Of a stretch of DNA of 64,000 bases, positions 1 through 64,000 are shown piece after piece (within the stretch, counting starts at the first letter, position 1; every line of letters starts with the position of its first letter). The DNA is taken from positions 3,708,001 through 3,772,000 of the forward strand of contig NZ_CP077093.1 in the NCBI RefSeq assembly GCF_014268755.2. The letters are read 5' to 3'. The position numbers and the translations under genes are program-made. The notes beneath the pieces are model-generated. The model did no database searches. It was not told the DNA's origin and saw nothing but the letters and a program-made list of their open reading frames with translations. This stretch comes from Pseudomonas vanderleydeniana (lineage in GTDB: Bacteria > Pseudomonadota > Gammaproteobacteria > Pseudomonadales > Pseudomonadaceae).

Positions 1-1
1 G

Positions 2-301
2 GGGGCCGGGCTTTCGACCGCCGCCGGCGTACCCGGCTGGAAGCCCGTGGCTGCGGGTGACTGGCCGCTGATGCTGACCCTGGCGATGACCGGGGTCTTT
101 GCTCATCTGCTGCTGGTGAAGGCACTGGAATATGCGCCGGCGACGACGTTGCAACCCTTCAACTACAGCCTGCTGGTGTTCGCGATCGTCATCGGCTATC
201 TGGTGTTCGGCTCGACGCCGGACCTCTACACCGTGCTGGGCGCCGCACTGGTGGTGGCGGCGGGTTGGTATGCGTTCAAGCGTGGGGGCTCGGCCACCTG
301 A
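2..301 (+). CDS. EamA-family (DMT) transporter, C-terminal end only
   Basis: This is the 3' end of a gene entering from the left edge; frame 2 is open from base 2 to the TGA at 299-301. About 99 residues remain. Hydrophobic helices (LMLTLAMTGVFAHLLLVKAL, then a segment ending VIGYLVFG, then VLGAALVVAAGWYAF) and the pattern EYAPATTLQPFNYS are typical of the second EamA repeat of drug/metabolite exporters in the inner membrane. The C-terminus is short and basic. Substrate cannot be inferred. Confidence 0.85.
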   Translation, partial: GAGLSTAAGVPGWKPVAAGDWPLMLTLAMTGVFAHLLLVKALEYAPATTLQPFNYSLLVFAIVIGYLVFGSTPDLYTVLGAALVVAAGWYAFKRGGSAT

Positions 302-322
302 CCGTCCGGCCCCCAGCCGGAC

Positions 323-2536
323 TCAGTACCGGGCGTCCACGGGTTTCTTGTCCTTCGGCCAGTCCCTGACCTTGCCGGCAAAGTCAGGCCGGGGCTTGTG
401 GCTGAAGTAGGCCGCCACATCCACCGCCTCCTGGTCGGTCAGGCCGCCCTGGCCGAGCGGGAAGTGATCCTTGAAGGCAATCGGCATGTTCTGCTTGACG
501 AAGGCGGCTGCGGTGTAGGTGCGCGCCATGCCCGCGCCGAGGTTGAAGGAATCGTCACCCCACAGTGGCGGATAGACCCATTTGCCGCTGGCGTTCCTGA
601 TGCCCTCGCCATCGTTGCCGTGGCACAGCGCACACTGCACGGCATAAAGCTTCTCGCCGTTCTCCAGGTTGGGCACGATGCTCGTGTCGATCTTGCCGAC
701 TCCACGACCCTCGACCTTGTCCGCCGGTCTGGTCTCGCGCTTCATCCAGTCGAAATAGGCCACCATCGCCTTCATTTCCGTGGACTCCAGCGGCAACGGC
801 TTTCCATTCATCGAGCGCAGGAAGCAGCCGTTGATCCGTTCCTCCAGGGAAATCACCCGACCGGCACGGGGTGCATAGCTGGGAAAAAACGCCGAGACAC
901 CGACGTAGGGTGAACCATCGGCCACGGTGCCGGCGTTCAGGTGACAACTGGCGCAGTTGAGCGCATTGCCGACGTTGGCGGGCAGCAGCTCGTGGGTGTG
1001 GGTGTTGAGCTGTGCGCCCAGCACCAGTTGCCCGGCATTCGGCTCCTTGAGCAGATCGGCCAGGCGAGGTGTTTCGAACGGTCGATTGTCCTGAGTCCGC
1101 ACATCGAGGCGTTTGCGCATATCGGCGACCAGAGTCGGACGAATCGCCTGCACCACCGAATTGCCCCAGGCCCGGCGAGTGAAGTTGAGAATGTCGGTGA
1201 TTTCCTGATCACTGAGCCGCGCGAACGACGGCATGGTCAATCCCCGTGCGTGGCTGGCCGTCTGCGCCGAGCGCCAGCCGGTGAGCGTGATATGCACCAG
1301 GGTGGACGGATCTTCGGACCGCAACACCGGATTGCCCGCCAGCGGCGGGAACACGCCATGGACCCCGGCGCCGTCCGAGCGATGGCAGTCGGCGCAGAAC
1401 TGCTGGTAGCCCAGGCCGCCCCGGGAGGTCAGCAAGTCCACGGGCAGGGCGCCCGCTGAGCTGGCCGAGACCGGCGTGATAGCGGGCACCGGCCCTTGGA
1501 CGACCTGCAAGGGCTGGTCATGTTCGGAAGCGGGCAGCGACTTCAGGTACAGGCCTACCGCCCGCAGGTCCTGGTCATCCATGTACTGGGTACTGTGCTG
1601 CACCACGTCGACCATGTTGCCGGACACCGTGCCATGGCTGTTGCGCCCGGTCTTGAGCATCTCGGCGGTCTGCTCGGGCGTCCACAGGTTGCGCAGGCTG
1701 AGGGCGCGCCAGCCTTCCACGGTTTCCCCGGCAAGGAAGTGGCTGCCGTGCCTGCCGGCTTCGGACAGGGTTTTCTCCTGGAAACCGATGCCGCGGGGCG
1801 TATGGCAGGCCCCGCAGTGCCCCAGCCCCTGGACGATATAGGCCCCGCGGTTCCAGGCATCACTCTGTTCGGGGTTGGCGGTGAACACCTGGTCGTCGAG
1901 GAACATCCAGTTCCACATCGACAGGCCCCAGCGCTGGTTGAACGGGAACCCCATCTCCAGCGGCCGGTTCGGTTGGCGAACCGGACTGACGCCCTCCATC
2001 AGGTAGGCATACAGCGCGTGCATGTCCTCGTTGGTGATTCTGGCATAGGAGGGGTAGGGCATGGCCGGATACAGGTTATGCCCATCGGCCGCGACGCCCT
2101 TGCGCATGGCGCGATCGAACTGCTCGAAGGAGTAGCGCCCGATACCCGTCTCGTCGTCGGGGGTGATGTTGGTCGAGTACAGCACGCCAAATGGGGTTTC
2201 CAGGGCCAAGCCACCGGCCATGGGCTTACGTTTGTCGCTGGCGGTGTGACAGGCCACGCAATCGCCCAGGCGGGCGATGTACCGGCCGCGCTCCACCAGT
2301 CGACGGGTATCACCGTCGAGGTCGGCCGCATAATTGGCGGGCAGGTCATCGATGATCGCAGGGGCAAGGGCGTTGTCTTGCCCAGGCGCCTTGCTCGCCA
2401 CCGCGTTTGTAGTTGCCACGCTGACCAACAAGGCGGTCACGGCCAGGAACAGGGCGCGCGGCGAATAAGTTGTCATGTCCATGTCAGGAACGGAATCCAT
2501 AAAGCCAAAGGTGTCGACGAGGTGCGCACTGGGCAC
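323..2536 (-). CDS. Pentaheme cytochrome c: AdhB-like triheme part fused to a TsdA-like diheme part
   Basis: Predicted periplasmic electron-transfer protein. Five CxxCH heme sites are visible, numbered from the GTG start: 93-97, 241-245, 381-385, 528-532 and 635-639. The first three, with spacing and motifs such as GDCVACHTA and GHCGACHTPRG, match the triheme cytochrome subunit of membrane-bound alcohol/aldose dehydrogenases. The last two (NCASCHLNAG, then CALCHGNDG and YPPLWGDDSFN) match thiosulfate dehydrogenase TsdA. Cys571 in INGCFLRSMNG lies where TsdA has its cysteine heme ligand. Start is uncertain: the GTG at 2536 has the best Shine-Dalgarno (AAGGG, 9 nt upstream), but the signal-peptide-like stretch begins at Met21 (2476), so a shorter product is possible. 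No dehydrogenase subunit is adjacent. Substrate is inferred only. Confidence 0.85.
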   Translation of the reverse strand: MPSAHLVDTFGFMDSVPDMDMTTYSPRALFLAVTALLVSVATTNAVASKAPGQDNALAPAIIDDLPANYAADLDGDTRRLVERGRYIARLGDCVACHTASDKRKPMAGGLALETPFGVLYSTNITPDDETGIGRYSFEQFDRAMRKGVAADGHNLYPAMPYPSYARITNEDMHALYAYLMEGVSPVRQPNRPLEMGFPFNQRWGLSMWNWMFLDDQVFTANPEQSDAWNRGAYIVQGLGHCGACHTPRGIGFQEKTLSEAGRHGSHFLAGETVEGWRALSLRNLWTPEQTAEMLKTGRNSHGTVSGNMVDVVQHSTQYMDDQDLRAVGLYLKSLPASEHDQPLQVVQGPVPAITPVSASSAGALPVDLLTSRGGLGYQQFCADCHRSDGAGVHGVFPPLAGNPVLRSEDPSTLVHITLTGWRSAQTASHARGLTMPSFARLSDQEITDILNFTRRAWGNSVVQAIRPTLVADMRKRLDVRTQDNRPFETPRLADLLKEPNAGQLVLGAQLNTHTHELLPANVGNALNCASCHLNAGTVADGSPYVGVSAFFPSYAPRAGRVISLEERINGCFLRSMNGKPLPLESTEMKAMVAYFDWMKRETRPADKVEGRGVGKIDTSIVPNLENGEKLYAVQCALCHGNDGEGIRNASGKWVYPPLWGDDSFNLGAGMARTYTAAAFVKQNMPIAFKDHFPLGQGGLTDQEAVDVAAYFSHKPRPDFAGKVRDWPKDKKPVDARY

Positions 2537-2544
2537 TTCGCAAT

Positions 2545-2555
2545 ACCCTTAGGGT
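2545..2555. promoter_or_regulatory. ACCCT-T-AGGGT palindrome upstream of the cytochrome gene
   Basis: Five-base inverted arms around a single T, just upstream of the cytochrome GTG. Its core CCCTTAGGG is also found at 5951-5964 in the LuxR/APC intergenic region, which suggests a shared regulator. Function is inferred. Confidence 0.35.
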
Positions 2556-2695
2556 CCGTTCTTTAGTGACGGGAGATCATGACCCTCGTCAAACAGCCGG
2601 CCTTTACCCCGACCATGCTCACGAGGACAAATCGTTCTGAACGCTCCGACAACCGCCGAGGTCCCAATGCATGACAGACAAAGCCAGGAGCGGAC

Positions 2696-2944
2696 ATGAA
2701 AAACACTACCGAATCACAGACAAAGGAATTGGGTGAGCAAGAGCGGGATAATGACGCTCATCGGCCGGATGGCTCGACCGGGACCAGGCACGACTCCACG
2801 GCACAGAAGACAGCCCGCGATCAGGGCCCGCATTCATCCGAACAGGCCAGCTCGAAGAACGACCTGGGCTTCGATCCGGACTCCCCCGACCTGGAGGACC
2901 CGCAAGTGGATCCCCAAGGGCCGGCAAAACCGCCCAGGGATTGA
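2696..2944 (+). CDS. Small hydrophilic hypothetical protein
   Basis: 82 residues, strongly hydrophilic and charged, with no membrane segment or signal peptide. It is rich in E, Q, D, S and P and ends DPQGPAKPPRD, so it is probably disordered. The start is well supported by AGGAG at 2687-2691. A strong hairpin follows the stop. I do not recognise a domain; neighbouring small genes look like stress-response proteins of pseudomonads, but no function can be assigned. Confidence 0.65.
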   Translation: MKNTTESQTKELGEQERDNDAHRPDGSTGTRHDSTAQKTARDQGPHSSEQASSKNDLGFDPDSPDLEDPQVDPQGPAKPPRD

Positions 2945-2954
2945 ATGATGCCGA

Positions 2955-2983
2955 GCCCAGGGGCGATCCGGGAGCCCCTGGGC
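2955..2983 (+). terminator. GC-rich hairpin, probable terminator
   Basis: Perfect 10-bp stem, GCCCAGGGGC and GCCCCTGGGC, with a 9-nt loop between convergent genes. There is no T-run, so it may act as an mRNA-stabilising or bidirectional hairpin. Confidence 0.5.
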
Positions 2984-3008
2984 CCGACTGGTCAGTTAAA
3001 CGTGACCA

Positions 3009-3512
3009 TTACGGCTTGTCATGGCTGGCATGCAGCGCCTTGACCTGCTCCAGGTGATGCTCAAGCGTCGGCAACGTCTCGCTGGCGAAGGCCTTCAGTT
3101 CAGCCTTGTCCGAGGAAGCCGCTTCCTTCTTGAACAGCTCCACGGCCTTTTCGTGAGCCTTGAGCTGGTTCTCGACATAAGACTTGTCGAAGGACTCGTC
3201 GCGCCATTCCAGGATCATTTTCTTGACCTTGTCGGTCAGCGCGGCCTCGTCAGGCACCTCGATGTCCAGCTTGTGCGCGATCTCGGCGAGCTTCTGGTTG
3301 GCCTTGGTGTGGTCGCTGACCATCTCTTCGGCAAACTTCTTGATATCGGTACTCTGGCTCTTTTCCTGGGCCAGCTTGCCGATCACCACTTCCGAGATAC
3401 CCGCTTCGGTCGCTTCGTCGACGAAATCATTGGAAGTGGCGGCGTGCACCTGCATCGACGCCATGCCCAGCAACAGTGACAAACCTGCGTATTTGAAGAA
3501 TGGATTGCTCAT
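3009..3512 (-). CDS. DUF4142 ferritin-like periplasmic protein
   Basis: 167 residues. The N-terminus (MSNPFFKYAGLSLLLGMASM, cleavage near VHA-AT) is a signal peptide. The mature part is helical with the pattern FVDEATEAGISEVVIGKLAQEKS, then KKFAEEMVSDHTKANQKLAEIA, typical of DUF4142, a four-helix ferritin-like fold common in Pseudomonas stress genes. AAGGAG lies 7 nt before the ATG. Its biochemical role is unknown; the family is often induced by osmotic or oxidative stress. It converges on the small gene ending at 2944. Confidence 0.85.
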   Translation of the reverse strand: MSNPFFKYAGLSLLLGMASMQVHAATSNDFVDEATEAGISEVVIGKLAQEKSQSTDIKKFAEEMVSDHTKANQKLAEIAHKLDIEVPDEAALTDKVKKMILEWRDESFDKSYVENQLKAHEKAVELFKKEAASSDKAELKAFASETLPTLEHHLEQVKALHASHDKP

Positions 3513-3699
3513 CTTTGACTCCTTGTTCGGTAATACGACCTCAGTGTCGCGAGGGGTGGACCCGGGGCTTGGGCAAAAGGTTTAGTTTTTTTGCCGGGGC
3601 TGGCGACCAATGACACCGCACGCAATTAAATAAAACCTTCGCCCCCCCTTGCGGGTCAGTCCTTGTAGGGCCCCCTTTTCCGGGCCAGGGAGGTGCCAG

Positions 3700-3837
3700 A
3701 TGAAACTCGTCTGCCTGTTGTATGGATGCCAATGGCGCAACGTGCTGACTGATGAACTCGCCGGGCTCAAATGCGAATGCTGCGAACGCTGTGGTGCACT
3801 GCGCCATCGCCACTGCGATCAACCCGTGAACGGCTAG
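3700..3837 (+). CDS. Cys-rich small protein (PSPA7_2676-like)
   Basis: 45 residues from ATG 3700, preceded by GGGAGG. Five cysteines include a CECCERCGALRHRHC cluster that could bind a metal. Length and the opening MKLVCLLYGCQW resemble the small Cys-rich family named PSPA7_2676 in Pseudomonas genomes. Function is unknown. Confidence 0.65.
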   Translation: MKLVCLLYGCQWRNVLTDELAGLKCECCERCGALRHRHCDQPVNG

Positions 3838-3844
3838 GGGCCAC

Positions 3845-3937
3845 ACCGCCCGGCAGAAACTCTGAATTATCCGGGCGGTCAGCCAGTCCACCTTTCTGTA
3901 GGAGCCCGGCTTGCCGGCGAACCGCCGCAGGCGGCCA
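3845..3937. repeat. Hairpin followed by a Pseudomonas REP element
   Basis: A 9-bp stem (ACCGCCCGG at 3845-3853, CCGGGCGGT at 3871-3879) follows the Cys-rich gene and may terminate it. Immediately after, from about 3896, comes CTGTAGGAGCCCGGCTTGCC, the hallmark of REP elements dispersed in fluorescent pseudomonads. It continues with a CCGCCGCAGGCGG-type palindrome. Confidence 0.6.
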
Positions 3938-3955
3938 TTCAACTGGAGAAACCTC

Positions 3956-4420
3956 ATGCCCACACCCAACCCCCAACGCTCCCCACTCGAAATCGACGAC
4001 ACCGAAGACCGCATGGGCAGCGTCCATGAACTCGACTTCAGCGAACACCGCGACGAACGCCAGGGCCGTGCTGGCGATGAGCGCTCGCAACGGGAACTGG
4101 AAGACGGCTACCCAGCCCGCCGCGTTGCCGAGAGCGGCATGACCGGCGGCGAGACGCTGAGCGACAGCCTCCATGAAGACCACGTCACCCTGGATGACCT
4201 GAGCCCCGACACACTGTTCGACGAAACCGGTGCCCGCGACCCGTACGAACCCGGAAACGGCCAAGGACCGGCGGACAGTATCCTCAGACGCGTAGAGGGC
4301 GACGAGATCGCCGGCGGCATCGGCCTCGACGAAGCTGAACTGGCCCGCTCGGCGCCGCTGGATGGCAAGCCTTGGCACGATGAAGTGGCGTCGGAGGAGA
4401 AAGGAGGAAAACGCAAATGA
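3956..4420 (+). CDS. Acidic conserved hypothetical protein
   Basis: 154 residues from ATG 3956, chosen over an upstream in-frame start because GGAG lies 8 nt before it. The protein is very acidic and apparently disordered, with no Cys, no signal and no membrane span. Motifs such as EIDDTEDRMG, HELDFSEHRDER and SGMTGGETLSDSLHED recur in Pseudomonas orthologues as far as I recall. Its stop overlaps the metallothionein start (ATGA), so the two are co-translated. Automated names such as serine kinase/phosphatase have no motif support here. Confidence 0.7.
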   Translation: MPTPNPQRSPLEIDDTEDRMGSVHELDFSEHRDERQGRAGDERSQRELEDGYPARRVAESGMTGGETLSDSLHEDHVTLDDLSPDTLFDETGARDPYEPGNGQGPADSILRRVEGDEIAGGIGLDEAELARSAPLDGKPWHDEVASEEKGGKRK

Positions 4421-4635
4421 ACAGACAACCTTGTGCCTGTAGCCACTGTGCCTGCACCGTGGGCGCCAATGCCCTGGTACAGGACGGCAAGACCTATTGC
4501 TGTGCAGCTTGCGCGGCGGGCCACCCCGATGGCTCGCCTTGCTGCATGAAAGATTGCTCATGCGGCGAGGCGGCCCGACCGACGACCGACTCAGCTGCCT
4601 CCAATGGAGTTTCCCATGAACTATCACCCCCTTAG
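4417..4635 (+). CDS. pmtA: Bacterial metallothionein
   Basis: 72 residues. Cysteines are arranged as CACSHCAC, CCAAC and CCMKDCSC, with a histidine in AAGHPDG. This is the SmtA/PmtA pattern of Zn/Cd-binding bacterial metallothioneins. It sequesters soft metals in the cytoplasm and also scavenges oxidants. GGAGG lies upstream, and the start overlaps the preceding stop by 4 nt. The C-terminal tail after residue 50 is Ser/Thr-rich and Cys-free, as in Pseudomonas members. Confidence 0.92.
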   Translation: MNRQPCACSHCACTVGANALVQDGKTYCCAACAAGHPDGSPCCMKDCSCGEAARPTTDSAASNGVSHELSPP

Positions 4636-4906
4636 CCCCACCGTGACCGAGCGGCATGTCCTGTTCATCGACTCCCTGGCTCCATCAGGCAACCTGCATG
4701 CCTACGCCAACGAACGGCTGCAGGCTGGCCGGGACATGGTCGACAGCCTGTCGTGCCTGAACCTGAACAAGATCGATGACGAAGACCTGGCGCACTTCAT
4801 CCAGGGCGCAGCGCTGCTGTTGCGCGATGGGTTCGACATCTGGAAAGTGATCGAAACACGCGCACTGCAAGCGCAGGGCGACACAGCGCATCCTGCCGAG
4901 CACTGA
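4616..4906 (+). CDS. Hypothetical protein in the metallothionein operon
   Basis: 96 residues. The ATG at 4616 is preferred to the in-frame ATG at 4604 because GGAG (4606-4609) sits 6 nt before it. It overlaps the metallothionein 3' end by 20 nt, indicating one transcript. The product is soluble and mainly helical, with HFIQGAALLLRDGFDIWKVI near the end. I do not recognise a domain. Association with pmtA suggests the same stress regulon, not a demonstrated role. Confidence 0.65.
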   Translation: MNYHPLSPTVTERHVLFIDSLAPSGNLHAYANERLQAGRDMVDSLSCLNLNKIDDEDLAHFIQGAALLLRDGFDIWKVIETRALQAQGDTAHPAEH

Positions 4907-5108
4907 TTGGCTGTGCAGGCCAATCCCGAAGAAATTTCAAGAGAGGCAGCCCGCGTTTCAAGCCCTCCAGGCTGCCTGTACCGCACCAACTCACCGTGAA
5001 AATCCTGCTTGAGGGTAATGGGTAGCCGCCCTGACCGCGGCTACCCAGTACTGATCGCAAAACCACCAGGAGCACATTTGTACTCCTTGCCGTATTTCAT
5101 CCCTGGCC

Positions 5109-5888
5109 TCAGGGACTTTGCAGTTCCTCAAACCCCAACTCCCGAATAAACAACGAAAACAGCTCCGGTTGCGAAGAGATATCCAGCTTCGCGTACAAAT
5201 GCCGCCGGTGGGCCTTGATGGTCTCCGGCGAGATGCCCAACCGCTGCGCCATGGCTTTCGACGAGTATCCACGCAGGATCAACCGGGCGATTTCCAGCTC
5301 TCGCTCCGACAGCACGCCCTGGCCAAACTTCGCCAGTACGTCACCCGAAGGCGGCTGCACGGGTACGCAGGCCCCGATGCGAGTCCAGTTCTGGTTGAGC
5401 AGGGCCAGCACCCAACCACTGACCAGGCTCAGCTTGCCCAGCTCCGTCGAATCAAACGCCCGGCGCATGCCTAGAGATAGCGACAGCACGCCATCCGGCA
5501 CCTGCAGCAGAAACTGCACTTCATCCACGAGCACATGGTCCTGGAAGTAGTTCAGGTAATAGTCCGTCTGCGAGAAGTGGTCAGGCGCCACTTCCTCAAG
5601 GTGGTAGAAACCACTGGCGAGGCCTTCGCGAGCAGCCTGGTAGAACGGATCCAGCAGGTACAGCCCATCCAGATACAACTCTCCCGCCACGGGCGCCGGC
5701 GCCGCATCGTATTCCTCGAGCACATGGGGGGCGCCCTGGGCAGGAAAGTGAATCGCCAGCGCGTTGTCGAACGGCACCCAATGGCGCAGCACCAGGATCA
5801 ACTGCCGCCAGAAGCGCGGGCTGCCGATCTGCTCGATCGTTCGCGCCAGCGCGGTGTGGCTGGCGACTTCATTGAAGAGAATGTCCAC
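5109..5888 (-). CDS. LuxR-family transcriptional regulator
   Basis: 259 residues from a GTG start with AAGGA 7 nt upstream. The C-terminus is a NarL/LuxR helix-turn-helix, roughly residues 190-250: LSERELEIARLILRGYSS, then KAMAQRLGISPETIKAHRRH. The N-terminal 180 residues match no receiver, PAS or autoinducer domain I can recognise. It is divergent from the APC permease and P1 peptidase genes, which it probably controls. The intergenic palindrome at 5951-5964 is a natural operator candidate. Confidence 0.88.
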   Translation of the reverse strand: MDILFNEVASHTALARTIEQIGSPRFWRQLILVLRHWVPFDNALAIHFPAQGAPHVLEEYDAAPAPVAGELYLDGLYLLDPFYQAAREGLASGFYHLEEVAPDHFSQTDYYLNYFQDHVLVDEVQFLLQVPDGVLSLSLGMRRAFDSTELGKLSLVSGWVLALLNQNWTRIGACVPVQPPSGDVLAKFGQGVLSERELEIARLILRGYSSKAMAQRLGISPETIKAHRRHLYAKLDISSQPELFSLFIRELGFEELQSP

Positions 5889-5950
5889 GACTGCATCCTT
5901 GAAACGGGTAGGGCATTGGCACCCGATTTGGCGAAGCTGTCAACGGGGGT

Positions 5951-5964
5951 ACCCCTTAGGGGGA
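5951..5964. promoter_or_regulatory. CCCCT-T-AGGGG palindrome in the LuxR/APC intergenic region
   Basis: ACCCCTTAGGGGGA forms five-base arms around one T; it overlaps a second palindrome, GGGGTACCCC, on its left. Symmetric sites of this size suit LuxR-type dimers. The shorter ACCCTTAGGGT at 2545 shares the core. Confidence 0.5.
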
Positions 5965-6082
5965 ATTGTTCGAGTGGGCGCACCGGCCTAGATTGCAAAC
6001 CCATCAAGCGAGCCGTCGAGCTCGCAACACTTCGATTCCCGGTTCTGCCTCCCAACACCTACAACAACGTGAGGATGAACAT

Positions 6083-7450
6083 ATGACTGCACCACACCCT
6101 GAGCTATCCCCTGAGCTCAAGCCCACGCTGAGCGTTCCCGATGTCGTCGCCATCACCGTCTCCTCGGTGACGCCCGCCAGCTCCGTATTTGTCATTGCGC
6201 CGTTCGCGATCGCCCAGGCCGGTACCGGGGTGATCTGGGCGTTCATTCTCGGCGGCGTGCTCGCGCTGATGTTCGCGCTTTGCTACGCCGAGCTGGGCCG
6301 GGCGCACAGCGCCGCCGGCGGCGAGTACGTGTTCGCCAAGCGCGTGTTTGGCGGCCTGGCCGGTTACGCCACGTTCCTGACCGTGCTGGCCATGCTGCTC
6401 TTCATTCCGCCGGTGCTGGCCACCGGCGCCGCGACCTATCTCAACGCGGCGCTGGGCACCCAGTTCGACGGCCAGACCGTCGCCCTGGTGATCGTGGCCC
6501 TGAGTTATCTGCTTGGTATCCTCAACATCAAGCTCAATGCCTGGGTCACCGGCAGTTGCCTGCTCCTTGAGGTGGCGGCGCTGATGGTTATCGTGGTGCT
6601 GGGCTTCGGACATGCCCAGCAACCGGTCAGTAGCCTGCTCAACCCGGTGATGCTCGACAAGGGCGTTCTGCACGCGGCGCCGTGGGCGCTGGTCATCGGT
6701 GCCGTGGGCACCGCGCTGTTCTCCTTCAACGGCTATGGTGGCGCGGTGCTGCTCGCCGAGGACATGAAGTGCGGTGGGCGGGGCATCGCCAAGGCCGTCA
6801 TGTGGTCGCTGGTGCTGGTGGTGAGCATCGAGCTGGTTCCGCTGATTGCCTTGCTGGTCGGGGCCCCGTCGCTGGAAAAGATGCTGGCGAGCCCGGACCC
6901 CATCGGCTACCTGCTGACGGCCCACGGCAACGAAACGCTGTCCCGGCTGGTCAGTGCAGGGATCTTCCTGTCGGTGTTCAACGCCATCATCGCCCTGGTG
7001 ATCCAGATCGGGCGAGTGATCTACAGCAGCGGGCGTGACGAGCTGTGGATGCCGAAACTGAATCGCGCCTTCACCCGCATCCATCCCAGATGGGATTCGC
7101 CATGGCTGGCGACGCTGTTCCTGGCGGTGCCTTCGGCGGCCTTGACCTTCAGCTCCAACCTGGCGGAACTCACGTCATTCACCGTGCTGCTGATCCTGTG
7201 CGTCTACCTGGTGGTTGGCCTGTGCGCGCTGTTCAGCCGCGTACTGCGTCGTGACCGCGAGCACCCGTACCGGATGCCGCTGTGGCCGCTGCCGGCGATG
7301 GCGGCCGTGATGGGCGCGGGGTATCTGCTGGTTACGTTGCTGGGTAGTGCGTCTGCCCGGGATATCTTCATCATTCTGGGTATCCTGCTCAGCTCCATGG
7401 TGCTCTATGGCACCTACGGCAAGTTGAGCCCGGCTTTCCAGAAACTTTAA
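6083..7450 (+). CDS. APC-superfamily amino acid/amine permease
   Basis: 455 residues with about 12 hydrophobic spans. The N-terminal motif VPDVVAITVSSVTPASSVFVI is a permissive form of the APC TM1 unwound segment. ELGRAHSAAGGEYVFAKRVF corresponds to the conserved TM2-loop-TM3 motif. GAGG lies upstream of ATG 6083. The permease is 12 nt from the P1 aminopeptidase start, so it likely imports a substrate for, or product of, that enzyme, such as a beta-amino acid or small amide. Specificity is inferred from context only. Confidence 0.88.
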   Translation: MTAPHPELSPELKPTLSVPDVVAITVSSVTPASSVFVIAPFAIAQAGTGVIWAFILGGVLALMFALCYAELGRAHSAAGGEYVFAKRVFGGLAGYATFLTVLAMLLFIPPVLATGAATYLNAALGTQFDGQTVALVIVALSYLLGILNIKLNAWVTGSCLLLEVAALMVIVVLGFGHAQQPVSSLLNPVMLDKGVLHAAPWALVIGAVGTALFSFNGYGGAVLLAEDMKCGGRGIAKAVMWSLVLVVSIELVPLIALLVGAPSLEKMLASPDPIGYLLTAHGNETLSRLVSAGIFLSVFNAIIALVIQIGRVIYSSGRDELWMPKLNRAFTRIHPRWDSPWLATLFLAVPSAALTFSSNLAELTSFTVLLILCVYLVVGLCALFSRVLRRDREHPYRMPLWPLPAMAAVMGAGYLLVTLLGSASARDIFIILGILLSSMVLYGTYGKLSPAFQKL

Positions 7451-7462
7451 GCGAGAGAAACA

Positions 7463-8566
7463 ATGCGAGCACGCGACTTCGGTATCACCCTGGGCCTTGG
7501 CAAGCCAGGCCCTCACAATGCAATCACCGACGTAGCGGGCGTGCGGGTCGGCCATGCCACGCTGGACAAGGTCCACGACGGCAAACCCGTGCGCACCGGT
7601 GTCAGTATCATCGAGCCACGTGCTGGCGCCGCACGCTATGAGCCATGCTTCGCCGGTTGCCATGTGCTCAACGGCAATGGCGATGCCACGGGCCTTGAGT
7701 GGATCCGCGAAGCGGGCCTGCTGACAACGCCCATTGCCACCACCAACACCCACAGTGTCGGCGTGGTGCGCGACGCACTGATCGCCCATGAACACGCGAC
7801 CCTGGCCGATCCGTCGGTCTATTGGTGCATGCCGGTGGTGATGGAGACCTACGATGGGGTGCTGAACGACATCTGGGGCCAGCATGTGAATGGCGAGCTG
7901 GTGCACCAAGCGCTGGCGGCGGCGGTCTCCGGGCCCGTGGCAGAGGGGGCCGTGGGTGGCGGTACCGGCATGATCTGCCACGAGTTCAAGGGCGGAATTG
8001 GTAGCGCCTCGCGGGAATTGCCGGCGGAGCAGGGTGGCTGGACAGTCGGGGCCTTTGTTCAGGCCAACCACGGGCGGCGTCGTGAGCTACGGGTCGACGG
8101 CTATCCCGTTGGCCGGGTACTCCAGGAGTTGCCTTCGCCCTTTGCAGAGCAAGATACCCCGGGCATGGGCTCGATCGTGGTGGTATTGGCCACCGATGCA
8201 CCGTTACTGCCGCACCAATGCCAGCGCCTGGCGCAGCGTGCCTCGGTGGGCATCGCCCGTACAGGCGGGGGCACGGAAGATTCGAGTGGCGACATTTTCC
8301 TGGCCTTTTCGACCGGAAACACGGGATTGGCGCCAGCGGATTACAACCGGCGTGATCTGCCGAGAACAGCGCAGGTTGCCATGGTCAACAACGATCATAT
8401 TTCGCCGCTGTTCGCGGCGGCGGCCGAGGCGGTGGAGGAGGCCATTATCAATGCGCTGCTGGCGGGGCGCTCGATGAGGGCAGGGGATGGGCGAGAGGTG
8501 CCGGCCCTTACAGGTCAACGCTTGAGCAAGGCTTTGGAAGCAATGGGATGGCAGGCTAGGGGCTAA
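7463..8566 (+). CDS. P1-family (DmpA-type) aminopeptidase
   Basis: 367 residues, full length for DmpA/BapA-type N-terminal-nucleophile hydrolases. These self-cleave before a serine that becomes the nucleophile. The cleavage motif is GMGSIVVVLATDAPL (Gly236-Ser237). Other conserved blocks are ITDVAGVRVGH, TGVSII, GGGTGM, TGGGTEDSSGDIFLAFS and MVNNDHISPLF. Known members hydrolyse D-Ala or beta-amino acid N-terminal peptides, amides and esters. No signal peptide. It forms an operon with the permease and ends at a strong terminator. Confidence 0.92.
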   Translation: MRARDFGITLGLGKPGPHNAITDVAGVRVGHATLDKVHDGKPVRTGVSIIEPRAGAARYEPCFAGCHVLNGNGDATGLEWIREAGLLTTPIATTNTHSVGVVRDALIAHEHATLADPSVYWCMPVVMETYDGVLNDIWGQHVNGELVHQALAAAVSGPVAEGAVGGGTGMICHEFKGGIGSASRELPAEQGGWTVGAFVQANHGRRRELRVDGYPVGRVLQELPSPFAEQDTPGMGSIVVVLATDAPLLPHQCQRLAQRASVGIARTGGGTEDSSGDIFLAFSTGNTGLAPADYNRRDLPRTAQVAMVNNDHISPLFAAAAEAVEEAIINALLAGRSMRAGDGREVPALTGQRLSKALEAMGWQARG

Positions 8567-8611
8567 CGGAAGCGACCTCCACGACAAAAGCATGATCGAT
8601 ACCCTCCGGCG

Positions 8612-8642
8612 GCCCCTGGTTCTTCAGATCCAGGGGCTTTTT
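8612..8642 (+). terminator. Rho-independent terminator
   Basis: Perfect 8-bp stem GCCCCTGG/CCAGGGGC with a 10-nt loop, followed by TTTTTC. It closes the permease-peptidase operon and isolates the next locus transcriptionally. Confidence 0.85.
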
Positions 8643-8759
8643 CGTCCTGAACAGGCTGAATCTGGATAGTGGCAATCTCATATTAACTTTCAGGTTTTTC
8701 TTACTTCTCCTCGACAGAATTCACAATTTCAAAAACCTGTCTGTAGGACTGTTGCCTAA

Positions 8760-8775
8760 ACTCGTACAGACGAGT
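8760..8775. promoter_or_regulatory. 16-bp inverted repeat ahead of the 21-codon ORF
   Basis: ACTCGT-ACAG-ACGAGT, six-base perfect arms, lies 73 nt before the small ORF in an AT-rich promoter-like stretch. Size and symmetry resemble TetR-family operators. No TetR gene is in this locus, so any regulator would act from elsewhere. Confidence 0.5.
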
Positions 8776-8848
8776 ATGTTCTTAACGAAATGTTACTCAG
8801 CGTCACCCCGCAGATTTTCAAAACAAAAATACTGAAAAGGGAAAGAGC

Positions 8849-8914
8849 ATGAGCCACGTTTATTTGCAGATCGACAGCCCTGCGCCGCACTTCCTCGGCG
8901 GCCCCGCCCCTTAG
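8849..8914 (+). CDS. Predicted 21-residue peptide, candidate precursor
   Basis: The ORF runs ATG 8849 to TAG 8912-8914. AAAGGG lies 7 nt upstream, a better ribosome binding site than most genes here have. The peptide opens MSHVYLQIDS and ends HFLGGPAP, with the tripeptide PAP occurring twice. It has Tyr5, two His and five Pro, and no Cys or Lys. It precedes the glycosyltransferase by 217 nt on the same strand. Size and position beside a radical SAM enzyme recall precursor peptides such as PqqA, but the PqqA Glu-x3-Tyr motif is absent. It could instead be a leader ORF. Translation is predicted, not shown. Confidence 0.5.
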   Translation: MSHVYLQIDSPAPHFLGGPAP

Positions 8915-9131
8915 CCACCCGCGCAACATTCCATCGGCTGAACAGGATGATGGCTAATAGCAGCCAAGGGAGGCGCTCGCCCTGGAATTATTATCTGGAT
9001 TGGCACGAGCCTTCGACTCGATGACACCGGGATGACAAAAAGTCATTTCGCAGCGTCGTGCACTCTTAAAAAAGCTGATCACTTTAGTCCGTGAAGATCA
9101 ATACACTTCTATTGATTCGAGAGGTATTGTC

Positions 9132-11786
9132 ATGCCTGCTGGAGCGATATTCATATCATTCGACGCTGTTGCAGTATCGGGCATCACTGTCGAAGCGTTG
9201 AAATTGGCGAAACATCTCTTGCAAAAGGGAATTTCCTCGCACCTTGACCTGGGTTATGAAATAAAAGTTGATAAAGGCAATTTCAAGAAACCCTACGACC
9301 ATGAAAGAAATATCTATCGAGATGTCTTCAATCTGGTGCGGATCGAGGATATCGACACCGTGCCTTACTACAACGTGGACTTTATCGAGTACTCGCACAA
9401 CATCCTGATTGCGCAAAAGGCCCAGGTATCCCGGGAAGAGCAACAGCACCTGCTCAAGGCCATCGGAGAGTCGGCCCAAGCCTTGTCCCTGCGGATCGTC
9501 GAACTGTGGGAGCAGCTCGATATCCGGCATGTCATCGTGGAGAACGCCACGCTGCCGGAAAACATCATCTACACCCAGGCGCTGTACCTGGCCATCGAAC
9601 ACTATGGCAACCGACACGGGCTGGGCCGTTTTGTCATCTGGCGTGACCATGACTTGATGTGGAGCAGCGAAAAGACCGTGATGAAATACGGTCCCGAGCC
9701 CTATCCCCACGCGATCAAGCCGGTCCCTTCACCTCATATCACCTATGTCACCCTCAATGAACATCTCAAGGACAAGCTCGAACACTGGTGCGATCATCAG
9801 GTGCAGATCGAGGTGCGCAAGAACACCTATGATTTCAGTGGCCAGGGCCGCTACCGCAACATCAAGGAAAGCCTGGATATTCGTGACAGCGACCTGTTGA
9901 TCGCCCGCACCACGCGAATCATTCCGCAAAAGCGCCTGGATCGCGATATCCACCTGCTGCAGCGGCTGAACCAACGCCTCGCCGAGGACGGCATCCGGCG
10001 CCGGGTGTACCTGGCACTGGCAGGCGACCCCGAGGAGCATCCGGGGTATTACACCCAATTGAACCGGTTGGCCCGTGAACTGGAGGTCGAAGCCTATATC
10101 AAGTTCGTTGGCGCCCTGCCCCATGACTATATGTCGTCGGATAAGGAGACCATTACCATCGAGGATCTCTATCACTCCTGTGATCTCGTTTCATTCCTGA
10201 CTTCCTGGGGCTATGACAGTTATGGCAATCCCGTAGGAGAGGCTATCAGCAGTCAGCGTTGCTATATCGCCAGTCACTATGAGTACTACCATGAGGTATA
10301 TGGCCAGCATGGTTTCGAGGCTCCGATCATGGCGATCTCGGAAGAACATGATGGTTTGCCCGACGAGAACTTCATTGCCGAAGTCTACCGACTGTTAAAT
10401 GACGAGACGCTGAGGACTCAGATCGCTCGGCGAAACTTTTCCATTGGCCAGCGCGTGCTCTCCAATACGCTAATGGACATGCTCGACTTGAGTTTTTCTG
10501 GAGGAACTATGCGTGATACTGTTTTTGTCTCGGTGGTACTGCCGCTCTATAACGAAAGCAATCGAATCGATGTCGTGCTCGATTCGCTGTTCACTCAGCA
10601 AACCCATGACAATCTGATTACCCATGCCAGTTATGAACTGATTATCGTCGATAACAATTCGACCGACGACTCGGTGGCAAAGATCAACGCGTTCAAACAG
10701 CGCAATCCGTCCCTGGACATCCATGTGATCCAGGAGCACATCCAGGGCGTTTCTTCCGCCCGCAAGCGCGGCATGGACTATGCCTCGTTGCGTTCGAAGG
10801 AGCGGGATATCCGCCTGGGGCTCAATAACCGGCACTACATCGCCTCCGCCGACGCCGACTGCACCGTCGACCCGTATTGGCTGCACGCGCTGATCGAAAA
10901 GATGATCACCGACAACGGTGACCTGGGCACCTGCAACTATTACTACAACGAGGCGCATTTCCGGCAGCGACCGAATCTGTACAACGAGATTCAGAAGACC
11001 CTGCGCTGCCGTGAAATGTCCTTCTCGCTGTTCGGCGGTTTTCCGGATGGCAAGGGTTTTGCGGTCGAGCGCCGACTCTACGACCTGGTCGGCGGCATCG
11101 AGATTTTCTACCAGCTGGACAAGGGCCGTTTCGTCGAACACCTCTCGGACGACTGGGACTTCGGCATTCGGGTCATCGCCTGGGGCGGCAAGCCGGTCTA
11201 TGCCCACGAGTCGCGAATCGAGATCAACAGCCGGCGGGTGGACACCATTCTCGACGAGGTGATCACCGGCAATGCCTACGGCCAGGACGGGATCATTATC
11301 ATGAAGGATGTGCGTCCGGAGGTCGAAGTGCAGGCTCCGACGCTACGCGATACCACGCCAGCACAATCGCAACAGGCCTGGGAGTACTCGATCAAGGACT
11401 ATGTGCCGAAGAACATCGTGCTGCCGGCGCTGCTCAATCCGCACATCCTGCTGGAAGACCAGGCCGTACGGGCGTTCTTCGGCGAATCGGTGGCAGACCG
11501 CCTGTACCGGCGCATCCACGAGATCAAACAGCAGTCGCGGGTGATCGACTTCAAGCCGATCCATGCCTACAAGACCCCGTCCTATCGCCTGTACTTCGAG
11601 TTCCGCGAGGAAATCTTCAGCGCCCTGCGCCGCGCAGTGGGCGAAGACATCGGCTACCCGCCGCCATTGCCGGCCTGCTTCGACCGGGTCCAGCCCGAGG
11701 ACTTCGAGCGCTTCGTCTACTACTTCGCCGAAGACCGCGAGTCCGGTGAGGCCCACAACTATTTTGCCAACGGGGGAGTGTTCTGA
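9132..11786 (+). CDS. Two-domain glycosyltransferase (GT4-like + GT2-like fusion)
   Basis: 884 residues. Residues 1 to about 455 resemble a GT-B fold GT4 enzyme, with TRIIPQKRLDRDIHLLQRLN around 260-285. Residues 462 to about 700 are a GT2 domain: VSVVLPLYNESNRIDVVLDS, IIVDNNSTDDS, and a DxD-type motif in ASADADCTVD near residue 575. The C-terminal 180 residues are unassigned. ATG 9132 has GAGAGG upstream. No signal peptide or membrane span is seen, so it acts in the cytoplasm. An in-frame ATG at 10509 (Met460) has its own GGAGG, exactly at the domain junction. The radical SAM start overlaps the stop by 1 nt. Confidence 0.85.
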   Translation: MPAGAIFISFDAVAVSGITVEALKLAKHLLQKGISSHLDLGYEIKVDKGNFKKPYDHERNIYRDVFNLVRIEDIDTVPYYNVDFIEYSHNILIAQKAQVSREEQQHLLKAIGESAQALSLRIVELWEQLDIRHVIVENATLPENIIYTQALYLAIEHYGNRHGLGRFVIWRDHDLMWSSEKTVMKYGPEPYPHAIKPVPSPHITYVTLNEHLKDKLEHWCDHQVQIEVRKNTYDFSGQGRYRNIKESLDIRDSDLLIARTTRIIPQKRLDRDIHLLQRLNQRLAEDGIRRRVYLALAGDPEEHPGYYTQLNRLARELEVEAYIKFVGALPHDYMSSDKETITIEDLYHSCDLVSFLTSWGYDSYGNPVGEAISSQRCYIASHYEYYHEVYGQHGFEAPIMAISEEHDGLPDENFIAEVYRLLNDETLRTQIARRNFSIGQRVLSNTLMDMLDLSFSGGTMRDTVFVSVVLPLYNESNRIDVVLDSLFTQQTHDNLITHASYELIIVDNNSTDDSVAKINAFKQRNPSLDIHVIQEHIQGVSSARKRGMDYASLRSKERDIRLGLNNRHYIASADADCTVDPYWLHALIEKMITDNGDLGTCNYYYNEAHFRQRPNLYNEIQKTLRCREMSFSLFGGFPDGKGFAVERRLYDLVGGIEIFYQLDKGRFVEHLSDDWDFGIRVIAWGGKPVYAHESRIEINSRRVDTILDEVITGNAYGQDGIIIMKDVRPEVEVQAPTLRDTTPAQSQQAWEYSIKDYVPKNIVLPALLNPHILLEDQAVRAFFGESVADRLYRRIHEIKQQSRVIDFKPIHAYKTPSYRLYFEFREEIFSALRRAVGEDIGYPPPLPACFDRVQPEDFERFVYYFAEDRESGEAHNYFANGGVF

Positions 11787-13225
11787 TGAACGGCGAAGCC
11801 TTGCACTCACTGCACGATATCGATCCGAACTATCCGGTACCGCGGGTCCACGAATTCCTCGCGCGGCCGGACAACCGCGACTTGCTGGAATACGTGTTCA
11901 ACGATCCGTTCGGCTGCCATGTGTTTCCCGGTGATGTTCCCGGCTATCCCTTGCCGTCATTCTTCGCGGACATGGACCAGGAGATCCGCCAGGCCCGGCA
12001 GATCCATCTGTGGGCCTATATCCCGACCTGTCGCTACCGCTGCCATTTCTGCCAGTACCCAACGGTGATCCTCAATCCCAAGGCAGCCTCATCCCAGGTC
12101 GTATTTCGCGATGTGGTCGACTACAACATCAAGGAAGCCGCCCTGTGGCTGGAGAAGGTGCCGAGCCTGGCCCGGGCCGAGGTCGGCGAGTTCAACATCT
12201 TCGGTGGCACGCCCTCGCTGCTGCCGGAATCGGAGCTGCGCCGCTTGATGGCGTTCTACCGGGAACACTTCAATTTCTCGGCCGCGACCCTGCGTTTCGA
12301 GGGCGAGCCGGGCACGCTGAACAAGCAATACCTGTCGCTGCTCAAGGAGCTGGGCTTCACCAAGATCAGCTTCGGTGCGCAGTCCTTCGACGATCGCATC
12401 ATTGCCGCCTGCGGCCGCATGCACTCGGCCGAGGAGTGTGTGGAAACCATCCATCATGCCCGCTCCATTGGCCTCGACTGGGTCAGTGTCGACCTGATCT
12501 ACGGCATGCTCGGCCAGAGCGTCGACGATGTGAAGTACGACATGGAGAAGTCCCTGGAACTGGAATTGTCCCATGTGGTGATCAGCAAGCTGCACATGGA
12601 AGAGTTCATGAAGACCCGTACCGGCGTGTCCGGCGAGAAGCAGAGCCACTGGCAGCGCAAGGGCCTGATCAGCATGAACGACATGACCTTCCCGGGCCTG
12701 GGCAAGCAGTACCAGATGCGTGAACTGGTGGAGCAGTACCTGGCGCCCAGCTATCGCGAGCACCCGACCATGTACTTCCACCAGAACCATCTGCCGGCGG
12801 AAAAGTGGAAGGGACTGATCACCAACCTCGAAACCCAGTACCCCGAGGTGGCGATCGGCCTGGGCGGCAGTTCCAAATGCACCCGCGCCGAAGCGATCAA
12901 CATCACCGGCTACGCCAAGTACAAGCAGGCGCTGGACGAAGGCCGCCTGCCCATCGATGAAAGCCGCGGCGTCTCGCCGCTGCAGCGTGAAGTGAACGCG
13001 TTCAAGATGGCTCTTTCGACCCTGGTACCGGTGGACGACCAGGTGTTCGGCCAGCGTTTCGCAGGACGCAGTTATCACGACAACCCAATCATCAGCCAGA
13101 CCCTCAAGGCCCTGGTGGACAAGGCGCTGGTCAGCGTCGAAGGCGATCTGGTGAGACTGACGCCCAATGGCGTCACCCTGGTCGAAGCCATCATCAATAC
13201 CCAGTTCATGACCCCCGAGGCTTGA
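11786..13225 (+). CDS. HemN-like radical SAM protein
   Basis: 479 residues. The 4Fe-4S motif is TCRYRCHFCQYP (Cys82, Cys86, Cys89), followed by the SAM-binding FGGTPSLLP and the HemN-type signature FTKISFGAQSFDDRII. The C-terminal part resembles the HemN C-terminal domain. Relatives include coproporphyrinogen dehydrogenases, but also class C radical SAM methylases and cyclopropanases of natural-product pathways that bind two SAM molecules. Context (glycosyltransferase, P450, exporter, no heme genes) favours a biosynthetic role over HemN or HemW. The start overlaps the glycosyltransferase stop (TGATG). Confidence 0.88.
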   Translation: MNGEALHSLHDIDPNYPVPRVHEFLARPDNRDLLEYVFNDPFGCHVFPGDVPGYPLPSFFADMDQEIRQARQIHLWAYIPTCRYRCHFCQYPTVILNPKAASSQVVFRDVVDYNIKEAALWLEKVPSLARAEVGEFNIFGGTPSLLPESELRRLMAFYREHFNFSAATLRFEGEPGTLNKQYLSLLKELGFTKISFGAQSFDDRIIAACGRMHSAEECVETIHHARSIGLDWVSVDLIYGMLGQSVDDVKYDMEKSLELELSHVVISKLHMEEFMKTRTGVSGEKQSHWQRKGLISMNDMTFPGLGKQYQMRELVEQYLAPSYREHPTMYFHQNHLPAEKWKGLITNLETQYPEVAIGLGGSSKCTRAEAINITGYAKYKQALDEGRLPIDESRGVSPLQREVNAFKMALSTLVPVDDQVFGQRFAGRSYHDNPIISQTLKALVDKALVSVEGDLVRLTPNGVTLVEAIINTQFMTPEA

Positions 13226-13236
13226 GGAGCGCGTCG

Positions 13237-14043
13237 ATGTCACAGCACAACAGTACAACCGCACCGGTGTTCAGCCTGCACTACATCGCCATCGATACCG
13301 AGGCGGGGGTGACACCGGAACAGTTCGAGACCTTCGTGCGCGAAAAGGGCGTGCACATTCCCTGCTATCCGGGCTGGAGCTGGACCCTGCTGCGCGGGCT
13401 ACGGGGCGAGCGGGCAGGGCAGTACCTGCTGCTGTTCGAAATCGCCAGTGCCGAGCAGCGTGACCGGTATGTCAGCGCCGATGGCAACAAGACCGAGCTG
13501 GCCCGCCAATTCTGGCGTGAGCGGTCGCAGGCCCTGGATATTCTCGGTGAATGGAAACGCTACGGTACCTACGCCGAACTGCCGACGCTTTTCACCGACT
13601 ACCGGCTGCTGGCCGAGAACCGCAAGAGCACGGTAGCGCCGGGCCCACGTTACCAGGAGCGGGCAGGGCAGCCACCGATCGCCCGGGTGATCGGCATCCA
13701 CAACCTGGCGCTGCGTGCGGATGTCCAGGCGCAGACGTTCGAAACCTTCATCGCCGAGAACCACCACCGTATCGAGGACTACCCGGACTGGAAGTTTCAT
13801 CTGCTCAAGGGTGAGCGCGGCAATCGCCTGGACCAGTACGTGGTGATGATGGAGATCGCCAGCCTCGAGGCGCTGGATGTGTTCTACCCCGAGCCGGATA
13901 TCGCCACCGACCAGGCGGCGATATTCGCCCGGGCCCATCGCGACACCAAGCAGATGTACGAGGAGTGGAAGCAGTTGGCATCGTTCTCCGGATCGCCGCA
14001 GATCTACACCGACTACCTGTCGGTGGCGCAGAGCCTGGGCTGA
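13237..14043 (+). CDS. Tandem dimeric alpha/beta-barrel (NIPSNAP/ABM-like) protein, copy 1
   Basis: 268 residues from ATG 13237 with GAGGAG 7 nt upstream; an in-frame TTG 15 nt earlier lacks a site. The protein is an internal duplication. Residues about 10-125 and 145-265 share QFETF, YPxW, LLxGxRGxR, QYxxxxEIAS and an EWK...TDY ending. This alternation of strands and helices suggests ferredoxin-like barrel domains of the NIPSNAP/antibiotic-monooxygenase type. Such domains may oxidise or cyclise small molecules, or act as non-catalytic partners. A paralogue lies at 15393. Catalytic residues cannot be named. Confidence 0.75.
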   Translation: MSQHNSTTAPVFSLHYIAIDTEAGVTPEQFETFVREKGVHIPCYPGWSWTLLRGLRGERAGQYLLLFEIASAEQRDRYVSADGNKTELARQFWRERSQALDILGEWKRYGTYAELPTLFTDYRLLAENRKSTVAPGPRYQERAGQPPIARVIGIHNLALRADVQAQTFETFIAENHHRIEDYPDWKFHLLKGERGNRLDQYVVMMEIASLEALDVFYPEPDIATDQAAIFARAHRDTKQMYEEWKQLASFSGSPQIYTDYLSVAQSLG

Positions 14044-14166
14044 GCGGAGTGGGGCGGGCGAATCGTTCCGCCCGTGAATGGACGCGGTGGCCAGGATGGC
14101 CACCTTGAGGTGTTTGCGGCAACGGTACCGTTGCGGTGCCGCGCCGACCACAAAGGGGATAGCGCC

Positions 14167-15351
14167 TTGACGACTCAAGTGCTCGGTTCACACATGGCTG
14201 GCAACCTGCGCCAACAGCAGGCCACCCGCCGCATCTTTTTTCTCGCCGGCTTGGGCATGTCCGCCTGGGCGCCGCTGATTCCCTTCGTCAAGGCCCGGCT
14301 GGGCATCGGCGACGGCACCCTGGGCCTGCTGCTGTTCTGTATCGCCGCCGGCTCCATGCTGGTGATGCCCTTTACCGGCCGGGCGCTTGCCCGGTTCGGC
14401 TGCCGAGCCCTGATCCTGGTCTGTGCCACGCTGTTCTGCGGGGTACTGCCGTTCATGCTGTATGCCAGCGCGATACCGGAGATCGCCCTGGCGCTGTTGC
14501 TGTTTGGCGCGGTCAACGGCCTGCTCGATGTATCGATGAACGCCCAGGCAGTGATCGTCGAACGCGACAGCGGGCAAGCGAAAATGTCCGGTTTCCATGG
14601 TTTCTACAGCATTGGCAGCGTGGCCGGGGCAGGCGGTGTCAGCCTGATGCTGTGGGCGGGGCTGGAGCCTTTGCAGGCGATCCTGCTGGTGGTGCTGCTG
14701 ATTGCCGTGCTGACGATGCAGGCCTGCGCGCATCTGCTGGGTCGACGGCAGCCGGAGCCAGGTGAGACTTCTGGACTGTTGCAGGCGCTGGCCCAGCCGA
14801 GCCTGCTGTTTATCGCACTGCTGTGCTTTTTCATCTTCATGATCGAAGGAGCAATGCTGGACTGGTCAGCGGTATTCCTGCACAGCGAACGTGGCATGGA
14901 CAAGAGCCACGCCGGTTTCGGCTTCACCCTCTACGCACTGGCCGTAGCCCTGTGCCGGCTTGGCGGCGATCGCCTGGTCAACGCCGTAGGCCATCAACGC
15001 ATGCTGGTGGCCGGTGCCGGCTGCGCCGCGCTTGGCCTGTTGCTGATCGTGTCGATCGATCTGCCGGCGGTGGCACTGGGCGGCTTCGTCCTGGCCGGCA
15101 TCGGTCTTTCCAATATCGTGCCGATCCTGTTCAGCACTGCCGGCAACCACCCGCGGGTGCCCTCGGGCATGGCTCTGTCGGCCGTGACCCTGATCGGCTA
15201 CAGCGGCCTGCTCAGCGGCCCGGCGCTGATCGGCCTGGTCGCCCGGCATGCCAGCCTGTCTGCAGCCTTTGCGGCCGGGGTGGTGATCATGCTGCTGGTC
15301 GGTGCCAGCGCCCGGCGTATCACAGGCAAGCAACCCAAGGCTACGCGCTGA
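14167..15351 (+). CDS. MFS transporter (YbjJ/fucose-permease-like)
   Basis: 394 residues from the TTG at 14167, which has AAGGGG 8 nt upstream; ATG 14194 is the alternative and lacks a site. Twelve hydrophobic spans are present. GRALARFGCRALILVC matches the MFS A-type loop and SGFHGFYSIGSVAGAG the YbjJ-like TM5 region. It lies between two paralogous barrel genes. A role in export of, or self-protection from, the locus product is inferred. Confidence 0.85.
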   Translation: MTTQVLGSHMAGNLRQQQATRRIFFLAGLGMSAWAPLIPFVKARLGIGDGTLGLLLFCIAAGSMLVMPFTGRALARFGCRALILVCATLFCGVLPFMLYASAIPEIALALLLFGAVNGLLDVSMNAQAVIVERDSGQAKMSGFHGFYSIGSVAGAGGVSLMLWAGLEPLQAILLVVLLIAVLTMQACAHLLGRRQPEPGETSGLLQALAQPSLLFIALLCFFIFMIEGAMLDWSAVFLHSERGMDKSHAGFGFTLYALAVALCRLGGDRLVNAVGHQRMLVAGAGCAALGLLLIVSIDLPAVALGGFVLAGIGLSNIVPILFSTAGNHPRVPSGMALSAVTLIGYSGLLSGPALIGLVARHASLSAAFAAGVVIMLLVGASARRITGKQPKATR

Positions 15352-15392
15352 CGGTCTGTTTCGTCCAAACGTTGTCCATCAAGGGAGTCCCC

Positions 15393-16190
15393 ATGAATCA
15401 AGAATCCACTGCGGTATTCAGCCTGCACTACATCGGCCTCAACCTGAAAAAGGGCGTAACGGCCGAGGATTTCGAGGCGTTCGTGCGCCAGCGTGGCGTT
15501 GCCATCCCGGCCTATCCCGGCTGGCGCTGGACCCTGCTCAAGGGCCTGCGCGGTGAGCGGCAGAACCAGTACCTGATGCTGTTCGAGGCGCCCAGCGCCG
15601 AACAGTACGCCCACTATATTGACAGCAACGGCGACCAGACCGCCCATGCCCGTGAGTTCTGGCAACAGCAGGACGAGGCGCTGGCACTGATCGCCGAGTG
15701 GAAAACCTTCTCGACCTATGCTGAGCTGCCAACGATCTTCTCCACCTATTCACTGCTGGCAGAAAACACCCAAAGCTCCCTGGCCGAGGGCCCCAACTAT
15801 CGCGCCGCAACCAGCCAGAAACCGGTAGCGCGGGTGGTGGGCATCCATAACCTGGCGCTGCGCTCCGGGGTGTCGGCGCAAATGTTCGAGGATTTCATCA
15901 CCGGCAATATCCAGCGTATCGAAGACTACCCGGGCTGGAAGTTCCACATGCTCAAGGGGCAGGGTGGTAATCGCCTGGATCAATACGCAGTGATGCTGGA
16001 GATCGAGAGCCTGGAGTCGCTCAATGCCTTCCACCCGGATCTGGACGTGTCGACGGAAAAGGCACTCACCTTCGTCCGTGAGCACCAGGAGAGCGAGCGC
16101 ATGTACGAGGAATGGCGGCAACTGGCATCTTTCTCCGGTGCGCCGCAGGTGTACACCGACTACATCACCATCGCCGGGAATGGTGACTGA
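15393..16190 (+). CDS. Tandem dimeric alpha/beta-barrel (NIPSNAP/ABM-like) protein, copy 2
   Basis: 265 residues; AAGGGAG lies 5 nt before ATG 15393. It aligns end to end with the product of 13237-14043 (both begin FSLHYI after a short lead and end QxYTDYxxxA). Like that protein it contains two copies of the barrel domain, so the locus encodes four domain copies. The pair could assemble as a heteromeric complex. A hairpin at 16200-16232 follows it. Function is unassigned. Confidence 0.75.
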   Translation: MNQESTAVFSLHYIGLNLKKGVTAEDFEAFVRQRGVAIPAYPGWRWTLLKGLRGERQNQYLMLFEAPSAEQYAHYIDSNGDQTAHAREFWQQQDEALALIAEWKTFSTYAELPTIFSTYSLLAENTQSSLAEGPNYRAATSQKPVARVVGIHNLALRSGVSAQMFEDFITGNIQRIEDYPGWKFHMLKGQGGNRLDQYAVMLEIESLESLNAFHPDLDVSTEKALTFVREHQESERMYEEWRQLASFSGAPQVYTDYITIAGNGD

Positions 16191-16199
16191 GCAGGCCAA

Positions 16200-16232
16200 G
16201 CCCCGACACCCGAATCGTTGGGTGATCGGGGC
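16200..16232 (+). terminator. Hairpin after barrel gene 2
   Basis: GCCCCGACACCC pairs with GGGTGATCGGGGC (one bulged base) around an 8-nt loop. There is no T-run, so termination is probably partial or Rho-assisted; the P450 downstream may still be reached by read-through. Confidence 0.55.
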
Positions 16233-16310
16233 CTGAATGCATCAGAAAGCTCTTCCACAACACCCGGATCAGCGAGTTTTGAAATCATGCCCGTCCTATC
16301 GTAAGGTGAC

Positions 16311-16358
16311 TGAACAAGCTGAAAGCGCGTAGCGCCTGAGCTGAACTTGTCGCAGCGC
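16311..16358. repeat. Imperfect ~47-bp direct repeat, copy A
   Basis: Begins TGAACAAGCTGAAAGCGC and continues with AGCGC, CTGAGC, GAA and TTG blocks. A second copy at 18461-18509 matches with a few substitutions and small indels. The unit is itself partly palindromic. The two copies bracket the P450 and the orphan membrane gene. Confidence 0.6.
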
Positions 16359-16366
16359 GAGGGACC

Positions 16367-17644
16367 ATGCTCGAAGCCAATCCGAATTGCCCCATCCGTC
16401 GTCGGCTGGCCCATCTGCCGTGGGTCGGTGATAACCGTGCGGGCGCGCGCCACTGGCTGGAGATCCAGCGCGACCCACTGGCCTGGCTGCAGAACATGCA
16501 CGCCAGGCAGCCGGACGTCGCCGTCATGCGCATGGGGCCGCAACGTGTCTGGTGCCTGTTCCATCCGCAAGCGGTGCACGAGCTGATGGTCGAGCATCGC
16601 GACGACCTGCGCCGCTGGGCACCGGCACTGTGCATGCTCAAGCAATGGAACGGGCGCAGTTTCATGATGCGTGAAGGCGAGCCGGCCCAGGCACAGCGCA
16701 AGGCGGTACGCCCGCACATCACGGCACCGGCAGCCAGTGATGTGCGCCACCTGGCCACGCAATGGGCAGAGCGGATAGAGGAGGGGCGCGAGTATGATCT
16801 CGACCTGGAGATGGCCGCGTTCAGCGCCACCCTCAGTGGTCATGCCCTGTTCGAGGTAGACCTGGAGCCTTCGGCCTACCGGATCGCCAAGGCGGTTCGC
16901 CTGTTGTCACGGGTGGCGCTGCTGGAGATGTCCACCGGACTGCCGTTGGGACACTGGTTCCCGAGCAAGCTTTGCCCGCGCAAACGCTGGGCGCTGGGAC
17001 AGTTGCGGGCCGTGGTGGAGGAGGTGGCGCAGCAGTCGCCCAGGCCTCTGGTCGAGTTGCGTGATGAACTCTGTACTTTGCTGATGGCCTCGCACCAGTC
17101 GACAGGCGTCACCCTGACCTGGTGTTTGCTGCTGTTGGCGCAGCGTCCCGAACTGTGCGCACGGCTGAGAGCCGAGCTGGAACCCGTCGACTGGCCGGCC
17201 ATCCGTTCGGTCAGTGACCTGCGCAACTGTCCCTTGCTGAGGGCAGTGCTACAGGAGTGCCTGCGCCTTTACCCACCGGCCTACGGCCTGGCGCCACGGC
17301 AGGTGACAGCAGACATCGAAGTGTCGGGGCATTCACTCAAGCGTGGCGACGTGGTCATGGTGTCCAGCTGGATCACCCATCGGGATGAACGCTGGTTCGA
17401 GGCGCCCCTGGAGTTTCGCCCGGAACGTTTCCTGGACTCGGCCACATGGCCGCGTGGCGCCTATTTTCCGTTCGGCCTGGGCGACCGTTCCTGCCCGGGA
17501 ACAGCGATGGCGATGATCGATCTGGCGGCAGCGCTGGCTTACTGGGTGGAGCATTGGGACATTGTGCACGACGGCGAGCTGGCGCCACGGGGGTGGTTCT
17601 CCCTGCGACCGCAGCGGGCTCGGGTGCGTTTCGTTCGACGGTGA
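16367..17644 (+). CDS. Cytochrome P450
   Basis: 425 residues. The heme loop is FGLGDRSCPG with thiolate Cys376. The K-helix ExxR is in LQECLRLYPP and the PERF motif is in FRPERFLD. The I-helix motif, usually AGxxT, reads ASHQST, so the glycine is replaced. ATG 16367 has GAGGG upstream. No membrane anchor, as expected for soluble bacterial P450s. No ferredoxin or reductase gene lies nearby. Co-direction with the radical SAM locus suggests a tailoring hydroxylase, but a hairpin and repeat A separate them. Confidence 0.9.
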   Translation: MLEANPNCPIRRRLAHLPWVGDNRAGARHWLEIQRDPLAWLQNMHARQPDVAVMRMGPQRVWCLFHPQAVHELMVEHRDDLRRWAPALCMLKQWNGRSFMMREGEPAQAQRKAVRPHITAPAASDVRHLATQWAERIEEGREYDLDLEMAAFSATLSGHALFEVDLEPSAYRIAKAVRLLSRVALLEMSTGLPLGHWFPSKLCPRKRWALGQLRAVVEEVAQQSPRPLVELRDELCTLLMASHQSTGVTLTWCLLLLAQRPELCARLRAELEPVDWPAIRSVSDLRNCPLLRAVLQECLRLYPPAYGLAPRQVTADIEVSGHSLKRGDVVMVSSWITHRDERWFEAPLEFRPERFLDSATWPRGAYFPFGLGDRSCPGTAMAMIDLAAALAYWVEHWDIVHDGELAPRGWFSLRPQRARVRFVRR

Positions 17645-17655
17645 GCCAGCTGTAA

Positions 17656-18438
17656 TCAATCTATCTTCTGGGCTTCAGTACTCTGCTGCACAACAGCCTT
17701 ATCGTCCTCTTTGGCGAGCACTTCGACGCTGTATTCTTTCAAGGGAATGATCCTGGGGCGGCCATTTTCATAGAGGGCCAGCCTGGAGCCAGAGGCAGCC
17801 ACCAGAAAGCCTGAGGCAACAACTTTGTCGCCGTCCTTGACCACGTAACAGTGCATTTTCGCCTGCACTGAAAGGTCGCAACCCTGAGCAAAGATCTCGC
17901 GATTGCGCTTCAAGGTTTGATCGGCACCGTAATTGCCAATGGTCCCTGGAATAAGCATGACCGGCAGCATGATGAGCGGTATCAGCATCAACACGGTCGT
18001 GATGGCTGCAGAAAGCACAACAAGCCCACTGCTGAGTGCGACGTACCGATTGCGCGTGTATTTTTCGACCGTACTCTTTATCCGAGCATTTTTTTCGAGC
18101 TTCTTGATGACCACCAGCTCAACGGAGAGCGCCAGGATGAATCCGGCGATGGACAGCCAGACAAACGGATTGCGCACGATGCCGGACCAGTTGCCAAGCG
18201 ACTCGATCAGGGCCACGTAGGCGAACATGAAATAATCCCGGGCTTCAGCCTCGAACAGCCCAGAGGGAATGCCGAGACCGCGCAGATAGCGCTGCCAGTA
18301 AATCAACCCAGTGACATACGGCGCGGCATAACCGACAAAGCCAAGAAACGGCAGCGCGAGAGCCCAAGGGAATTGGCTGGTGGGCTTGGTAACAGAGACG
18401 GCAGGCGCAGCCGTATCGATCTTTTCTTCAGCGCTCAT
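17656..18438 (-). CDS. Hypothetical inner-membrane protein
   Basis: 260 residues from ATG 18438, with AAAGGA 6 nt upstream. Hydrophobic spans fall near residues 25-50, 70-85, 90-112 and 130-165, followed by a soluble C-terminal domain of about 90 residues containing CDLSVQAKMHCYVV. I recognise no family. It is convergent with the P450 and lies beside the dif site, a typical place for lineage-specific genes. Confidence 0.7.
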   Translation of the reverse strand: MSAEEKIDTAAPAVSVTKPTSQFPWALALPFLGFVGYAAPYVTGLIYWQRYLRGLGIPSGLFEAEARDYFMFAYVALIESLGNWSGIVRNPFVWLSIAGFILALSVELVVIKKLEKNARIKSTVEKYTRNRYVALSSGLVVLSAAITTVLMLIPLIMLPVMLIPGTIGNYGADQTLKRNREIFAQGCDLSVQAKMHCYVVKDGDKVVASGFLVAASGSRLALYENGRPRIIPLKEYSVEVLAKEDDKAVVQQSTEAQKID

Positions 18439-18460
18439 CGGAATCCTTTCGTGTGGTGGC

Positions 18461-18509
18461 TGATCAAGCTGAAAGCGCAGAGCGCGCCTGAGCCGAATTT
18501 GAGCAGGCG
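18461..18509. repeat. Imperfect ~47-bp direct repeat, copy B
   Basis: TGATCAAGCTGAAAGCGC followed by AGCGC, CTGAGC, GAA, TTG and CAG blocks; partner of 16311-16358 in the same orientation. It lies just upstream of the membrane gene and 65 bp from dif. Confidence 0.6.
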
Positions 18510-18573
18510 CATTCTACGTTCTAGCGAGCAGATTCTACGAGGGGCAGTGTGAGCCTCATTATCCACATATGCG

Positions 18574-18601
18574 ATTTAACATAATATACATTATGCGTAG
18601 T
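18574..18601 (-). other. dif: dif-like XerC/XerD recombination site
   Basis: Read on the - strand the 28 bases are ACTACGCATAA, centre TGTATA, then TTATGTTAAAT. The XerD arm and centre match the gammaproteobacterial dif consensus exactly as I know it; the XerC arm keeps CGCATAA and varies only in its outer bases. XerCD resolve chromosome dimers here, activated by FtsK. Gene orientation and KOPS-type octamers switch polarity at this point. The alternative is a dif-mimic used by an integrated element. Confidence 0.85.
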
Positions 18602-18926
18602 TCGGTACTAGTCGTTACGACCCTATGGAGGCCAGAATTCAGCCTCCATCCATACCATGATCCAAACCTCGTCTCGCCTTCGGTGCCTCATACCGACTTC
18701 CCGCATAAGCCAGGCTGAACACCGTCGTTTTCGAATCGCTTGGAATGTCTTCGCACTCTTCATCGCCCTTGAGAACACTCCGGCTGCCAGTCGATACCTC
18801 GGTCACCCGCAAACTGGCGAAACCGTCCGTGCCGGGTTTGCCAACCGCCAGCGTACGTTTTGTTTCGCCGAAATCACCGGCGCAGAAACAATCCCATTCA
18901 CCGTGGTTTTCGCTTACCACCAGGCT

Positions 18927-20304
18927 GATCGTGTCCCAGGACGTGGTGTAACTCATCATGGCTCTGGCCACTGAGTTTGCCGTTTAGTTGATCACGGCCG
19001 ACAGCTTGGCCTGCGGATTATCGCTGACCGCCTCGAAGGCCTCCAACTGCATATAGCGCCGTTGCAGGCACCACTCGTCGTTCTGCTCCAGCAGCATCGC
19101 CCCAACCAACCGTGTAATCGCCGGATCGTTGGGGAAGATGCCCACCACTTCGGTACGCCGCTTGATCTCAGCGTTTAGCCGTTCTAGCGGGTTAGTGCTG
19201 TGCAACTGCTGTCGATGTGCCTTCGGGAAGGCCATGTGCGCCAGCACTTCATCTTCGCAACCGTCCATGAGCGTGGCGATCTTGGGGTATTTCTCACGAA
19301 GTTGTTCAGCCACCAGCCGCCATTGCTGATGGCATTCGGTTCGACTGTCCTGGGCAAACACCGTGCGCAGCAAGGCCGCTACCATGGTGCGCTGGCCCTT
19401 GCCGACATGGGCCATGGCATTGCGCATGAAGTGAACGCGACAGCGTTGCCAGGTCGCGTGGAAAACCTTGGAAACAGCGGCCTTGAGCCCTTCGTGAGCG
19501 TCAGAGATCACCAGTTTCACACCCCGCAGCCCGCGTCGCATCAGGCTTCTCAGGAAGTCCGTCCAGAACGGTTCGGCTTCCGACGGGCCAACCCGCATAC
19601 CCAGCACCTCGCGCCCGCCGTTGGTGTTCACGGCCACAGCGATTATGACGGCGACCGAGACGATGCGCCCGGCCTCCCGCACCTTGACGTAGGTAGCGTC
19701 AATCCACAGGTAGGGCCAATCGCCCTCAAGCGGTCGATCAAGGAAGGCGTGGACGCGCTCATCGATCTCGCCAGCGAGCCTGGATACTTGGCTTTTCGAG
19801 ATGCCGGACATGCCCATGGCCTTGACCAGTTCGTCGACCGAGCGCGTCGAAACGCCCTGGATATAGGCTTCCTGGATCACGGCTGCCATGGCCTTTTCGG
19901 CGGTGCGTCGTGGTTCGAGAAAACCGGGAAAATAGCTGCCCTGGCGCAGCTTGGGGATCTTCAGGTCAACGTCGCCAGCGCGAGTTTGCCAGAGGCGATC
20001 GCGGTAGCCGTTGCGGCTGTTTGTTCGGTCAGGGCTTTTGACGTCGAAACCGGCGCCGCACAAGCCCTCGACGTCGAACTCCATCATGCGCTGGGCAACA
20101 AACTGGATCATTTGCTTGAGCAGATCAGCGTCTGCCCCTTTCTCAACCAACTCGGTCAATGCGATAGTGGGCTTGGTCATCGTGGTTTCCTGGTGAAGGT
20201 TAAGTCCGCAAACTCAACGTTAGCCAAGAACCACGATGACCCACCTCTTTCGCCCGCAGGGCGCCTTCGGTTGGTTCAGTTACACCACTTCTAGGGACAC
20301 GATC
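18927..20304 (-). mobile_element. IS256-family insertion sequence, 1378 bp
   Basis: Ends are GATCGTGTCCC (left) and GGGACACGATC (right), extending as an imperfect 27-bp inverted repeat to GTGGTGTAACT/AGTTACACCAC. The 8-bp direct repeat ACCAGGCT flanks it at 18919-18926 and 20305-20312, the duplication size expected for IS256. The element carries one transposase gene and looks intact. Confidence 0.92.
18984..20180 (-). CDS. IS256-family (Mutator-type) transposase
   Basis: 398 residues, full length. The DDE catalytic residues sit in [26 protein letters not shown] and [34 protein letters not shown] is the family's conserved C/D-box region, and the N-terminus has the helical DNA-binding part. 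AGGA lies 7 nt before the ATG. No frameshift or internal stop, so it is probably active. Confidence 0.95.
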
Positions 20305-20428
20305 ACCAGGCTGCTCATGATCTGGCGCAACCGAGAACCGTCGTTCACGTAGAGGCTCAGGGTTTCGCTGTCGCATGGATTGATCCGCGATGAACCGGTA
20401 TGACGGATGCGCACGCCAAATGCCCTTA

Positions 20429-20582
20429 GGCTGTGTACGAAATCGCTTGAAACTTGGTTATGCGGCGTTAAAAACCAGCTCGGAATGCTCATTTACTCCA
20501 GTAAAGTCGGGCGCGACCCCAGCCGTTCCTCGCCGGTTTTTGCCTTGCCTAACCTGCATTTCAAACAATTTCGTACACAGCC
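20429..20582. mobile_element. 154-bp MITE with TA target duplication
   Basis: Perfect terminal inverted repeats GGCTGTGTACGAAAT and ATTTCGTACACAGCC, flanked by TA on both sides (20427-20428, 20583-20584). It is too short to encode a transposase. TA duplication points to mobilisation by an IS630/Tc1-mariner-type enzyme, which must be elsewhere. It splits the same gene as the IS. Confidence 0.8.
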
Positions 20583-20730
20583 TAGCCCGGGTGCCACCTG
20601 ATAACGCGCGGTGTCCAGGCTCAGGCCCGAAAACATGACAGCAACAGAGCTGATCGCGGTCTCCTGATAACGATGGGCAATGATCTTATAGACTCGATAC
20701 ACCCTGCTTCGATTTTGGTAGCCCAGTATT

Positions 20731-20762
20731 TAACTCAACTAAATGGAGATTTAGTTGAGTTA
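20731..20762. repeat. Perfect 13-bp AT-rich inverted repeat
   Basis: TAACTCAACTAAA, 6-nt spacer, TTTAGTTGAGTTA. It sits between the broken gene and the solute-binding protein. It could be an operator or a bidirectional hairpin; neither side has a clear T-run. Confidence 0.6.
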
Positions 20763-20888
20763 TCCGATACCTATTGAATTCCCCACCGAACAAAGTACCG
20801 TCCTGGTGCTCAAATGCTACGCTCAACCCATCTGCTATCAGCCAGGCCGCAACACAAAAAAACGACAGCCGAGCTTGAGATATCTGCC

Positions 20889-21656
20889 ATGCCTTCGATC
20901 ACATGCCTATCGACGCTCCGTCCCAGACTGTTCGGGCTGTGCCTTTCGCTATCGTTGTCATCGCTGGCGACCCAGGCTGCGGTGGCAGCACCCTCGCCCC
21001 TCGACCTGTTCATTCTCGATGCACCACCCCTGACCTTCGTCGACTCATCCAACGGACACGGCATCGTCGGCGAGATCGCCGTACAAGCCATCGCCAAGGC
21101 GGGTTACACGGTTCATATCCAGGCATTGCCCTGGGCCAGGTCGCAGCGCCATGTCAGTGAAAAGCAGGACCTGCTGATCGCCCCCCTGACACGTACGCCG
21201 GAGCGCGAGAATCGTTTCACCTGGATCGCGCCGATCATCAGCATGGACCGTGCCTTTTTTACTCTCGGCAAGCCGGTGACCAGCTACGAAGAGGCCAGGC
21301 AGACCTATGGGATCATTGGTGTCGGCCTGGGCAGCGCCCAGGAGGAAATCCTCCGCTCCCAGGGTTTCAGCAACGATCAGATCTATCCTCTGACCATCGG
21401 TGACAACCCTGCGCAAATGCTACTCAAGGGCCGTATCGATGCCTGGTTCAACGGTGTTCCGGAAAGCCGTTACATCTGGCCCAAGAACTCCGATCGCACA
21501 CTGTTCATGAGTCCGGTCCTGAATACGGCGGACATCTATCTAGCCTGCTCCAGGCAGTGCTCCGACGAACTGGTGAAGAACCTGCGTACAGCCGTTGAGT
21601 CACTACGCGCCGATGGCACCCTGGAGCGGCTGAAAAACCAGTACATGCCAGAATAA
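20889..21656 (+). CDS. Periplasmic solute-binding protein (SBP family 3-like)
   Basis: 255 residues from ATG 20889, chosen because it begins a signal peptide (LFGLCLSLSLSSLATQAAVA). The mature part has the two-lobed family 3 pattern: GIVGEIAVQAIAKAGYTVHI, LLIAPLTRTPERENRFTWIAPI and a C-terminal LRADGTLERLKNQYM. No permease or ATPase gene is adjacent, so it may serve a distant ABC system or act as a sensor ligand-binder. The binding pocket cannot be assigned. Confidence 0.82.
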   Translation: MPSITCLSTLRPRLFGLCLSLSLSSLATQAAVAAPSPLDLFILDAPPLTFVDSSNGHGIVGEIAVQAIAKAGYTVHIQALPWARSQRHVSEKQDLLIAPLTRTPERENRFTWIAPIISMDRAFFTLGKPVTSYEEARQTYGIIGVGLGSAQEEILRSQGFSNDQIYPLTIGDNPAQMLLKGRIDAWFNGVPESRYIWPKNSDRTLFMSPVLNTADIYLACSRQCSDELVKNLRTAVESLRADGTLERLKNQYMPE

Positions 21657-21799
21657 TCCGGAACTGAAACGCATCGGTCTTCCCTTCCCTCCTCCCTTTG
21701 CCCTTCCTTGAAAAATCGTCTGCAGGCCGCTTTCTTCGTAAACACCTTGTGCCCGCAATGCGGAAATGGCCCAATGTAGTTGTCCGACGTCTCAGGCGA

Positions 21800-21832
21800 A
21801 TTCGTAGGACTACGTATGCGAACACTACGAAT
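21800..21832. promoter_or_regulatory. Inverted repeat ATTCGTAG...CTACGAAT before the sensor kinase
   Basis: Perfect 8-bp arms, 17 nt apart, enclosing a further TACGTA palindrome and a second CTAC-type half-site. It is 35 bp upstream of the kinase ATG and is a plausible response-regulator operator. Confidence 0.45.
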
Positions 21833-21866
21833 GGCCTGAAAGCCCATGAGCCGGATAGGAGCCCAG

Positions 21867-23225
21867 ATGCAGCTCAAGCACAAAATCGTCGCTCTCGGGA
21901 TTCTGCCGTTGGCGTTGGCGATCGCGGTGATCTGCGCCCTGGTGATTTCCCTCAACCGCCAACTGGGTGATCAGCAGGCCCAACTGATTCAAAGCAGCAT
22001 CCTGGCCAGCAGACAGGCCGAACTCAAGAACTACGTCGCCTTGGCACAAAGCCTGATTGCCCCGTTGTACGACGATGGCAAGGGTGACGAGCACGCCCGT
22101 GCGCAGGTGTTGCAGCTATTGCAAAAGCTCAGTTTCGGTGCCGATGGCTACTTTTTCGTCTATGACCGCGACGGGCGCAACCTGATGCACTCCCGCCAGT
22201 CGGAGCTGGTCGGCCAGGACCTGTGGGACATGAAGGATCCGCACGGCCTGGCGGTGATCCAGGCCCTGCTGAAAACCGCTCAATCCGGTGGAGGCTTCCA
22301 GCGTTACGCCTGGAACAAGCCGTCTACCGGTGAAATCACCGACAAACTCTCCTATGTGGTGACGCTCGATCGCTGGGGCTGGATACTCGGCACCGGCATC
22401 TACCAGGAGGATGTCGAGCGCTTCACCCAGCAGGCCCGCGACGAAGTGGCCCGTGGTATCCACCAGACGATGCTGGAGATAGCCCTGGTGGCGCTGGTTG
22501 CGGTATGGCTGGTATTCGCCGGCGGCATGACCCTCAACTTCAGCGAGCAGCGCCTGGCCGACCGCAAGCTGCGTCACCTGACGCGGCGCATCATCAGCCT
22601 GCAGGAGGAAGAACGCACACGCATTGCGCGTGAACTTCACGACGGGATCAGCCAGCTACTGGTGTCGATCAAGTTCAAGTTCGAGCTGGCGACCCATGTG
22701 CTGGAGAAACAGCAGTACGACAAGGGGTTGAATCTGCTGAAGGACGCGACCGAACGCATGGGCGAAGCGATTGGCGAGGTGCGCAGCCTGTCCCACGACT
22801 TGCGATCGTCGCTGCTCGACAGCCTGGGCCTGCCGGCGGCGATCGGTCATCTCGCGGCGGAGTTCGAGCAGCGCACGGGGCTGCAGGTGAGCTGCAGCGT
22901 CGACGCGTTCGAGGGTCGCCTGAGCGACGCCGTGGCCGTGTCGCTGTTCCGTATCGTCCAGGAGGGCCTGGCCAATATCGAGCGACATGCCCGGGCCAGG
23001 AACGTCTCGATCATGCTGCGCAGCGACGACACCTCCATCCGCCTGACGATGGTCGACGACGGCACCGGATTCGATATAGCCGAGGTCACGCGCCGCCAGG
23101 CAGGCATCGGCCTGCGCAATATCCGTGAACGGGTCGAGCAGTTCGGCGGGCGCCTCGAACTGACATCGGTACCGGGTAGAAGTGAGCTCGATGTGCTGTT
23201 GCCCGCGCGTCAGCCAGGGGGATAA
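21867..23225 (+). CDS. Cache-domain sensor histidine kinase (HisKA_3, NarX/UhpB type)
   Basis: 452 residues from ATG 21867 with GGAG 5 nt upstream. TM1 is at about 5-27 and TM2 near 195-220. The periplasmic part between them is a single Cache domain (GADGYFFVYDRDGRNLMHS, WGWILGTGIYQEDV). The phosphoacceptor His is in EERTRIARELHDGISQ, followed by a HATPase with VDDGTGFD and GIGLRNIRERV. The expected NarL-type response regulator is not adjacent; the neighbour downstream is a convergent lipoprotein gene, so this is an orphan kinase. Confidence 0.9.
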   Translation: MQLKHKIVALGILPLALAIAVICALVISLNRQLGDQQAQLIQSSILASRQAELKNYVALAQSLIAPLYDDGKGDEHARAQVLQLLQKLSFGADGYFFVYDRDGRNLMHSRQSELVGQDLWDMKDPHGLAVIQALLKTAQSGGGFQRYAWNKPSTGEITDKLSYVVTLDRWGWILGTGIYQEDVERFTQQARDEVARGIHQTMLEIALVALVAVWLVFAGGMTLNFSEQRLADRKLRHLTRRIISLQEEERTRIARELHDGISQLLVSIKFKFELATHVLEKQQYDKGLNLLKDATERMGEAIGEVRSLSHDLRSSLLDSLGLPAAIGHLAAEFEQRTGLQVSCSVDAFEGRLSDAVAVSLFRIVQEGLANIERHARARNVSIMLRSDDTSIRLTMVDDGTGFDIAEVTRRQAGIGLRNIRERVEQFGGRLELTSVPGRSELDVLLPARQPGG

Positions 23226-23237
23226 GGTCGCGCCCTG

Positions 23238-23579
23238 TTACAGGCAGTCCTGCGCGGCACGTTCGAAGGGCGACGCCTTGAAGGTCGACGCCAGCAGTTG
23301 ACGCTCATAAATGAAGACCTTGCCGCCGGTCGGTGCCTTGTAGGCTTCCAGCACGTTGTCAGCGGCGAACTTGCTGGCGACAACGATCTTGTAATGTCGC
23401 TGGCTTTGGGAAACTGTCGGCGCGAGCGCATTTTTCTGCAATTTAGGCACGACGCACTCGGTGTACTCTTCTGGTGTCTTGCTGGTCTGCAGGGTCAGCG
23501 TCGGATCGTTGGGAGCTGAAGCACAGCCCTGGATCAACAAGGCGGCGAAGGCCAGAACGGGAAGTAGTAAGCGGCGCAT
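23238..23579 (-). CDS. Small lipoprotein, hypothetical
   Basis: 113 residues from ATG 23579 with AGGA upstream. The lipobox LIQGCAS predicts lipidation at about residue 19, with Ala at +2 favouring the outer membrane. The mature domain is about 95 residues with two further Cys (YTECVVPKL and AQDCL) that could form a disulfide. No named family recognised. Confidence 0.72.
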   Translation of the reverse strand: MRRLLLPVLAFAALLIQGCASAPNDPTLTLQTSKTPEEYTECVVPKLQKNALAPTVSQSQRHYKIVVASKFAADNVLEAYKAPTGGKVFIYERQLLASTFKASPFERAAQDCL

Positions 23580-23731
23580 GAGCAAATCCTGGAAAAGACA
23601 CTGTTCGTTGGAATGGTGGCAATTTTCCGGTTTACCCCGTCAAAACGGAACTTGCGATTCTCGATGTTCACTATTACTGGAACCGATAGTTCAGTGCCCT
23701 TCCCTCCCTTTGCAGTGATCCATATCGTGGT

Positions 23732-25039
23732 TCAGCGCTTCGCCTCGGCCAGCGTCGCGCACAGGCGGCTCACGCAAACCGATCCGACTACGGCGAGGAT
23801 GATCGGCACGAGGAAGTCGTGCTCGATGCGGGTGAATTCGACCACCAGCACGATGGCGGTGATCGGCATGCTCATCGAGGCGGCAAGGAACGCCGCAGCG
23901 CCCACGATGGCAAATGCCCCCAATGGGATACCCGGCCAGGCCAGGCTCCACAGCCCGCCAAGGATGATTGCCAGCAACGCGCCAATCGCCAACCCCGGGG
24001 TCAACAGGCCACCTTCGGCACCGGCGCGCAGGCTGCTGCTGGTCACCAGCACCTTCACCACCAGCAGCAACGCCGCCAATCCAATGCTCAGTTCACTGTC
24101 GAAACCCAGTTGCGCGGGGCCCTTGCCGTTGCCCAGCACCTGGGGCAGATAGATCGCGATACAGCCGATCAGGGTGAAGTTGATCAGCGATAGCACCGGC
24201 AACTGCCAGCCCCGTGCTGCGTGGGTTCGGGCCTGCCCGGTCAGGCGCAGGAAACTGTGGGCCGCCAGGCCGAACACGGGCCCGGCCAGCAGCGCCCAGG
24301 CCAACAGTCCGGGACTGAGCGGCAAGGCCGGGACCACGTACTGCACCTCGGCCCCCAGACCGATCCAGGCGACACAGGCCCCAATCGCCGAAGTCGCCAG
24401 GGCCATGATCGCCGCCGGCCAGCTAAAACTGCCGACCAGCACTTCCAGCACGAAGATCGCCCCGCCCAGCGGCACGTTGTAGACCGCCGCCAACCCGGCG
24501 CCCGCGCCACAGGCGATCATCAACCGCTGGGTCTCGGCCGGCAGGCCAGCCTTGCGCGACAGCCAGGTCCCCACCAGTGCACCCACCTCGCGCGGCGCCA
24601 CCTCGCGTCCAAGGGGCGAGCCCAGGGCAACCGTGACGATCTGCAGCAAGGCGTGGGCCAGCGTGGTTTTCATTGGCATCAGCGCACCACCCGGGGCCAC
24701 GGCTTTCTTGATACTCACCAAGGGCCGGCCGAAGCGATAGACCAGCCACCAACCGAAACCGGCCACCAGCCCACAGAGTGCGAGTACCAGGACCCTGCGT
24801 TCGGCAGAGGCGCTGCTGACGCCGATCAGGAAGCTTTCATGATTGCTCAGGCCGTCCTGGCCGTAGCCATAGGCGAGATGCTGAATGCCGTGCAGCAACA
24901 TGGCCAGCAGCATGCCGCCCAGTCCTGCGCCGATACCGGTGAAGATAACGACCGCAGCCAGAACCAGCGCCTGGCGTATTTTCGAGGCGTCCTGCGGCCT
25001 CGCCTCCTGCTCCTGTAGCCGCTGCTGCACCAAAGCCAT
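23732..25039 (-). CDS. Chloride channel/transporter, CLC family
   Basis: About 435 residues with ten or more hydrophobic helices. CLC signatures: GSPLGREVAPREVGALVG (GREVAP in place of GKEGP), PLGGAIFVLEVLVGS, and near the end SMSMPITAIVLVVEFT. The second halide-binding motif is AGAEGGLLTPGLAIGA. Start Met (25039) has GGGG upstream; an extension to 25111 lacks one. Whether it is a channel or an H+/Cl- exchanger cannot be decided by eye. Confidence 0.88.
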   Translation of the reverse strand: MALVQQRLQEQEARPQDASKIRQALVLAAVVIFTGIGAGLGGMLLAMLLHGIQHLAYGYGQDGLSNHESFLIGVSSASAERRVLVLALCGLVAGFGWWLVYRFGRPLVSIKKAVAPGGALMPMKTTLAHALLQIVTVALGSPLGREVAPREVGALVGTWLSRKAGLPAETQRLMIACGAGAGLAAVYNVPLGGAIFVLEVLVGSFSWPAAIMALATSAIGACVAWIGLGAEVQYVVPALPLSPGLLAWALLAGPVFGLAAHSFLRLTGQARTHAARGWQLPVLSLINFTLIGCIAIYLPQVLGNGKGPAQLGFDSELSIGLAALLLVVKVLVTSSSLRAGAEGGLLTPGLAIGALLAIILGGLWSLAWPGIPLGAFAIVGAAAFLAASMSMPITAIVLVVEFTRIEHDFLVPIILAVVGSVCVSRLCATLAEAKR

Positions 25040-25194
25040 TCGAATCCCCGCACTGTCGACCGCGCTCGATGCGCCTGGCCCCCAGTATGTAACCTTGGGG
25101 CAATGGTGCAAATGCCGCAGGGGGTCGAGTCAGGCGGGGTTCAGGAAAGCGCGGGAAGCATTGCTGCAAACGGACAGGCTCACCGCACTCCAGG

Positions 25195-25437
25195 TTATGT
25201 ATCCAGGCGTCGTAGCGCGTTGAACGCCAGCTCATCACGCAGTTCCGCGAGCAGACGCAACGCGTCCTCCCGTTGGCGCAGGCCAGCCAGGGCAATCCCC
25301 GCCACCATCAGGTCGACACGACCGGTTTCCCGGTCATAGACCCGCACGCTCAGCGAGGCATCACCCAACACACAGTCACAGGCCAGCGGCGCGAAGCCCT
25401 GTTCGAGCAGCACGCGTAGATCCATTAAAGAAAACAC
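25195..25437 (-). CDS. DUF1652 protein
   Basis: 80 residues. The GTG at 25437 has AAGGA 8 nt upstream and gives MFSLMDLRVLLEQGF, matching the usual DUF1652 opening. GRVDLMVAGI and LLAELRDELAF are further family matches. This is a Pseudomonas-specific small soluble family of unknown function. Confidence 0.8.
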   Translation of the reverse strand: MFSLMDLRVLLEQGFAPLACDCVLGDASLSVRVYDRETGRVDLMVAGIALAGLRQREDALRLLAELRDELAFNALRRLDT

Positions 25438-25562
25438 CAGCGAAGTCCTTCAGCAGGTTGGCTGCGAATCGGGCAAAAGGCCCGATCACCCTGTCTCCAT
25501 GTTGAGACGCCAGCCCTGCCGAAGAAACCCGAATATGAGTTAGTGGCACTAGTGCATTTGCA

Positions 25563-27050
25563 CTATTCGCCCTGGGAACGGGTCCCATACAACCCACGCT
25601 CACGGGCCCAGACGATCGCCTCGCTGCGACTGTGCACATCGAGCTTGGAATACACCGTCGCCACGTGATTGCGCACGGTGTTCGGCGCCAGCTTCAGGCG
25701 CGCGGCGATCTCCTTGTCAGCCAGGCCTTCGCAGATCAGTTCCAGTACATCGCGCTCGCGCGGCGTCAGGTCGGCCAGGGACAAGCCGGGCAGTTTGCGG
25801 GCACTGACATTCTTCACCGTCGCCAGCTTCTCGATCAGCTTCTGGCTGAACCAGGAGGTGTCCTGCATCGCCGCCTCGATGGCCGCCACCAGTTCCAGTT
25901 CGGAGCGCTTGCGTTCGGTGATGTTCATCAGCACCAGCAGATAGCAGGGTTCGTCCTGGATCTGCACGCTGTCGGCGGACAAGGCACAATCGATCAGCTC
26001 GCCATCCTTGCGGCGAACCCTCAGGTCCAGGTTTTCCAGTCGACCGGCTTTCGCCAGGGCAACAAATACCTGCTCACAGAACCTGCTGTCCTCGAACAGA
26101 CCGATCTCGTCGAGCCGCATGCCGATCAATTCCTGTGCCGGGTAGCCGGTGGTGCCGAGCAAGGCCTCGTTGACGTCCAGCAACTGGCGACTGGCCACGC
26201 CACAGAGCAGGGTCGGCGCCGGGGCCAGACGGAATGCCTTGGCGAAACGTTCCTCGCTCTGGCGCAGGGCGGTTTCGGCGCGACGGCGCGGCTCCAGGTC
26301 CATGAAGGTGAACAGCATGCAGTCCTGCTCGTTGATGTCGAGCGGCTGGCCGGCCACGATCACCAGCTTGCTGCCCCCGTCCGCGAGTTTCAGCTCGGCC
26401 TGCATCTGCGGAATGGTCGCGCCCTCCCCCAGCCGCTGGATCGCCAGCTCGCGACGCTCGGCATCTTCCAGCACGTCGAGTTCGTAGACCGAACGACCGA
26501 TCACCTGGTCGCGGCTGTAGCCGGTCATTTCGAGGAACCCCTGGTTGACCTTGATGTAGCGCAGGTCGCTGAGCCGGCAGATCACCGCCGGCGCCGGGTT
26601 GGCGCCAAAGGCCTTTTCGAAACGTTGCTCGGCGCTGGCCAGCTCCGTGGCGTCACTGATGATCAGCACCAGGGACTCCGGCTCGCCGGCACGGTCGGTG
26701 AGAATCATGCTGCGGATGTTGTGCACCCGGGTGCGCTCCGGCTCAGCCTGGGCGGTGACTTCGACGACCAGGTCACTGAAGGTCTCGCCATTGGCGACAC
26801 GGGCGATCGGATAGCTGTCCGCTTCCAGCAGGTGGTGGTTGCGATAACGCAGGGTGAAGCGTTCGCGATACTGCTCGGCATTCGCGCCCAACTCGCCGAC
26901 CTCGCTGACACCGTGCATGGCCAGCGCGGCCTCGTTGGCCCAGAGAATTCCCTGGTCGACCTCGATCAGGATCACGCCGTCGGACAGGCCGGCGATGATC
27001 TGTTGCAGTTGGCGGCGGTTGGTTTCGGTGGCTAGGACATCTTGGCTCAT
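25563..27050 (-). CDS. Three-PAS LuxR-type transcriptional regulator
   Basis: 495 residues from ATG 27050 (GGGAG upstream). PAS-like domains span roughly residues 10-135, 145-270 and 275-400; each is followed by a PAC-like strand (LLVLMNITERKRSE in the third). The C-terminal LuxR helix-turn-helix is DLTPRERDVLELICEGLADK, then EIAARLKLAPNTVRNHV. There is no kinase or receiver, so it likely senses a cytoplasmic ligand or redox signal and binds DNA directly. Targets are unknown; an alternative upstream start at 27161 has no signal. Confidence 0.88.
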   Translation of the reverse strand: MSQDVLATETNRRQLQQIIAGLSDGVILIEVDQGILWANEAALAMHGVSEVGELGANAEQYRERFTLRYRNHHLLEADSYPIARVANGETFSDLVVEVTAQAEPERTRVHNIRSMILTDRAGEPESLVLIISDATELASAEQRFEKAFGANPAPAVICRLSDLRYIKVNQGFLEMTGYSRDQVIGRSVYELDVLEDAERRELAIQRLGEGATIPQMQAELKLADGGSKLVIVAGQPLDINEQDCMLFTFMDLEPRRRAETALRQSEERFAKAFRLAPAPTLLCGVASRQLLDVNEALLGTTGYPAQELIGMRLDEIGLFEDSRFCEQVFVALAKAGRLENLDLRVRRKDGELIDCALSADSVQIQDEPCYLLVLMNITERKRSELELVAAIEAAMQDTSWFSQKLIEKLATVKNVSARKLPGLSLADLTPRERDVLELICEGLADKEIAARLKLAPNTVRNHVATVYSKLDVHSRSEAIVWARERGLYGTRSQGE

Positions 27051-27206
27051 TGTTTCTCCCGAGGTGTCTGAGGACGCAAAGGCCGGCGTTTGCTCCGGCC
27101 GTTGAAACGTCTGACATCCTCGAAATGTGCAAGTGCCTAAAAATTCGGCAGTTGCTCGCAAGACCTGCGACGCCCACCAGGGACCAGGCCGTACGCAAAC
27201 TCTCCG

Positions 27207-27932
27207 TCAGGGCTTGAGCGAGGTGGCGATCCAGTTCGCCAGGTCGGTGACCTCGGTAGCACTTATGGTATGTACCACACCGGGGTATGAATGAAACTGC
27301 GGCTCGATGGACAGGCTCTTGAGGTAGGCCAAGGCATCGGTGGCGCCAGCATAGGGCACCTGCGGGTCGGCGGTGCCATGGCCGATGAAGACGCCCAGGC
27401 GCCGGTAGCTCGATTGTGGCTTGACCTCGGTACGTACCAGCGGCAACAAACGCCCGCTCAACGCGGCGATGCCGTGCAGCACTTGCGGATGCCGCAAGGC
27501 CACCTCGTAGGTCATCATCGCGCCCTGACTGAAGCCGACCAGGAACACCTTGTCCGGCTGGGTGTGATACTTCGCGGTCACCCGCTGGATGAAGTCGGTC
27601 ACCGCCTCGGCGCTGAGCTTGAGATCATCGCTGTTGCCGTCGTATTGCGCCGAGTCGGTGCGCTTGTGGAACCACTGGTAGCCACCGGAACTCAACTCCA
27701 GTCGGCCGCGTACCGACAGCACGGTGTAGTTTTGCGGCAGGCTCTCGCGGATGCCGAACAGGTCCTCCTCGTTACTGCCGTAGCCATGGAGAAAGATCAC
27801 CAGAGGCTGATCGCGGGTATCGGCTTCAGCCTGTTCCAGGTAGGTCAGTGGCATGTCGGCCAGCAGCTCGGGCTCGGCAGCCTGGGCCAGGGAACAGCTC
27901 AGCATCAGTGCAAGGGCCAGGGGTTTGAACAT
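27207..27932 (-). CDS. Secreted alpha/beta hydrolase (carboxylesterase/PHB-depolymerase-like)
   Basis: 241 residues. Signal peptide FKPLALALMLSCSLAQA-AEP. The oxyanion region is IFLHGYGSNEEDL, the nucleophile elbow GFSQGAMM, an Asp in HGTADPQVPY and the catalytic His in GVVHTISATE. This is the short carboxylesterase/phospholipase layout. AAAGGA lies 7 nt before the ATG. Periplasmic esterase activity is well supported; substrate is unknown. Confidence 0.88.
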   Translation of the reverse strand: MFKPLALALMLSCSLAQAAEPELLADMPLTYLEQAEADTRDQPLVIFLHGYGSNEEDLFGIRESLPQNYTVLSVRGRLELSSGGYQWFHKRTDSAQYDGNSDDLKLSAEAVTDFIQRVTAKYHTQPDKVFLVGFSQGAMMTYEVALRHPQVLHGIAALSGRLLPLVRTEVKPQSSYRRLGVFIGHGTADPQVPYAGATDALAYLKSLSIEPQFHSYPGVVHTISATEVTDLANWIATSLKP

Positions 27933-27978
27933 GGTCGATCCTTTCGGGTAATCGCGCGGTGAGGCCTGGGAGCCGTCA

Positions 27979-28935
27979 TCAGAGCAGGAAACGGTCGGTC
28001 ACGTTGCGTCGCTCGTTGTCGTCGCGCATGTCGTAGCCGGCCGTCGTGGCAATATTGGCGTGGTGCGCCAGCTTCTGGGCAATCGACACATCGTACTCTT
28101 CGATCACCCGGGTGATAAAGGAACGCCGGAAGTCATGAGGCATGATCTCGACCCCGACCTGTCGACCGCGCTTCTTGGCAATGTAGTAGATCGCGTGCTT
28201 GGTCAGCCGCTCGCGGGTGATGTGATGGCCGCGACGGATCCGGTTGAACAGGAACGTGTCGTCGACCACACCCTCGGGCAGTTGCTCGCGACGAAAACGC
28301 AGCCAGGCCTCGAGTTTGTCGAAGGCCCAGGCTGGCGCGAACTTGACCAGTTCGCGGTTGCCCTTGCCGATCACCCGCAGGCTGCGCTCGGCGACATTGA
28401 CGTGGCGCAGCTCGATATCCACCGACTCGGACTTGCGCATGCCGGTGCCATAGAGGATCGCGATGATCGCCGCATCGCGCAGCCCCTGCGGCCGTGGGTC
28501 GGCGGCACAGGCCTCCATCAGGTCGCGAATCAGGGTACGCCGCAAATTACGTCCCGGACTCAGGCGCGAACCACCCGCTGCCTTGACCGCGCGGATCTTC
28601 ATCAACTGCTCGGGGGTGATCAGGTCCTGCTGCCAGGCCTGGTTCATCACGCCGCGAATGGCATTGACGTACAGCGACGAAGTGTTGGGGGCGAAACCAT
28701 CCTCGCGCAGGGCCGCCACCAGGGCGGTGAGATGGGCCGGTTGCAGCAGGTGCCAGGCAATCTCGTCGATCGGCGTGTCCTCCAGGCCCAGGCGATCGGC
28801 GGCGTCCTGCAGCACATAGCGCATGGTCTGGCGACTGGAGGGCGCCAGGCGGGCCAGGTACAGCGTGACCGGCGCCAGCGCCTGGGCCAGAACGCCGGGC
28901 GTGGTAATCGGGGATGGAGAAGACAAGACCTGCAC
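27979..28935 (-). CDS. Tyrosine recombinase / integrase
   Basis: 318 residues if started at GTG 28935; the frame is open further upstream but that part is low-complexity and unlike integrases. SAM-like N-terminal core-binding domain (APSSRQTMRYVLQDAADRLG). Catalytic domain with Arg in YGTGMRKSES, HxxR in MPHDFRRSFI, His in LAHHANIATT and Tyr in TTAGYDMRD. No att site or cargo boundary is evident, so it could be a resident recombinase or the relic of an island. The site 28980-28994 lies upstream. Confidence 0.85.
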   Translation of the reverse strand: MQVLSSPSPITTPGVLAQALAPVTLYLARLAPSSRQTMRYVLQDAADRLGLEDTPIDEIAWHLLQPAHLTALVAALREDGFAPNTSSLYVNAIRGVMNQAWQQDLITPEQLMKIRAVKAAGGSRLSPGRNLRRTLIRDLMEACAADPRPQGLRDAAIIAILYGTGMRKSESVDIELRHVNVAERSLRVIGKGNRELVKFAPAWAFDKLEAWLRFRREQLPEGVVDDTFLFNRIRRGHHITRERLTKHAIYYIAKKRGRQVGVEIMPHDFRRSFITRVIEEYDVSIAQKLAHHANIATTAGYDMRDDNERRNVTDRFLL

Positions 28936-28979
28936 TCGAACGGAATGTGAGGTCGTCACTATAACGCAACTGGATGGAT

Positions 28980-28994
28980 ATACAGATCCTGTAT
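28980..28994. promoter_or_regulatory. ATACAG-ATC-CTGTAT inverted repeat upstream of the integrase
   Basis: Six-base perfect arms with 3-nt spacer, 45 bp before the integrase start. A related GATACAGG lies about 40 bp further upstream. Possible repressor operator; not a LexA box, whose arms face the other way. Confidence 0.4.
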
Positions 28995-29045
28995 CGCTGT
29001 TCGCGGATGAACCGGAACACCCGATACAGGCCCCGCGAATCTGCC

Positions 29046-30029
29046 TCAGGCCCCGGGAACACCCCGCTCCCACTGCGCCCAGTTGCCAATGATCTCCTGC
29101 ACCAGCGTGTTGCCCACGCGGTACAGGTTCTCCAGCGCCGGAGCGAATCCGCCCTGCTCTGCATAGTTGAGCAGGTTGTCGGCGTCGCTGTAGCCCGGGT
29201 AAGGTCGATCGAAGTTCGAGCCCGCACGCAGGACCGCCAGCCGATCGATGTCCACCAGGCCGGCTCTTGCCGCACGCGACAGGGCTTCGTAGGTCGAGTT
29301 GTCTTCCTGCTGGGTGTTGCAATAGACCCCGGCGCCATCGGTCAGCAGCCGGGTCCAGGCCTCGGCCCGCTCGCCCAGGCGCGTGCCGGAGAACCAGGTG
29401 CAGCTGGCGACGGTATCGCCACAGATCACCTGCGGCGGCTGGTTGGCCGGTGCATGGGGGTAGTTCGTCCGCCAGGCCGCCGACTCGGCACTTTCACTCA
29501 GGGCAACGTGGCGGGTCAAGGCATGGGCCCTGGCCTGCAGCTTGGCGTTGAGTTCGAAAACCTCGGTACGGTAATCCAGCGGTGGTTTTTCGTTCGGTCC
29601 CCGGGTATTGATGCCGAGGTAGCCGCTCGGCCAATCCTGCGGTGCGTCACGCGAGTCGAGCGCCCACTGGGTACCGAAGTCCACCAGGTAGCGTGCCCAG
29701 GCCGCTGTGCCGAGGGTACCGCGGTGCGGATTGATCCCGGCGATGCCGGCAATCAGGAAATAGGACTGGCGCAGGTCGAACTGTGTCGACAAGGCCAAGG
29801 CCAGGGTCGAGGTCGCCGCATTGGTCTGGCCCATGCCGGTGACCAGCAGGCAGACACCCTGCTCGTTACAGAGAATGTTCGGGTAGTCGGCACTCAATCC
29901 CGGCAACGGGATTTCACGATTGAAAGCCAGGCGCTCGATCCAGGCCTGGGCTTCGGGCGCGAACATGGTGATCAGCACGACCTTGGGCCGGATCGGCTCC
30001 CCGGCCGTGGACGGCATCAACGAAGACAT
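29046..30029 (-). CDS. Purine nucleoside permease (NUP) family protein
   Basis: 327 residues from ATG 30029, with GGAG 5 nt upstream. PKVVLITMFAPEAQAWIERL, VTGMGQTNAATS, FLIAGIAGINPH and QQEDNSTYEALSRAARAGL match the NUP family (nucleoside-phosphorylase-like fold) first linked to purine nucleoside uptake in yeasts. No membrane segment is visible, so the permease name may be a misnomer; a phosphorylase-like activity is equally possible. Confidence 0.85.
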   Translation of the reverse strand: MSSLMPSTAGEPIRPKVVLITMFAPEAQAWIERLAFNREIPLPGLSADYPNILCNEQGVCLLVTGMGQTNAATSTLALALSTQFDLRQSYFLIAGIAGINPHRGTLGTAAWARYLVDFGTQWALDSRDAPQDWPSGYLGINTRGPNEKPPLDYRTEVFELNAKLQARAHALTRHVALSESAESAAWRTNYPHAPANQPPQVICGDTVASCTWFSGTRLGERAEAWTRLLTDGAGVYCNTQQEDNSTYEALSRAARAGLVDIDRLAVLRAGSNFDRPYPGYSDADNLLNYAEQGGFAPALENLYRVGNTLVQEIIGNWAQWERGVPGA

Positions 30030-30093
30030 GGAAACTCCATTCAAAGTGCCGCGGGCTCTGCTGCCCGCAGCACGGCTCAAGCGGCTTGCCGAA

Positions 30094-30327
30094 TCAATGC
30101 GGCTGTTCGAGCTGGCGGACGATCTTGTCCTTGACCAGCAGACGCTTCTCCTTGAGTTTCCTCACATCGTCATCCTCTGCCAGCGCGGCTTCAGCGGCCA
30201 GTACCTGTTTGTCGATCTCGTCGTACTCGTTGAGCAGATGGTTGAGCTTGCTGTCCTGGGCACTGCGCTCAGTGACCTGCTCCCGGGTCAAATGCAAATC
30301 TGCGAACAAGTCGTGCTTAACTGGCAT
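30094..30327 (-). CDS. DUF465 (YdcH-like) small protein
   Basis: 77 residues from ATG 30327 with GAGG upstream. The sequence is a helical hairpin: DSKLNHLLNEYDEIDKQVLA, then DDVRKLKEKRLLVKDKIV, the DUF465 signature. Cytoplasmic, probably oligomeric, function unknown. It follows a terminator-poor gap from the TPR-like gene and may share its promoter region with none of its neighbours. Confidence 0.85.
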   Translation of the reverse strand: MPVKHDLFADLHLTREQVTERSAQDSKLNHLLNEYDEIDKQVLAAEAALAEDDDVRKLKEKRLLVKDKIVRQLEQPH

Positions 30328-30408
30328 ATCTTCACCTCGTAAATCTGGAAACCGATGGCTGTTCAGGGAGTTACCTCCTATCAATAGCACGCCCGGCCGC
30401 CGATTGCC

Positions 30409-32556
30409 TCACTGCTTTACCTTGCGGCGGCGAATCCACAGCCAGCCGATACCGCCCAGCAGCGCCACGGCAACGGTCAACACCAGCGCCTTGTAGGGGC
30501 GCAAGGCTGAACGCACGGTGTGGATCGGTTGGGTCAGATAACGCCGATTGGCCTGGTCGAACCGAGGTTCCTGGCACTGCTGGCCGAAATTCCCGGCCCA
30601 TTCGACATAGGGCCCCTGCTCGACATAGCGCTGGTACAACGCGATTTCCTGATCGGTACCGGCGACCCAACCGGCGGCCTTGCACAGTACCGCGGCAAAC
30701 GCCTGGCTGCTGTGGGGCAACTGATTGGCAGCCTGACTGGCCAGGTCGGCGGCGACGTAACGGTAGTGATAACGCTGGTTGGGCTTGGCCTCGGTACCCT
30801 GTTGGCGCTTGATCTCCGCCTCTTCGAGGAACGGTGCAGGCTTGAGTTCCGGGCTTTCCAGGCTGTAGTTGCCACCGAGCCAGCGATAATCCGGCGCCAT
30901 CTCGTAGCCGAGGATCTCCATGCCGCTCTTGCGCGCCAGCTTGCCTGCCGCGTACAGCGCCTCGGCGCGCCCCGTAGCGGTCCAGCGCGAGGCGGCATCC
31001 TTGCGGTCCTGACCATAGGCCTGGGCGGTAGCCTGCAGTTCGGGGGTATCGAAGTAGGCTGGCGCCTCATCGTAGCGACCTTCGCGCAACAACCGGCGGC
31101 CCAGCAACTCGCGCAATTGCGCCGCCACGGGACGACGCACGTAGTTGTCCTTGTCTTGCTGGGTGGCTGGCGGCGGCGCGGTGACATGGGCATCGACATA
31201 ACCCTTGAGCTCATCGAGGGTCAGTACCCGCTCGGCAACGGTTGCCGCATCCGGCCAGTAGATGTCCTGGCTGCGGTAGAGCTGGTCGAACGCCTGCAGG
31301 TAGTCGCCACGGTCCAGTGCCAGGATTGCACTTTCGCCCTCGACCCGGCAGCCGGGCTGGACGCTTTCGTAAGCCCAATCCGGCGTACGCCGCGAGCCCC
31401 AGCTTTCATCCTTGGGAAACGCAGCGGCGGCCTTGGCATAGGCGGCAGCCGCCTGCACCTTGTCGCCATCACGCAGCGCCAGCTTGGCCCGTACCCACCA
31501 GGCCAGGCCGCCATCGCCGGCATGCTCGAGGAAGGCCTTGGCCATGGTGAAGTCACCCTTCTGATAGCTCAGCGCTGCCAGCCGGTCGGCGTACTCCAGG
31601 CTGCCGGCGGCGCTGTCGAGCACCATCTGGGTCAGGCGCTGCGTATAGGCGGGTTGCTCGTCGAAAGACCAGCCGACCCGACTCAACAGATAGGCGGTCA
31701 GCAGCTTCTGAACGGTAGGATGCTGCAGTTGCTCGCGCAACGACTCATCCGGCAACTGATGCAGTTCACCGGCAACCTGCTGCAGCGAGCTGTAGCCCGT
31801 GCTGGAGCCGAGCCGACTCTGGCTGGCATACAGCTGCACGGCCGTCTCCCAGTCGCCATTGAGCTTGGCCAGACGAGCCTCCTCACCCAGGCTGGCGATG
31901 CCCAGCTCCAGGGGATCGCTGAAATCGCCGGCGCTGAGCTCCCGCACCTGCTGGAAGGCCAATCGAGCCTGTGCTTGCAGGGCAGCGGGCGTCTGCTGCG
32001 GATCATCGCTGGCCTCGGCGCTCAGCGCCACCAACGCGCGTCCCAGGGAATAGGCCGCCCAGGTACTGCGCAACTTGCGCTGCTCGGCGGGCAAGGCCAG
32101 AACCTTGCGGAAGTACTCGGCCGCCTGGGCCTGGTTACCAGCGTCGAAGGCCACCGCACCGGCGATATACAGTCTCATTTCCTCGGGCAGCTCGGCGCCC
32201 TGCTGCTCCACCTGCTGCGGGTCCTGCAATGTGCGCAGTTGCGCCACTTTCGCCCGCAGGTTTTCCGGCAGCTCGCTGGCCTCGACCTCATCGCGTTGCT
32301 TGCGGTAGGCGCTGGAGGTGTCATCGCTGTACCAGTACATTCTCAGGGTCGCGTCAGTGGCAGGCTTGAGACCGGCGATCGCCTGGCCGAGACGACTCAC
32401 CTCAAAGGCGAAGTTGGTCTCCGGCAAATCGGCCAGCGATTGCTCACGGTTGTCCAGCAGCCGCAACGGAAAGTCCGGTCCGCAGGCCAGTGCCGAGCCG
32501 AGTGGCAGGCTGAGGGACAGGCACAACAGGTGCCGGGGCCAGTTACGGGTAGACAT
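30409..32556 (-). CDS. Large periplasmic helical-repeat protein with C-terminal membrane anchor
   Basis: 715 residues from ATG 32556 (AAGGAG 7 nt upstream); the open frame to 32703 overlaps the previous gene. Signal peptide HLLCLSLSLPLGSALA. The body is alpha-helical with TPR-like spacing, for example AAEYFRKVLALPAEQRKLRS and DYLQAFDQLYRSQDIYW. A C-terminal span (LVLTVAVALLGGIGWLWI) ends in RRRKVKQ. The start overlaps the DUF3142 lipoprotein by 14 nt, so the two are translationally coupled and probably interact in the periplasm. No known family. Confidence 0.78.
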   Translation of the reverse strand: MSTRNWPRHLLCLSLSLPLGSALACGPDFPLRLLDNREQSLADLPETNFAFEVSRLGQAIAGLKPATDATLRMYWYSDDTSSAYRKQRDEVEASELPENLRAKVAQLRTLQDPQQVEQQGAELPEEMRLYIAGAVAFDAGNQAQAAEYFRKVLALPAEQRKLRSTWAAYSLGRALVALSAEASDDPQQTPAALQAQARLAFQQVRELSAGDFSDPLELGIASLGEEARLAKLNGDWETAVQLYASQSRLGSSTGYSSLQQVAGELHQLPDESLREQLQHPTVQKLLTAYLLSRVGWSFDEQPAYTQRLTQMVLDSAAGSLEYADRLAALSYQKGDFTMAKAFLEHAGDGGLAWWVRAKLALRDGDKVQAAAAYAKAAAAFPKDESWGSRRTPDWAYESVQPGCRVEGESAILALDRGDYLQAFDQLYRSQDIYWPDAATVAERVLTLDELKGYVDAHVTAPPPATQQDKDNYVRRPVAAQLRELLGRRLLREGRYDEAPAYFDTPELQATAQAYGQDRKDAASRWTATGRAEALYAAGKLARKSGMEILGYEMAPDYRWLGGNYSLESPELKPAPFLEEAEIKRQQGTEAKPNQRYHYRYVAADLASQAANQLPHSSQAFAAVLCKAAGWVAGTDQEIALYQRYVEQGPYVEWAGNFGQQCQEPRFDQANRRYLTQPIHTVRSALRPYKALVLTVAVALLGGIGWLWIRRRKVKQ

Positions 32557-33745
32557 GCCACGCTCCTTGATCGATTCGGATGCAGCGTGCCCAACCGAGG
32601 GCACGCCGGCCACCAGCCGCCACGCGGGCGCTGGACTGGCGATTGAAGACGAGATGTTGCGGTAATGCTTGCAAGGTATAGCCACTGAGTCCGTCGACAC
32701 CATCGCATTGCTCGGCGCTCAGTTCTACTCGCGGGGGCAACGCCTGGTCGAGATTGCCGACGTTGACCAGGCTGATGTCATAGAGTCCGTCCTGGGATGA
32801 CAGTTCGACCAGCCACCGGCCGGACAGTGCATCGCCACGCGCCACCGCAGCCAGGGTCGTCAGGCTCCACGCCCGGCGATCGCCCGGCAATGGCAGGCGG
32901 AACCAGATCAAGCCGGCCAGGTGCGCAGGCGGTTTGTCCCGCAATTGATGGCCGAGGTCCGCCAGTTGTTGTGGATCGGCCAGTAACTCACGCCGTTCAC
33001 CGCCACGGTTCAACGGTGTTTCACTCTCGACCAGTGGAACCCCGCCAGTGTCTGGCAGCAACGCCATGCCGTAGGCTGGCAACGCAAGGTAGAACGGTCT
33101 TTCGGTAACGTGGCTCCAGCGTTCGGCCCATTTTCGGGCCTGCACCGGATCGAACAGGCCCAGTCGCGGATTGCTTACTGCGTGAACCTGCAACACGCTG
33201 CTGTCCACGGCCCGCAACAGGGCCGGCAATTGCGGGCTATCGAGCCAGGCCGGCAAGGCGGTGATGCTCAGTTTCAAGCCCGGCGGCAGTTGCTCGCGCA
33301 ACTTCAACAGGAAATCCGTGTAGCCCGCCAGGCGGGCACTGGCGCTGTCGTGATCGATTTCCAATCCGCTCGGATTCAGGCCTGCGGCCTGCCAATCGGC
33401 CAGCATCTGTCCGATCTGGGTACGGGCCACATCCAGGTCCAGCGCGGGGAGCTGGCCGTCGAGACGTACGACCGCGATCACGGGCCGGCCATCGGCCTTG
33501 AGCCGTGACAAGTCGACCAGCGCCCTGCTCCACCCCGCCTGGGGCTGGGCCTGCAACGCCAGCACGCGCAAGGTCGAGAAGTCCGCCCGGCTTTCGGCCA
33601 GGGCCTGTTCATGGGCCGGTCGCCATTGGCGTTGCCAGACATAGAGTTGCTGATCGAGGGGCTTGGCCGGTTCAGGCCGGCAGCCGACCAGCAGGCCCAG
33701 CGCAAGGCAGGCACACAGGCGGCGAAGGTACGACGTGGCGGGCAT
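32543..33745 (-). CDS. DUF3142 lipoprotein
   Basis: 400 residues. Lipobox LLVGC (Cys at about 22) with Arg-Pro after. The domain has YVWQRQWRPAHEQALAES and GLEIDHDSASARLAGYTDFL, recalling the DUF3142 TIM-barrel-like family related to glycoside hydrolases and deacetylase partners. LIWFRLPLPGDRRAWS is another family-like block. Together with the downstream helical protein it forms a two-gene operon. Enzymatic function is not established. Confidence 0.8.
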   Translation of the reverse strand: MPATSYLRRLCACLALGLLVGCRPEPAKPLDQQLYVWQRQWRPAHEQALAESRADFSTLRVLALQAQPQAGWSRALVDLSRLKADGRPVIAVVRLDGQLPALDLDVARTQIGQMLADWQAAGLNPSGLEIDHDSASARLAGYTDFLLKLREQLPPGLKLSITALPAWLDSPQLPALLRAVDSSVLQVHAVSNPRLGLFDPVQARKWAERWSHVTERPFYLALPAYGMALLPDTGGVPLVESETPLNRGGERRELLADPQQLADLGHQLRDKPPAHLAGLIWFRLPLPGDRRAWSLTTLAAVARGDALSGRWLVELSSQDGLYDISLVNVGNLDQALPPRVELSAEQCDGVDGLSGYTLQALPQHLVFNRQSSARVAAGGRRALGWARCIRIDQGAWHVYP

Positions 33746-33819
33746 ACAGTCCTTTGTCGGGCGCGTTCGAGCACCGTTTCGAGGAGCGATATTACCTCAA
33801 CGCGACCACCGCTGGCGGC

Positions 33820-33897
33820 TCATTTTTCCTGCCAGCCACCGCCCAGGCTCTGGATGAGCGCCACGCTGTCCTGGGTGTCCCGCCTGGTCTGATGGAC
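33820..33897 (-). pseudogene. Remnant of an RND outer-membrane factor (OprM/NodT) C-terminus
   Basis: The - strand reads VHQTRRDTQDSVALIQSLG, then GGWQEK and a stop. This is the canonical last helix and LGGGW end of NodT/OprM-type efflux lipoproteins. No upstream coding part or matching RND/MFP genes are present, so this is a deletion scar of an efflux operon. Confidence 0.72.
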
Positions 33898-33934
33898 GGG
33901 CACGGTCCGCCGTCGTGTACTGCGGACCGCCGGG

Positions 33935-34363
33935 TCAGCGGCTGTTTGCAATCACGCCAGCCATGTATTGGTGCAAGTCCCGGAAATCCTGAACCCTCCA
34001 GGTGAACGGCGGTACTTTCACACCATTCTCTTTCAGGGTTCTCGGGATCAGGTCGCCATTGGGACGAAGAATGACCGATGAAACAATGACGCCCGGATAA
34101 TCGTTAAGCCGTTTCTTGAAGGCAGGCGTTGTCAGGTCCGGCGTGGGCGGGTTGCTTTTCCGCGCCAGCGGACCCGTACCCTTGATATCGGGACCATGGC
34201 ACATGGCGCAGCGCTGCAGATAGATGTTCTTTCCGTTGGCATTGTCCGCGAAGGATGGCGCTGCCTGAACCAGCGACAAGGCCCCGAGCAGGGCGACAGG
34301 CAACCTTCTGAAGAAAAAGGCGGGTGAAAGAACGGAGCTTTTTGGCGTTGCGACGTGAAACAT
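33935..34363 (-). CDS. Monoheme cytochrome c
   Basis: 142 residues from ATG 34363, with AGGGA 6 nt upstream. Signal peptide LPVALLGALSLVQAAPSFA. One heme motif CAMCHG in GKNIYLQRCAMCHGPDIKGTG; the distal ligand is probably a Met, but no clear candidate follows in the short C-terminus, so ligation is uncertain. Divergent from idi by 49 nt. Partner unknown; possibly periplasmic electron carrier or a subunit of a lost oxidase. Confidence 0.85.
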   Translation of the reverse strand: MFHVATPKSSVLSPAFFFRRLPVALLGALSLVQAAPSFADNANGKNIYLQRCAMCHGPDIKGTGPLARKSNPPTPDLTTPAFKKRLNDYPGVIVSSVILRPNGDLIPRTLKENGVKVPPFTWRVQDFRDLHQYMAGVIANSR

Positions 34364-34412
34364 GCTAATCCCTTGTGCATTTATAGTTATTGATTGCAGC
34401 GGAGTCCGAATC

Positions 34413-34976
34413 ATGGAGGAAACTCTCATCCTGGTCGATGAGCATGATTGCGAGACCGGTAGCGCGCAGAAACTGTTCGTCCATCAACAGGGCCTGCGAC
34501 ACCGGGCCTTCTCGATCTTCATCTTCGACGAACAGGGTCGCCTGCTCATGCAACGGCGAGCCATGGGCAAGTACCATTCGCAAGGCTTGTGGACCAACAC
34601 CTGTTGTGGTCACCCCCGCCTGGGCGAGCAGACCCATGCGGCTGCGCAGCGGCGCCTGTTCGAGGAAATGGGACTGACCTGCCCGCTGAGCAAGGTGGCC
34701 TCCCTGCTCTATCGGGAACAGGTCTCCAACCAACTGATCGAACATGAATTCGATCACCTGTTCGTGGGGCTCGGCGGCACGCCACCGCAGGCCAATCCCG
34801 ACGAGGCCATGGACTGGCGTTGGCTGCCGCTGTCGGATATCCCCCGCTGCATTGCCGCCGAGCCGGAAAGCTATACCGTGTGGTTTTGCAGGATCTTCGA
34901 ACTATATCCCCTCGCCGAACTGCAGCGTTGGTACGAAATGGTCCTACACCCGGCCTCTCGTCATGCGCCACGGTAA
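34413..34976 (+). CDS. idi: Isopentenyl-diphosphate delta-isomerase, type I
   Basis: 187 residues from ATG 34413 with GGAG 8 nt upstream. Type I IDI hallmarks: catalytic Cys in TNTCCGHP, Nudix helix HAAAQRRLFEEMGL, catalytic Glu in EHEFDHLFVG, and SYTVWFCRIF near the end. It interconverts IPP and DMAPP using a divalent metal. Pseudomonads make both isomers by the MEP pathway, so this isomerase balances the pool; many strains lack it, and here it stands as a single gene. Confidence 0.95.
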   Translation: MEETLILVDEHDCETGSAQKLFVHQQGLRHRAFSIFIFDEQGRLLMQRRAMGKYHSQGLWTNTCCGHPRLGEQTHAAAQRRLFEEMGLTCPLSKVASLLYREQVSNQLIEHEFDHLFVGLGGTPPQANPDEAMDWRWLPLSDIPRCIAAEPESYTVWFCRIFELYPLAELQRWYEMVLHPASRHAPR

Positions 34977-35007
34977 GCGTAGCGCCATCCGCCGCATTCC
35001 CGAGCGG

Positions 35008-37275
35008 TCAGACCTGCCACCAGCGTGGCAACAACTGCCGGACCCTGGCCTCGGCAAAACGATCGTCGATCAACACCACCACTCCATGATCGTGCTGGCT
35101 GCGAATCACCCTCCCCGCGGCCTGCACCACCTTCTGCAGCCCCGGGTAGAGGTAGGTGTAGTCGTAACCGGAGCCGAACAGCGCGGCCATGCGCTGCTTG
35201 ATCTGCTCATTGAGCGGGTTCAGTTGCGGCAGGCCCAGGGTGGCAATGAAGGCGCCGATCAGGCGCTGCCCAGGCAGGTCGATGCCCTCGCCAAAGGCTC
35301 CGCCCAGCACCGCGAAACCGATCCCCTGGCTGTGCTCGGTGAACTGGTCGAGAAAAGCCTGGCGCTGGCTTTCCTCCATGCGCCGTGATTGCAGCCACAA
35401 CGCAATACCCGGGTGGGTCTCGGCCATCAGTTGGGCCACCTGCTGCAGATAGTCGAAACTGCTGAAAAAGGCCAGGTAGTTGCCAGGGCGTTGGCTGAAC
35501 TGCTCGGCCATCAGCTCGACAATGGGCGCCAGTGACGCCTGGCGGTGCACGTAGCGGGTAGACACCTGGCTAACGATGCGCAGGTCCAGCTGTTCACGCC
35601 GAAACGGCGATTCGACATCGATCCAGGCCGTGTCGGCTGGCAGCCCCAGCAGGTCAGCGTAGTAGTGCCGAGGGCTGAGGGTCGCGGAAAACAGCACGCT
35701 GCTACGGGCAGCCGTCAGGCGAGGACGCAGGAACGCCGCCGGCACCACATTCCGCAGGCATAGCTGTGACAGGCGCCGACGCCCGAGTTCGCGCACGCTG
35801 ATATCGAACAGGAAGTGCTCATCGAACAACTCGCCGACCCGGGCGAACTGCAGCAGCTCGAAGTAGAAGGCCTGCAGCTCGCCGTCCAGTCCTTGCGGAT
35901 GCTCGTTGAGGTAGTCGCCAATGGCCGATATGCACGAGGTAACGGACAGCAGCAGCTTGCCTGGCGCCTGCTCATAGGCCTGGTAGCTGGCCACCTGCTC
36001 CTTGTGCAAGGCATTCCACTCGCGGTTCAGGCGTTGCAGCGACTTCTGCAACGGTACCGGCGCATGCTTGCGAACCTGCGCGAGGGCCTGCTGGTCGAGA
36101 CTGGCGCTGTACATCTGGCGCCCACGCTCCACCAGGTTGTGCGCCTCGTCCACCAGGGTTGCGACCCGCCACTGGTTGGCCTGGGCCAGGCCGAACAGCA
36201 GCGCGCTGAAATCGAAGTAATAGTTGTAGTCGGCAACCACCCAGTCGGCCCAGCGGGCCATTTCCTGGCTCAGGTAGTACGGGCAGATGTCGTGGGCCAG
36301 GGCCACTTCGCGCAGGGCCTGGCGATCCAGCACGGCCACTGCGCTTGCCGCCTGGCGCGCGGCCGGCAGGCGATCATAGAACCCTCGTGCCAGTGGACAG
36401 GCCTCGCCGTGGCAGGCCTTGTCCGGATGCTCGCAAGCCTTGTCCCGCGCCACCAATTCCAGCACCCGCAGCGGCAAGCCATCCTGGCGGGCGTGCAACA
36501 CCTGCGCCGCATCCAGGGCCAACTGGCGCCCCGGGGTCTTGGCGGTAAGGAAGAACACCTTGTCCAACTGCTGCGGGGCCAGGGCCTTGAGCATCGGAAA
36601 CAGCGTACCGAGCGTCTTGCCAATCCCGGTGGGCGCCTGGGCCATCAGGCAGCGGCCGGTACTGACCGCCTTGTACACGGTCTCGGCCAGGGACCGCTGG
36701 CCAGGCCGGAATTCGCCATGGGGGAACGCCAGCTCGCGGGCGGCCTGGTCACGGGCGCTGCGATGGGCCATTTCCTGCTCGGCCCAATGCAGGAACAGCG
36801 TGCACTGTTGTTCGAAAAAGCCCCTGAGATCCTCGGCGCGCCAGGTTTCGCGCAGCAGGGTTTCCTTCTCGCTGACGATGTCGAAGTACACCAGCGCCAG
36901 GTTGATCTCGGGCAGTTGCAGGTGCTCGCAGGCCAGCCAGCCATAAATACGCGCCTGGGCCCAGTGCAACTGGCGATGGTTGTCCGGCTGGTTGGCGAGG
37001 TCGCCGCGGTAGGTCTTGATCTCCTCCAGCTGGTTCTGCACCGGGTCATAGCCATCGGCCCTGCCCCGGACCCGCAGTTGCCGGTGATACCCCTCCAGGG
37101 CCAGCTCCGCGCGATACCCCTCACTGCGGCGCGCGGCCACGGTGCGGTGACCGGTGATGCCCTCCAGGGCGGTCGGTGACGGGGTGAAGCGCAGGTCCAG
37201 GTCGCCCACCTTGGCAGTGAACTCGCACAGGGCCCGCACGGCAACGCTGTAGATCAAGCGCCCGGCTCCGCCCAT
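35008..37275 (-). CDS. PD-(D/E)XK nuclease fused to a Rad3/DinG-type FeS helicase
   Basis: 755 residues. The N-terminal ~130 residues carry a nuclease core, GRADGYDPVQNQLEEIKTYR (D...ExK). Superfamily 2 helicase follows: Walker A APTGIGKT, four FeS cysteines (CEHPDKACHGEAC and ICPYY), and the DEAH box in LVDEAHNLVERG. The C-terminus ends in a typical Rad3 motif VI, VQAAGRVIRSQHDHG. The start overlaps the VRR-NUC gene by 22 nt, so the two act together, most likely in interstrand crosslink or flap repair. Confidence 0.9.
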   Translation of the reverse strand: MGGAGRLIYSVAVRALCEFTAKVGDLDLRFTPSPTALEGITGHRTVAARRSEGYRAELALEGYHRQLRVRGRADGYDPVQNQLEEIKTYRGDLANQPDNHRQLHWAQARIYGWLACEHLQLPEINLALVYFDIVSEKETLLRETWRAEDLRGFFEQQCTLFLHWAEQEMAHRSARDQAARELAFPHGEFRPGQRSLAETVYKAVSTGRCLMAQAPTGIGKTLGTLFPMLKALAPQQLDKVFFLTAKTPGRQLALDAAQVLHARQDGLPLRVLELVARDKACEHPDKACHGEACPLARGFYDRLPAARQAASAVAVLDRQALREVALAHDICPYYLSQEMARWADWVVADYNYYFDFSALLFGLAQANQWRVATLVDEAHNLVERGRQMYSASLDQQALAQVRKHAPVPLQKSLQRLNREWNALHKEQVASYQAYEQAPGKLLLSVTSCISAIGDYLNEHPQGLDGELQAFYFELLQFARVGELFDEHFLFDISVRELGRRRLSQLCLRNVVPAAFLRPRLTAARSSVLFSATLSPRHYYADLLGLPADTAWIDVESPFRREQLDLRIVSQVSTRYVHRQASLAPIVELMAEQFSQRPGNYLAFFSSFDYLQQVAQLMAETHPGIALWLQSRRMEESQRQAFLDQFTEHSQGIGFAVLGGAFGEGIDLPGQRLIGAFIATLGLPQLNPLNEQIKQRMAALFGSGYDYTYLYPGLQKVVQAAGRVIRSQHDHGVVVLIDDRFAEARVRQLLPRWWQV

Positions 37276-38903
37276 TGCACGTAGCAGACGGTCACCGGCA
37301 TCTGGTGCCGGTGGCAGAACTCCAGCCAGCGCAGCTGGTTGTCCTGCAGGCGATCGCCGGGGCCCTTGACCTCGATCATTCGGTAGGTTTTCTGCGCCGG
37401 CCAGAACTGGATCAGGTCCGGCATGCCGGCGCGGTTGGCCTTGATATCCAGCAACAGTCGCTCGAACCAGTGTTTCAGGTGTTCAGCCGGCAGGCAGGCA
37501 AGCGCCTGTTCGAGCAGTTCCTCGGTCAGTACGTTCCAGAACACGAACGGCGACTGCACCCCCCATTTGGCGACGAAGTTCTGCCGAATGGTCTGCTTGT
37601 AGCGCTGGTCCGACAGCTGCCGCAGGCAATCCTCGAACAGTTCGGCACGCCGGGCATGGAAATCCTCGCTGTGCAGGTCTGCCGGCCCGCTCTGGAAGGG
37701 GTGGAAAAATGCACCCGGCAACGGCGCGAAGATCGCCGGCCAGCACAACAGGCCGAACAGCGAGTTGACCAGGGTGTTCTCGACATAATGCACCGGTGCC
37801 TGCTCTTCCTGCAGGTGCCGGGCGACGCGTTGCTCGACTGACTCGTCCGGTTCGAAGCTAAGGTTGAAATCCAGCCGCGTCACGGGTGTCGGCGCGCTGC
37901 GCGCCACGGCCGGCAGGCCGAGCCGGCGCCTCAGGCGCGGCAGGATACGCTGCAGGTGCTGTTCTTCCTCGGCCGTATCGGGTGCCGCCTGGGCCTCGCT
38001 GGCCAGGGCCATGGCGGCCTCGTGCTCACCCAGGCGCTCCAGCACGCGGATACGGCGCAGACGGGCGCCGGGGTACAGGCAGCTCTGGTAGATCGCCAGC
38101 GCGCCGGCGAGGTCTTCCTCGCGCTCACGGTACTGGCCCAGTTGAAACAGCAGCTTGCCACGGCGGCGCTCCAGCCAGGGGTTGTCGATTTCCAGCCGGT
38201 TGACCTGTTCCAGCACCCAGGCCACCTCCTCCCCGACCTCCAACGCCTGCCGGGCCGCGTGCAGGTGCAGGTAGCCGTCCACGTCCGCACGACTGCGCAG
38301 GCCGCGGGAATCGGCATGGAACTCGACCTTTTCGTAGCTGAAGATGCCCAGGTCAGCCAGCACGAACTCCGACCAGTCCTGGTAGAGGTTGCCAAAGAAC
38401 ATCAGCCGCAGGCGATCACACAGCGCCATGACCTCCAGGCTGTAGAGCCGGTCTGGCACCTGGGGGCACCACTGGTCGAATGGACGCGGCTCGACGAACA
38501 GCAGGGCCAGTTGCTCGTACAGCTCGGCTTTCTTCAGCTTGGGCTGCACGATCTCGGCCTGGAACGCCTGGACGATCTCGGCCTTCTGCAATACCCCGAA
38601 GACGCTTTCCAAGGTCAGGGGCAGGTCGTCCCGGACCCAGCCACGCTCCAGCAACGGCTGCACGGCGGTCTCGGTGTCGCCGATCTCGCCGTAGTTCAGC
38701 TTGCTGCGACGAAAGTGCTCGCCCTTGCGCATCACCATCCGCACCAGCAAGGCTCGCGAAGCCCTGGGCAATCGGACGAAATCGTCGATGAACGCCCGCT
38801 CCTGCGCATCCAGCAGGTCGGCATAACGCTGCGTCAGCCAATCGAGTACGCACTGGAAGTTGTTCAGGTAGTAGAAGGGATCGTCGAGGGGCGCAGTTGT
38901 CAC
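37254..38903 (-). CDS. FAN1-like structure-specific nuclease (VRR-NUC)
   Basis: 549 residues from GTG 38903 (MTTAPLDDPFYYLNNF); no good Shine-Dalgarno was seen, and the frame stays open to 38987. The N-terminus is a helical SAP-like and TPR-like region. The C-terminal VRR-NUC active site is GMPDLIQFW and YRMIEVKGPGDRLQDNQLRW. Pseudomonas FAN1 homologues cleave 5' flaps and unhook DNA crosslinks. The helicase gene directly overlaps its 3' end. Confidence 0.9.
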   Translation of the reverse strand: MTTAPLDDPFYYLNNFQCVLDWLTQRYADLLDAQERAFIDDFVRLPRASRALLVRMVMRKGEHFRRSKLNYGEIGDTETAVQPLLERGWVRDDLPLTLESVFGVLQKAEIVQAFQAEIVQPKLKKAELYEQLALLFVEPRPFDQWCPQVPDRLYSLEVMALCDRLRLMFFGNLYQDWSEFVLADLGIFSYEKVEFHADSRGLRSRADVDGYLHLHAARQALEVGEEVAWVLEQVNRLEIDNPWLERRRGKLLFQLGQYREREEDLAGALAIYQSCLYPGARLRRIRVLERLGEHEAAMALASEAQAAPDTAEEEQHLQRILPRLRRRLGLPAVARSAPTPVTRLDFNLSFEPDESVEQRVARHLQEEQAPVHYVENTLVNSLFGLLCWPAIFAPLPGAFFHPFQSGPADLHSEDFHARRAELFEDCLRQLSDQRYKQTIRQNFVAKWGVQSPFVFWNVLTEELLEQALACLPAEHLKHWFERLLLDIKANRAGMPDLIQFWPAQKTYRMIEVKGPGDRLQDNQLRWLEFCHRHQMPVTVCYVQWAEPGA

Positions 38904-39008
38904 GGGTAGGCAGGACCACAGTTGTCGAGTGCTGGTTATGCATACAGATAACAGTCCTCCCCGCGTCTGGCAAACACAATTGGACAAAGGGCCCCCCGGC
39001 CTGTGGTT

Positions 39009-40484
39009 TCAGGCGCCGAACTCCAGGCGCAAGGTGTTGCCCAGCGGCCCCAGGGCCAGGTCCAGATGGCGGTGGCTGTTGGACGTACCGCTCAGGCGCA
39101 GGCAGTCGCGATGCAAACCCTGCAGGCTGAACAGTTCGCCAGGGGCGATGACGATCTTCTGCTCCAGCAACTGTTCGAAGACCTGGCGCATATCCACCGC
39201 GCGCCTGGCCCGTGCCCAGACCGTCGCGCCGCCCTGGGGCGGGACGAAGTCCAGGCTATCGGACAACCGCTCCTGCAGCAGTTGGGTCATCTGCAGCATG
39301 CGCTCCTGCAGCAACCGACGCAGGGTACCCAGGTGCTGGTCGATACGCCCGCTGCTGTACAACCGGGCAATCGCCTTCTGTCGGGTCGGCGACATGCGGA
39401 ATGAACGCAGCAGGAAATGCCGCTGCAGTTCCACCCCGAAGTGGCGTGACAACAGGTAACCGAACGGTGCCTCGCAGCCCATGAACCGTTCGAAACCCGC
39501 CAGTACCAGCAGGCGCTCCGGGTCGACCAGGTCACGCATGTGCACTGCGTCGGGCTGGTAGGCCAGCTCGCCGTGGCTGTCGTTCTCCAACAGCCAGACG
39601 CCAAAGCGCTCCATCAGCCGGGCGACCTGCCGACGATGCTCCAATGGCATCAGGCTGCCGCGGGGCATGTTGACCCCGGACGACATCAGCAGCAGCTTGA
39701 CCGGCTGTGCCTGCAACACCTGTTCGAGCCGCTTCAGGTCGAAGAGCCCGTTCGGGTCCAGCGGCAGCTCGACCACGTCGACCCCGCCGGCCTGCAACAG
39801 GCGCAGAATCACCCAGTCACAGGGTGACTCGACAAGTACCGTGGTGTGTTTCAACGACAGCGCCGCCATCAGTGTTTCCAGCACGCTGCGCACATCGGCG
39901 CCGATGTAGACGTCGTCGGCATGCCAATAGCGCCGGGCCGAGGTGGTATAGCGCACCGCCAACGCGGCACGCAGTTCCATCTCGCCAAAAGGCTGCAACT
40001 GCGGCTGCTGTTGCCGGGGGTACTGGCGCACCAGCTCACGCTCGAGCAGCAGCAACGGATTGTCCAGCGACAGCAGCAAGGCCGGCTCGTCATTACCCAG
40101 CACCAGGGTGCCGGGCCGGCGCGAGTGCACGTAGATCCGTTCCAGCAGGTCGGCGCCACCGCTGACGAACGAGCCGCCGGGCACCGGCAGCGCGTAGTAG
40201 CCGGACTTGGCCTGGGAATAGACCCGCCCCTCCTTCTCCAGCAGGGAGTAGGCGTACTGGATGGTCGAGATCGACACGTTCAGGCGCTCGGCCAGTTGCC
40301 GCAACGAGGGCAACTTGACCCGGGCTTCGGTTTCGACCTCGTTGATGAGGCTGACCAGGTACCGATAGACCGCCTGGTAGGCAAAACCCGAGTGCTTGCG
40401 CTCCCGGACTGTCCCAGGCGGACGGCCGTTCGGCCCGGCCTGGGACAGTCCGGGCTTGGGGGATCTTGAAACAGTCAATCGCAA
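39009..40484 (-). CDS. MocR-like GntR regulator with a degenerate aminotransferase domain
   Basis: 491 residues if started at TTG 40484 (poor site); no better start was found because the next 60 codons lack ATG or GTG. N-terminal winged helix (VKLPSLRQLAERLNVSISTIQ) and C-terminal fold type I aminotransferase. The PLP-lysine motif, normally GTFSK, reads AGFERF, so the Schiff-base Lys is Arg333. The usual DDYDSEF reads ENDSHGEL. PLP is therefore unlikely to be bound covalently. A 17-bp perfect inverted repeat lies in the N-terminal coding part. It is 5 nt downstream of the PP-loop gene. Confidence 0.85.
   Translation of the reverse strand: MRLTVSRSPKPGLSQAGPNGRPPGTVRERKHSGFAYQAVYRYLVSLINEVETEARVKLPSLRQLAERLNVSISTIQYAYSLLEKEGRVYSQAKSGYYALPVPGGSFVSGGADLLERIYVHSRRPGTLVLGNDEPALLLSLDNPLLLLERELVRQYPRQQQPQLQPFGEMELRAALAVRYTTSARRYWHADDVYIGADVRSVLETLMAALSLKHTTVLVESPCDWVILRLLQAGGVDVVELPLDPNGLFDLKRLEQVLQAQPVKLLLMSSGVNMPRGSLMPLEHRRQVARLMERFGVWLLENDSHGELAYQPDAVHMRDLVDPERLLVLAGFERFMGCEAPFGYLLSRHFGVELQRHFLLRSFRMSPTRQKAIARLYSSGRIDQHLGTLRRLLQERMLQMTQLLQERLSDSLDFVPPQGGATVWARARRAVDMRQVFEQLLEQKIVIAPGELFSLQGLHRDCLRLSGTSNSHRHLDLALGPLGNTLRLEFGA
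40403..40454. repeat. Perfect 17-bp inverted repeat (large hairpin) at the start of the MocR-like gene
   Basis: CCCGGACTGTCCCAGGC at 40403-40419 and its exact complement at 40438-40454; the spacer itself holds GGCCG-TT-CGGCC. The hairpin falls near the 5' end of the MocR frame, inside the PP-loop/MocR transcript. It could block translation, terminate, or stabilise the upstream message. Confidence 0.7.
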
Positions 40485-40489
40485 ACCCT

Positions 40490-41989
40490 TCAGCGTCCCG
40501 ACAGGACTTCCTGGCGGACTTCGCCATTGTCGGGATTGATGATATCGACACGGTGCTTGTCCGGATCGCTAGCCCGTACCCGGGCAATCAGCGACGCGGC
40601 AGCGCTGAAGTCGACCTGTTTTTTCTGGTAGAGGTCCTGCAGGCGCTCGAGTGGCAAGCCGCTGACCTCCTTCAGCCACTGCTCGACCTGCTCCCCGGCC
40701 GGCTTGGCCGACAGTGCCTTGTGCAGGTCCGGCAAGGCCACCAGCATGCCCGGATGGCAACGGCGCAGGAAAAGCTCGAGCCCCCGTCCCTGGTTGACGA
40801 ATGGTGCGAACAACAGGCAGATGAGCTGCCCCTCGCTCAGGCCATAGGCTTCCTGCGCATAGGCCCGGGCCAGCGCCCTGCGGCCCAGGAGCTTCTCCGG
40901 CGTGTCGTAGGCCATCATCGCCTGTTCGATCAGCGGGGCCGACATGCGTTTCTTGCGCATCATCACCACGGCCAGTTGCAGGTATTCGGTAATGCCGGCC
41001 TGGTAGTTCAGCCCCCGGACATACTGGGCCTGCAGGCCACGCATATGAGCCATCAACAATGGGTTGGCGCAGTCGGATTCACTGAAGTGAAACGCCAGGT
41101 CATCGAAACGAAAGCCAAGGAACTCGGTCAGCAGTGGCCAGCGCTGTTCGATGTCGCTGCCCACTAGGTCATGCACGCCGAGGATCATCGGTCCCTGCCT
41201 GCGACTGGAGCGACTGATGGCCGGTCCCTGCGGCTGCAGAGAGGCGTCACCATAGAGCTCGCGGTAATACTCAAGGCTCAGCTCGTTGCAGGTCCTGACC
41301 GCTTCCTCGAACTCCAGGGGGCCTTCAGTCGTGCGGCCGTGCTCGGGCTTCTCGGTCGAGCGCAGCAACCAGGTCAGGTATTGCTTCTGCTCACGGGGCG
41401 GATCACCCAGGATCAACGCATCGATTCCCTGGTCCCAGGCACTGGCCCGCTCATAGAAGTCGGCCATCGACAGGTAACAGTTGTTGCAGAACGTGGTGCG
41501 GCTGTCACCCGCCGTCAGATGGCCATTCATGAGCAGATCGCGCCGATTGAACTCACGGGCCATCTCGGACATCGGCGTACGGTGGTTGAACGGCCGCACA
41601 TGCTTGTTGTCGACCATCAACAACTCCACCCGCGGGTCGTCGTAGACGAACAGGGCGCAATAGGCGTGATGGATGTTGTTCATCACCATGGAGGTGAGAC
41701 CCGCATGACGCGAGGTCGCGATACGCAGGTTGAAGGTCGCCGGCGAGCGGCCGGCAATACTCAACTGCGCGGCCCGCAGGAAGGCCAGCGTGTAGCTGCT
41801 GTCCTTGCCACCGCCGTGGCCCACCATGACCTTGAACTCGCCGATACGCTCGATACCGCCGGCAGCGACGATCAGGCGCTGGATCAACAACTGCAGGGCG
41901 ATACGTTCGGCACGGCTGAAGTAACTCATCAACCGTTGTAGGACCTGTTGATACACATAGTTCATTGCCTGCTCATGAATAGAGCTCAT
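40490..41989 (-). CDS. PP-loop (N-type ATP pyrophosphatase) superfamily protein
   Basis: 499 residues. The ATP-binding PP-loop is VMVGHGGGKDSSYTLAF (residues 54-70), an SGGxDS-type motif. FCNNCYLSM gives a CxxC pair (Cys168, Cys171) that could bind zinc or iron-sulfur, as in tRNA-thiolating or nucleotide-modifying relatives. The rest is helical without known domains. ATG 41989 is preceded by AAAGG at tight spacing; Met9 (41965) is an alternative. It forms an operon with the MocR-like gene and probably with the 41-codon ORF upstream. Adenylation chemistry is inferred; substrate unknown. Confidence 0.82.
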   Translation of the reverse strand: MSSIHEQAMNYVYQQVLQRLMSYFSRAERIALQLLIQRLIVAAGGIERIGEFKVMVGHGGGKDSSYTLAFLRAAQLSIAGRSPATFNLRIATSRHAGLTSMVMNNIHHAYCALFVYDDPRVELLMVDNKHVRPFNHRTPMSEMAREFNRRDLLMNGHLTAGDSRTTFCNNCYLSMADFYERASAWDQGIDALILGDPPREQKQYLTWLLRSTEKPEHGRTTEGPLEFEEAVRTCNELSLEYYRELYGDASLQPQGPAISRSSRRQGPMILGVHDLVGSDIEQRWPLLTEFLGFRFDDLAFHFSESDCANPLLMAHMRGLQAQYVRGLNYQAGITEYLQLAVVMMRKKRMSAPLIEQAMMAYDTPEKLLGRRALARAYAQEAYGLSEGQLICLLFAPFVNQGRGLELFLRRCHPGMLVALPDLHKALSAKPAGEQVEQWLKEVSGLPLERLQDLYQKKQVDFSAAASLIARVRASDPDKHRVDIINPDNGEVRQEVLSGR

Positions 41990-42252
41990 AGCCTTTACAC
42001 CTGGATTGGGTTCAGTGTCGGGCCAACGGCGCTCGTATTATCCGCGCTTGCCAGGTCGTGCCATGTTCAGGTGCCTAATAAGCGTGCGCCACCGGAACAT
42101 GTCGGGCAACAACAAGAGTATTACCCCGAGCCTGTAACATCCATAGCCGGATATACGAGCGTGCCCTGATTACTGATTGCCGGTTAGCGTTGGAAATACC
42201 TGGAGCAAAACAACTTCCTAGGAATATTCTTACATCAACTTACAAGTTTCGA

Positions 42253-42378
42253 TTACCTGAAGCGCAGACGGCCAAGCCCCGCTGCATGGGCCCGGCCTGT
42301 TCTTCCTGCCTCGGCAAACTCGGCGCCCAAAGCTTGTGCAAGTGGCCCGGTGCGGTACAACAACTGAATTTGGTTCAT
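42253..42378 (-). CDS. Predicted 41-residue basic peptide, candidate precursor or leader
   Basis: ATG 42378 to TAA 42253, with AAGGA 7 nt upstream. Starts MNQIQLLYRTGPLAQALG and ends GLGRLRFR; no Cys, eight Arg, no acidic tail. It lies 263 nt upstream of the PP-loop gene on the same strand, so it may be the first gene of that transcript. It could be a substrate for the PP-loop enzyme or a regulatory leader. Prediction only. Confidence 0.45.
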   Translation of the reverse strand: MNQIQLLYRTGPLAQALGAEFAEAGRTGRAHAAGLGRLRFR

Positions 42379-42538
42379 GACTCATTCCTTGAGCTGAAAG
42401 TTACCGGTTAATTATCAGCGCCCAGAAAACGATTAACAGATACAGAATTTCTGGAAAAACCAGTTCAGTTACAGCCAGGCAAGCCGATCAGCGACAAGTT
42501 TCGGCCGCATGCCCGCTAAAATATTGGACAAAATAAAA

Positions 42539-42568
42539 AGCCCCGTATCAGTCGACCGATACGAGGCT
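42539..42568 (-). terminator. Rho-independent terminator of the oxidoreductase gene
   Basis: On the - strand AGCCTCGTATC pairs with GATACGGGGCT (one G-T wobble) around 8 nt, followed by TTTTTATTTT. It stops transcription from the gene ending at 42589 before the peptide/PP-loop unit. Confidence 0.85.
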
Positions 42569-42588
42569 GGATGAAACGCGTGATGGCG

Positions 42589-43611
42589 TCAGGCGTTCTC
42601 GATCTGCAAGGCCACGCGACCGCGGCATGGACAGGCATCCATGAACCGATGAGCCTCGACGAACGCCTCGAAAGGAAATGAGCGAATCTCCATTGGCGGC
42701 AACACGCGATCGGCCGTCAACTGGTTGATATCGCGCAGTGCCCGTTGTACCGCCGCCTGGTCCTGGACGATGCCCAGCTCCGGCTTGCCGGTGAAGTTGC
42801 CGATGCAGTGCACGAAGAACTGGATGTTCTTCTGGAACGCCGCACAAGCCGGGAATGGCGTCTGGTTGCCACCCTGCAGGCCATAGAGCACCAGGCTGCC
42901 CCGGGGCGCGAGCACATCGCCGAGCATCGACATCTGCGGCCCGCCCAGGCCGTCGAAGACCATGTCGACACCCCGACCATCGGTGTATTTGTTGATCTGC
43001 ATCAGCAGATCCTGTTCCTCGGTGACCACGACCTTCTCGGCGCCCAGGGCCAGCAGGCAATCGCGCTCCTCGGCGGTCTTGGTCGCGGCGATCACCTTCA
43101 CGCCCAGGGCCTTGCCCAGTTGCACGAAGGCCGGGCCGGCGCAGTGGCTGGCGTCGGTGATCAGGGCGAACTGCCCGGGCTTGACGCGCGCCAGGTCGAC
43201 ATACGCGAAATAGGCAATCAACAGCGGCGTGTAGTGGACACTGGCCTGGACCGGCGTCAGCACATCCGGGTAACGCGTCAGGGACGAGCGCGGCAGGATG
43301 ATCACTTCGCCATACACGGGATAGTCGTTGGGGCTCTGGGCCGGGAAGCTGGCAACCTTGTCGCCCACGGCCAAGTCGTCCACGCCATCGCCGACGGCGG
43401 TGACCACGCCGGCCATCTCGTGGCCGATACCGGCCGGCAGGCGGGCATGGGAAGACGCCAGGTTCTGCCGCCAAAGCACGTCATACCAGCTGATGCCAAT
43501 CGCTTCGACACGTACCTGCACTTCGCCCGGTGCAGGCAAGGACGTCGCATGCTCTTCGCACTTGAGCACCTCGGCCGAACCAAACTTGTGAAAACGGATC
43601 GTGCGGGACAT
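42589..43611 (-). CDS. Quinone oxidoreductase-like MDR (zinc-independent type)
   Basis: 340 residues from ATG 43611, with AGG upstream. GroES-like N-terminus with GHEMAGVVTAVGDGVDDLAVGD and Rossmann domain with ITDASHCAGPAFVQLGKAL in the position of the NADPH-binding motif. GVDMVFDGLGG and GSLVLYGLQGG are family blocks. No structural-zinc cysteine cluster. It probably reduces quinones or enones with NADPH. The divergent LysR at 43919 is its likely regulator, and such pairs often respond to electrophiles. Confidence 0.88.
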   Translation of the reverse strand: MSRTIRFHKFGSAEVLKCEEHATSLPAPGEVQVRVEAIGISWYDVLWRQNLASSHARLPAGIGHEMAGVVTAVGDGVDDLAVGDKVASFPAQSPNDYPVYGEVIILPRSSLTRYPDVLTPVQASVHYTPLLIAYFAYVDLARVKPGQFALITDASHCAGPAFVQLGKALGVKVIAATKTAEERDCLLALGAEKVVVTEEQDLLMQINKYTDGRGVDMVFDGLGGPQMSMLGDVLAPRGSLVLYGLQGGNQTPFPACAAFQKNIQFFVHCIGNFTGKPELGIVQDQAAVQRALRDINQLTADRVLPPMEIRSFPFEAFVEAHRFMDACPCRGRVALQIENA

Positions 43612-43918
43612 CGCAAACCTCGCCAAATGAACTTCTAATGACACGAACTCTATCCGGGCTTTGTCTTGAACACTATCCGTGCCCGTTAATAGTCGACATG
43701 CCTGTCATTGATTCGGGGGCATTGTACACAATGTCAGCCGCATCGGGCCTTGGCTGTGAGAAAAGCCTCCTTGATGCGACAGAAACGCCCGAAAACCCGA
43801 GTCCAAGTGGCATCATTCCGCAGATAGATAGGAAAGTTCATTTTTCCAGTGCGAATCAGGCGGTTTTGCCCTTAAGATTCATCCCTCACGTTATTGACCG
43901 TCCTGTGAAGCGAGCCCG
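43612..43918. promoter_or_regulatory. Divergent promoter region with a CATTGT-AC-ACAATG palindrome
   Basis: The 307-nt gap between the oxidoreductase and LysR genes contains a 14-bp palindrome at 43720-43733. Its size suits a LysR or GntR half-site pair. No other gene-like frame was supported here. Confidence 0.5.
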
Positions 43919-44836
43919 ATGAACCGTAACGACCTGCGTCGCGTCGATCTGAACCTGTTGATCGTGTTCGAAACCCTGATGCATGAGCGCAGCGTGACCC
44001 GGGCCGCGGAAAAGCTGTTTCTCGGCCAACCGGCGATCAGTGCGGCGCTGTCGCGCCTGCGTAATCTGTTCGATGACCCGCTGTTCGTGCGCACCGGGCG
44101 CAGCATGGAGCCTTCGGCACGCGCCGAAGAGATCTTTGCCCTGCTCTCGCCGGCGCTGGATTCGATTTCCACCGCCGTGAGTCGCGCGGCCGAGTTCGAT
44201 CCGGCGACCAGCACCCAGGTGTTTCGTATCGGCCTGTCCGACGACGTCGAGTTCGCCCTGCTGCCACAATTGCTCAAGCGCCTTCGGGCCGAGGCACCCG
44301 GCATCGTGCTGGTGGTGCGCCGGGTCAACTACCTGCTGATCCCGGCCAAGCTCAGCTCCGGCGAGATTTCCATCGGCGTGTGCTACACCGCCGACCTGCC
44401 CGCCAACGCCAAGCGCAAGGTGCTGCGCCGCAGTTCGCCCAAGCTGCTGCGGGCCGACACCGTGCCAGGCCCGCTGAGTCTGGATGACTTCTGCGCCCGT
44501 CCCCATGCACTGGTGTCCTTTGCCGGCGACTTGAGCGGTTTCATCGACACGGAGTTGGAAAAACTTGGGCGCAAGCGCCACGTCGTGCTGGCGGTTCCCC
44601 AGTTCAACGGCCTGGGTACGCTGATCAGCGGCACCGATATCATCGCCACCGTACCCGACTACACCGCCGATGCCCTGACCGCCGCCGGCGGCGTACGGGC
44701 CGAGGACCCGCCACTGCCGGTGCAGAGTTTCGAACTGCACATGGCCTGGCGCGGCTCCCAGGACAACGATCCGGGCGAGCGCTGGTTGCGCTCGCGGATC
44801 CAGATGTTCTGCGGGGACCCCGATAGTCTGGCATGA
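43919..44836 (+). CDS. LysR-family transcriptional regulator
   Basis: 305 residues. The N-terminal winged helix is DLNLLIVFETLMHERSVTRA, then AEKLFLGQPAISAALSRLRNLF and DDPLFVRTGRSMEPS. The effector domain follows, with GIGVCYTADL-type periplasmic-binding folds (SIGVCYTADLPAN). Divergent from the oxidoreductase, its presumed target. Effector unknown. Confidence 0.92.
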   Translation: MNRNDLRRVDLNLLIVFETLMHERSVTRAAEKLFLGQPAISAALSRLRNLFDDPLFVRTGRSMEPSARAEEIFALLSPALDSISTAVSRAAEFDPATSTQVFRIGLSDDVEFALLPQLLKRLRAEAPGIVLVVRRVNYLLIPAKLSSGEISIGVCYTADLPANAKRKVLRRSSPKLLRADTVPGPLSLDDFCARPHALVSFAGDLSGFIDTELEKLGRKRHVVLAVPQFNGLGTLISGTDIIATVPDYTADALTAAGGVRAEDPPLPVQSFELHMAWRGSQDNDPGERWLRSRIQMFCGDPDSLA

Positions 44837-44921
44837 CCTTGAGGGGCCGCGTGGCGGCTCGCCCCGGATCACTTGCAATGCCGTAACCCCCGCCGACCAG
44901 ATCACGATGTCGCCCGCACGC

Positions 44922-45833
44922 TCATGGCTGTGGTGCCCAGGTTTCAATCACCCGGGGTGATACCGCCAGCACGCTGCAGGGCGGCTGGCCGACGATGCGT
45001 TCAGTGGTGTCGCCCAGCAACTTGTCCAGCCCCCGGGGTTGTACAACCCCCATGACCACTACATCGATATCCAGCGCAGCGACCTGCTCACGAATCACCT
45101 GGACAGGTGTTCCTTCCTCGAAATGCCGACATTCGGGCGGGACGCCTTCGGCAGTTGCCAAGGCATCGAAAGGAGCCTTGAGGGTGTCACGCATTTCCTC
45201 GATCCAGGCCTGGGTAACCGCCATGTCCGCAGCGAATACCGCAGCCAGGCTGTAGGCCGACAGCAGGTGCAGTTGCCCATTGCATTGCAGGGCCAACGCC
45301 TGGGCTGCCCTGATGAGCGCCTGGTTGAACAGTCCCTGGGCCTCAGGCGATTCGCCTGGCTCGGTGTCCACGGCGACCAGTATGCGCCGGGGCAGCGCGA
45401 CCGCCCGGGCGGGTACGAAATGCTTGATGCCCTGGAACCCGCGCATCAGCGCGCAATCGGTGGGCGTGCCGAACAGGCGCGCCAGGGCCGATGGCTCCTC
45501 GCTTTCCTTGATCACCATGTCAGGTTGGACCTCGGCGAGGTAGTCGACGACCTGCTCGCTGCTCTCGACGCTGTCGGCCGTCAAGCGCACGCCACTGCGA
45601 CGGTTTCGCTCGACCAGCCCCTTGAGCTGTTCCTGATAGCGCGCCCGTTGAAGCGTAATTTCTATCTCCTCCAGCCGTGATTCGCGCAGCAGATACTGCA
45701 CGCCAGGCTTGAATACCCCCAGTACGTGCACACTGGCGCCACTGGCCTGCGCCAGGGCCAGGCCCCGACGGAGTGCAACCGAATGCGGATCGAGCTCGTC
45801 GAGCAACACCAGCAGTTGTCGATACTGACCCAT
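44922..45833 (-). CDS. Tandem universal stress protein, member 1
   Basis: 303 residues, two Usp domains. The C-terminal ATP-binding signature is VMGVVQPRGLDKLLGDTTER, then IVGQPPCSVLAVSPR (G-x2-G-x9-G-S/T variant); the N-terminal repeat is degenerate. The gene lies 75 nt downstream of the second Usp gene on the same strand, forming a pair. Such proteins in Pseudomonas support anaerobic survival; Anr-type boxes lie upstream of the pair. Confidence 0.88.
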   Translation of the reverse strand: MGQYRQLLVLLDELDPHSVALRRGLALAQASGASVHVLGVFKPGVQYLLRESRLEEIEITLQRARYQEQLKGLVERNRRSGVRLTADSVESSEQVVDYLAEVQPDMVIKESEEPSALARLFGTPTDCALMRGFQGIKHFVPARAVALPRRILVAVDTEPGESPEAQGLFNQALIRAAQALALQCNGQLHLLSAYSLAAVFAADMAVTQAWIEEMRDTLKAPFDALATAEGVPPECRHFEEGTPVQVIREQVAALDIDVVVMGVVQPRGLDKLLGDTTERIVGQPPCSVLAVSPRVIETWAPQP

Positions 45834-45908
45834 GGCAAACCTCCAGACAGATCTTTCACGAACTGAACCTGCGGGCCTGAACGACCAGGCCCGTTCGAAC
45901 CTGGCCTT

Positions 45909-46832
45909 TCACCCCCGCGAATGCTCGGGCGAGATCACCAGGACGCTGCTGTTCAACCGATACAGGACCCGCTCGGCGGTGCTGCCGATGAACCAGCCGA
46001 TACCGTGATGGTGGTAGCTGCCCATGACCAGTACGTCGATGTCGTTGTTCTCCATGAACAACGCCAGCACCTTGGCCGGATCCCCTACCCGCATGTGACG
46101 ATGCTCGATGGCGATCCCGTTACGTTCGGCCAGTGTCTGAAAGGCCTCGCTCTGGGCCTGGTGAAGCGTTCGGGCCAGGCCGGATTCGAACAGAAACGCA
46201 TGGTCGCCACCCTCCAGGTCCTGGTACATGGCTCCCAGGTCGTAGGCGAACAACAGGTCGATCTGGGCATTGCATTGCAGTGCCAGCTTGAGTGCCTCGC
46301 CGATGATCAGGTCGTTGAGCCCCTCGACCTGGTCTTCGGGCCGGGACAGGTCCACGGCCGCCAGAATCTTGCGCGGCAGGGCCTGGCTGGCCTTTCGCAC
46401 CAGGTGCACGGGAGTCCGGGCCTCACGCAGCAACTGAATGTCGAGCGAGGTGAACATGGCGCGCATCCACCAGGGCTCATGCTCGAACTCCTTGATCAGC
46501 ATGGCGAACGGCTGTTCGCGCAAGTGCACCAGGATCTCGTCCAGCGGATGCTGCACCCACACCACCTCGGTCGTGACCGTCAGGCCGTTACGTCGCATCG
46601 ACACGGCCTGGCTTTCCAGCCAGTCGCGGTGTTGCTGCACATACCCCTCGCGCATGACCGCCAGGGCCTGTTCGTTGACCAGGCCTGCCGTGGCGAGCCC
46701 TTCCAGGTAATCGAAGGCCGCGATGTGCAGGGCCATGCCCTTGGCCTTGGCCAGCGCGGCAGCACGATCATAGACCGATGTGCGGCGCATCAGCGGCGAT
46801 GCCACGAGAAGAAGTCTTTGCGGATGAGTCAT
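45909..46832 (-). CDS. Tandem universal stress protein, member 2 (UspE-like)
   Basis: 307 residues with two Usp domains: N-terminal half LLLVASPLMRRTSVYDRAAAL, C-terminal half KILAAVDLSRP and a complete ATP motif VLVMGSYHHHGIGWFIGSTA, then ERVLYRLNSSVLVISP. UspE-like architecture. Fnr-type boxes at 46892 and 46952 lie 60 to 120 bp upstream, suggesting induction at low oxygen. Probably cytoplasmic, dimeric, and nucleotide binding. Confidence 0.9.
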   Translation of the reverse strand: MTHPQRLLLVASPLMRRTSVYDRAAALAKAKGMALHIAAFDYLEGLATAGLVNEQALAVMREGYVQQHRDWLESQAVSMRRNGLTVTTEVVWVQHPLDEILVHLREQPFAMLIKEFEHEPWWMRAMFTSLDIQLLREARTPVHLVRKASQALPRKILAAVDLSRPEDQVEGLNDLIIGEALKLALQCNAQIDLLFAYDLGAMYQDLEGGDHAFLFESGLARTLHQAQSEAFQTLAERNGIAIEHRHMRVGDPAKVLALFMENNDIDVLVMGSYHHHGIGWFIGSTAERVLYRLNSSVLVISPEHSRG

Positions 46833-46891
46833 GGCACACCTCTGCGGCAGGAGATCGAGCCCTGATCATCCACCTCACGCACCCGCCGGGC

Positions 46892-46905
46892 TTGATGTTT
46901 ATCAA
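46892..46905. promoter_or_regulatory. Perfect Anr/Dnr (Fnr-type) box
   Basis: TTGATGTTTATCAA equals the consensus TTGAT-N4-ATCAA. It sits between the Usp pair and the gene at 47091, and could drive either direction in low oxygen. A second, one-mismatch box (TTGACGCGGATCAA) is at 46952-46965. Confidence 0.85.
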
Positions 46906-46951
46906 GAACAGCGGTTCTCGGACAGACGGTCCGGGATCACCATCGAATAAA

Positions 46952-46965
46952 TTGACGCGGATCAA
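46952..46965. promoter_or_regulatory. Near-consensus Anr/Dnr box
   Basis: TTGAC-GCGG-ATCAA differs from the Fnr consensus by one base. It lies 60 bp from the perfect box at 46892 in the same intergenic region. The two may serve the two divergent transcripts separately. Confidence 0.65.
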
Positions 46966-47090
46966 CGCTTCGTCGTGTGTGCGGCGCACGCTACTCATCA
47001 CACCCTGAAACACGTTGGGCTGTCGGCAGGGACGCTTTCGCTTCGCATCGATAGGCAGTTGCCTGGCTCATGCAGGCTCCGGAGGCCCCC

Positions 47091-47339
47091 ATGAACGTCT
47101 ACGTCGAGAAAAATGCCGAATACAACCGCTGGTGGGTCTACATGGATGACTGGCGAGTGGACTTCAATACCTCCACTGAAGCCGAACAATTCGTGGAGCG
47201 GCTGACCACCCGGCTTAACGCGCCCCATTCCTTCGAGCGGCTGGCAGGCGGCTCGCCATACCGGGGTCCGGCCGATGCCGGCAAGGCCCGCGCTGGTCTT
47301 GCGGCTCAATCCGACCGCCAATGTGCAAAGGAGGCCTGA
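47091..47339 (+). CDS. Small hypothetical protein next to the Fnr paralogue
   Basis: 82 residues. GGAGG lies 5 nt before ATG 47091. NRWWVYMDDWRVDFNTSTEA and EQFVERLTTRLNA give an aromatic-rich strand-helix fold with no known family. Its stop is 3 nt before the Fnr-type gene, so they are co-transcribed and presumably controlled by the Fnr boxes upstream. Confidence 0.65.
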   Translation: MNVYVEKNAEYNRWWVYMDDWRVDFNTSTEAEQFVERLTTRLNAPHSFERLAGGSPYRGPADAGKARAGLAAQSDRQCAKEA

Positions 47340-47342
47340 GCC

Positions 47343-48146
47343 ATGCCCGGACCGTTGAGCGTCACCCTGCTCGATCCCCCGACGGCGCCCTGCGCAGCGC
47401 CTCCCATTCACCTGAAACCCTTGTCGAACGCCTGCCAGGAGTGCCGCGTCAATAGCCTGTGCCTGCCAACGGGGCTGCCGGTGCAGGACAACAGTTGCCT
47501 GGGGGCGCTGATCGGACCGCGCATGCGCATCCGCAAAGGTGCCGCGCTGTTCAATGCCAACGATCCGCTGACCACTCTCTACGCCGTGCGCTGCGGCAGT
47601 TTCAAGACCAGCCTTAACACTGCGGAGGGCCAGGGAGTGGTGATCAATTTCTGGATGCCGGGCGAGGTGCTGGGACTCGACGCCATCGCCACCGAGCGAC
47701 ATGTGTGCGACGCCATCGCCCTCGAGGATAGCGAGGTCTGCCCTGTCCCCTATCAGCGGCTGCAAACCCTGGCTCGCGAGTTCCCGTTCCTGCAGCAAAG
47801 CCTGAATCGACTGATGAGCAGGGAAATCGTGCGCGAGCATCAGCGCGTGCTGATGCTCTGCAACCTCACCGCCGAGGAGCGCCTGGCCAACTTCCTTATC
47901 GGACTGTCCCGGCGCTTCGTCAACCGGGGATACTCTGCCCACGGTTTCATGTTGCGCATGTCTCGTGAGGACATGGCCTCGTACCTGGGACTGCGTCTTG
48001 AAACCGTCTGCCGGTCGGTCACCCGTTTGCGGGCGCAGGGCATCGTCAACCTGCGTGGGCGACTCGTGGAGATTCTCGACATGCCGGCGCTGGTGGCACT
48101 CGAACAGGGCGACCGCGAGCGCAACGACAGCCTGAAGAGCACATGA
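47343..48146 (+). CDS. Fnr/Anr-type oxygen-sensing regulator paralogue
   Basis: 267 residues. N-terminal Cys31, Cys34 and Cys40 (CQECRVNSLC) and Cys133 (SEVCPVP) match the four FeS ligands of Fnr, so an oxygen-labile 4Fe-4S cluster is predicted. The cNMP-like beta barrel is followed by a Crp/Fnr helix-turn-helix. The recognition helix reads LETVCRSVTRL, where Fnr has ETxSR: Ser is replaced by Cys. It is the third gene of a small cluster with Fnr boxes and Usp genes. Besides Anr and Dnr, pseudomonads such as P. putida carry extra Fnr paralogues of this kind. Confidence 0.9.
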   Translation: MPGPLSVTLLDPPTAPCAAPPIHLKPLSNACQECRVNSLCLPTGLPVQDNSCLGALIGPRMRIRKGAALFNANDPLTTLYAVRCGSFKTSLNTAEGQGVVINFWMPGEVLGLDAIATERHVCDAIALEDSEVCPVPYQRLQTLAREFPFLQQSLNRLMSREIVREHQRVLMLCNLTAEERLANFLIGLSRRFVNRGYSAHGFMLRMSREDMASYLGLRLETVCRSVTRLRAQGIVNLRGRLVEILDMPALVALEQGDRERNDSLKST

Positions 48147-48161
48147 GGCGATTCCGGGATG

Positions 48162-48197
48162 AAAAGGCCGCCGCAGTGTGGACTGCGGCGGCCTTTT
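48162..48197. terminator. Bidirectional Rho-independent terminator
   Basis: Perfect 16-bp stem AAAAGGCCGCCGCAGT...ACTGCGGCGGCCTTTT with a 4-nt loop and an A-run/T-run on both sides. It serves the convergent Fnr-type and MFS genes. Confidence 0.92.
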
Positions 48198-48200
48198 CAA

Positions 48201-49532
48201 TCAGCGTTCCAGCGATGCAGCCATTTCCAGGCTCATGCCGCGGGTTTCCGGTGCCAGCCAGACCGAGACGATCAGGCCAACGAGCGAAACCAGGGCGGCA
48301 ATGAGCATGGTGTTGCCGATACCGATGCTCTGCAGCGAGATCGGTACCAACCAGGTGCCAGCGGCAGAACCGATGCGGGACATGGATGAGCCCATGCCGA
48401 CCGCAAATGCGCGGATCTCCGTGGGGAACAGCTCATTGGGATATACCAGCTCCAGCACCTGCGCACCGCCGATGAACAGCGCATAGGCGCCGAACAGCAC
48501 CAGGACCAGCACCTCGGAGCCCGTGGAGAACACGCCCAGACCCAGCAGGGCCAGGGTCGACCACAGGAAACTGTGGATGATCAGCGGGCGTCGCCCCAGG
48601 GAATCGATCAGCCGGGTGGCGACAATGCAGCCGACCACGAACAGCAGTGTGATCAGCACCGAGCCGAAGGACGCCCACTCACCCTTGAGGTTCAGCGCCT
48701 GCAGCACGACCGGGGCAAACGAGTAGACGGCAAACATCGGCACCACTGCCGCGCTCCAGAACACCGCGACGAACAGCATGCGCTTGCCATACCCCGAGCG
48801 CATCAGGTCGGTCAGGGAGACCTTTTGCTCCACCTCCTGTTCAGGCATGTTGGCCAGGGAAAAGGACGATCCGTAGACCTTTTTGATGATGTCCTCGGCT
48901 TCCTGGAGACGGCCCTTGCTCATGAGCCAGCGTGGCGACTCAGGCGTCCCCAGGCGCACGATGAACAGCAGCACACCGAGCACGGCGGAGCTGGCCAGCA
49001 CCCAGCGCCAGGCATCGTCGCCGCCACGAGCCAGGATGAAGTTGCCGACCATGTACGCCAGCGCAGCACCGGCAAACCACAGGATGGTCAGTGCCGCCAG
49101 GCGACGGCCACGATGTTTCTGCGGCAGGAACTCGGTCAGCAGCGAGCCCGCCACGGGATATTCGAGCCCCACGCCGACACCGACGAGGAACCTCAGGATG
49201 AACAATGCCACGCCCGACTCGACCCAGAAGGACCCCACCGAGCCCACGATGAAAAGAACAGGACCGACGAAGAACAGGCGGCGCCGGCCGATCCTGTCAG
49301 TCAGCCAGCCACCGAGGAAACCGCTGCAGAACGTTCCCAGCATCGCCGAGGCGGCGACCAGGCCCTGCCAGAAGGAGTCAAGCTTCAGATATTCGGAAAA
49401 CTGGACGATCACCACGCCGATGATGCTCAGGATGTAACCATCCAGAATCCAGCCACCGCCCGCACGAACCGTCATCAACTGGTGAAAGTTGTTGATCGGT
49501 ACGTCTTCGATGGAAATAGCACTTCTAGTCAC
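48201..49532 (-). CDS. Sugar-porter-type MFS transporter
   Basis: 443 residues, twelve spans. SP-family motifs: GWLTDRIGRRRLFFVGPVLF (TM2-3 loop), RFLVGVGVGLEYPVAGSLL, PESPRWLMSKGR after TM6 and RLIDSLGRRPLIIH in the second half. PNELFPTEIRAFAVGMGSS is the family's C-terminal motif. Substrates in this subfamily include sugars, polyols and aromatic acids. A GntR-like site lies upstream at 49813. Confidence 0.9.
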   Translation of the reverse strand: MTRSAISIEDVPINNFHQLMTVRAGGGWILDGYILSIIGVVIVQFSEYLKLDSFWQGLVAASAMLGTFCSGFLGGWLTDRIGRRRLFFVGPVLFIVGSVGSFWVESGVALFILRFLVGVGVGLEYPVAGSLLTEFLPQKHRGRRLAALTILWFAGAALAYMVGNFILARGGDDAWRWVLASSAVLGVLLFIVRLGTPESPRWLMSKGRLQEAEDIIKKVYGSSFSLANMPEQEVEQKVSLTDLMRSGYGKRMLFVAVFWSAAVVPMFAVYSFAPVVLQALNLKGEWASFGSVLITLLFVVGCIVATRLIDSLGRRPLIIHSFLWSTLALLGLGVFSTGSEVLVLVLFGAYALFIGGAQVLELVYPNELFPTEIRAFAVGMGSSMSRIGSAAGTWLVPISLQSIGIGNTMLIAALVSLVGLIVSVWLAPETRGMSLEMAASLER

Positions 49533-50170
49533 CGCGATGTGTCTCCTGCGTTCATTGTTTTTAGCGTTTAAAGACAGTCGATCAATTGTTGACTTTCCCC
49601 ACCACGGACCTGAATAGCCGTAAACCTTTCGCGCACGACGGCGCGGAACTTAGCTGATAAATTCAAGGCAAAATAACGGCGTGTACGGGCAATAGCCGAA
49701 CTTCGGCAAGGCTCGTTTGGCAGGGACGTTTTTTAGTCAGCGGGGATGAGACCAGCAAGGAAACCAGCAGGTTTCAGCAGGATTTCTGCGGCCAGGGCCT
49801 CATGTATACCTTTTGTCTACAATTTGTGGGCGCAGAATAATCGAAGCTTTTAAGAAGGGTCAACGGTATTTTTCACCCCACATGAGTTGTGGAATTGAAC
49901 GTCACCGATTCATGATCAAGCTAATTATTTACCAAACAGCCGAACCATTAAAAAACCCTCAAGACTGTCATCCCTACTGACGCAAATTGACATGCATGTG
50001 ACGCAATTAGAAGGTTCGCGCCAAACTAAATAAGTGACAGCAGTGTATATCGGCTACTGTTTCCTACCCCAACTCCCTGTATCCTTGCCCGCGGCCAGGA
50101 ATGGCTTTCTGCCACGCACCCTCCAGAAAGGGTTGCCGGCTCAGGGATTCGGACTCCATCAGGTATTGAC
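49533..50170. other. 638-nt intergenic region with candidate operators
   Basis: No convincing gene. It holds a GntR-like palindrome TTGT-CT-ACAA at 49813-49822, about 280 bp upstream of the MFS start. The direct repeat TGACGCAA occurs at 49978 and 49999, exactly 21 bp apart (two helical turns), around a CATGCATG palindrome, about 165 bp before the diguanylate cyclase. The stretch is AT-rich compared with its surroundings. Confidence 0.5.
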
Positions 50171-51670
50171 GTGAAACGTGACATCCACCTCGTTATCCTT
50201 CTGCTCTCGGTCATTGGTTGTTCACTCGCGTCGTTGACACTCTGGAAAGTGATGGCCTCCCGTGAGCGGGCATTGGAAGAAATCAATATCCATGGCCTGA
50301 ACCTGACCCAGGCCCTCTCCACCTACTCCGAAGGCATCGTGAGGCAAAGCTCGCTGTTGTTGCTCGGCCTGGTCGAACGCCTGGAGACCGAGGGCAGCGG
50401 ACCGGCACAGATCGAACGCCTCAGCCAGTTGGTCAGCCGCCAGCAGCCACTGATGCCGCAGATGAGCGGCATCACCGTTTACGCCAGGGACGGACGCTGG
50501 CTGATGTCCTCCAACCGGCCAGTCCCCGTTGGCGCCAACAGCAGCGACCGGGCCTATTTCATCCACCACCGCGATGACCCTTCTCGCGAGCCGTTCATCG
50601 GCCTGCCGATTCGCAGCCGCACCAATCAGGAATGGGTGATCACCATCAGTCGGCGGTTCAACGATGCCCAGGGCGAATTCGCCGGCGTGGTCGCCGTCAC
50701 GCTCGGGGTGGAGAACTTCCTGCGCCTGTTCGGCCAGATCGACGTGGGCCAGGAAGGTGCCATCGGCCTGTCCTATACCGACGGTTCGATGCTGGTGCGC
50801 TACCCGTTCCGGGAACAGGACATGGGACGAAACTTTTCCAAATCGCCGATCTACGCCAAGTATCTGGTCGACAAGTCGGTGGGAACCGCCTCGTTCACCT
50901 CCAGCCTGGACGGCGTGGAACGCCTCTATGCCTTTCGCAAGAGCGACAAGTTGCCCCTGGTAACGACGGTTGCGCTGGGCAAGCGCGAAGCGCTGGCGGC
51001 CTGGCAGCTTGAGGCATTGCTGTCGGCATTGGTGGTCAGCGCATTGCTGGTGGTCACCGGCGCCATCGGCTGGATGCTGATACGCAACATCCGCCGTCGT
51101 ATCGCCGTGGAAAACCAGCTGCGGCAGACCCAGCGGCAATTGCTCGACAGCAACCAGCAACTGGAGCGCCTGGCCATGCACGACGCACTGACCGGCCTGG
51201 CCAATCGGCGCAGCTTCGACGAGACGCTGCTCCAGGAGACCAGCAGGACCCGGCGCAGCGGTACGTCACTGGCGCTGCTGATGATCGATATCGATCATTT
51301 CAAACGCTACAACGACACCTACGGCCATCCCGCAGGCGACGCCTGCCTGCAACAGGTCGCCGCGCGGCTTTCCGGCTGCCTGCGCCGACCGCCCGACCTG
51401 CTGGCACGCTACGGCGGCGAAGAGATGGCCGTCATCCTGCCCGACACCGACCGTGCCGGAGCCGTCGTCGTTGCGCACATGATGCTCGAACGCCTGGCCC
51501 TGGAACCTATCGCCCACCGGAGCAGTCCTTTTGCACAGGTGACCGTCAGTATGGGTATTGCCTGCGCGAGCGGATCCGAGCTGGACTGTTGGCAGTCATT
51601 GCTCGAGCGCGCCGACCAGGCTCTCTATGTCGCCAAGCAGTCCGGTCGCAATCGCCTGCATGTCGACTGA
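50171..51670 (+). CDS. Membrane diguanylate cyclase with dCache sensor
   Basis: 499 residues. TM1 about 7-27, TM2 about 275-300, periplasmic dCache domain between (GITVYARDGRWLMSS, GAIGLSYTDGSMLVRYPF). Cytoplasmic GGDEF domain with LARYGGEEMAVILP and the allosteric I-site RPPD five residues before GGEE. It makes c-di-GMP in response to a periplasmic ligand and is product-inhibited. Start ATG at 50171 follows a long upstream region with direct repeats. Confidence 0.93.
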   Translation: MKRDIHLVILLLSVIGCSLASLTLWKVMASRERALEEINIHGLNLTQALSTYSEGIVRQSSLLLLGLVERLETEGSGPAQIERLSQLVSRQQPLMPQMSGITVYARDGRWLMSSNRPVPVGANSSDRAYFIHHRDDPSREPFIGLPIRSRTNQEWVITISRRFNDAQGEFAGVVAVTLGVENFLRLFGQIDVGQEGAIGLSYTDGSMLVRYPFREQDMGRNFSKSPIYAKYLVDKSVGTASFTSSLDGVERLYAFRKSDKLPLVTTVALGKREALAAWQLEALLSALVVSALLVVTGAIGWMLIRNIRRRIAVENQLRQTQRQLLDSNQQLERLAMHDALTGLANRRSFDETLLQETSRTRRSGTSLALLMIDIDHFKRYNDTYGHPAGDACLQQVAARLSGCLRRPPDLLARYGGEEMAVILPDTDRAGAVVVAHMMLERLALEPIAHRSSPFAQVTVSMGIACASGSELDCWQSLLERADQALYVAKQSGRNRLHVD

Positions 51671-51730
51671 GCCCGCCTCGCTGTAAACACTGACGCAAGT
51701 GCCTTCCCCTGGCTGATTGAGGCTGCACAC

Positions 51731-52993
51731 TTGAACGACTCCCGGCACACCGCTGCACCTCAGCGCGCGCTCGACTGGCTGAACTTCTTCCTGGCCGACG
51801 TGCGCGACGGCCTGGGCCCTTACCTGGCGATCTATCTGCTGGCGGTGCACCAGTGGCAACCGGCGAGCATCGGCCTGGTGATGACCCTGGCCGGCATCGC
51901 GGCATTGCTCGCCCAAACCCCGGCCGGCGCCTTGATCGACAGGACACCGGCCAAGCGCGCAGTGGTGGTGATCGCCGCCTTGCTGGTCACCGGCAGTTGC
52001 CTGCTGCTGCCACTGATCTCGTCGTTCGGGCTGGTGGCGCTGACGCAGACCCTCAGTGCACTGGCCGGCTCGGTATTCGCCCCGGCCATTGCCGGCATCT
52101 CCCTGGGCCTGACCGGGCCCAGGGCCTTTACCCGGCGCGTGGGACGCAACGAAACCTTCAACCATGCCGGCAATGCGTTCTCGGCCCTGCTGGCAGGCGG
52201 CCTGGCCTATCTGTTCGGACCGGTGGTGGTGTTCTACCTGATGGCGGTCATGACCGTGGCCAGCATCCTCGCGGTCAGTCGTGTCCCCGGGGCCGCGATT
52301 GATCATCAACTGGCCCGCGGCCTGGCGCATGTGCCGTCGGACGACAGCCAGCCGGCCGGTCCTGGCCTGCTGTTGCACAACCGCACCCTGCTGCTGTTCG
52401 CCGTGTGCTGTGCCCTCTTCCACCTGGCCAATGCGGCGATGCTGCCGTTGGTGAGCCAGAAGTTGTCGCAGGTCGACCTGCGCCTGGCCACGCCCCTCAC
52501 GTCCGCCTGTATCGTCGCGGCGCAACTGGTGATGGTGCCCATGGCCCTGCTGGTGGGCGCCAAGGCCGAACAGTGGGGGCGCAAGCCGTTCCTGCTCGCC
52601 GGATTTTTCATCCTGCCACTGCGTGGTGCACTGTATGTGCTGTCCGACAATCCGTTCTGGCTGGTCAGCGTGCAACTGCTCGACGGCATCGGCGCCGGCA
52701 TCTTCGGAGCGCTGTTCCCGATCGTGGTCAAGGACCTCACCGAGGGCAGCGGGCGCTTCAATGTCAGCCTGGGGGCGTTGAGCGCAGTCTTCGGCCTGGG
52801 CGCGGCGCTGAGTCCGGGGCTGGCCGGTCTGGTGGTCCAGACGGCCGGCTACGATGCCGCATTCCTGACCCTGGCGGCCATCGCCGCAGCGGCGTTCCTG
52901 CTGGTATTGCTCGCACTGCCGGAAACCCGACCGCAATCGGCGGCAGGTTTTCACAATGCCTCTGCCGCGTCCAGCCGCGCCAGCAGCGTCTGA
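51731..52993 (+). CDS. MFS transporter, drug-resistance-like
   Basis: 420 residues, twelve spans, from TTG 51731 with GAGG 9 nt upstream. VMTLAGIAALLAQTPAGALI and DRTPAKRAVVVIAALLVTGS are the TM2-3 loop; KAEQWGRKPFLLAG is the second-half loop. Its 3' end overlaps the photolyase gene by 43 nt on the opposite strand. Substrate unknown. Confidence 0.85.
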   Translation: MNDSRHTAAPQRALDWLNFFLADVRDGLGPYLAIYLLAVHQWQPASIGLVMTLAGIAALLAQTPAGALIDRTPAKRAVVVIAALLVTGSCLLLPLISSFGLVALTQTLSALAGSVFAPAIAGISLGLTGPRAFTRRVGRNETFNHAGNAFSALLAGGLAYLFGPVVVFYLMAVMTVASILAVSRVPGAAIDHQLARGLAHVPSDDSQPAGPGLLLHNRTLLLFAVCCALFHLANAAMLPLVSQKLSQVDLRLATPLTSACIVAAQLVMVPMALLVGAKAEQWGRKPFLLAGFFILPLRGALYVLSDNPFWLVSVQLLDGIGAGIFGALFPIVVKDLTEGSGRFNVSLGALSAVFGLGAALSPGLAGLVVQTAGYDAAFLTLAAIAAAAFLLVLLALPETRPQSAAGFHNASAASSRASSV

Positions 52994-54477
52994 CCACGCT
53001 GCCACAAGGCCTCGCGTCGGGCCTGCGGCAGGCCGTCGAGGCTGCGGTAGACCAGTGCCAGTCGCGGGTTATGCGCAAGCGGTTGGCGATGACGAATGAG
53101 GAAGTGCCAGTACAACGCGTTGAACGGGCAGGCATCCTCCTCCACCGCCCGGTCGACCTTGTAGCTGCACGACTTGCAGTGATCGGACATGCGCTGGATA
53201 TAGCGACCACTGGCGCAATAGGGCTTGGAACCCAGGTAACCACCATCGGCATGCATGACCATGCCCAGGGTATTGGGCAATTCGACCCAGTCGAAGGCAT
53301 CCAGGTACACGGCCAGGTACCACTCGCAGATCGCCGGGGGAGCGATGCCGGCCAGCAGCGCAAAATTGCCGGTCACCATCAGTCGCTGGATATGGTGGGC
53401 GTAGCCCAGCTCCAGGGTCTGGCCGATGACCTGGGCCATGCAGCGCATGCGGGTCTGCCCCGTCCAGTAGAATTCGGGGAGCGCACGCTCGTTGCCCAGG
53501 TAGTTGAGCCCGGCGTAGTCGGGCATGCGCAACCAGTAGATACCCCGTACGTACTCGCGCCAACCGATCAGTTGGCGAATGAACCCCTCGGCGGCGTTGA
53601 GCGGTACCCGCCGCTCCCGCCAGGCCATCTCGACGTCCTCGCACAGTTCACGGACATCCAGCAGGCCGATGTTCAGGGCGGCACTGATACGGGAATGGAA
53701 CAGATACGGCTCGCCTTCGGCCATTGCATCCTGGTAGTCACCGAACGCCGCCAGGCCGAACTCGAGAAAATGCTCCCAGAGCGTCCTGGCCTGCTCATGG
53801 GTCACCGGATAGTCAAAGGCGTCGAGCGTGCCGTAATGCTGCGAAAAGCGCTCACGGACCAGGGTGATCACCGCCGCTGTTGTCGCGTCCTGGGCAAAAT
53901 ACGCTGCAAATGGGCCCCGCAAGCCACGGGGCAAGGGCTTGCGGTTGTCGGCATCGAAGTTCCAGGCGCCGCCGGCCGGACTGCCATCAGGCTCCAGCAG
54001 CAGATTGCAGCGCTTGCGCATGCCACGGTAGAAGTGCTCCATGCGCAACTGCTTGCGATCCGCGGCCCAGCGGGCAAAGGCCTCACGCGAGCACAGGAAG
54101 CGCGTGTCGCGGTGCCACACCAGCGGCAGTCCGGCCTCGCGCAGCGCCTGTTCCAGACGCCACTCGCCACACTCGGTAACGTGCACCTCGTCCACGCCCA
54201 GCCGGGCCTGCCAGCGACACAGTTCCGCGGCGATACTGCCGCTGTTGCCCGGCTCATCCAGCCGCACGTAGTGCACGCGCCAGCCCCGCTCGCGCAGGGC
54301 CTCGGCGAAATGACGCATGGCGCTGAAAATCAGCACGATCTTCTGCGGATGGTGCGGTACGTAGCGCGCCTCCCCTTCGACCTCGGCCATCAGCAATACA
54401 TCGCGCTCCGGCTCCAGGGCACGCAGCGTCGCGAGGTCGAACGACAGTTGGTCACCGAGCACCAGCCCCAGCCGCAT
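52951..54477 (-). CDS. FeS-containing bacterial cryptochrome/photolyase
   Basis: 508 residues from ATG 54477. Antenna-binding alpha/beta domain (MRLGLVLGDQLSFD), then FAD-binding helical domain with IQRLMVTGNFALLAGI. Four cysteines for the 4Fe-4S cluster: CEWYLAV, HCKSCSYK and DACPFN, as in FeS-BCP (PhrB-type) enzymes that repair (6-4) photoproducts. It is the last gene of a four-gene operon starting at 55875 and runs convergently into the MFS gene. Confidence 0.93.
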   Translation of the reverse strand: MRLGLVLGDQLSFDLATLRALEPERDVLLMAEVEGEARYVPHHPQKIVLIFSAMRHFAEALRERGWRVHYVRLDEPGNSGSIAAELCRWQARLGVDEVHVTECGEWRLEQALREAGLPLVWHRDTRFLCSREAFARWAADRKQLRMEHFYRGMRKRCNLLLEPDGSPAGGAWNFDADNRKPLPRGLRGPFAAYFAQDATTAAVITLVRERFSQHYGTLDAFDYPVTHEQARTLWEHFLEFGLAAFGDYQDAMAEGEPYLFHSRISAALNIGLLDVRELCEDVEMAWRERRVPLNAAEGFIRQLIGWREYVRGIYWLRMPDYAGLNYLGNERALPEFYWTGQTRMRCMAQVIGQTLELGYAHHIQRLMVTGNFALLAGIAPPAICEWYLAVYLDAFDWVELPNTLGMVMHADGGYLGSKPYCASGRYIQRMSDHCKSCSYKVDRAVEEDACPFNALYWHFLIRHRQPLAHNPRLALVYRSLDGLPQARREALWQRGQTLLARLDAAEAL

Positions 54478-54485
54478 CGCTTGCA

Positions 54486-54791
54486 CTACCACTGGCTGGC
54501 CAGTGATACCGGTACCCGCAGTGGCTCGACCGGGCCATCACGCTGCCCGCACATTTCATCGTGCACCACCTGCTGTACCAACGTGCAGCGCAGCGGCGGC
54601 ACATCGGCCAGCAACTGTCGCAACTCGGTGGTCGAGCGCAGGTGCAGGACTTCACCTCGTGCATCACACAAGGTTTGCGGCCCGGCCTCGGTCAAGGCGC
54701 GCAGCACGTAGAAGCCGCCTTCGAGTGACAGCAGTTCAAGTTCACTGATGGCGCCTGTGGCAGCCAACTCGCCAAGGTGACGCAGGTTCAT
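54486..54791 (-). CDS. DUF6482-like small protein
   Basis: 101 residues. MNLRHLGELAATGAISELEL and EGGFYVLRALTEAGPQTLCD resemble the small Pseudomonas family DUF6482. No signal peptide. It overlaps the DUF3833 gene by 4 nt and precedes the photolyase by 8 nt, so it is translationally coupled to both. Function unknown. Confidence 0.75.
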   Translation of the reverse strand: MNLRHLGELAATGAISELELLSLEGGFYVLRALTEAGPQTLCDARGEVLHLRSTTELRQLLADVPPLRCTLVQQVVHDEMCGQRDGPVEPLRVPVSLASQW

Positions 54792-55324
54792 GGTGTGCCC
54801 TCCGGCAGGCGGCGGAAGAACAGGGTGATCTGCCCGATCTCCACACCGAGTTTGCTCATGCTCGAGCGGTTGATGAGGGTGTCGTCATCCATGCGGTACA
54901 TCCAGTCGTCCAGGTCGACCTCCCAGTGCCGGCCATCGACCGGCAGATCCAGGCGATAACGCCAACGCAAGGCATTGCCGGCCACCTGCCCCCGGGCTTC
55001 ACCGATCACGTCGCCGGCAGTACCACGCCAGCGCTCGGGGCCGTCGGGGGTGAGCGTCCAGGTCCGTTGCTGGCGAGTGCCATCGCTGTAGATGAAATGT
55101 TCGTCGAGGATCAGCCGCTCGCCGTCACGATGACTGTCGATGCGCACGTGGAAGCGCTTGACCACCTCGCCCGAGCGCTTCTGGAACATGCCCCAGGCCT
55201 GTACCGGTCGCGAGAAGAACTCCGGCAGATCCAGTGGCGGCTGCTCCCCGACGTAATGATCGACCTCGACATTGCCGCAGCTGCCCAGCATCAGGCAGCA
55301 GAACAGCAGCAGGCTTCTGTACAT
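54788..55324 (-). CDS. DUF3833 lipoprotein
   Basis: 178 residues from ATG 55324, with GAGGAG 7 nt upstream. Lipobox LMLGSC. DUF3833 blocks: FFSRPVQAWGMFQKRSGEVV, RTWTLTPDGPERWRGTAGDV and LDLPVDGRHWEVDLDDWMYR. These lipoproteins regularly accompany photolyase, chalcone-isomerase-like and cyclopropane-synthase genes in light-responsive clusters. Likely periplasmic lipid or pigment binding, inferred. Confidence 0.88.
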   Translation of the reverse strand: MYRSLLLFCCLMLGSCGNVEVDHYVGEQPPLDLPEFFSRPVQAWGMFQKRSGEVVKRFHVRIDSHRDGERLILDEHFIYSDGTRQQRTWTLTPDGPERWRGTAGDVIGEARGQVAGNALRWRYRLDLPVDGRHWEVDLDDWMYRMDDDTLINRSSMSKLGVEIGQITLFFRRLPEGTP

Positions 55325-55335
55325 GCTCAAGCTCC

Positions 55336-55875
55336 TCACGGGTTCCCGGCCAGGCCGAGCAGTTGCTGGCGCAGTTGCGGGTCCCGGGCCCGCGGATCGA
55401 GCCAGATGGCGAAGAACGCCTGGGCGAACGCCGGATCGGCGATCTCGCGACTCAATTGCCCATCGACATAGAAGCGACAGCCACGACCCGGCAGGTACAA
55501 CCCGGTGATGCGCATGCCCGGGCGAACATCGACGAATGCCTCCTGCATCGTCTTCGTCCAGCGCGCCTCGGTATCGGCTGCCAGGGGCTGTGCGGCCAGG
55601 CGATGTATCTCGTCCAGGCTGGCCTGCACCAGGGTGTCCCGGGACAACGCGCGGTGGTAGATCAGCTCCAGCGCGAAAGGCTGCTGCCAGTCCTGCACCG
55701 CACCGGCACTCCAGACCCGGGCGGTGTACAACCGCAGGCCGAACCAGCTGAACTCACCCGTGCCGATCAGGCGTGCACCGTCCAGCGCCGGACGCCAGTC
55801 CGACCAGGCCGGTGGCGTCATCGTGATCAGTACGATCAGAACGAACAGGCTGAGCGACGAGGGTCTGCGGGCCAT
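55336..55875 (-). CDS. Chalcone-isomerase-like secreted protein
   Basis: 179 residues. Signal peptide SLFVLIVLITMTPPAWS. LIGTGEFSWFGLRLYTARVW and FYVDGQLSREIADPAFAQAF are characteristic of bacterial chalcone-isomerase-like proteins, which lack the plant catalytic residues and may bind fatty acids. First gene of the photolyase operon, with CarH/LitR-like repeats 28-62 nt upstream of its start. Confidence 0.85.
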   Translation of the reverse strand: MARRPSSLSLFVLIVLITMTPPAWSDWRPALDGARLIGTGEFSWFGLRLYTARVWSAGAVQDWQQPFALELIYHRALSRDTLVQASLDEIHRLAAQPLAADTEARWTKTMQEAFVDVRPGMRITGLYLPGRGCRFYVDGQLSREIADPAFAQAFFAIWLDPRARDPQLRQQLLGLAGNP

Positions 55876-55902
55876 GTGCGGAACACCGGAAACGACGAAT
55901 AT

Positions 55903-55937
55903 TGTACAAGCATATATCCATGTACAAGTTTTGTATA
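55903..55937. promoter_or_regulatory. CarH/LitR-like operator: repeated TGTAYA half-sites
   Basis: TTGTACAAG at 55903, ATGTACAAG at 55920 and TTGTATAAA at 55931. The last two are 11 bp apart, the repeat pitch of CarH/CarA-type MerR operators. The stretch is very AT-rich and directly precedes the chalcone-isomerase-like gene. B12-dependent light control is therefore plausible; no litR or carH gene is in the window. Confidence 0.5.
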
Positions 55938-56082
55938 AATTTTTGCAGGATTATCCAAGCCTCTTTTCTCGCTGAATGACCCGTAAGGGAAATCAGTCGC
56001 TCGCCACAGCACAGCATGCACGGCCAAGCTAATCTGAGTTTGTCAAGGCAAACGCTTGCGAAAATTTGTCGCATTTTTTCAA

Positions 56083-56100
56083 ATTAACTATTTAGTTAAT
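56083..56100. promoter_or_regulatory. ATTAACTA-TT-TAGTTAAT palindrome upstream of gcd
   Basis: Eight-base perfect arms with a 2-nt centre, 50 bp before the gcd ATG and just upstream of a possible -10 (TATAGT). MarR- or TetR-type repressor site is likely; could control gcd. Confidence 0.5.
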
Positions 56101-56150
56101 TAGCAAGCTAAGGGTATAGTCGCCCGCATTCACACAGCGAGACCTTTTGT

Positions 56151-58568
56151 ATGACACAACCTTCTCAGGCCTCCGGCCTCAGCAGACTCATCCTCACCGG
56201 GCTGGGCGTGATCATCGCCCTGCTCGGCCTGGCCTTGGCCGCAGGCGGTGTACGCCTGGCCACCCTCGGTGGCAGCTGGTACTTCCTGATCGGCGGCCTG
56301 GCCATGGCCATCGCCGGTATCCTGATCGCCCGCCGCAAGCCCGGTGGTGCCTGGCTGTTCGCCGCGTTCCTGGTCGGTACCGCGATCTGGGCACTGGTCG
56401 ACACCGACCGCAGCTTCTGGCCGATGTTCTCCCGCCTGTTCATGTTCAGCGCCATCGGCCTGGTCGTCGCACTGGTCTATCCGACGCTGATGCGGGCTTC
56501 CGGCCGCACGGCGGGACGCGGTGCCTACGGCCTGGCCGGCGTGCTGGCGATTGCGCTGGTCTGGGCAGTCGGCAACATGTTCGTCGCCCACCCGACCGTG
56601 GCAGCCAGCGGTAACGGCCCGGCATTGACGCCGGTCGACCCGGCCAAGGCGCAGAAGGATTGGGCCCACTACGGCAACACCGAGGGTGGCAGCCGATTCG
56701 CGGCGCTGGACCAGATCAACCGCGGCAACATCGACAAGCTCAAGGTGGCCTGGACCTACCACACCGGTGACGTGGCGATCAGCGACGGCAACGGTGCCGA
56801 AGACCAGCTGACCCCGCTGCAGGTGGGCGACAAGGTGTTCATCTGCACCCCGCACAACAACCTGATCGCGCTGGATGCCGACACCGGCAAGCAACTCTGG
56901 AAGAACGAAATCAACGCCCAGGCCAAGGTCTGGCAGCGTTGCCGTGGCATGGCGTACTTCGACGCCACCCAACCGGCGGTTCAACCGACCCAGCCGAACA
57001 GCATCCCGGTGATCGCCGCCAGCGTGCCAGCCGGTGCGAGCTGCCAGCGTCGCCTGCTGACCAACACCATCGACGCCCGCCTGATCGCGGTGGACGCCGA
57101 CACCGGCGCCTTCTGCGAGGATTTCGGCAACCACGGCCAGGTCGACCTGAAGGCCGGCCTCGGCGACGTGCCGGACTCCTACTACCAGCTGACCTCCGCA
57201 CCGCTGATGGCCGGTACCACCGTGGTGGTCGGCGGTCGCGTCGCGGACAACGTCCAGACCGACATGCCAGGCGGCGTGATCCGTGGTTTCGACGTGATCA
57301 CCGGCGCCATGCGCTGGGCGTTCGACCCGGGCAACCCGCAAGACAAGCAGGCTCCTGTCGACGGCAAGACCTACGTACGCAGCACCCCGAACAGCTGGGC
57401 GCCAATGTCCTACGATCCGGCGATGAACACCGTGTTCCTGCCGATGGGCAGTTCGTCCACCGACATCTATGGTGTCGAGCGCACCGACCTGAACCACAAG
57501 TACGGCGCCTCGGTCGTCGCCCTGGACGCCAGCACCGGTGCCGAGAAGTGGGTCTACCAGACCGTGCACAACGACCTCTGGGACTTCGACCTGCCCATGC
57601 AGCCGAGCCTGATCGACTTCACCAGGGATGACGGCAAGCAGGTACCGGCAGTGGTCATCGGCACCAAGGCCGGGCAGATCTACGTGCTCGACCGTGCCAC
57701 CGGCAAGCCGCTGACCAAGGTCGAGGAAGTGCCGGTCAAGGCCTCCAACATCCCCAACGAACCCTACTCGCCCACCCAGCCGAAATCGGTGGGCATGCCA
57801 CAGATCGGTGCGCAGACCCTGACCGAATCGGACATGTGGGGCGCGACCCCGTTAGACCAGTTGCTGTGCCGTATCGACTTCAAGAAGATGCGTTATGACG
57901 GCCTCTACACCGCGCCGGGTACCGACCTGTCGCTGAGCTTCCCGGGCTCCCTGGGCGGCATGAACTGGGGCAGCCTGTCCACCGACCCGGTCAATGGCTT
58001 CATCTTCGTCAACGACATGCGCCTGGGCCTGTGGATCCAGATGATTCCCTCGGCCAACAAGGGGGCTGCCGCTGGCGGTGGTGAAGCGCTGAACACCGGC
58101 ATGGGCGCGGTACCACTCAAGGGCACGCCGTATGCGGTGAACAAGAACCGCTTCCTGTCGGTCGCCGGCATTCCCTGCCAGGCCCCGCCCTACGGCACCC
58201 TGACCGCCATCGACATGAAGACCCGCCAGATCGCCTGGCAGGTTCCGGTCGGTACCGTCGAGGACACCGGTCCACTGGGCATCCGCATGCACCTGCCGCT
58301 GCCGATCGGCCTGCCGACCCTCGGCGGTACCCTGTCGACCCAGGGCGGCCTGGTGTTCATCGCCGGCACCCAGGACTTCTACCTGCGTGCCTTCGACAGC
58401 GGCAACGGCAAGGAAATCTGGAAATCCCGCCTGCCAGTCGGCAGCCAGGGCGGCCCGATGACCTACGTATCGCCGAAGACCGGCAAGCAGTACGTGGTGA
58501 TTACCGCCGGTGGCGCGCGGCAATCGACCGACCGTGGCGACTACGTGCTGGCCTACGCCTTGCCGTGA
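56151..58568 (+). CDS. gcd: Membrane-bound PQQ-dependent glucose dehydrogenase
   Basis: 805 residues, the usual length. Five N-terminal membrane helices (about 10-145) precede an eight-bladed quinoprotein propeller. WAHYGNTEGGSRFAALDQIN opens the propeller and WKNEINAQAKVWQRCRG, ITGAMRWAFDPGNPQD and WEYQTVHNDLWDFDLP-type blocks (VYQTVHNDLWDFDLPMQPS) follow. It oxidises glucose to gluconate in the periplasm and passes electrons to ubiquinone. No pqq genes are in the window. Terminator at 58608. Confidence 0.96.
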   Translation: MTQPSQASGLSRLILTGLGVIIALLGLALAAGGVRLATLGGSWYFLIGGLAMAIAGILIARRKPGGAWLFAAFLVGTAIWALVDTDRSFWPMFSRLFMFSAIGLVVALVYPTLMRASGRTAGRGAYGLAGVLAIALVWAVGNMFVAHPTVAASGNGPALTPVDPAKAQKDWAHYGNTEGGSRFAALDQINRGNIDKLKVAWTYHTGDVAISDGNGAEDQLTPLQVGDKVFICTPHNNLIALDADTGKQLWKNEINAQAKVWQRCRGMAYFDATQPAVQPTQPNSIPVIAASVPAGASCQRRLLTNTIDARLIAVDADTGAFCEDFGNHGQVDLKAGLGDVPDSYYQLTSAPLMAGTTVVVGGRVADNVQTDMPGGVIRGFDVITGAMRWAFDPGNPQDKQAPVDGKTYVRSTPNSWAPMSYDPAMNTVFLPMGSSSTDIYGVERTDLNHKYGASVVALDASTGAEKWVYQTVHNDLWDFDLPMQPSLIDFTRDDGKQVPAVVIGTKAGQIYVLDRATGKPLTKVEEVPVKASNIPNEPYSPTQPKSVGMPQIGAQTLTESDMWGATPLDQLLCRIDFKKMRYDGLYTAPGTDLSLSFPGSLGGMNWGSLSTDPVNGFIFVNDMRLGLWIQMIPSANKGAAAGGGEALNTGMGAVPLKGTPYAVNKNRFLSVAGIPCQAPPYGTLTAIDMKTRQIAWQVPVGTVEDTGPLGIRMHLPLPIGLPTLGGTLSTQGGLVFIAGTQDFYLRAFDSGNGKEIWKSRLPVGSQGGPMTYVSPKTGKQYVVITAGGARQSTDRGDYVLAYALP

Positions 58569-58607
58569 TCCCGGGGCCCACCGGCGGGTAGGCCTTCACT
58601 TGTTCCG

Positions 58608-58636
58608 ACGGGGCTACGCCAGGCGAGCCCCGTTTG
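58608..58636 (+). terminator. Terminator after gcd
   Basis: Perfect 8-bp stem ACGGGGCT/AGCCCCGT with a 10-nt loop followed by TTGACTT. Confidence 0.65.
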
Positions 58637-58693
58637 ACTTCCCTGTCCGGCTGGACACAAGGCTTCACAATCGCTCATCTCCCTGCGCCGCGA

Positions 58694-59212
58694 TCACTTC
58701 GCGGCGTGCTTGGCCTGCGCCTCCGGCATCGCCGAAGAGTGGTGGTTGAGGATCTTCCACTGGCCGTTCAACTGTTCGTAGACGAAGGTGTAGCGAGCCT
58801 GGACCTGGCGGGTCGAACCATCGGTCCCGGTCAGGGTGAAGGTGTACACACCGCTGTCGATGGCCACGTCGTTGCCCAGGCGGTGAATGTCGCGGTAGTT
58901 GATCTGGCCTACCGGCTTGAGCGCCAGGAAGTGATCGAAATAGTCCTTGATCTGTGCCGGCGTGGTGCGCACCTGGTTGGAAACCGTCGGCTGCAACATG
59001 GCGTCGGGCGCATAGAGGTCCACCACGGACTGGGCATCGCCGGTTTTCAGGGCCGCGTTCCAGCGGTCGAACAGGCCGGCAATCTCGCGGTCCTTCTGGT
59101 TTTCCGGCTGCGCAGCGACGCTGCTGTACACATAGGGGGCCGTTTGCGCCGCCTGGGCGAACGGCGCGCTGAGGGCTGCCAGCAGAACAAGGGCCGAGGT
59201 CTTCATTTTCAT
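58694..59212 (-). CDS. Secreted SnoaL-like/DUF4440 protein (SgcJ/EcaC type)
   Basis: 172 residues from ATG 59212, with GGAG 7 nt upstream; the frame is open further but without signal. Signal peptide TSALVLLAALSAPFAQA. Mature NTF2-like fold: IAGLFDRWNAALKTGDAQSV, VDLYAPDAMLQPTVSNQVRT and the C-terminal VQARYTFVYEQLNGQWKILN. The SgcJ/EcaC and CaMKII-association families share this pattern. Catalysis is not implied; a ligand-binding or oligomerising role is possible. Convergent with gcd. Confidence 0.82.
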   Translation of the reverse strand: MKMKTSALVLLAALSAPFAQAAQTAPYVYSSVAAQPENQKDREIAGLFDRWNAALKTGDAQSVVDLYAPDAMLQPTVSNQVRTTPAQIKDYFDHFLALKPVGQINYRDIHRLGNDVAIDSGVYTFTLTGTDGSTRQVQARYTFVYEQLNGQWKILNHHSSAMPEAQAKHAAK

Positions 59213-59387
59213 TGCAACTCTCCAGTGGTGTCCGATGGCTGCACTTTGCCAAGCAGGACAGCGCCCGCCATCGGCCAACCGGAGTCTTTTGCCTATGCCA
59301 TTCGGCAGATGGCCCCTGCCCCGGTTCCACGGTTTAATAGCGCCCTCGCCCGCACGGGCACGCCTATCGACGCGTCGGAGCCCGACC

Positions 59388-60572
59388 ATGCAAAACCTGC
59401 CTCATGACCCGGGCAGCGCCCTGGCGATTCGGACCCAGTACCGACAGTCACAAAGCCGCGCGGCACGCCTGCGCCTGCTGGTCGACACCGGCCAGGAATT
59501 GACCCGCCTGGCACCGGCCGCCATGCGCGAGCGGGTCCTCGCCCGGGCCTGTGCGTTTCTCGCCATGGATCATGGAATGCTGCTGGAACGTGATGCCGGG
59601 GGCCAGGTCACCCGTACTGCCAGCCTGGGCAGTCGGGAACGCCTGGGCAGCCTGGAGCTCCAGGTCGACACCTCGCTGCGCCTGCCCTGCTGGCAGGAGC
59701 AGCCCGGCACGCTGCTGCCGCAGAGGCTGCAGGTCCCCCTGCGTGGGGGCGATGACCAGACCTTCGGGATCCTGGTGCTGGCCAACAGCACCGGCATTGC
59801 CGCCCCGGACAACGAAGACCTCGAATCACTGCAACTGCTGGCCACTTTATTGGCCGCGCACCTTGAGAACGACCGCCTGCTGAGCACACTGATCGTGCGC
59901 GACCGCACGCTGTCGGACCTGGTCAGCCGGCTGTTCCGGGCCCAGGAGGACGAGCGCAGGCGCGTGGCCTACGACCTGCACGACGGCCTGGCCCAGACCC
60001 TGGCCGGACTGCACCAGCGGTTGCAAGGGTTTGCCGGCCGTTGCCCCACGCTGCCCGAAACGCTGGATGCGGATCTGCAGGCGATCCTGACGCTGGCCCA
60101 GCACTGCGTGGTCGAGGGTCGCCAGTTGATCGCCGGCCTACGCCCGAGCGTACTCGATGACTTCGGCCTGCTGACCGCACTGGACAAGGAGGCAGACCGC
60201 CTGCGTGATGCCGGTATCCAGGTGCAATGGACGACACGCTGCCAGGCACGCCTGCCCGGCGCCGTGGAAATCGCCCTGTTCCGGATCGCCCAGGAGGGCA
60301 TCAACAACATTCTCAAGCATGCCCGGGCCAGCCAGGTACAGATGGCCCTGGCGCTCCACGACGGTCAGGCCTCGCTGCGGGTGACCGACAATGGCAAGGG
60401 CTTTGTCCCCGGGCAGCCGCCCGACAGCCACGACGCCCAGCACCTGGGGCTGGCAACCATGCAGGAGCGCACGAGCCTGCTGGGTGGAACATTCATCTGC
60501 CTCAGTGCCGTGCAGCAAGGCACGCAACTGAAGATCGACGTGCCCTGCCCCCTGGAGGAAACTGCCCTATGA
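59388..60572 (+). CDS. Cytoplasmic GAF-HisKA_3 sensor kinase
   Basis: 394 residues from ATG 59388, with CGGAG 7 nt upstream. No membrane spans. A GAF-like domain at about 40-180 (LARACAFLAMDHGMLLERDA, FGILVLANSTG) is followed by a HisKA_3 phosphoacceptor (DERRRVAYDLHDGLAQTLAG) and HATPase (VTDNGKGF, GLATMQERTSLLGG). Partner of the NarL regulator, whose ATG overlaps this stop (ATGA). Senses a cytoplasmic or redox cue, unknown. Confidence 0.9.
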   Translation: MQNLPHDPGSALAIRTQYRQSQSRAARLRLLVDTGQELTRLAPAAMRERVLARACAFLAMDHGMLLERDAGGQVTRTASLGSRERLGSLELQVDTSLRLPCWQEQPGTLLPQRLQVPLRGGDDQTFGILVLANSTGIAAPDNEDLESLQLLATLLAAHLENDRLLSTLIVRDRTLSDLVSRLFRAQEDERRRVAYDLHDGLAQTLAGLHQRLQGFAGRCPTLPETLDADLQAILTLAQHCVVEGRQLIAGLRPSVLDDFGLLTALDKEADRLRDAGIQVQWTTRCQARLPGAVEIALFRIAQEGINNILKHARASQVQMALALHDGQASLRVTDNGKGFVPGQPPDSHDAQHLGLATMQERTSLLGGTFICLSAVQQGTQLKIDVPCPLEETAL

Positions 60573-61222
60573 CCGCCGTTCTGCGCCTGGTCCTGGCTGA
60601 CGACCATGAAGTCACCCGTACCGGCTTCGTCGCCCTGCTCGCCGGGCATCCTCAATTCGATGTGGTCGGCCAGGCCTGCGACGGCCAGGAGGCCGTGGAG
60701 CTGTGCGAGCGATTGCAGCCAGACATCGTCATTCTCGATATCCGCATGCCAGTGCTGAACGGTTTGGGCGCGGCGCGGATTCTCCAGCAGAAGCAGCCGG
60801 CCGTGAAAGTGGTGATCTTCACCATGGACGACAGCCCGGACCACCTGGAAGCGGCCATGCAGGCCGGTGCCGTGGGCTATCTGCTCAAGGATGCCCGCCG
60901 CGACGAGGTGATCGACGCCCTGCAACGCGTCGCGCGCGGCGAGGAAGCCTTGAACAATGCGGTCAGTGCCCGCCTGCTACGGCGCATGACCGAGCGCCAT
61001 AGCCAGGGCGCGCCCGCCAGCGAGAACCTGACCGCCCGTGAACGCCAGGTGCTCGCCCTGGTGGCCGCTGGCCTGGGCAACCGTGAGATCGGTGAAAAAC
61101 TGGGTATTACCACCGGAACCGCCAAGGCCCATGTCGAACGGGTCATCGGCAAGTTGGGCGCGGCAGACCGTACCCAGGCGGCCGTTCGCGGCATCGCCCT
61201 GGGCCTGGTGACGCAGTCATGA
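60569..61222 (+). CDS. NarL/FixJ-family response regulator
   Basis: 217 residues. Receiver with ADDHEVTRTGF and phosphoacceptor Asp in IVILDIRMPVLNG; C-terminal helix-turn-helix NLTARERQVLALVAAGLGNR, then EIGEKLGITTGTAKAHVERV. GGAGGAA lies 8 nt before the ATG. Start and stop overlap the flanking kinase genes, so the three are one translationally coupled unit. It is the cognate regulator of the GAF kinase. Confidence 0.93.
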   Translation: MTAVLRLVLADDHEVTRTGFVALLAGHPQFDVVGQACDGQEAVELCERLQPDIVILDIRMPVLNGLGAARILQQKQPAVKVVIFTMDDSPDHLEAAMQAGAVGYLLKDARRDEVIDALQRVARGEEALNNAVSARLLRRMTERHSQGAPASENLTARERQVLALVAAGLGNREIGEKLGITTGTAKAHVERVIGKLGAADRTQAAVRGIALGLVTQS

Positions 61223-63546
61223 GGCTGTTTTCCGCCCGGCGCTGGATCGACCTGCCGCTACGCGGCAAGGCCTTGGTGGCGATTTCCCTGCCCCTGGTGA
61301 TCCTGCTCATGTCGCTGGTGCTGATCTACATCACCGAACGCCAGACCGCCCATGCCGAAGAGGATGTGCGGCGGGTGCTGCGCGTGCAGGGCGATATCCA
61401 GACCGTGCACACGCTGCTCGCCGAGGCGGCCGCCAGCGTACGCGGCTACCTGTTGACCGAGCGCGAGGATTTCCTGCCGGGCTACCTCAAAGCCAGGCCG
61501 CAGATCGACGCAGCCCTGCAACGGCTGAACCGCAACGTGCGCGACGAGCGCGTGCGCCGGCAGTTGGCGGCCATCGCGCCACTGATCAACAGCAAGGTCG
61601 CCGGTCTCGAGGAAATGCTCGCCGAGCACCACGCCAACCCTGAGGCGATCACCTCGATCCTGATCAGCAACAAGCACATCCTCGATGAGTTGCGCGAACA
61701 CATCGGCACCATCCTGACCCTCGAGGACACCTTGCTGGCCGAGCGCACCGCCGCCGCCGCCGCGACTCGCCAGAGACTGTTGTTCTCGACGCTGCTGGCG
61801 GCCTTCTGTGGCCTGTTCGGTGCCATCGTCGCCGTACTGTTCCTGTCCAGGGGCATCGTGGCCCGGGTCCAGCAGGTCAAGGGCAACGCCCAACGCCTGG
61901 CGCTAGGACAACCGCTGCAGCCGCAACCACCGGAAAACGACGAAATCGGCCAGCTCGGCACCCGCCTGGTCGAAGCCGGGCTGCTGCTGGCCGAGCGCGA
62001 ACGGGCACTGCGCGACAACGAGGAGCGGTTGAGACTGATCATCGACGGCGTCAAGGACTATGGCATCTTCGCCCTCGACACCGAGGGTTTCGTCACTAGC
62101 TGGAATGCTGGAGCCGAGCGGATCAAGGGCTACACGGAACAGGAAATCATCGGCCAGCATTTCTCGCTGTTCTACCTGCCGCAGGAATGCCCCGAGCATC
62201 CGCAGCGGGCGCTGAGGGAGGCGACCCGCGACGGTCACTACATGGAAGAGGCCTGGCGTATTCGCAAGAACGGCAGCCGTTTCTGGGCCAGCGTGGTCAT
62301 CACCGCCCAGTACGACAGCCGTGGGGCATTGCGCGGGTTCTCCAAGATTACCCGCGACATCACTGACCGGCGCACCGCGGAGATTGCGCTGCGCACCGCC
62401 CGCGAGGAAGCCGAGCGCGCCAGCCGGGCCAAGAGCGAGTTTCTCTCACGCATGAGCCACGAGCTGCGTACCCCGCTCAACTCGATCCTGGGGTTTGCGC
62501 AACTGCTGGAGATGGACGCGCAACCCGGACAGCAAGCCAACGTCGGGCACATCCTTCGGGGCGGCAAGCACCTGCTGGGGCTGATCAACGAGGTGCTGGA
62601 CATCGCCCGCATCGAAGCCGGGCATCTGCAGTTGAACCTCGAACCGGTGCCGTTGGTGCCCGCCCTGCAGGAAGCCCTCGCGCTGGTCTCGCCGATGGCC
62701 GCCAGCGCGGGCATTCGCCTACTGCCCCTGCCTTCGCTACCGGCAGACAGCGGTATCGTCGCCGACCGGCAGCGCCTGACCCAGGTCCTGCTCAATCTGC
62801 TGTCCAACGCCATCAAGTACAACCTGCCCCGGGGCCAGGTCAGCATCGAGGTCACGGTCGACCGGCAGCGTGTCGCCGTGTCGGTCAGCGACACCGGCAA
62901 AGGGATTGCCGCGGAACGCCTGGGGCAGCTGTTCAAGCCGTTCGAGCGCCTGGACATCGATCCGAACATCGAAGGCAGCGGCCTGGGCCTGGCGCTGAGC
63001 AGGAACCTGCTGGAAATGATGCAAGGCAGCCTGGTGGTGCACAGCCAACCCGGCCGGGGCTCGCGCTTCACGCTCGAGTTGCCCTTCGTGCGGCTTGAGG
63101 AAGGCACAGGGCCTGGCGTCGAACCGATCGATCCACTTCCCGAACTCCCTGCGCCCACCCTCCCCAGCTGGCGCGGCCAGGTGCTGTACATCGAGGATCA
63201 CCTGGCCAGCCTGGCACTGATCGAAACGCTGTTGCAGCGGCGCCCCGGCATCAGGCTGCTGTCGAGCATGCAGGGTCAACTGGGGCTCGACCTGGCTGCG
63301 CAGCATGCGCCGCAACTGGTCCTGCTCGACGTCACCCTGCCGGACATGGACGGGCTGGCCATCCTGCGGCTGCTGCGCCAGTCCCCCATCACCAGCGCCA
63401 CCCCGGTGCTGATGATGACCGCGGACGCCAGCGAGGCGACCCGCCAGGCCTTGTGCGAGGCCGGCGCCACGGCCGTGCTGGGCAAGCCGATCCACATCCC
63501 GTCGTTTCTCGCCTATCTCGACCAGTACCTTGCGGAGCCCGTGTGA
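61219..63546 (+). CDS. Hybrid sensor kinase: CHASE3-HAMP-PAS-HisKA-HATPase-REC
   Basis: 775 residues. Two membrane helices flank a CHASE3-like periplasmic domain (about 40-180). A HAMP region is followed by PAS (DYGIFALDTEGFVTSWNAGA), HisKA (SEFLSRMSHELRTPLNSILG), HATPase with NLLSNAIKYN and GSGLGLALSRNL, and a receiver with LVLLDVTLPDMDG. It starts inside the NarL stop (ATGA) and ends inside the next gene's start (GTGTGA). Signal may flow through its receiver to a downstream phosphotransfer partner. Confidence 0.92.
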   Translation: MRLFSARRWIDLPLRGKALVAISLPLVILLMSLVLIYITERQTAHAEEDVRRVLRVQGDIQTVHTLLAEAAASVRGYLLTEREDFLPGYLKARPQIDAALQRLNRNVRDERVRRQLAAIAPLINSKVAGLEEMLAEHHANPEAITSILISNKHILDELREHIGTILTLEDTLLAERTAAAAATRQRLLFSTLLAAFCGLFGAIVAVLFLSRGIVARVQQVKGNAQRLALGQPLQPQPPENDEIGQLGTRLVEAGLLLAERERALRDNEERLRLIIDGVKDYGIFALDTEGFVTSWNAGAERIKGYTEQEIIGQHFSLFYLPQECPEHPQRALREATRDGHYMEEAWRIRKNGSRFWASVVITAQYDSRGALRGFSKITRDITDRRTAEIALRTAREEAERASRAKSEFLSRMSHELRTPLNSILGFAQLLEMDAQPGQQANVGHILRGGKHLLGLINEVLDIARIEAGHLQLNLEPVPLVPALQEALALVSPMAASAGIRLLPLPSLPADSGIVADRQRLTQVLLNLLSNAIKYNLPRGQVSIEVTVDRQRVAVSVSDTGKGIAAERLGQLFKPFERLDIDPNIEGSGLGLALSRNLLEMMQGSLVVHSQPGRGSRFTLELPFVRLEEGTGPGVEPIDPLPELPAPTLPSWRGQVLYIEDHLASLALIETLLQRRPGIRLLSSMQGQLGLDLAAQHAPQLVLLDVTLPDMDGLAILRLLRQSPITSATPVLMMTADASEATRQALCEAGATAVLGKPIHIPSFLAYLDQYLAEPV

Positions 63547-63998
63547 ACACTGACCTGCGTATCCTGATCATCGACGATCAACGTCCCAACCTCGACCTGA
63601 TGGAGCAACTGCTGGTGCGTGAAGGCCTGAGCAATGTGCTGAGCAGCACCCAGCCGTTGCGCACCCTGGACCTGTTCAACAGCTTCGAACCGGACCTGGT
63701 GATTCTCGACCTGCACATGCCGGAGTTCGATGGTTTCGCCATTCTCGAGCAACTGAGCCGGCGCATTCGAGCGGGAGAATACCTGCCGATTCTCGTGCTG
63801 ACCGCCGACGCGACCCGCGAAACCCGCCTGCGGGCATTGGCACTGGGCGCGAAGGACTTCATCAGCAAGCCCCTGGATGCCCTGGAGACCATGCTGCGGG
63901 TGTGGAACCTGCTGGAGACGCGGGCGCTGTACAAAACCTTGCGCACGCTGGTGCCTGACCATGAGATTGAGTTGTTGCGTCAAGCCGGAAAGCTCTAG
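63543..63998 (+). CDS. Single-receiver response regulator
   Basis: 151 residues from GTG 63543, ending with TAG at 63996-63998, so the gene is complete just before the window edge. Receiver only: RILIIDDQRPNLDLME, phosphoacceptor in VILDLHMPEFDG, Thr in VLTADATRETR and Lys in DFISKPLDALE. About 25 helical residues follow the receiver. No DNA-binding or enzymatic output, so it could pass phosphate on or modulate the hybrid kinase. Fourth gene of the array. Confidence 0.88.
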   Translation: MNTDLRILIIDDQRPNLDLMEQLLVREGLSNVLSSTQPLRTLDLFNSFEPDLVILDLHMPEFDGFAILEQLSRRIRAGEYLPILVLTADATRETRLRALALGAKDFISKPLDALETMLRVWNLLETRALYKTLRTLVPDHEIELLRQAGKL

Positions 63999-64000
63999 AT

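Follow-up and report, generated by a model that had tools for sequence, protein, structure and literature searches.

What does a compact run of genes in Pseudomonas vanderleydeniana that combines glycosyl transfer with radical SAM chemistry produce, and what signal turns it on? The run lies in a 64,000-nucleotide stretch of the genome, here called the window, which sits in a single 7.03-Mb contig; all positions below are those of the window unless a locus is named. It begins with a gene encoding an 884-residue fused glycosyltransferase of the GT4+GT2 type (9132..11786), the end of which overlaps, as ATGA, the start of a gene for a 479-residue HemN-like radical SAM protein with a CxxxCxxC motif (11786..13225). 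These are followed by a first barrel protein (13237..14043), an MFS transporter, presumed to be an exporter (14167..15351, starting from TTG at 14167 or ATG at 14194), and a second barrel protein (15393..16190). A neighbouring cytochrome P450 gene (16367..17644), judged to fall outside the operon, completes the forward-strand series, with a convergent ORF (17656-18438) to its right. Immediately to the left of the operon are genes for an amino-acid permease and a family S58 peptidase (6167-8566); two P. fuscovaginae copies (L014 and L016) are likewise flanked by homologues of these.

An ORF check found the six co-directional reading frames and the convergent gene where the initial annotation had placed them, and the protein identities that it proposed are borne out. 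The two catalytic domains of the glycosyltransferase are recognizable in Pfam, with 78.5 bits for GT2 and 24.7 bits for group 1 (GT4-type), just below the 26.4 cut-off. The radical SAM protein scores 77.6 bits in Pfam and has a HemN fold, with all HemN-type NCBIfam models below their cut-offs, and Pfam identifies the MFS and P450 genes as such. The barrel proteins are indeed a pair, 58% identical, and the model of the first consists of two ferredoxin-like domains.

A scan with the radical SAM protein, taking one genome per species, yielded 43 loci, whose gene content was recounted by tblastn; the best relatives in the protein scans are from P. fuscovaginae and Pseudomonas sp. COR18. The glycosyltransferase and radical SAM genes occur together in 41 of these loci, the former directly 5' of the latter. 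Of the remaining two, L055 is cut off by a contig end within the radical SAM gene and belongs to strain TH31, whose glycosyltransferase side is on a different contig (L020), and L056 carries only 27% of the radical SAM protein and no glycosyltransferase. Barrel 1 is present in 29 loci, barrel 2 in 28, and the MFS gene in 28 at coverage of at least 80%, plus a fragment in P. fragi (L027). Apart from that fragment, the MFS gene lies between both barrel genes in every barrel-bearing locus (28/29). The usual order is thus glycosyltransferase, radical SAM, barrel 1, MFS, barrel 2, the exceptions being L027, which shows losses, and the single rearranged locus, in Pseudoduganella flava (L036:8730-15759), where the GT4 half sits behind barrel 2 and the part directly before the radical SAM gene is the GT2 half. 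The 14 loci that lack barrel 1 comprise ten from rhizobia, Paraburkholderia and Cupriavidus and two from actinobacteria, all of which keep the glycosyltransferase and radical SAM genes alone, with neither barrels nor MFS, as well as L020 (contig end) and L056.

The two-gene core extends across Pseudomonas, Enterobacterales, rhizobia, Burkholderiales and relatives of Streptomyces, and flanking genes differ from lineage to lineage (25 maps compared). The expectation that glycosyltransferase, radical SAM and barrel genes would recur together therefore holds, the exporter recurs with them, and this recurring set supports a small, as yet undescribed pathway that uses neither NRPS nor PKS; no description of the operon was found in the titles and abstract openings of open-licence PMC papers. 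The glycosyltransferase halves are separate genes in Serratia, Kosakonia, Rhizobium jaguaris and Duffyella, among others, and both are kept when split. In a Kosakonia sacchari-type locus (L046:10001-12265), the radical SAM protein and barrel 1 form a single fused protein of 754 residues, a length shared by database cluster P0047.

The cluster is rare. It occurs in 10 of 398 Pseudomonas genomes, in all ten of which the glycosyltransferase and barrel 1 genes flank the radical SAM gene, and a class-level draw of 369 gammaproteobacterial genomes contained it only in the window's own genome. For L053, the corresponding counts, which include the query genome, are 3 of 200 genomes of its family and 6 of 394 of its class. 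Decaying copies are also seen (L012, L054 and L020): one of the ten Pseudomonas genomes, that of Pseudomonas sp. KNUC1026, has a disrupted radical SAM frame, and in strain TH31 (L020) the glycosyltransferase is spread over three ORFs. Within the reading developed below, the operon probably spreads horizontally.

The boundaries of the operon in the window are marked by hairpins. The terminator claimed on the left corresponds to a G+C-rich hairpin followed by a run of T's at about 8612..8645 (forward strand), a reading of the sequence that is absent from the output of a consensus terminator scan; the fold of 8600-8650 has a z score of -2.4, and 5 of 200 shuffles fold equally well. On the right, a strong forward-strand hairpin at 16197..16235, without a clear T-run, lies between the second barrel gene and the P450 gene (z -5.2; 0 of 200 shuffles as good) and is likely the 3' end of the operon. 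The P450 had been counted as a pathway member, a role ruled out by this intervening hairpin and by its rarity beside the cluster: it is found in one of the 43 relative loci. Among the 398 Pseudomonas genomes it is present in three, two of which lack the cluster.

The strongest functional clue to the operon, missed in the initial annotation, is its probable control by TreR. A 16-bp palindrome, ACTCGTACAGACGAGT, lies at 8760-8775, preceded by TTGCCT (8752-8757) and followed by TATGTT (8775-8780); we read these hexamers as -35-like and -10-like elements, and they fall below the promoter scan threshold. With a further half-site, GTCTGTA, at 8739, they make up what appears to be a captured treB promoter region with a TreR-type operator (8739..8780, forward strand). 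Allowing up to two mismatches, the palindrome occurs at only two places in this genome: before the operon, and between treB and treR, where it forms an inverted pair. By NCBIfam, the products encoded at the second place score above cut-off as trehalose PTS IIBC component, alpha,alpha-phosphotrehalase and trehalose operon repressor. The same two-place pattern is seen in all four further cluster-bearing genomes of this kind, and the second place is treR-treB-treC in the three that were fetched. In the other five cluster genomes, the operator lies beside treB and treR, 9-10.4 kb from the radical SAM gene and correctly placed upstream of it. All 10 cluster-bearing genomes of the 398-genome sample thus have the operator in front of the operon itself or of a tre operon contiguous with it.

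Contiguity of this kind is found in six of six loci (L023-L026, L051 and L054), in which treB and treC stand before the glycosyltransferase gene on the same strand. A PTS EI/HPr/EIIA fusion (typed for L023) and a small EIIB-like gene (in all six) lie between these and the glycosyltransferase gene. The EIIB-like protein, of about 100 residues, ends the trehalose PTS operon (L023:6803-7111; L080 near 706-1023, minus strand). Among 16 cluster-free Pseudomonas genomes used as a control, ten lack the site and six have one pair, in every case beside treB/treR. The operator is exact in P. entomophila (L015, at -571) and marginal in P. fragi (L027), with four mismatches. Because an operator held in common with treB/treR of the same genome is the mark of a TreR regulon, and the operon has one, it appears to be under TreR/trehalose control, a prediction from the position and sharing of the operator.

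The leader that follows the operator has the same origin. When each leader is aligned locally with the 5' region of its own genome's treB, 11 of 12 Pseudomonas loci outscore every one of 200 shuffles; P. fragi L027 is marginal (score 31, best shuffle 30). In L020 and L015 the match extends about 80 bases into treB. Along an alignment of 72 columns that passes through a stop, the L020 leader and TreB protein are 40% identical (E 3e-8). In the window, positions 8741-8902 align with the L015 leader through the operator, promoter region, start codon and first 18 codons. The 21-codon ORF (8849..8914, forward strand), which had been taken as a gene of the system and a possible peptide, is identical to the L015 relic at 10 of 21 positions (0 of 2000 shuffles as good) and to TreB at 8 of 21 (1 of 2000 shuffles; 15 of 2000 for the local-alignment score). 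As judged from likeness to treB, these alignments show the leader to be a captured treB 5' end, comprising the TreR-type operator, promoter region, ribosome-binding site and about the first 20 codons, and the ORF to be a decayed relic of those codons. On the other side stand the leader ORFs of L019 and L022, which show no likeness to the window's ORF past the start region. The capture route is presumably either duplication or deletion of the remaining tre operon, with decay of the coding stub since.

Links to trehalose are also found beyond Pseudomonas. In Duffyella, treR-treB-treC are contiguous with the two glycosyltransferase genes, radical SAM, barrel, MFS and barrel genes, in that order, in both records viewed of three found. 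E. coli-type TreR-like and CRP-like sites are present in 5 of 11 enterobacterial loci. In three Cedecea/Enterobacter loci (L037, L038 and L040), the TreR-like site has 2 mismatches in 14 (0 of 60 shuffles) and begins 18 bases after the CRP-like site, a distance that is 19 bases at the treB genes of L086 and L087. In two Serratia loci (L039 and L041), the two sites have 3 and 0 mismatches, with 0 and 4 of 60 shuffles as good for TreR. A convincing TreR site is absent from the other six enterobacterial loci (L034, L043 and L046-L049), and no trehalose operator was found at the rhizobial and actinobacterial copies. In Pseudochrobactrum (L062), the GT4 gene comes after genes for a sugar ABC transporter, a protein with a ThuA domain and a Gfo/Idh/MocA protein, a set that we take to be the make-up of thu trehalose operons; NCBIfam gave these neighbours no trehalose-specific name, and the GT2 and radical SAM parts look incomplete in this record.

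The rhizobial pairs lie on large plasmids (10 plasmid records), and in Paraburkholderia phymatum STM815 the pair is about 9 kb from nodU (L057:9332-13440, pBPHY02). In an RNA-seq study of P. phymatum nifA-mutant nodules (PMC8305402), the glycosyltransferase gene Bphy_7707 is at log2 -4.98, the radical SAM gene Bphy_7706 at -4.07, and the hemerythrin gene BPHY_RS41080, which adjoins the pair, is likewise NifA-dependent at -5.92; trehalose was unchanged in these nodules. A second study (PMC5979394) lists the glycosyltransferase gene at log2 -3.6 in an rpoN mutant. Of 14 such loci, several of them close kin, 9 have a sigma-54-like site ahead of the pair that matches 10 or more of 12 positions, with 1-8 of 200 shuffles as good. 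In Sinorhizobium terangae (L028), a NifA-type palindrome (-484 from the glycosyltransferase gene) lies 78 bases before a sigma-54-like site (-406; 11 of 12 positions), which is the textbook arrangement. No good sigma-54 site was found before the pair in P. phymatum itself, and the NifA effect there may therefore be indirect.

Taken together, the locus is probably a horizontally spread operon that makes a small glycoside for export and responds to trehalose as its inducer. In such a pathway, imported trehalose 6-phosphate would release the repressor TreR, allowing transcription; the fused GT4+GT2 enzyme would draw on nucleotide sugars to assemble a glycoside, which the HemN-like radical SAM protein would then modify; the two barrel proteins might tailor, bind or sequester it; and the MFS protein, in its presumed role as exporter, would release the product. 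According to a review (PMC7549927), E. coli TreR responds to trehalose 6-phosphate; by the same logic, the operon would be induced in cells that grow on trehalose from a host. It is about equally likely that trehalose (or its 6-phosphate) is a building block and that it is only the signal of a trehalose-rich host.

The most serious alternative, which falls somewhat short of an even chance, is that trehalose is a cue only, the product being host-directed or antimicrobial and trehalose-free and the glycosyltransferase using other sugars. The promoter is captured rather than native, and rhizobial copies seem to be otherwise controlled, both of which are consistent with this possibility. There is also a precedent in Streptococcus mutans, in which, according to the same review (PMC7549927), TreR affects mutacin genes; that case likewise ties a trehalose regulator to natural-product output, but differs from this operon in chemistry and in regulator wiring. 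However, trehalose genes recur beside the cluster in Pseudomonas, in Duffyella and perhaps in Pseudochrobactrum, which is less expected for a mere host signal.

The glycosyltransferase bears on a second alternative. Its GT4-type half spans approximately residues 1-457 and its GT2-type half starts at about 460, with a conserved C-terminal extension; it is 49% identical to the actinobacterial copies, and 14 of 15 checked residues are invariant, with one D/E (15 rows aligned). A search for sequence kinship to solved TreT gave the GT4 half weak matches alone, to a mannosyltransferase (E 0.09). A metagenomic protein of 780 residues (P0277) carries this GT4 domain fused to a radical SAM domain unlike the HemN-like one, so that radical SAM chemistry is a recurrent partner of the GT4 family. 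Among NCBIfam models of GT4 type, mannosylglucosylglycerate synthase is the nearest to the GT4 half, at 39 of 640 bits, far below its cut-off. That match, and the absence of an MFS gene from rhizobial and actinobacterial copies, would suit a cell-bound glycan, glycolipid or compatible solute, with the MFS protein an importer or unrelated. Such a product is unlikely, however, given the position of the MFS gene between the barrel genes, and given that Pfam identified no polymerase, flippase or ligase gene in the unit.

A tetrapyrrole-related system, in which a HemN-like enzyme would act with barrels of chlorite dismutase/HemQ-like fold, is very improbable. The radical SAM model (mean pLDDT 90) does match HemN over its full length (PDB 1olt; TM 0.73/0.80), and the two share the CxxxCxxC cluster motif. 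Structures matched by the barrel 1 model (mean pLDDT 85) include coproheme decarboxylases and chlorite dismutases, a likeness to the chlorite dismutase/HemQ family in two-domain ferredoxin-like fold only, at low sequence identity. Unlike HemN, the window's family lacks the fourth cysteine, always adjoins a glycosyltransferase where this can be tested, and has a replaced active-site signature. The HemN signature Y-x-H-x-P-x-C is replaced by W-x-Y-I-P-T-C, and among 23 family rows, Trp is at the Tyr position in all, Tyr is at the His position in 22 (Ser in one), and the fourth Cys is missing from all. A coproporphyrinogen III oxidase function is ruled out by this replacement. The score against the HemN NCBIfam equivalog is 100.5 bits, below the cut-off of 324.95. 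Two further HemN/HemW-like proteins in the genome, which are presumably HemN and HemW, are 27-28% identical to the radical SAM protein. All 104 database relatives found for the barrels, from 7,996 candidates scored, are at least 47% identical to the query, and the barrel family therefore looks closed.

A RiPP pathway, in which the 21-residue peptide is modified by the radical SAM enzyme and glycosylated, is scarcely credible: the short ORF does have a good ribosome-binding site ahead of the radical SAM gene, and glycosylated radical SAM peptides such as mycofactocin exist (the mycofactocin glycosyltransferase model matches weakly, at 25.7 of 280 bits), but the ORF is homologous to the TreB N-terminus and diverges freely in the closest relatives, whereas the enzymes stay 70-94% identical across Proteobacteria. 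The peptide was expected to be conserved along with the enzymes, and this part of the expectation failed: most of the 37 leaders listed (the window's included) contain nothing resembling the window's ORF, and no counterpart was seen among those from outside Pseudomonas. TreB homology and divergence among relatives thus rule out the peptide as a RiPP precursor. None of the six proteins matched a Pfam model for a RiPP leader-recognition domain, leader peptidase or peptide exporter, although a divergent recognition domain could escape such a search.

Compared with known systems, the proposed trehalose-switched glycoside operon is of a known sort, sugar-cued and biosynthetic without NRPS or PKS, and its product could be a new class. 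It resembles tre operons (treR-treB-treC) in operator and promoter region and in the contiguity seen in six Pseudomonas loci and Duffyella, but its genes look biosynthetic rather than dedicated to uptake and hydrolysis. Class C radical SAM methylases and cyclopropanases, which include NosN and Jaw5, are also HemN-like, and one of them, NocN (PDB 9p2u), is the second PDB sequence match to the first 225 residues of the radical SAM protein, with a profile that included the genome's own HemN and HemW. Unlike these enzymes, the window's operon has no thiopeptide, NRPS or PKS partner. Mycofactocin biosynthesis likewise pairs a radical SAM enzyme (MftC) with a glycosyltransferase (MftF); the window's system differs in lacking a precursor peptide, in its HemN-type radical SAM protein and in its GT4+GT2 fusion.

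Hosts associated with bearers of the cluster include insects, mushrooms and nodules. It may be, though this is a doubtful extension, that the mobile GT4-GT2/HemN-like module defines a new natural-product class of radical-SAM-modified, probably trehalose-like glycosides, made when the bacteria meet hosts rich in trehalose (insects, mushrooms, legume nodules). Such compounds might target the trehalose metabolism of host or competitor, for example as trehalase inhibitors. Gammaproteobacteria would then have captured tre promoters, with rhizobial symbiotic-plasmid copies under nodule (NifA) control.

A metabolic promoter captured whole can leave a decoy "peptide ORF" that mimics a RiPP precursor, a warning for genome mining. 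The two-enzyme core is common to pseudomonads, Enterobacterales, rhizobial plasmids and relatives of Streptomyces, and the Paraburkholderia copy is already present, without an assigned function, in published tables of NifA-dependent nodule genes. For this orphan biosynthetic family, the TreR connection supplies a cheap handle: addition of trehalose, or deletion of treR, may reveal the product.
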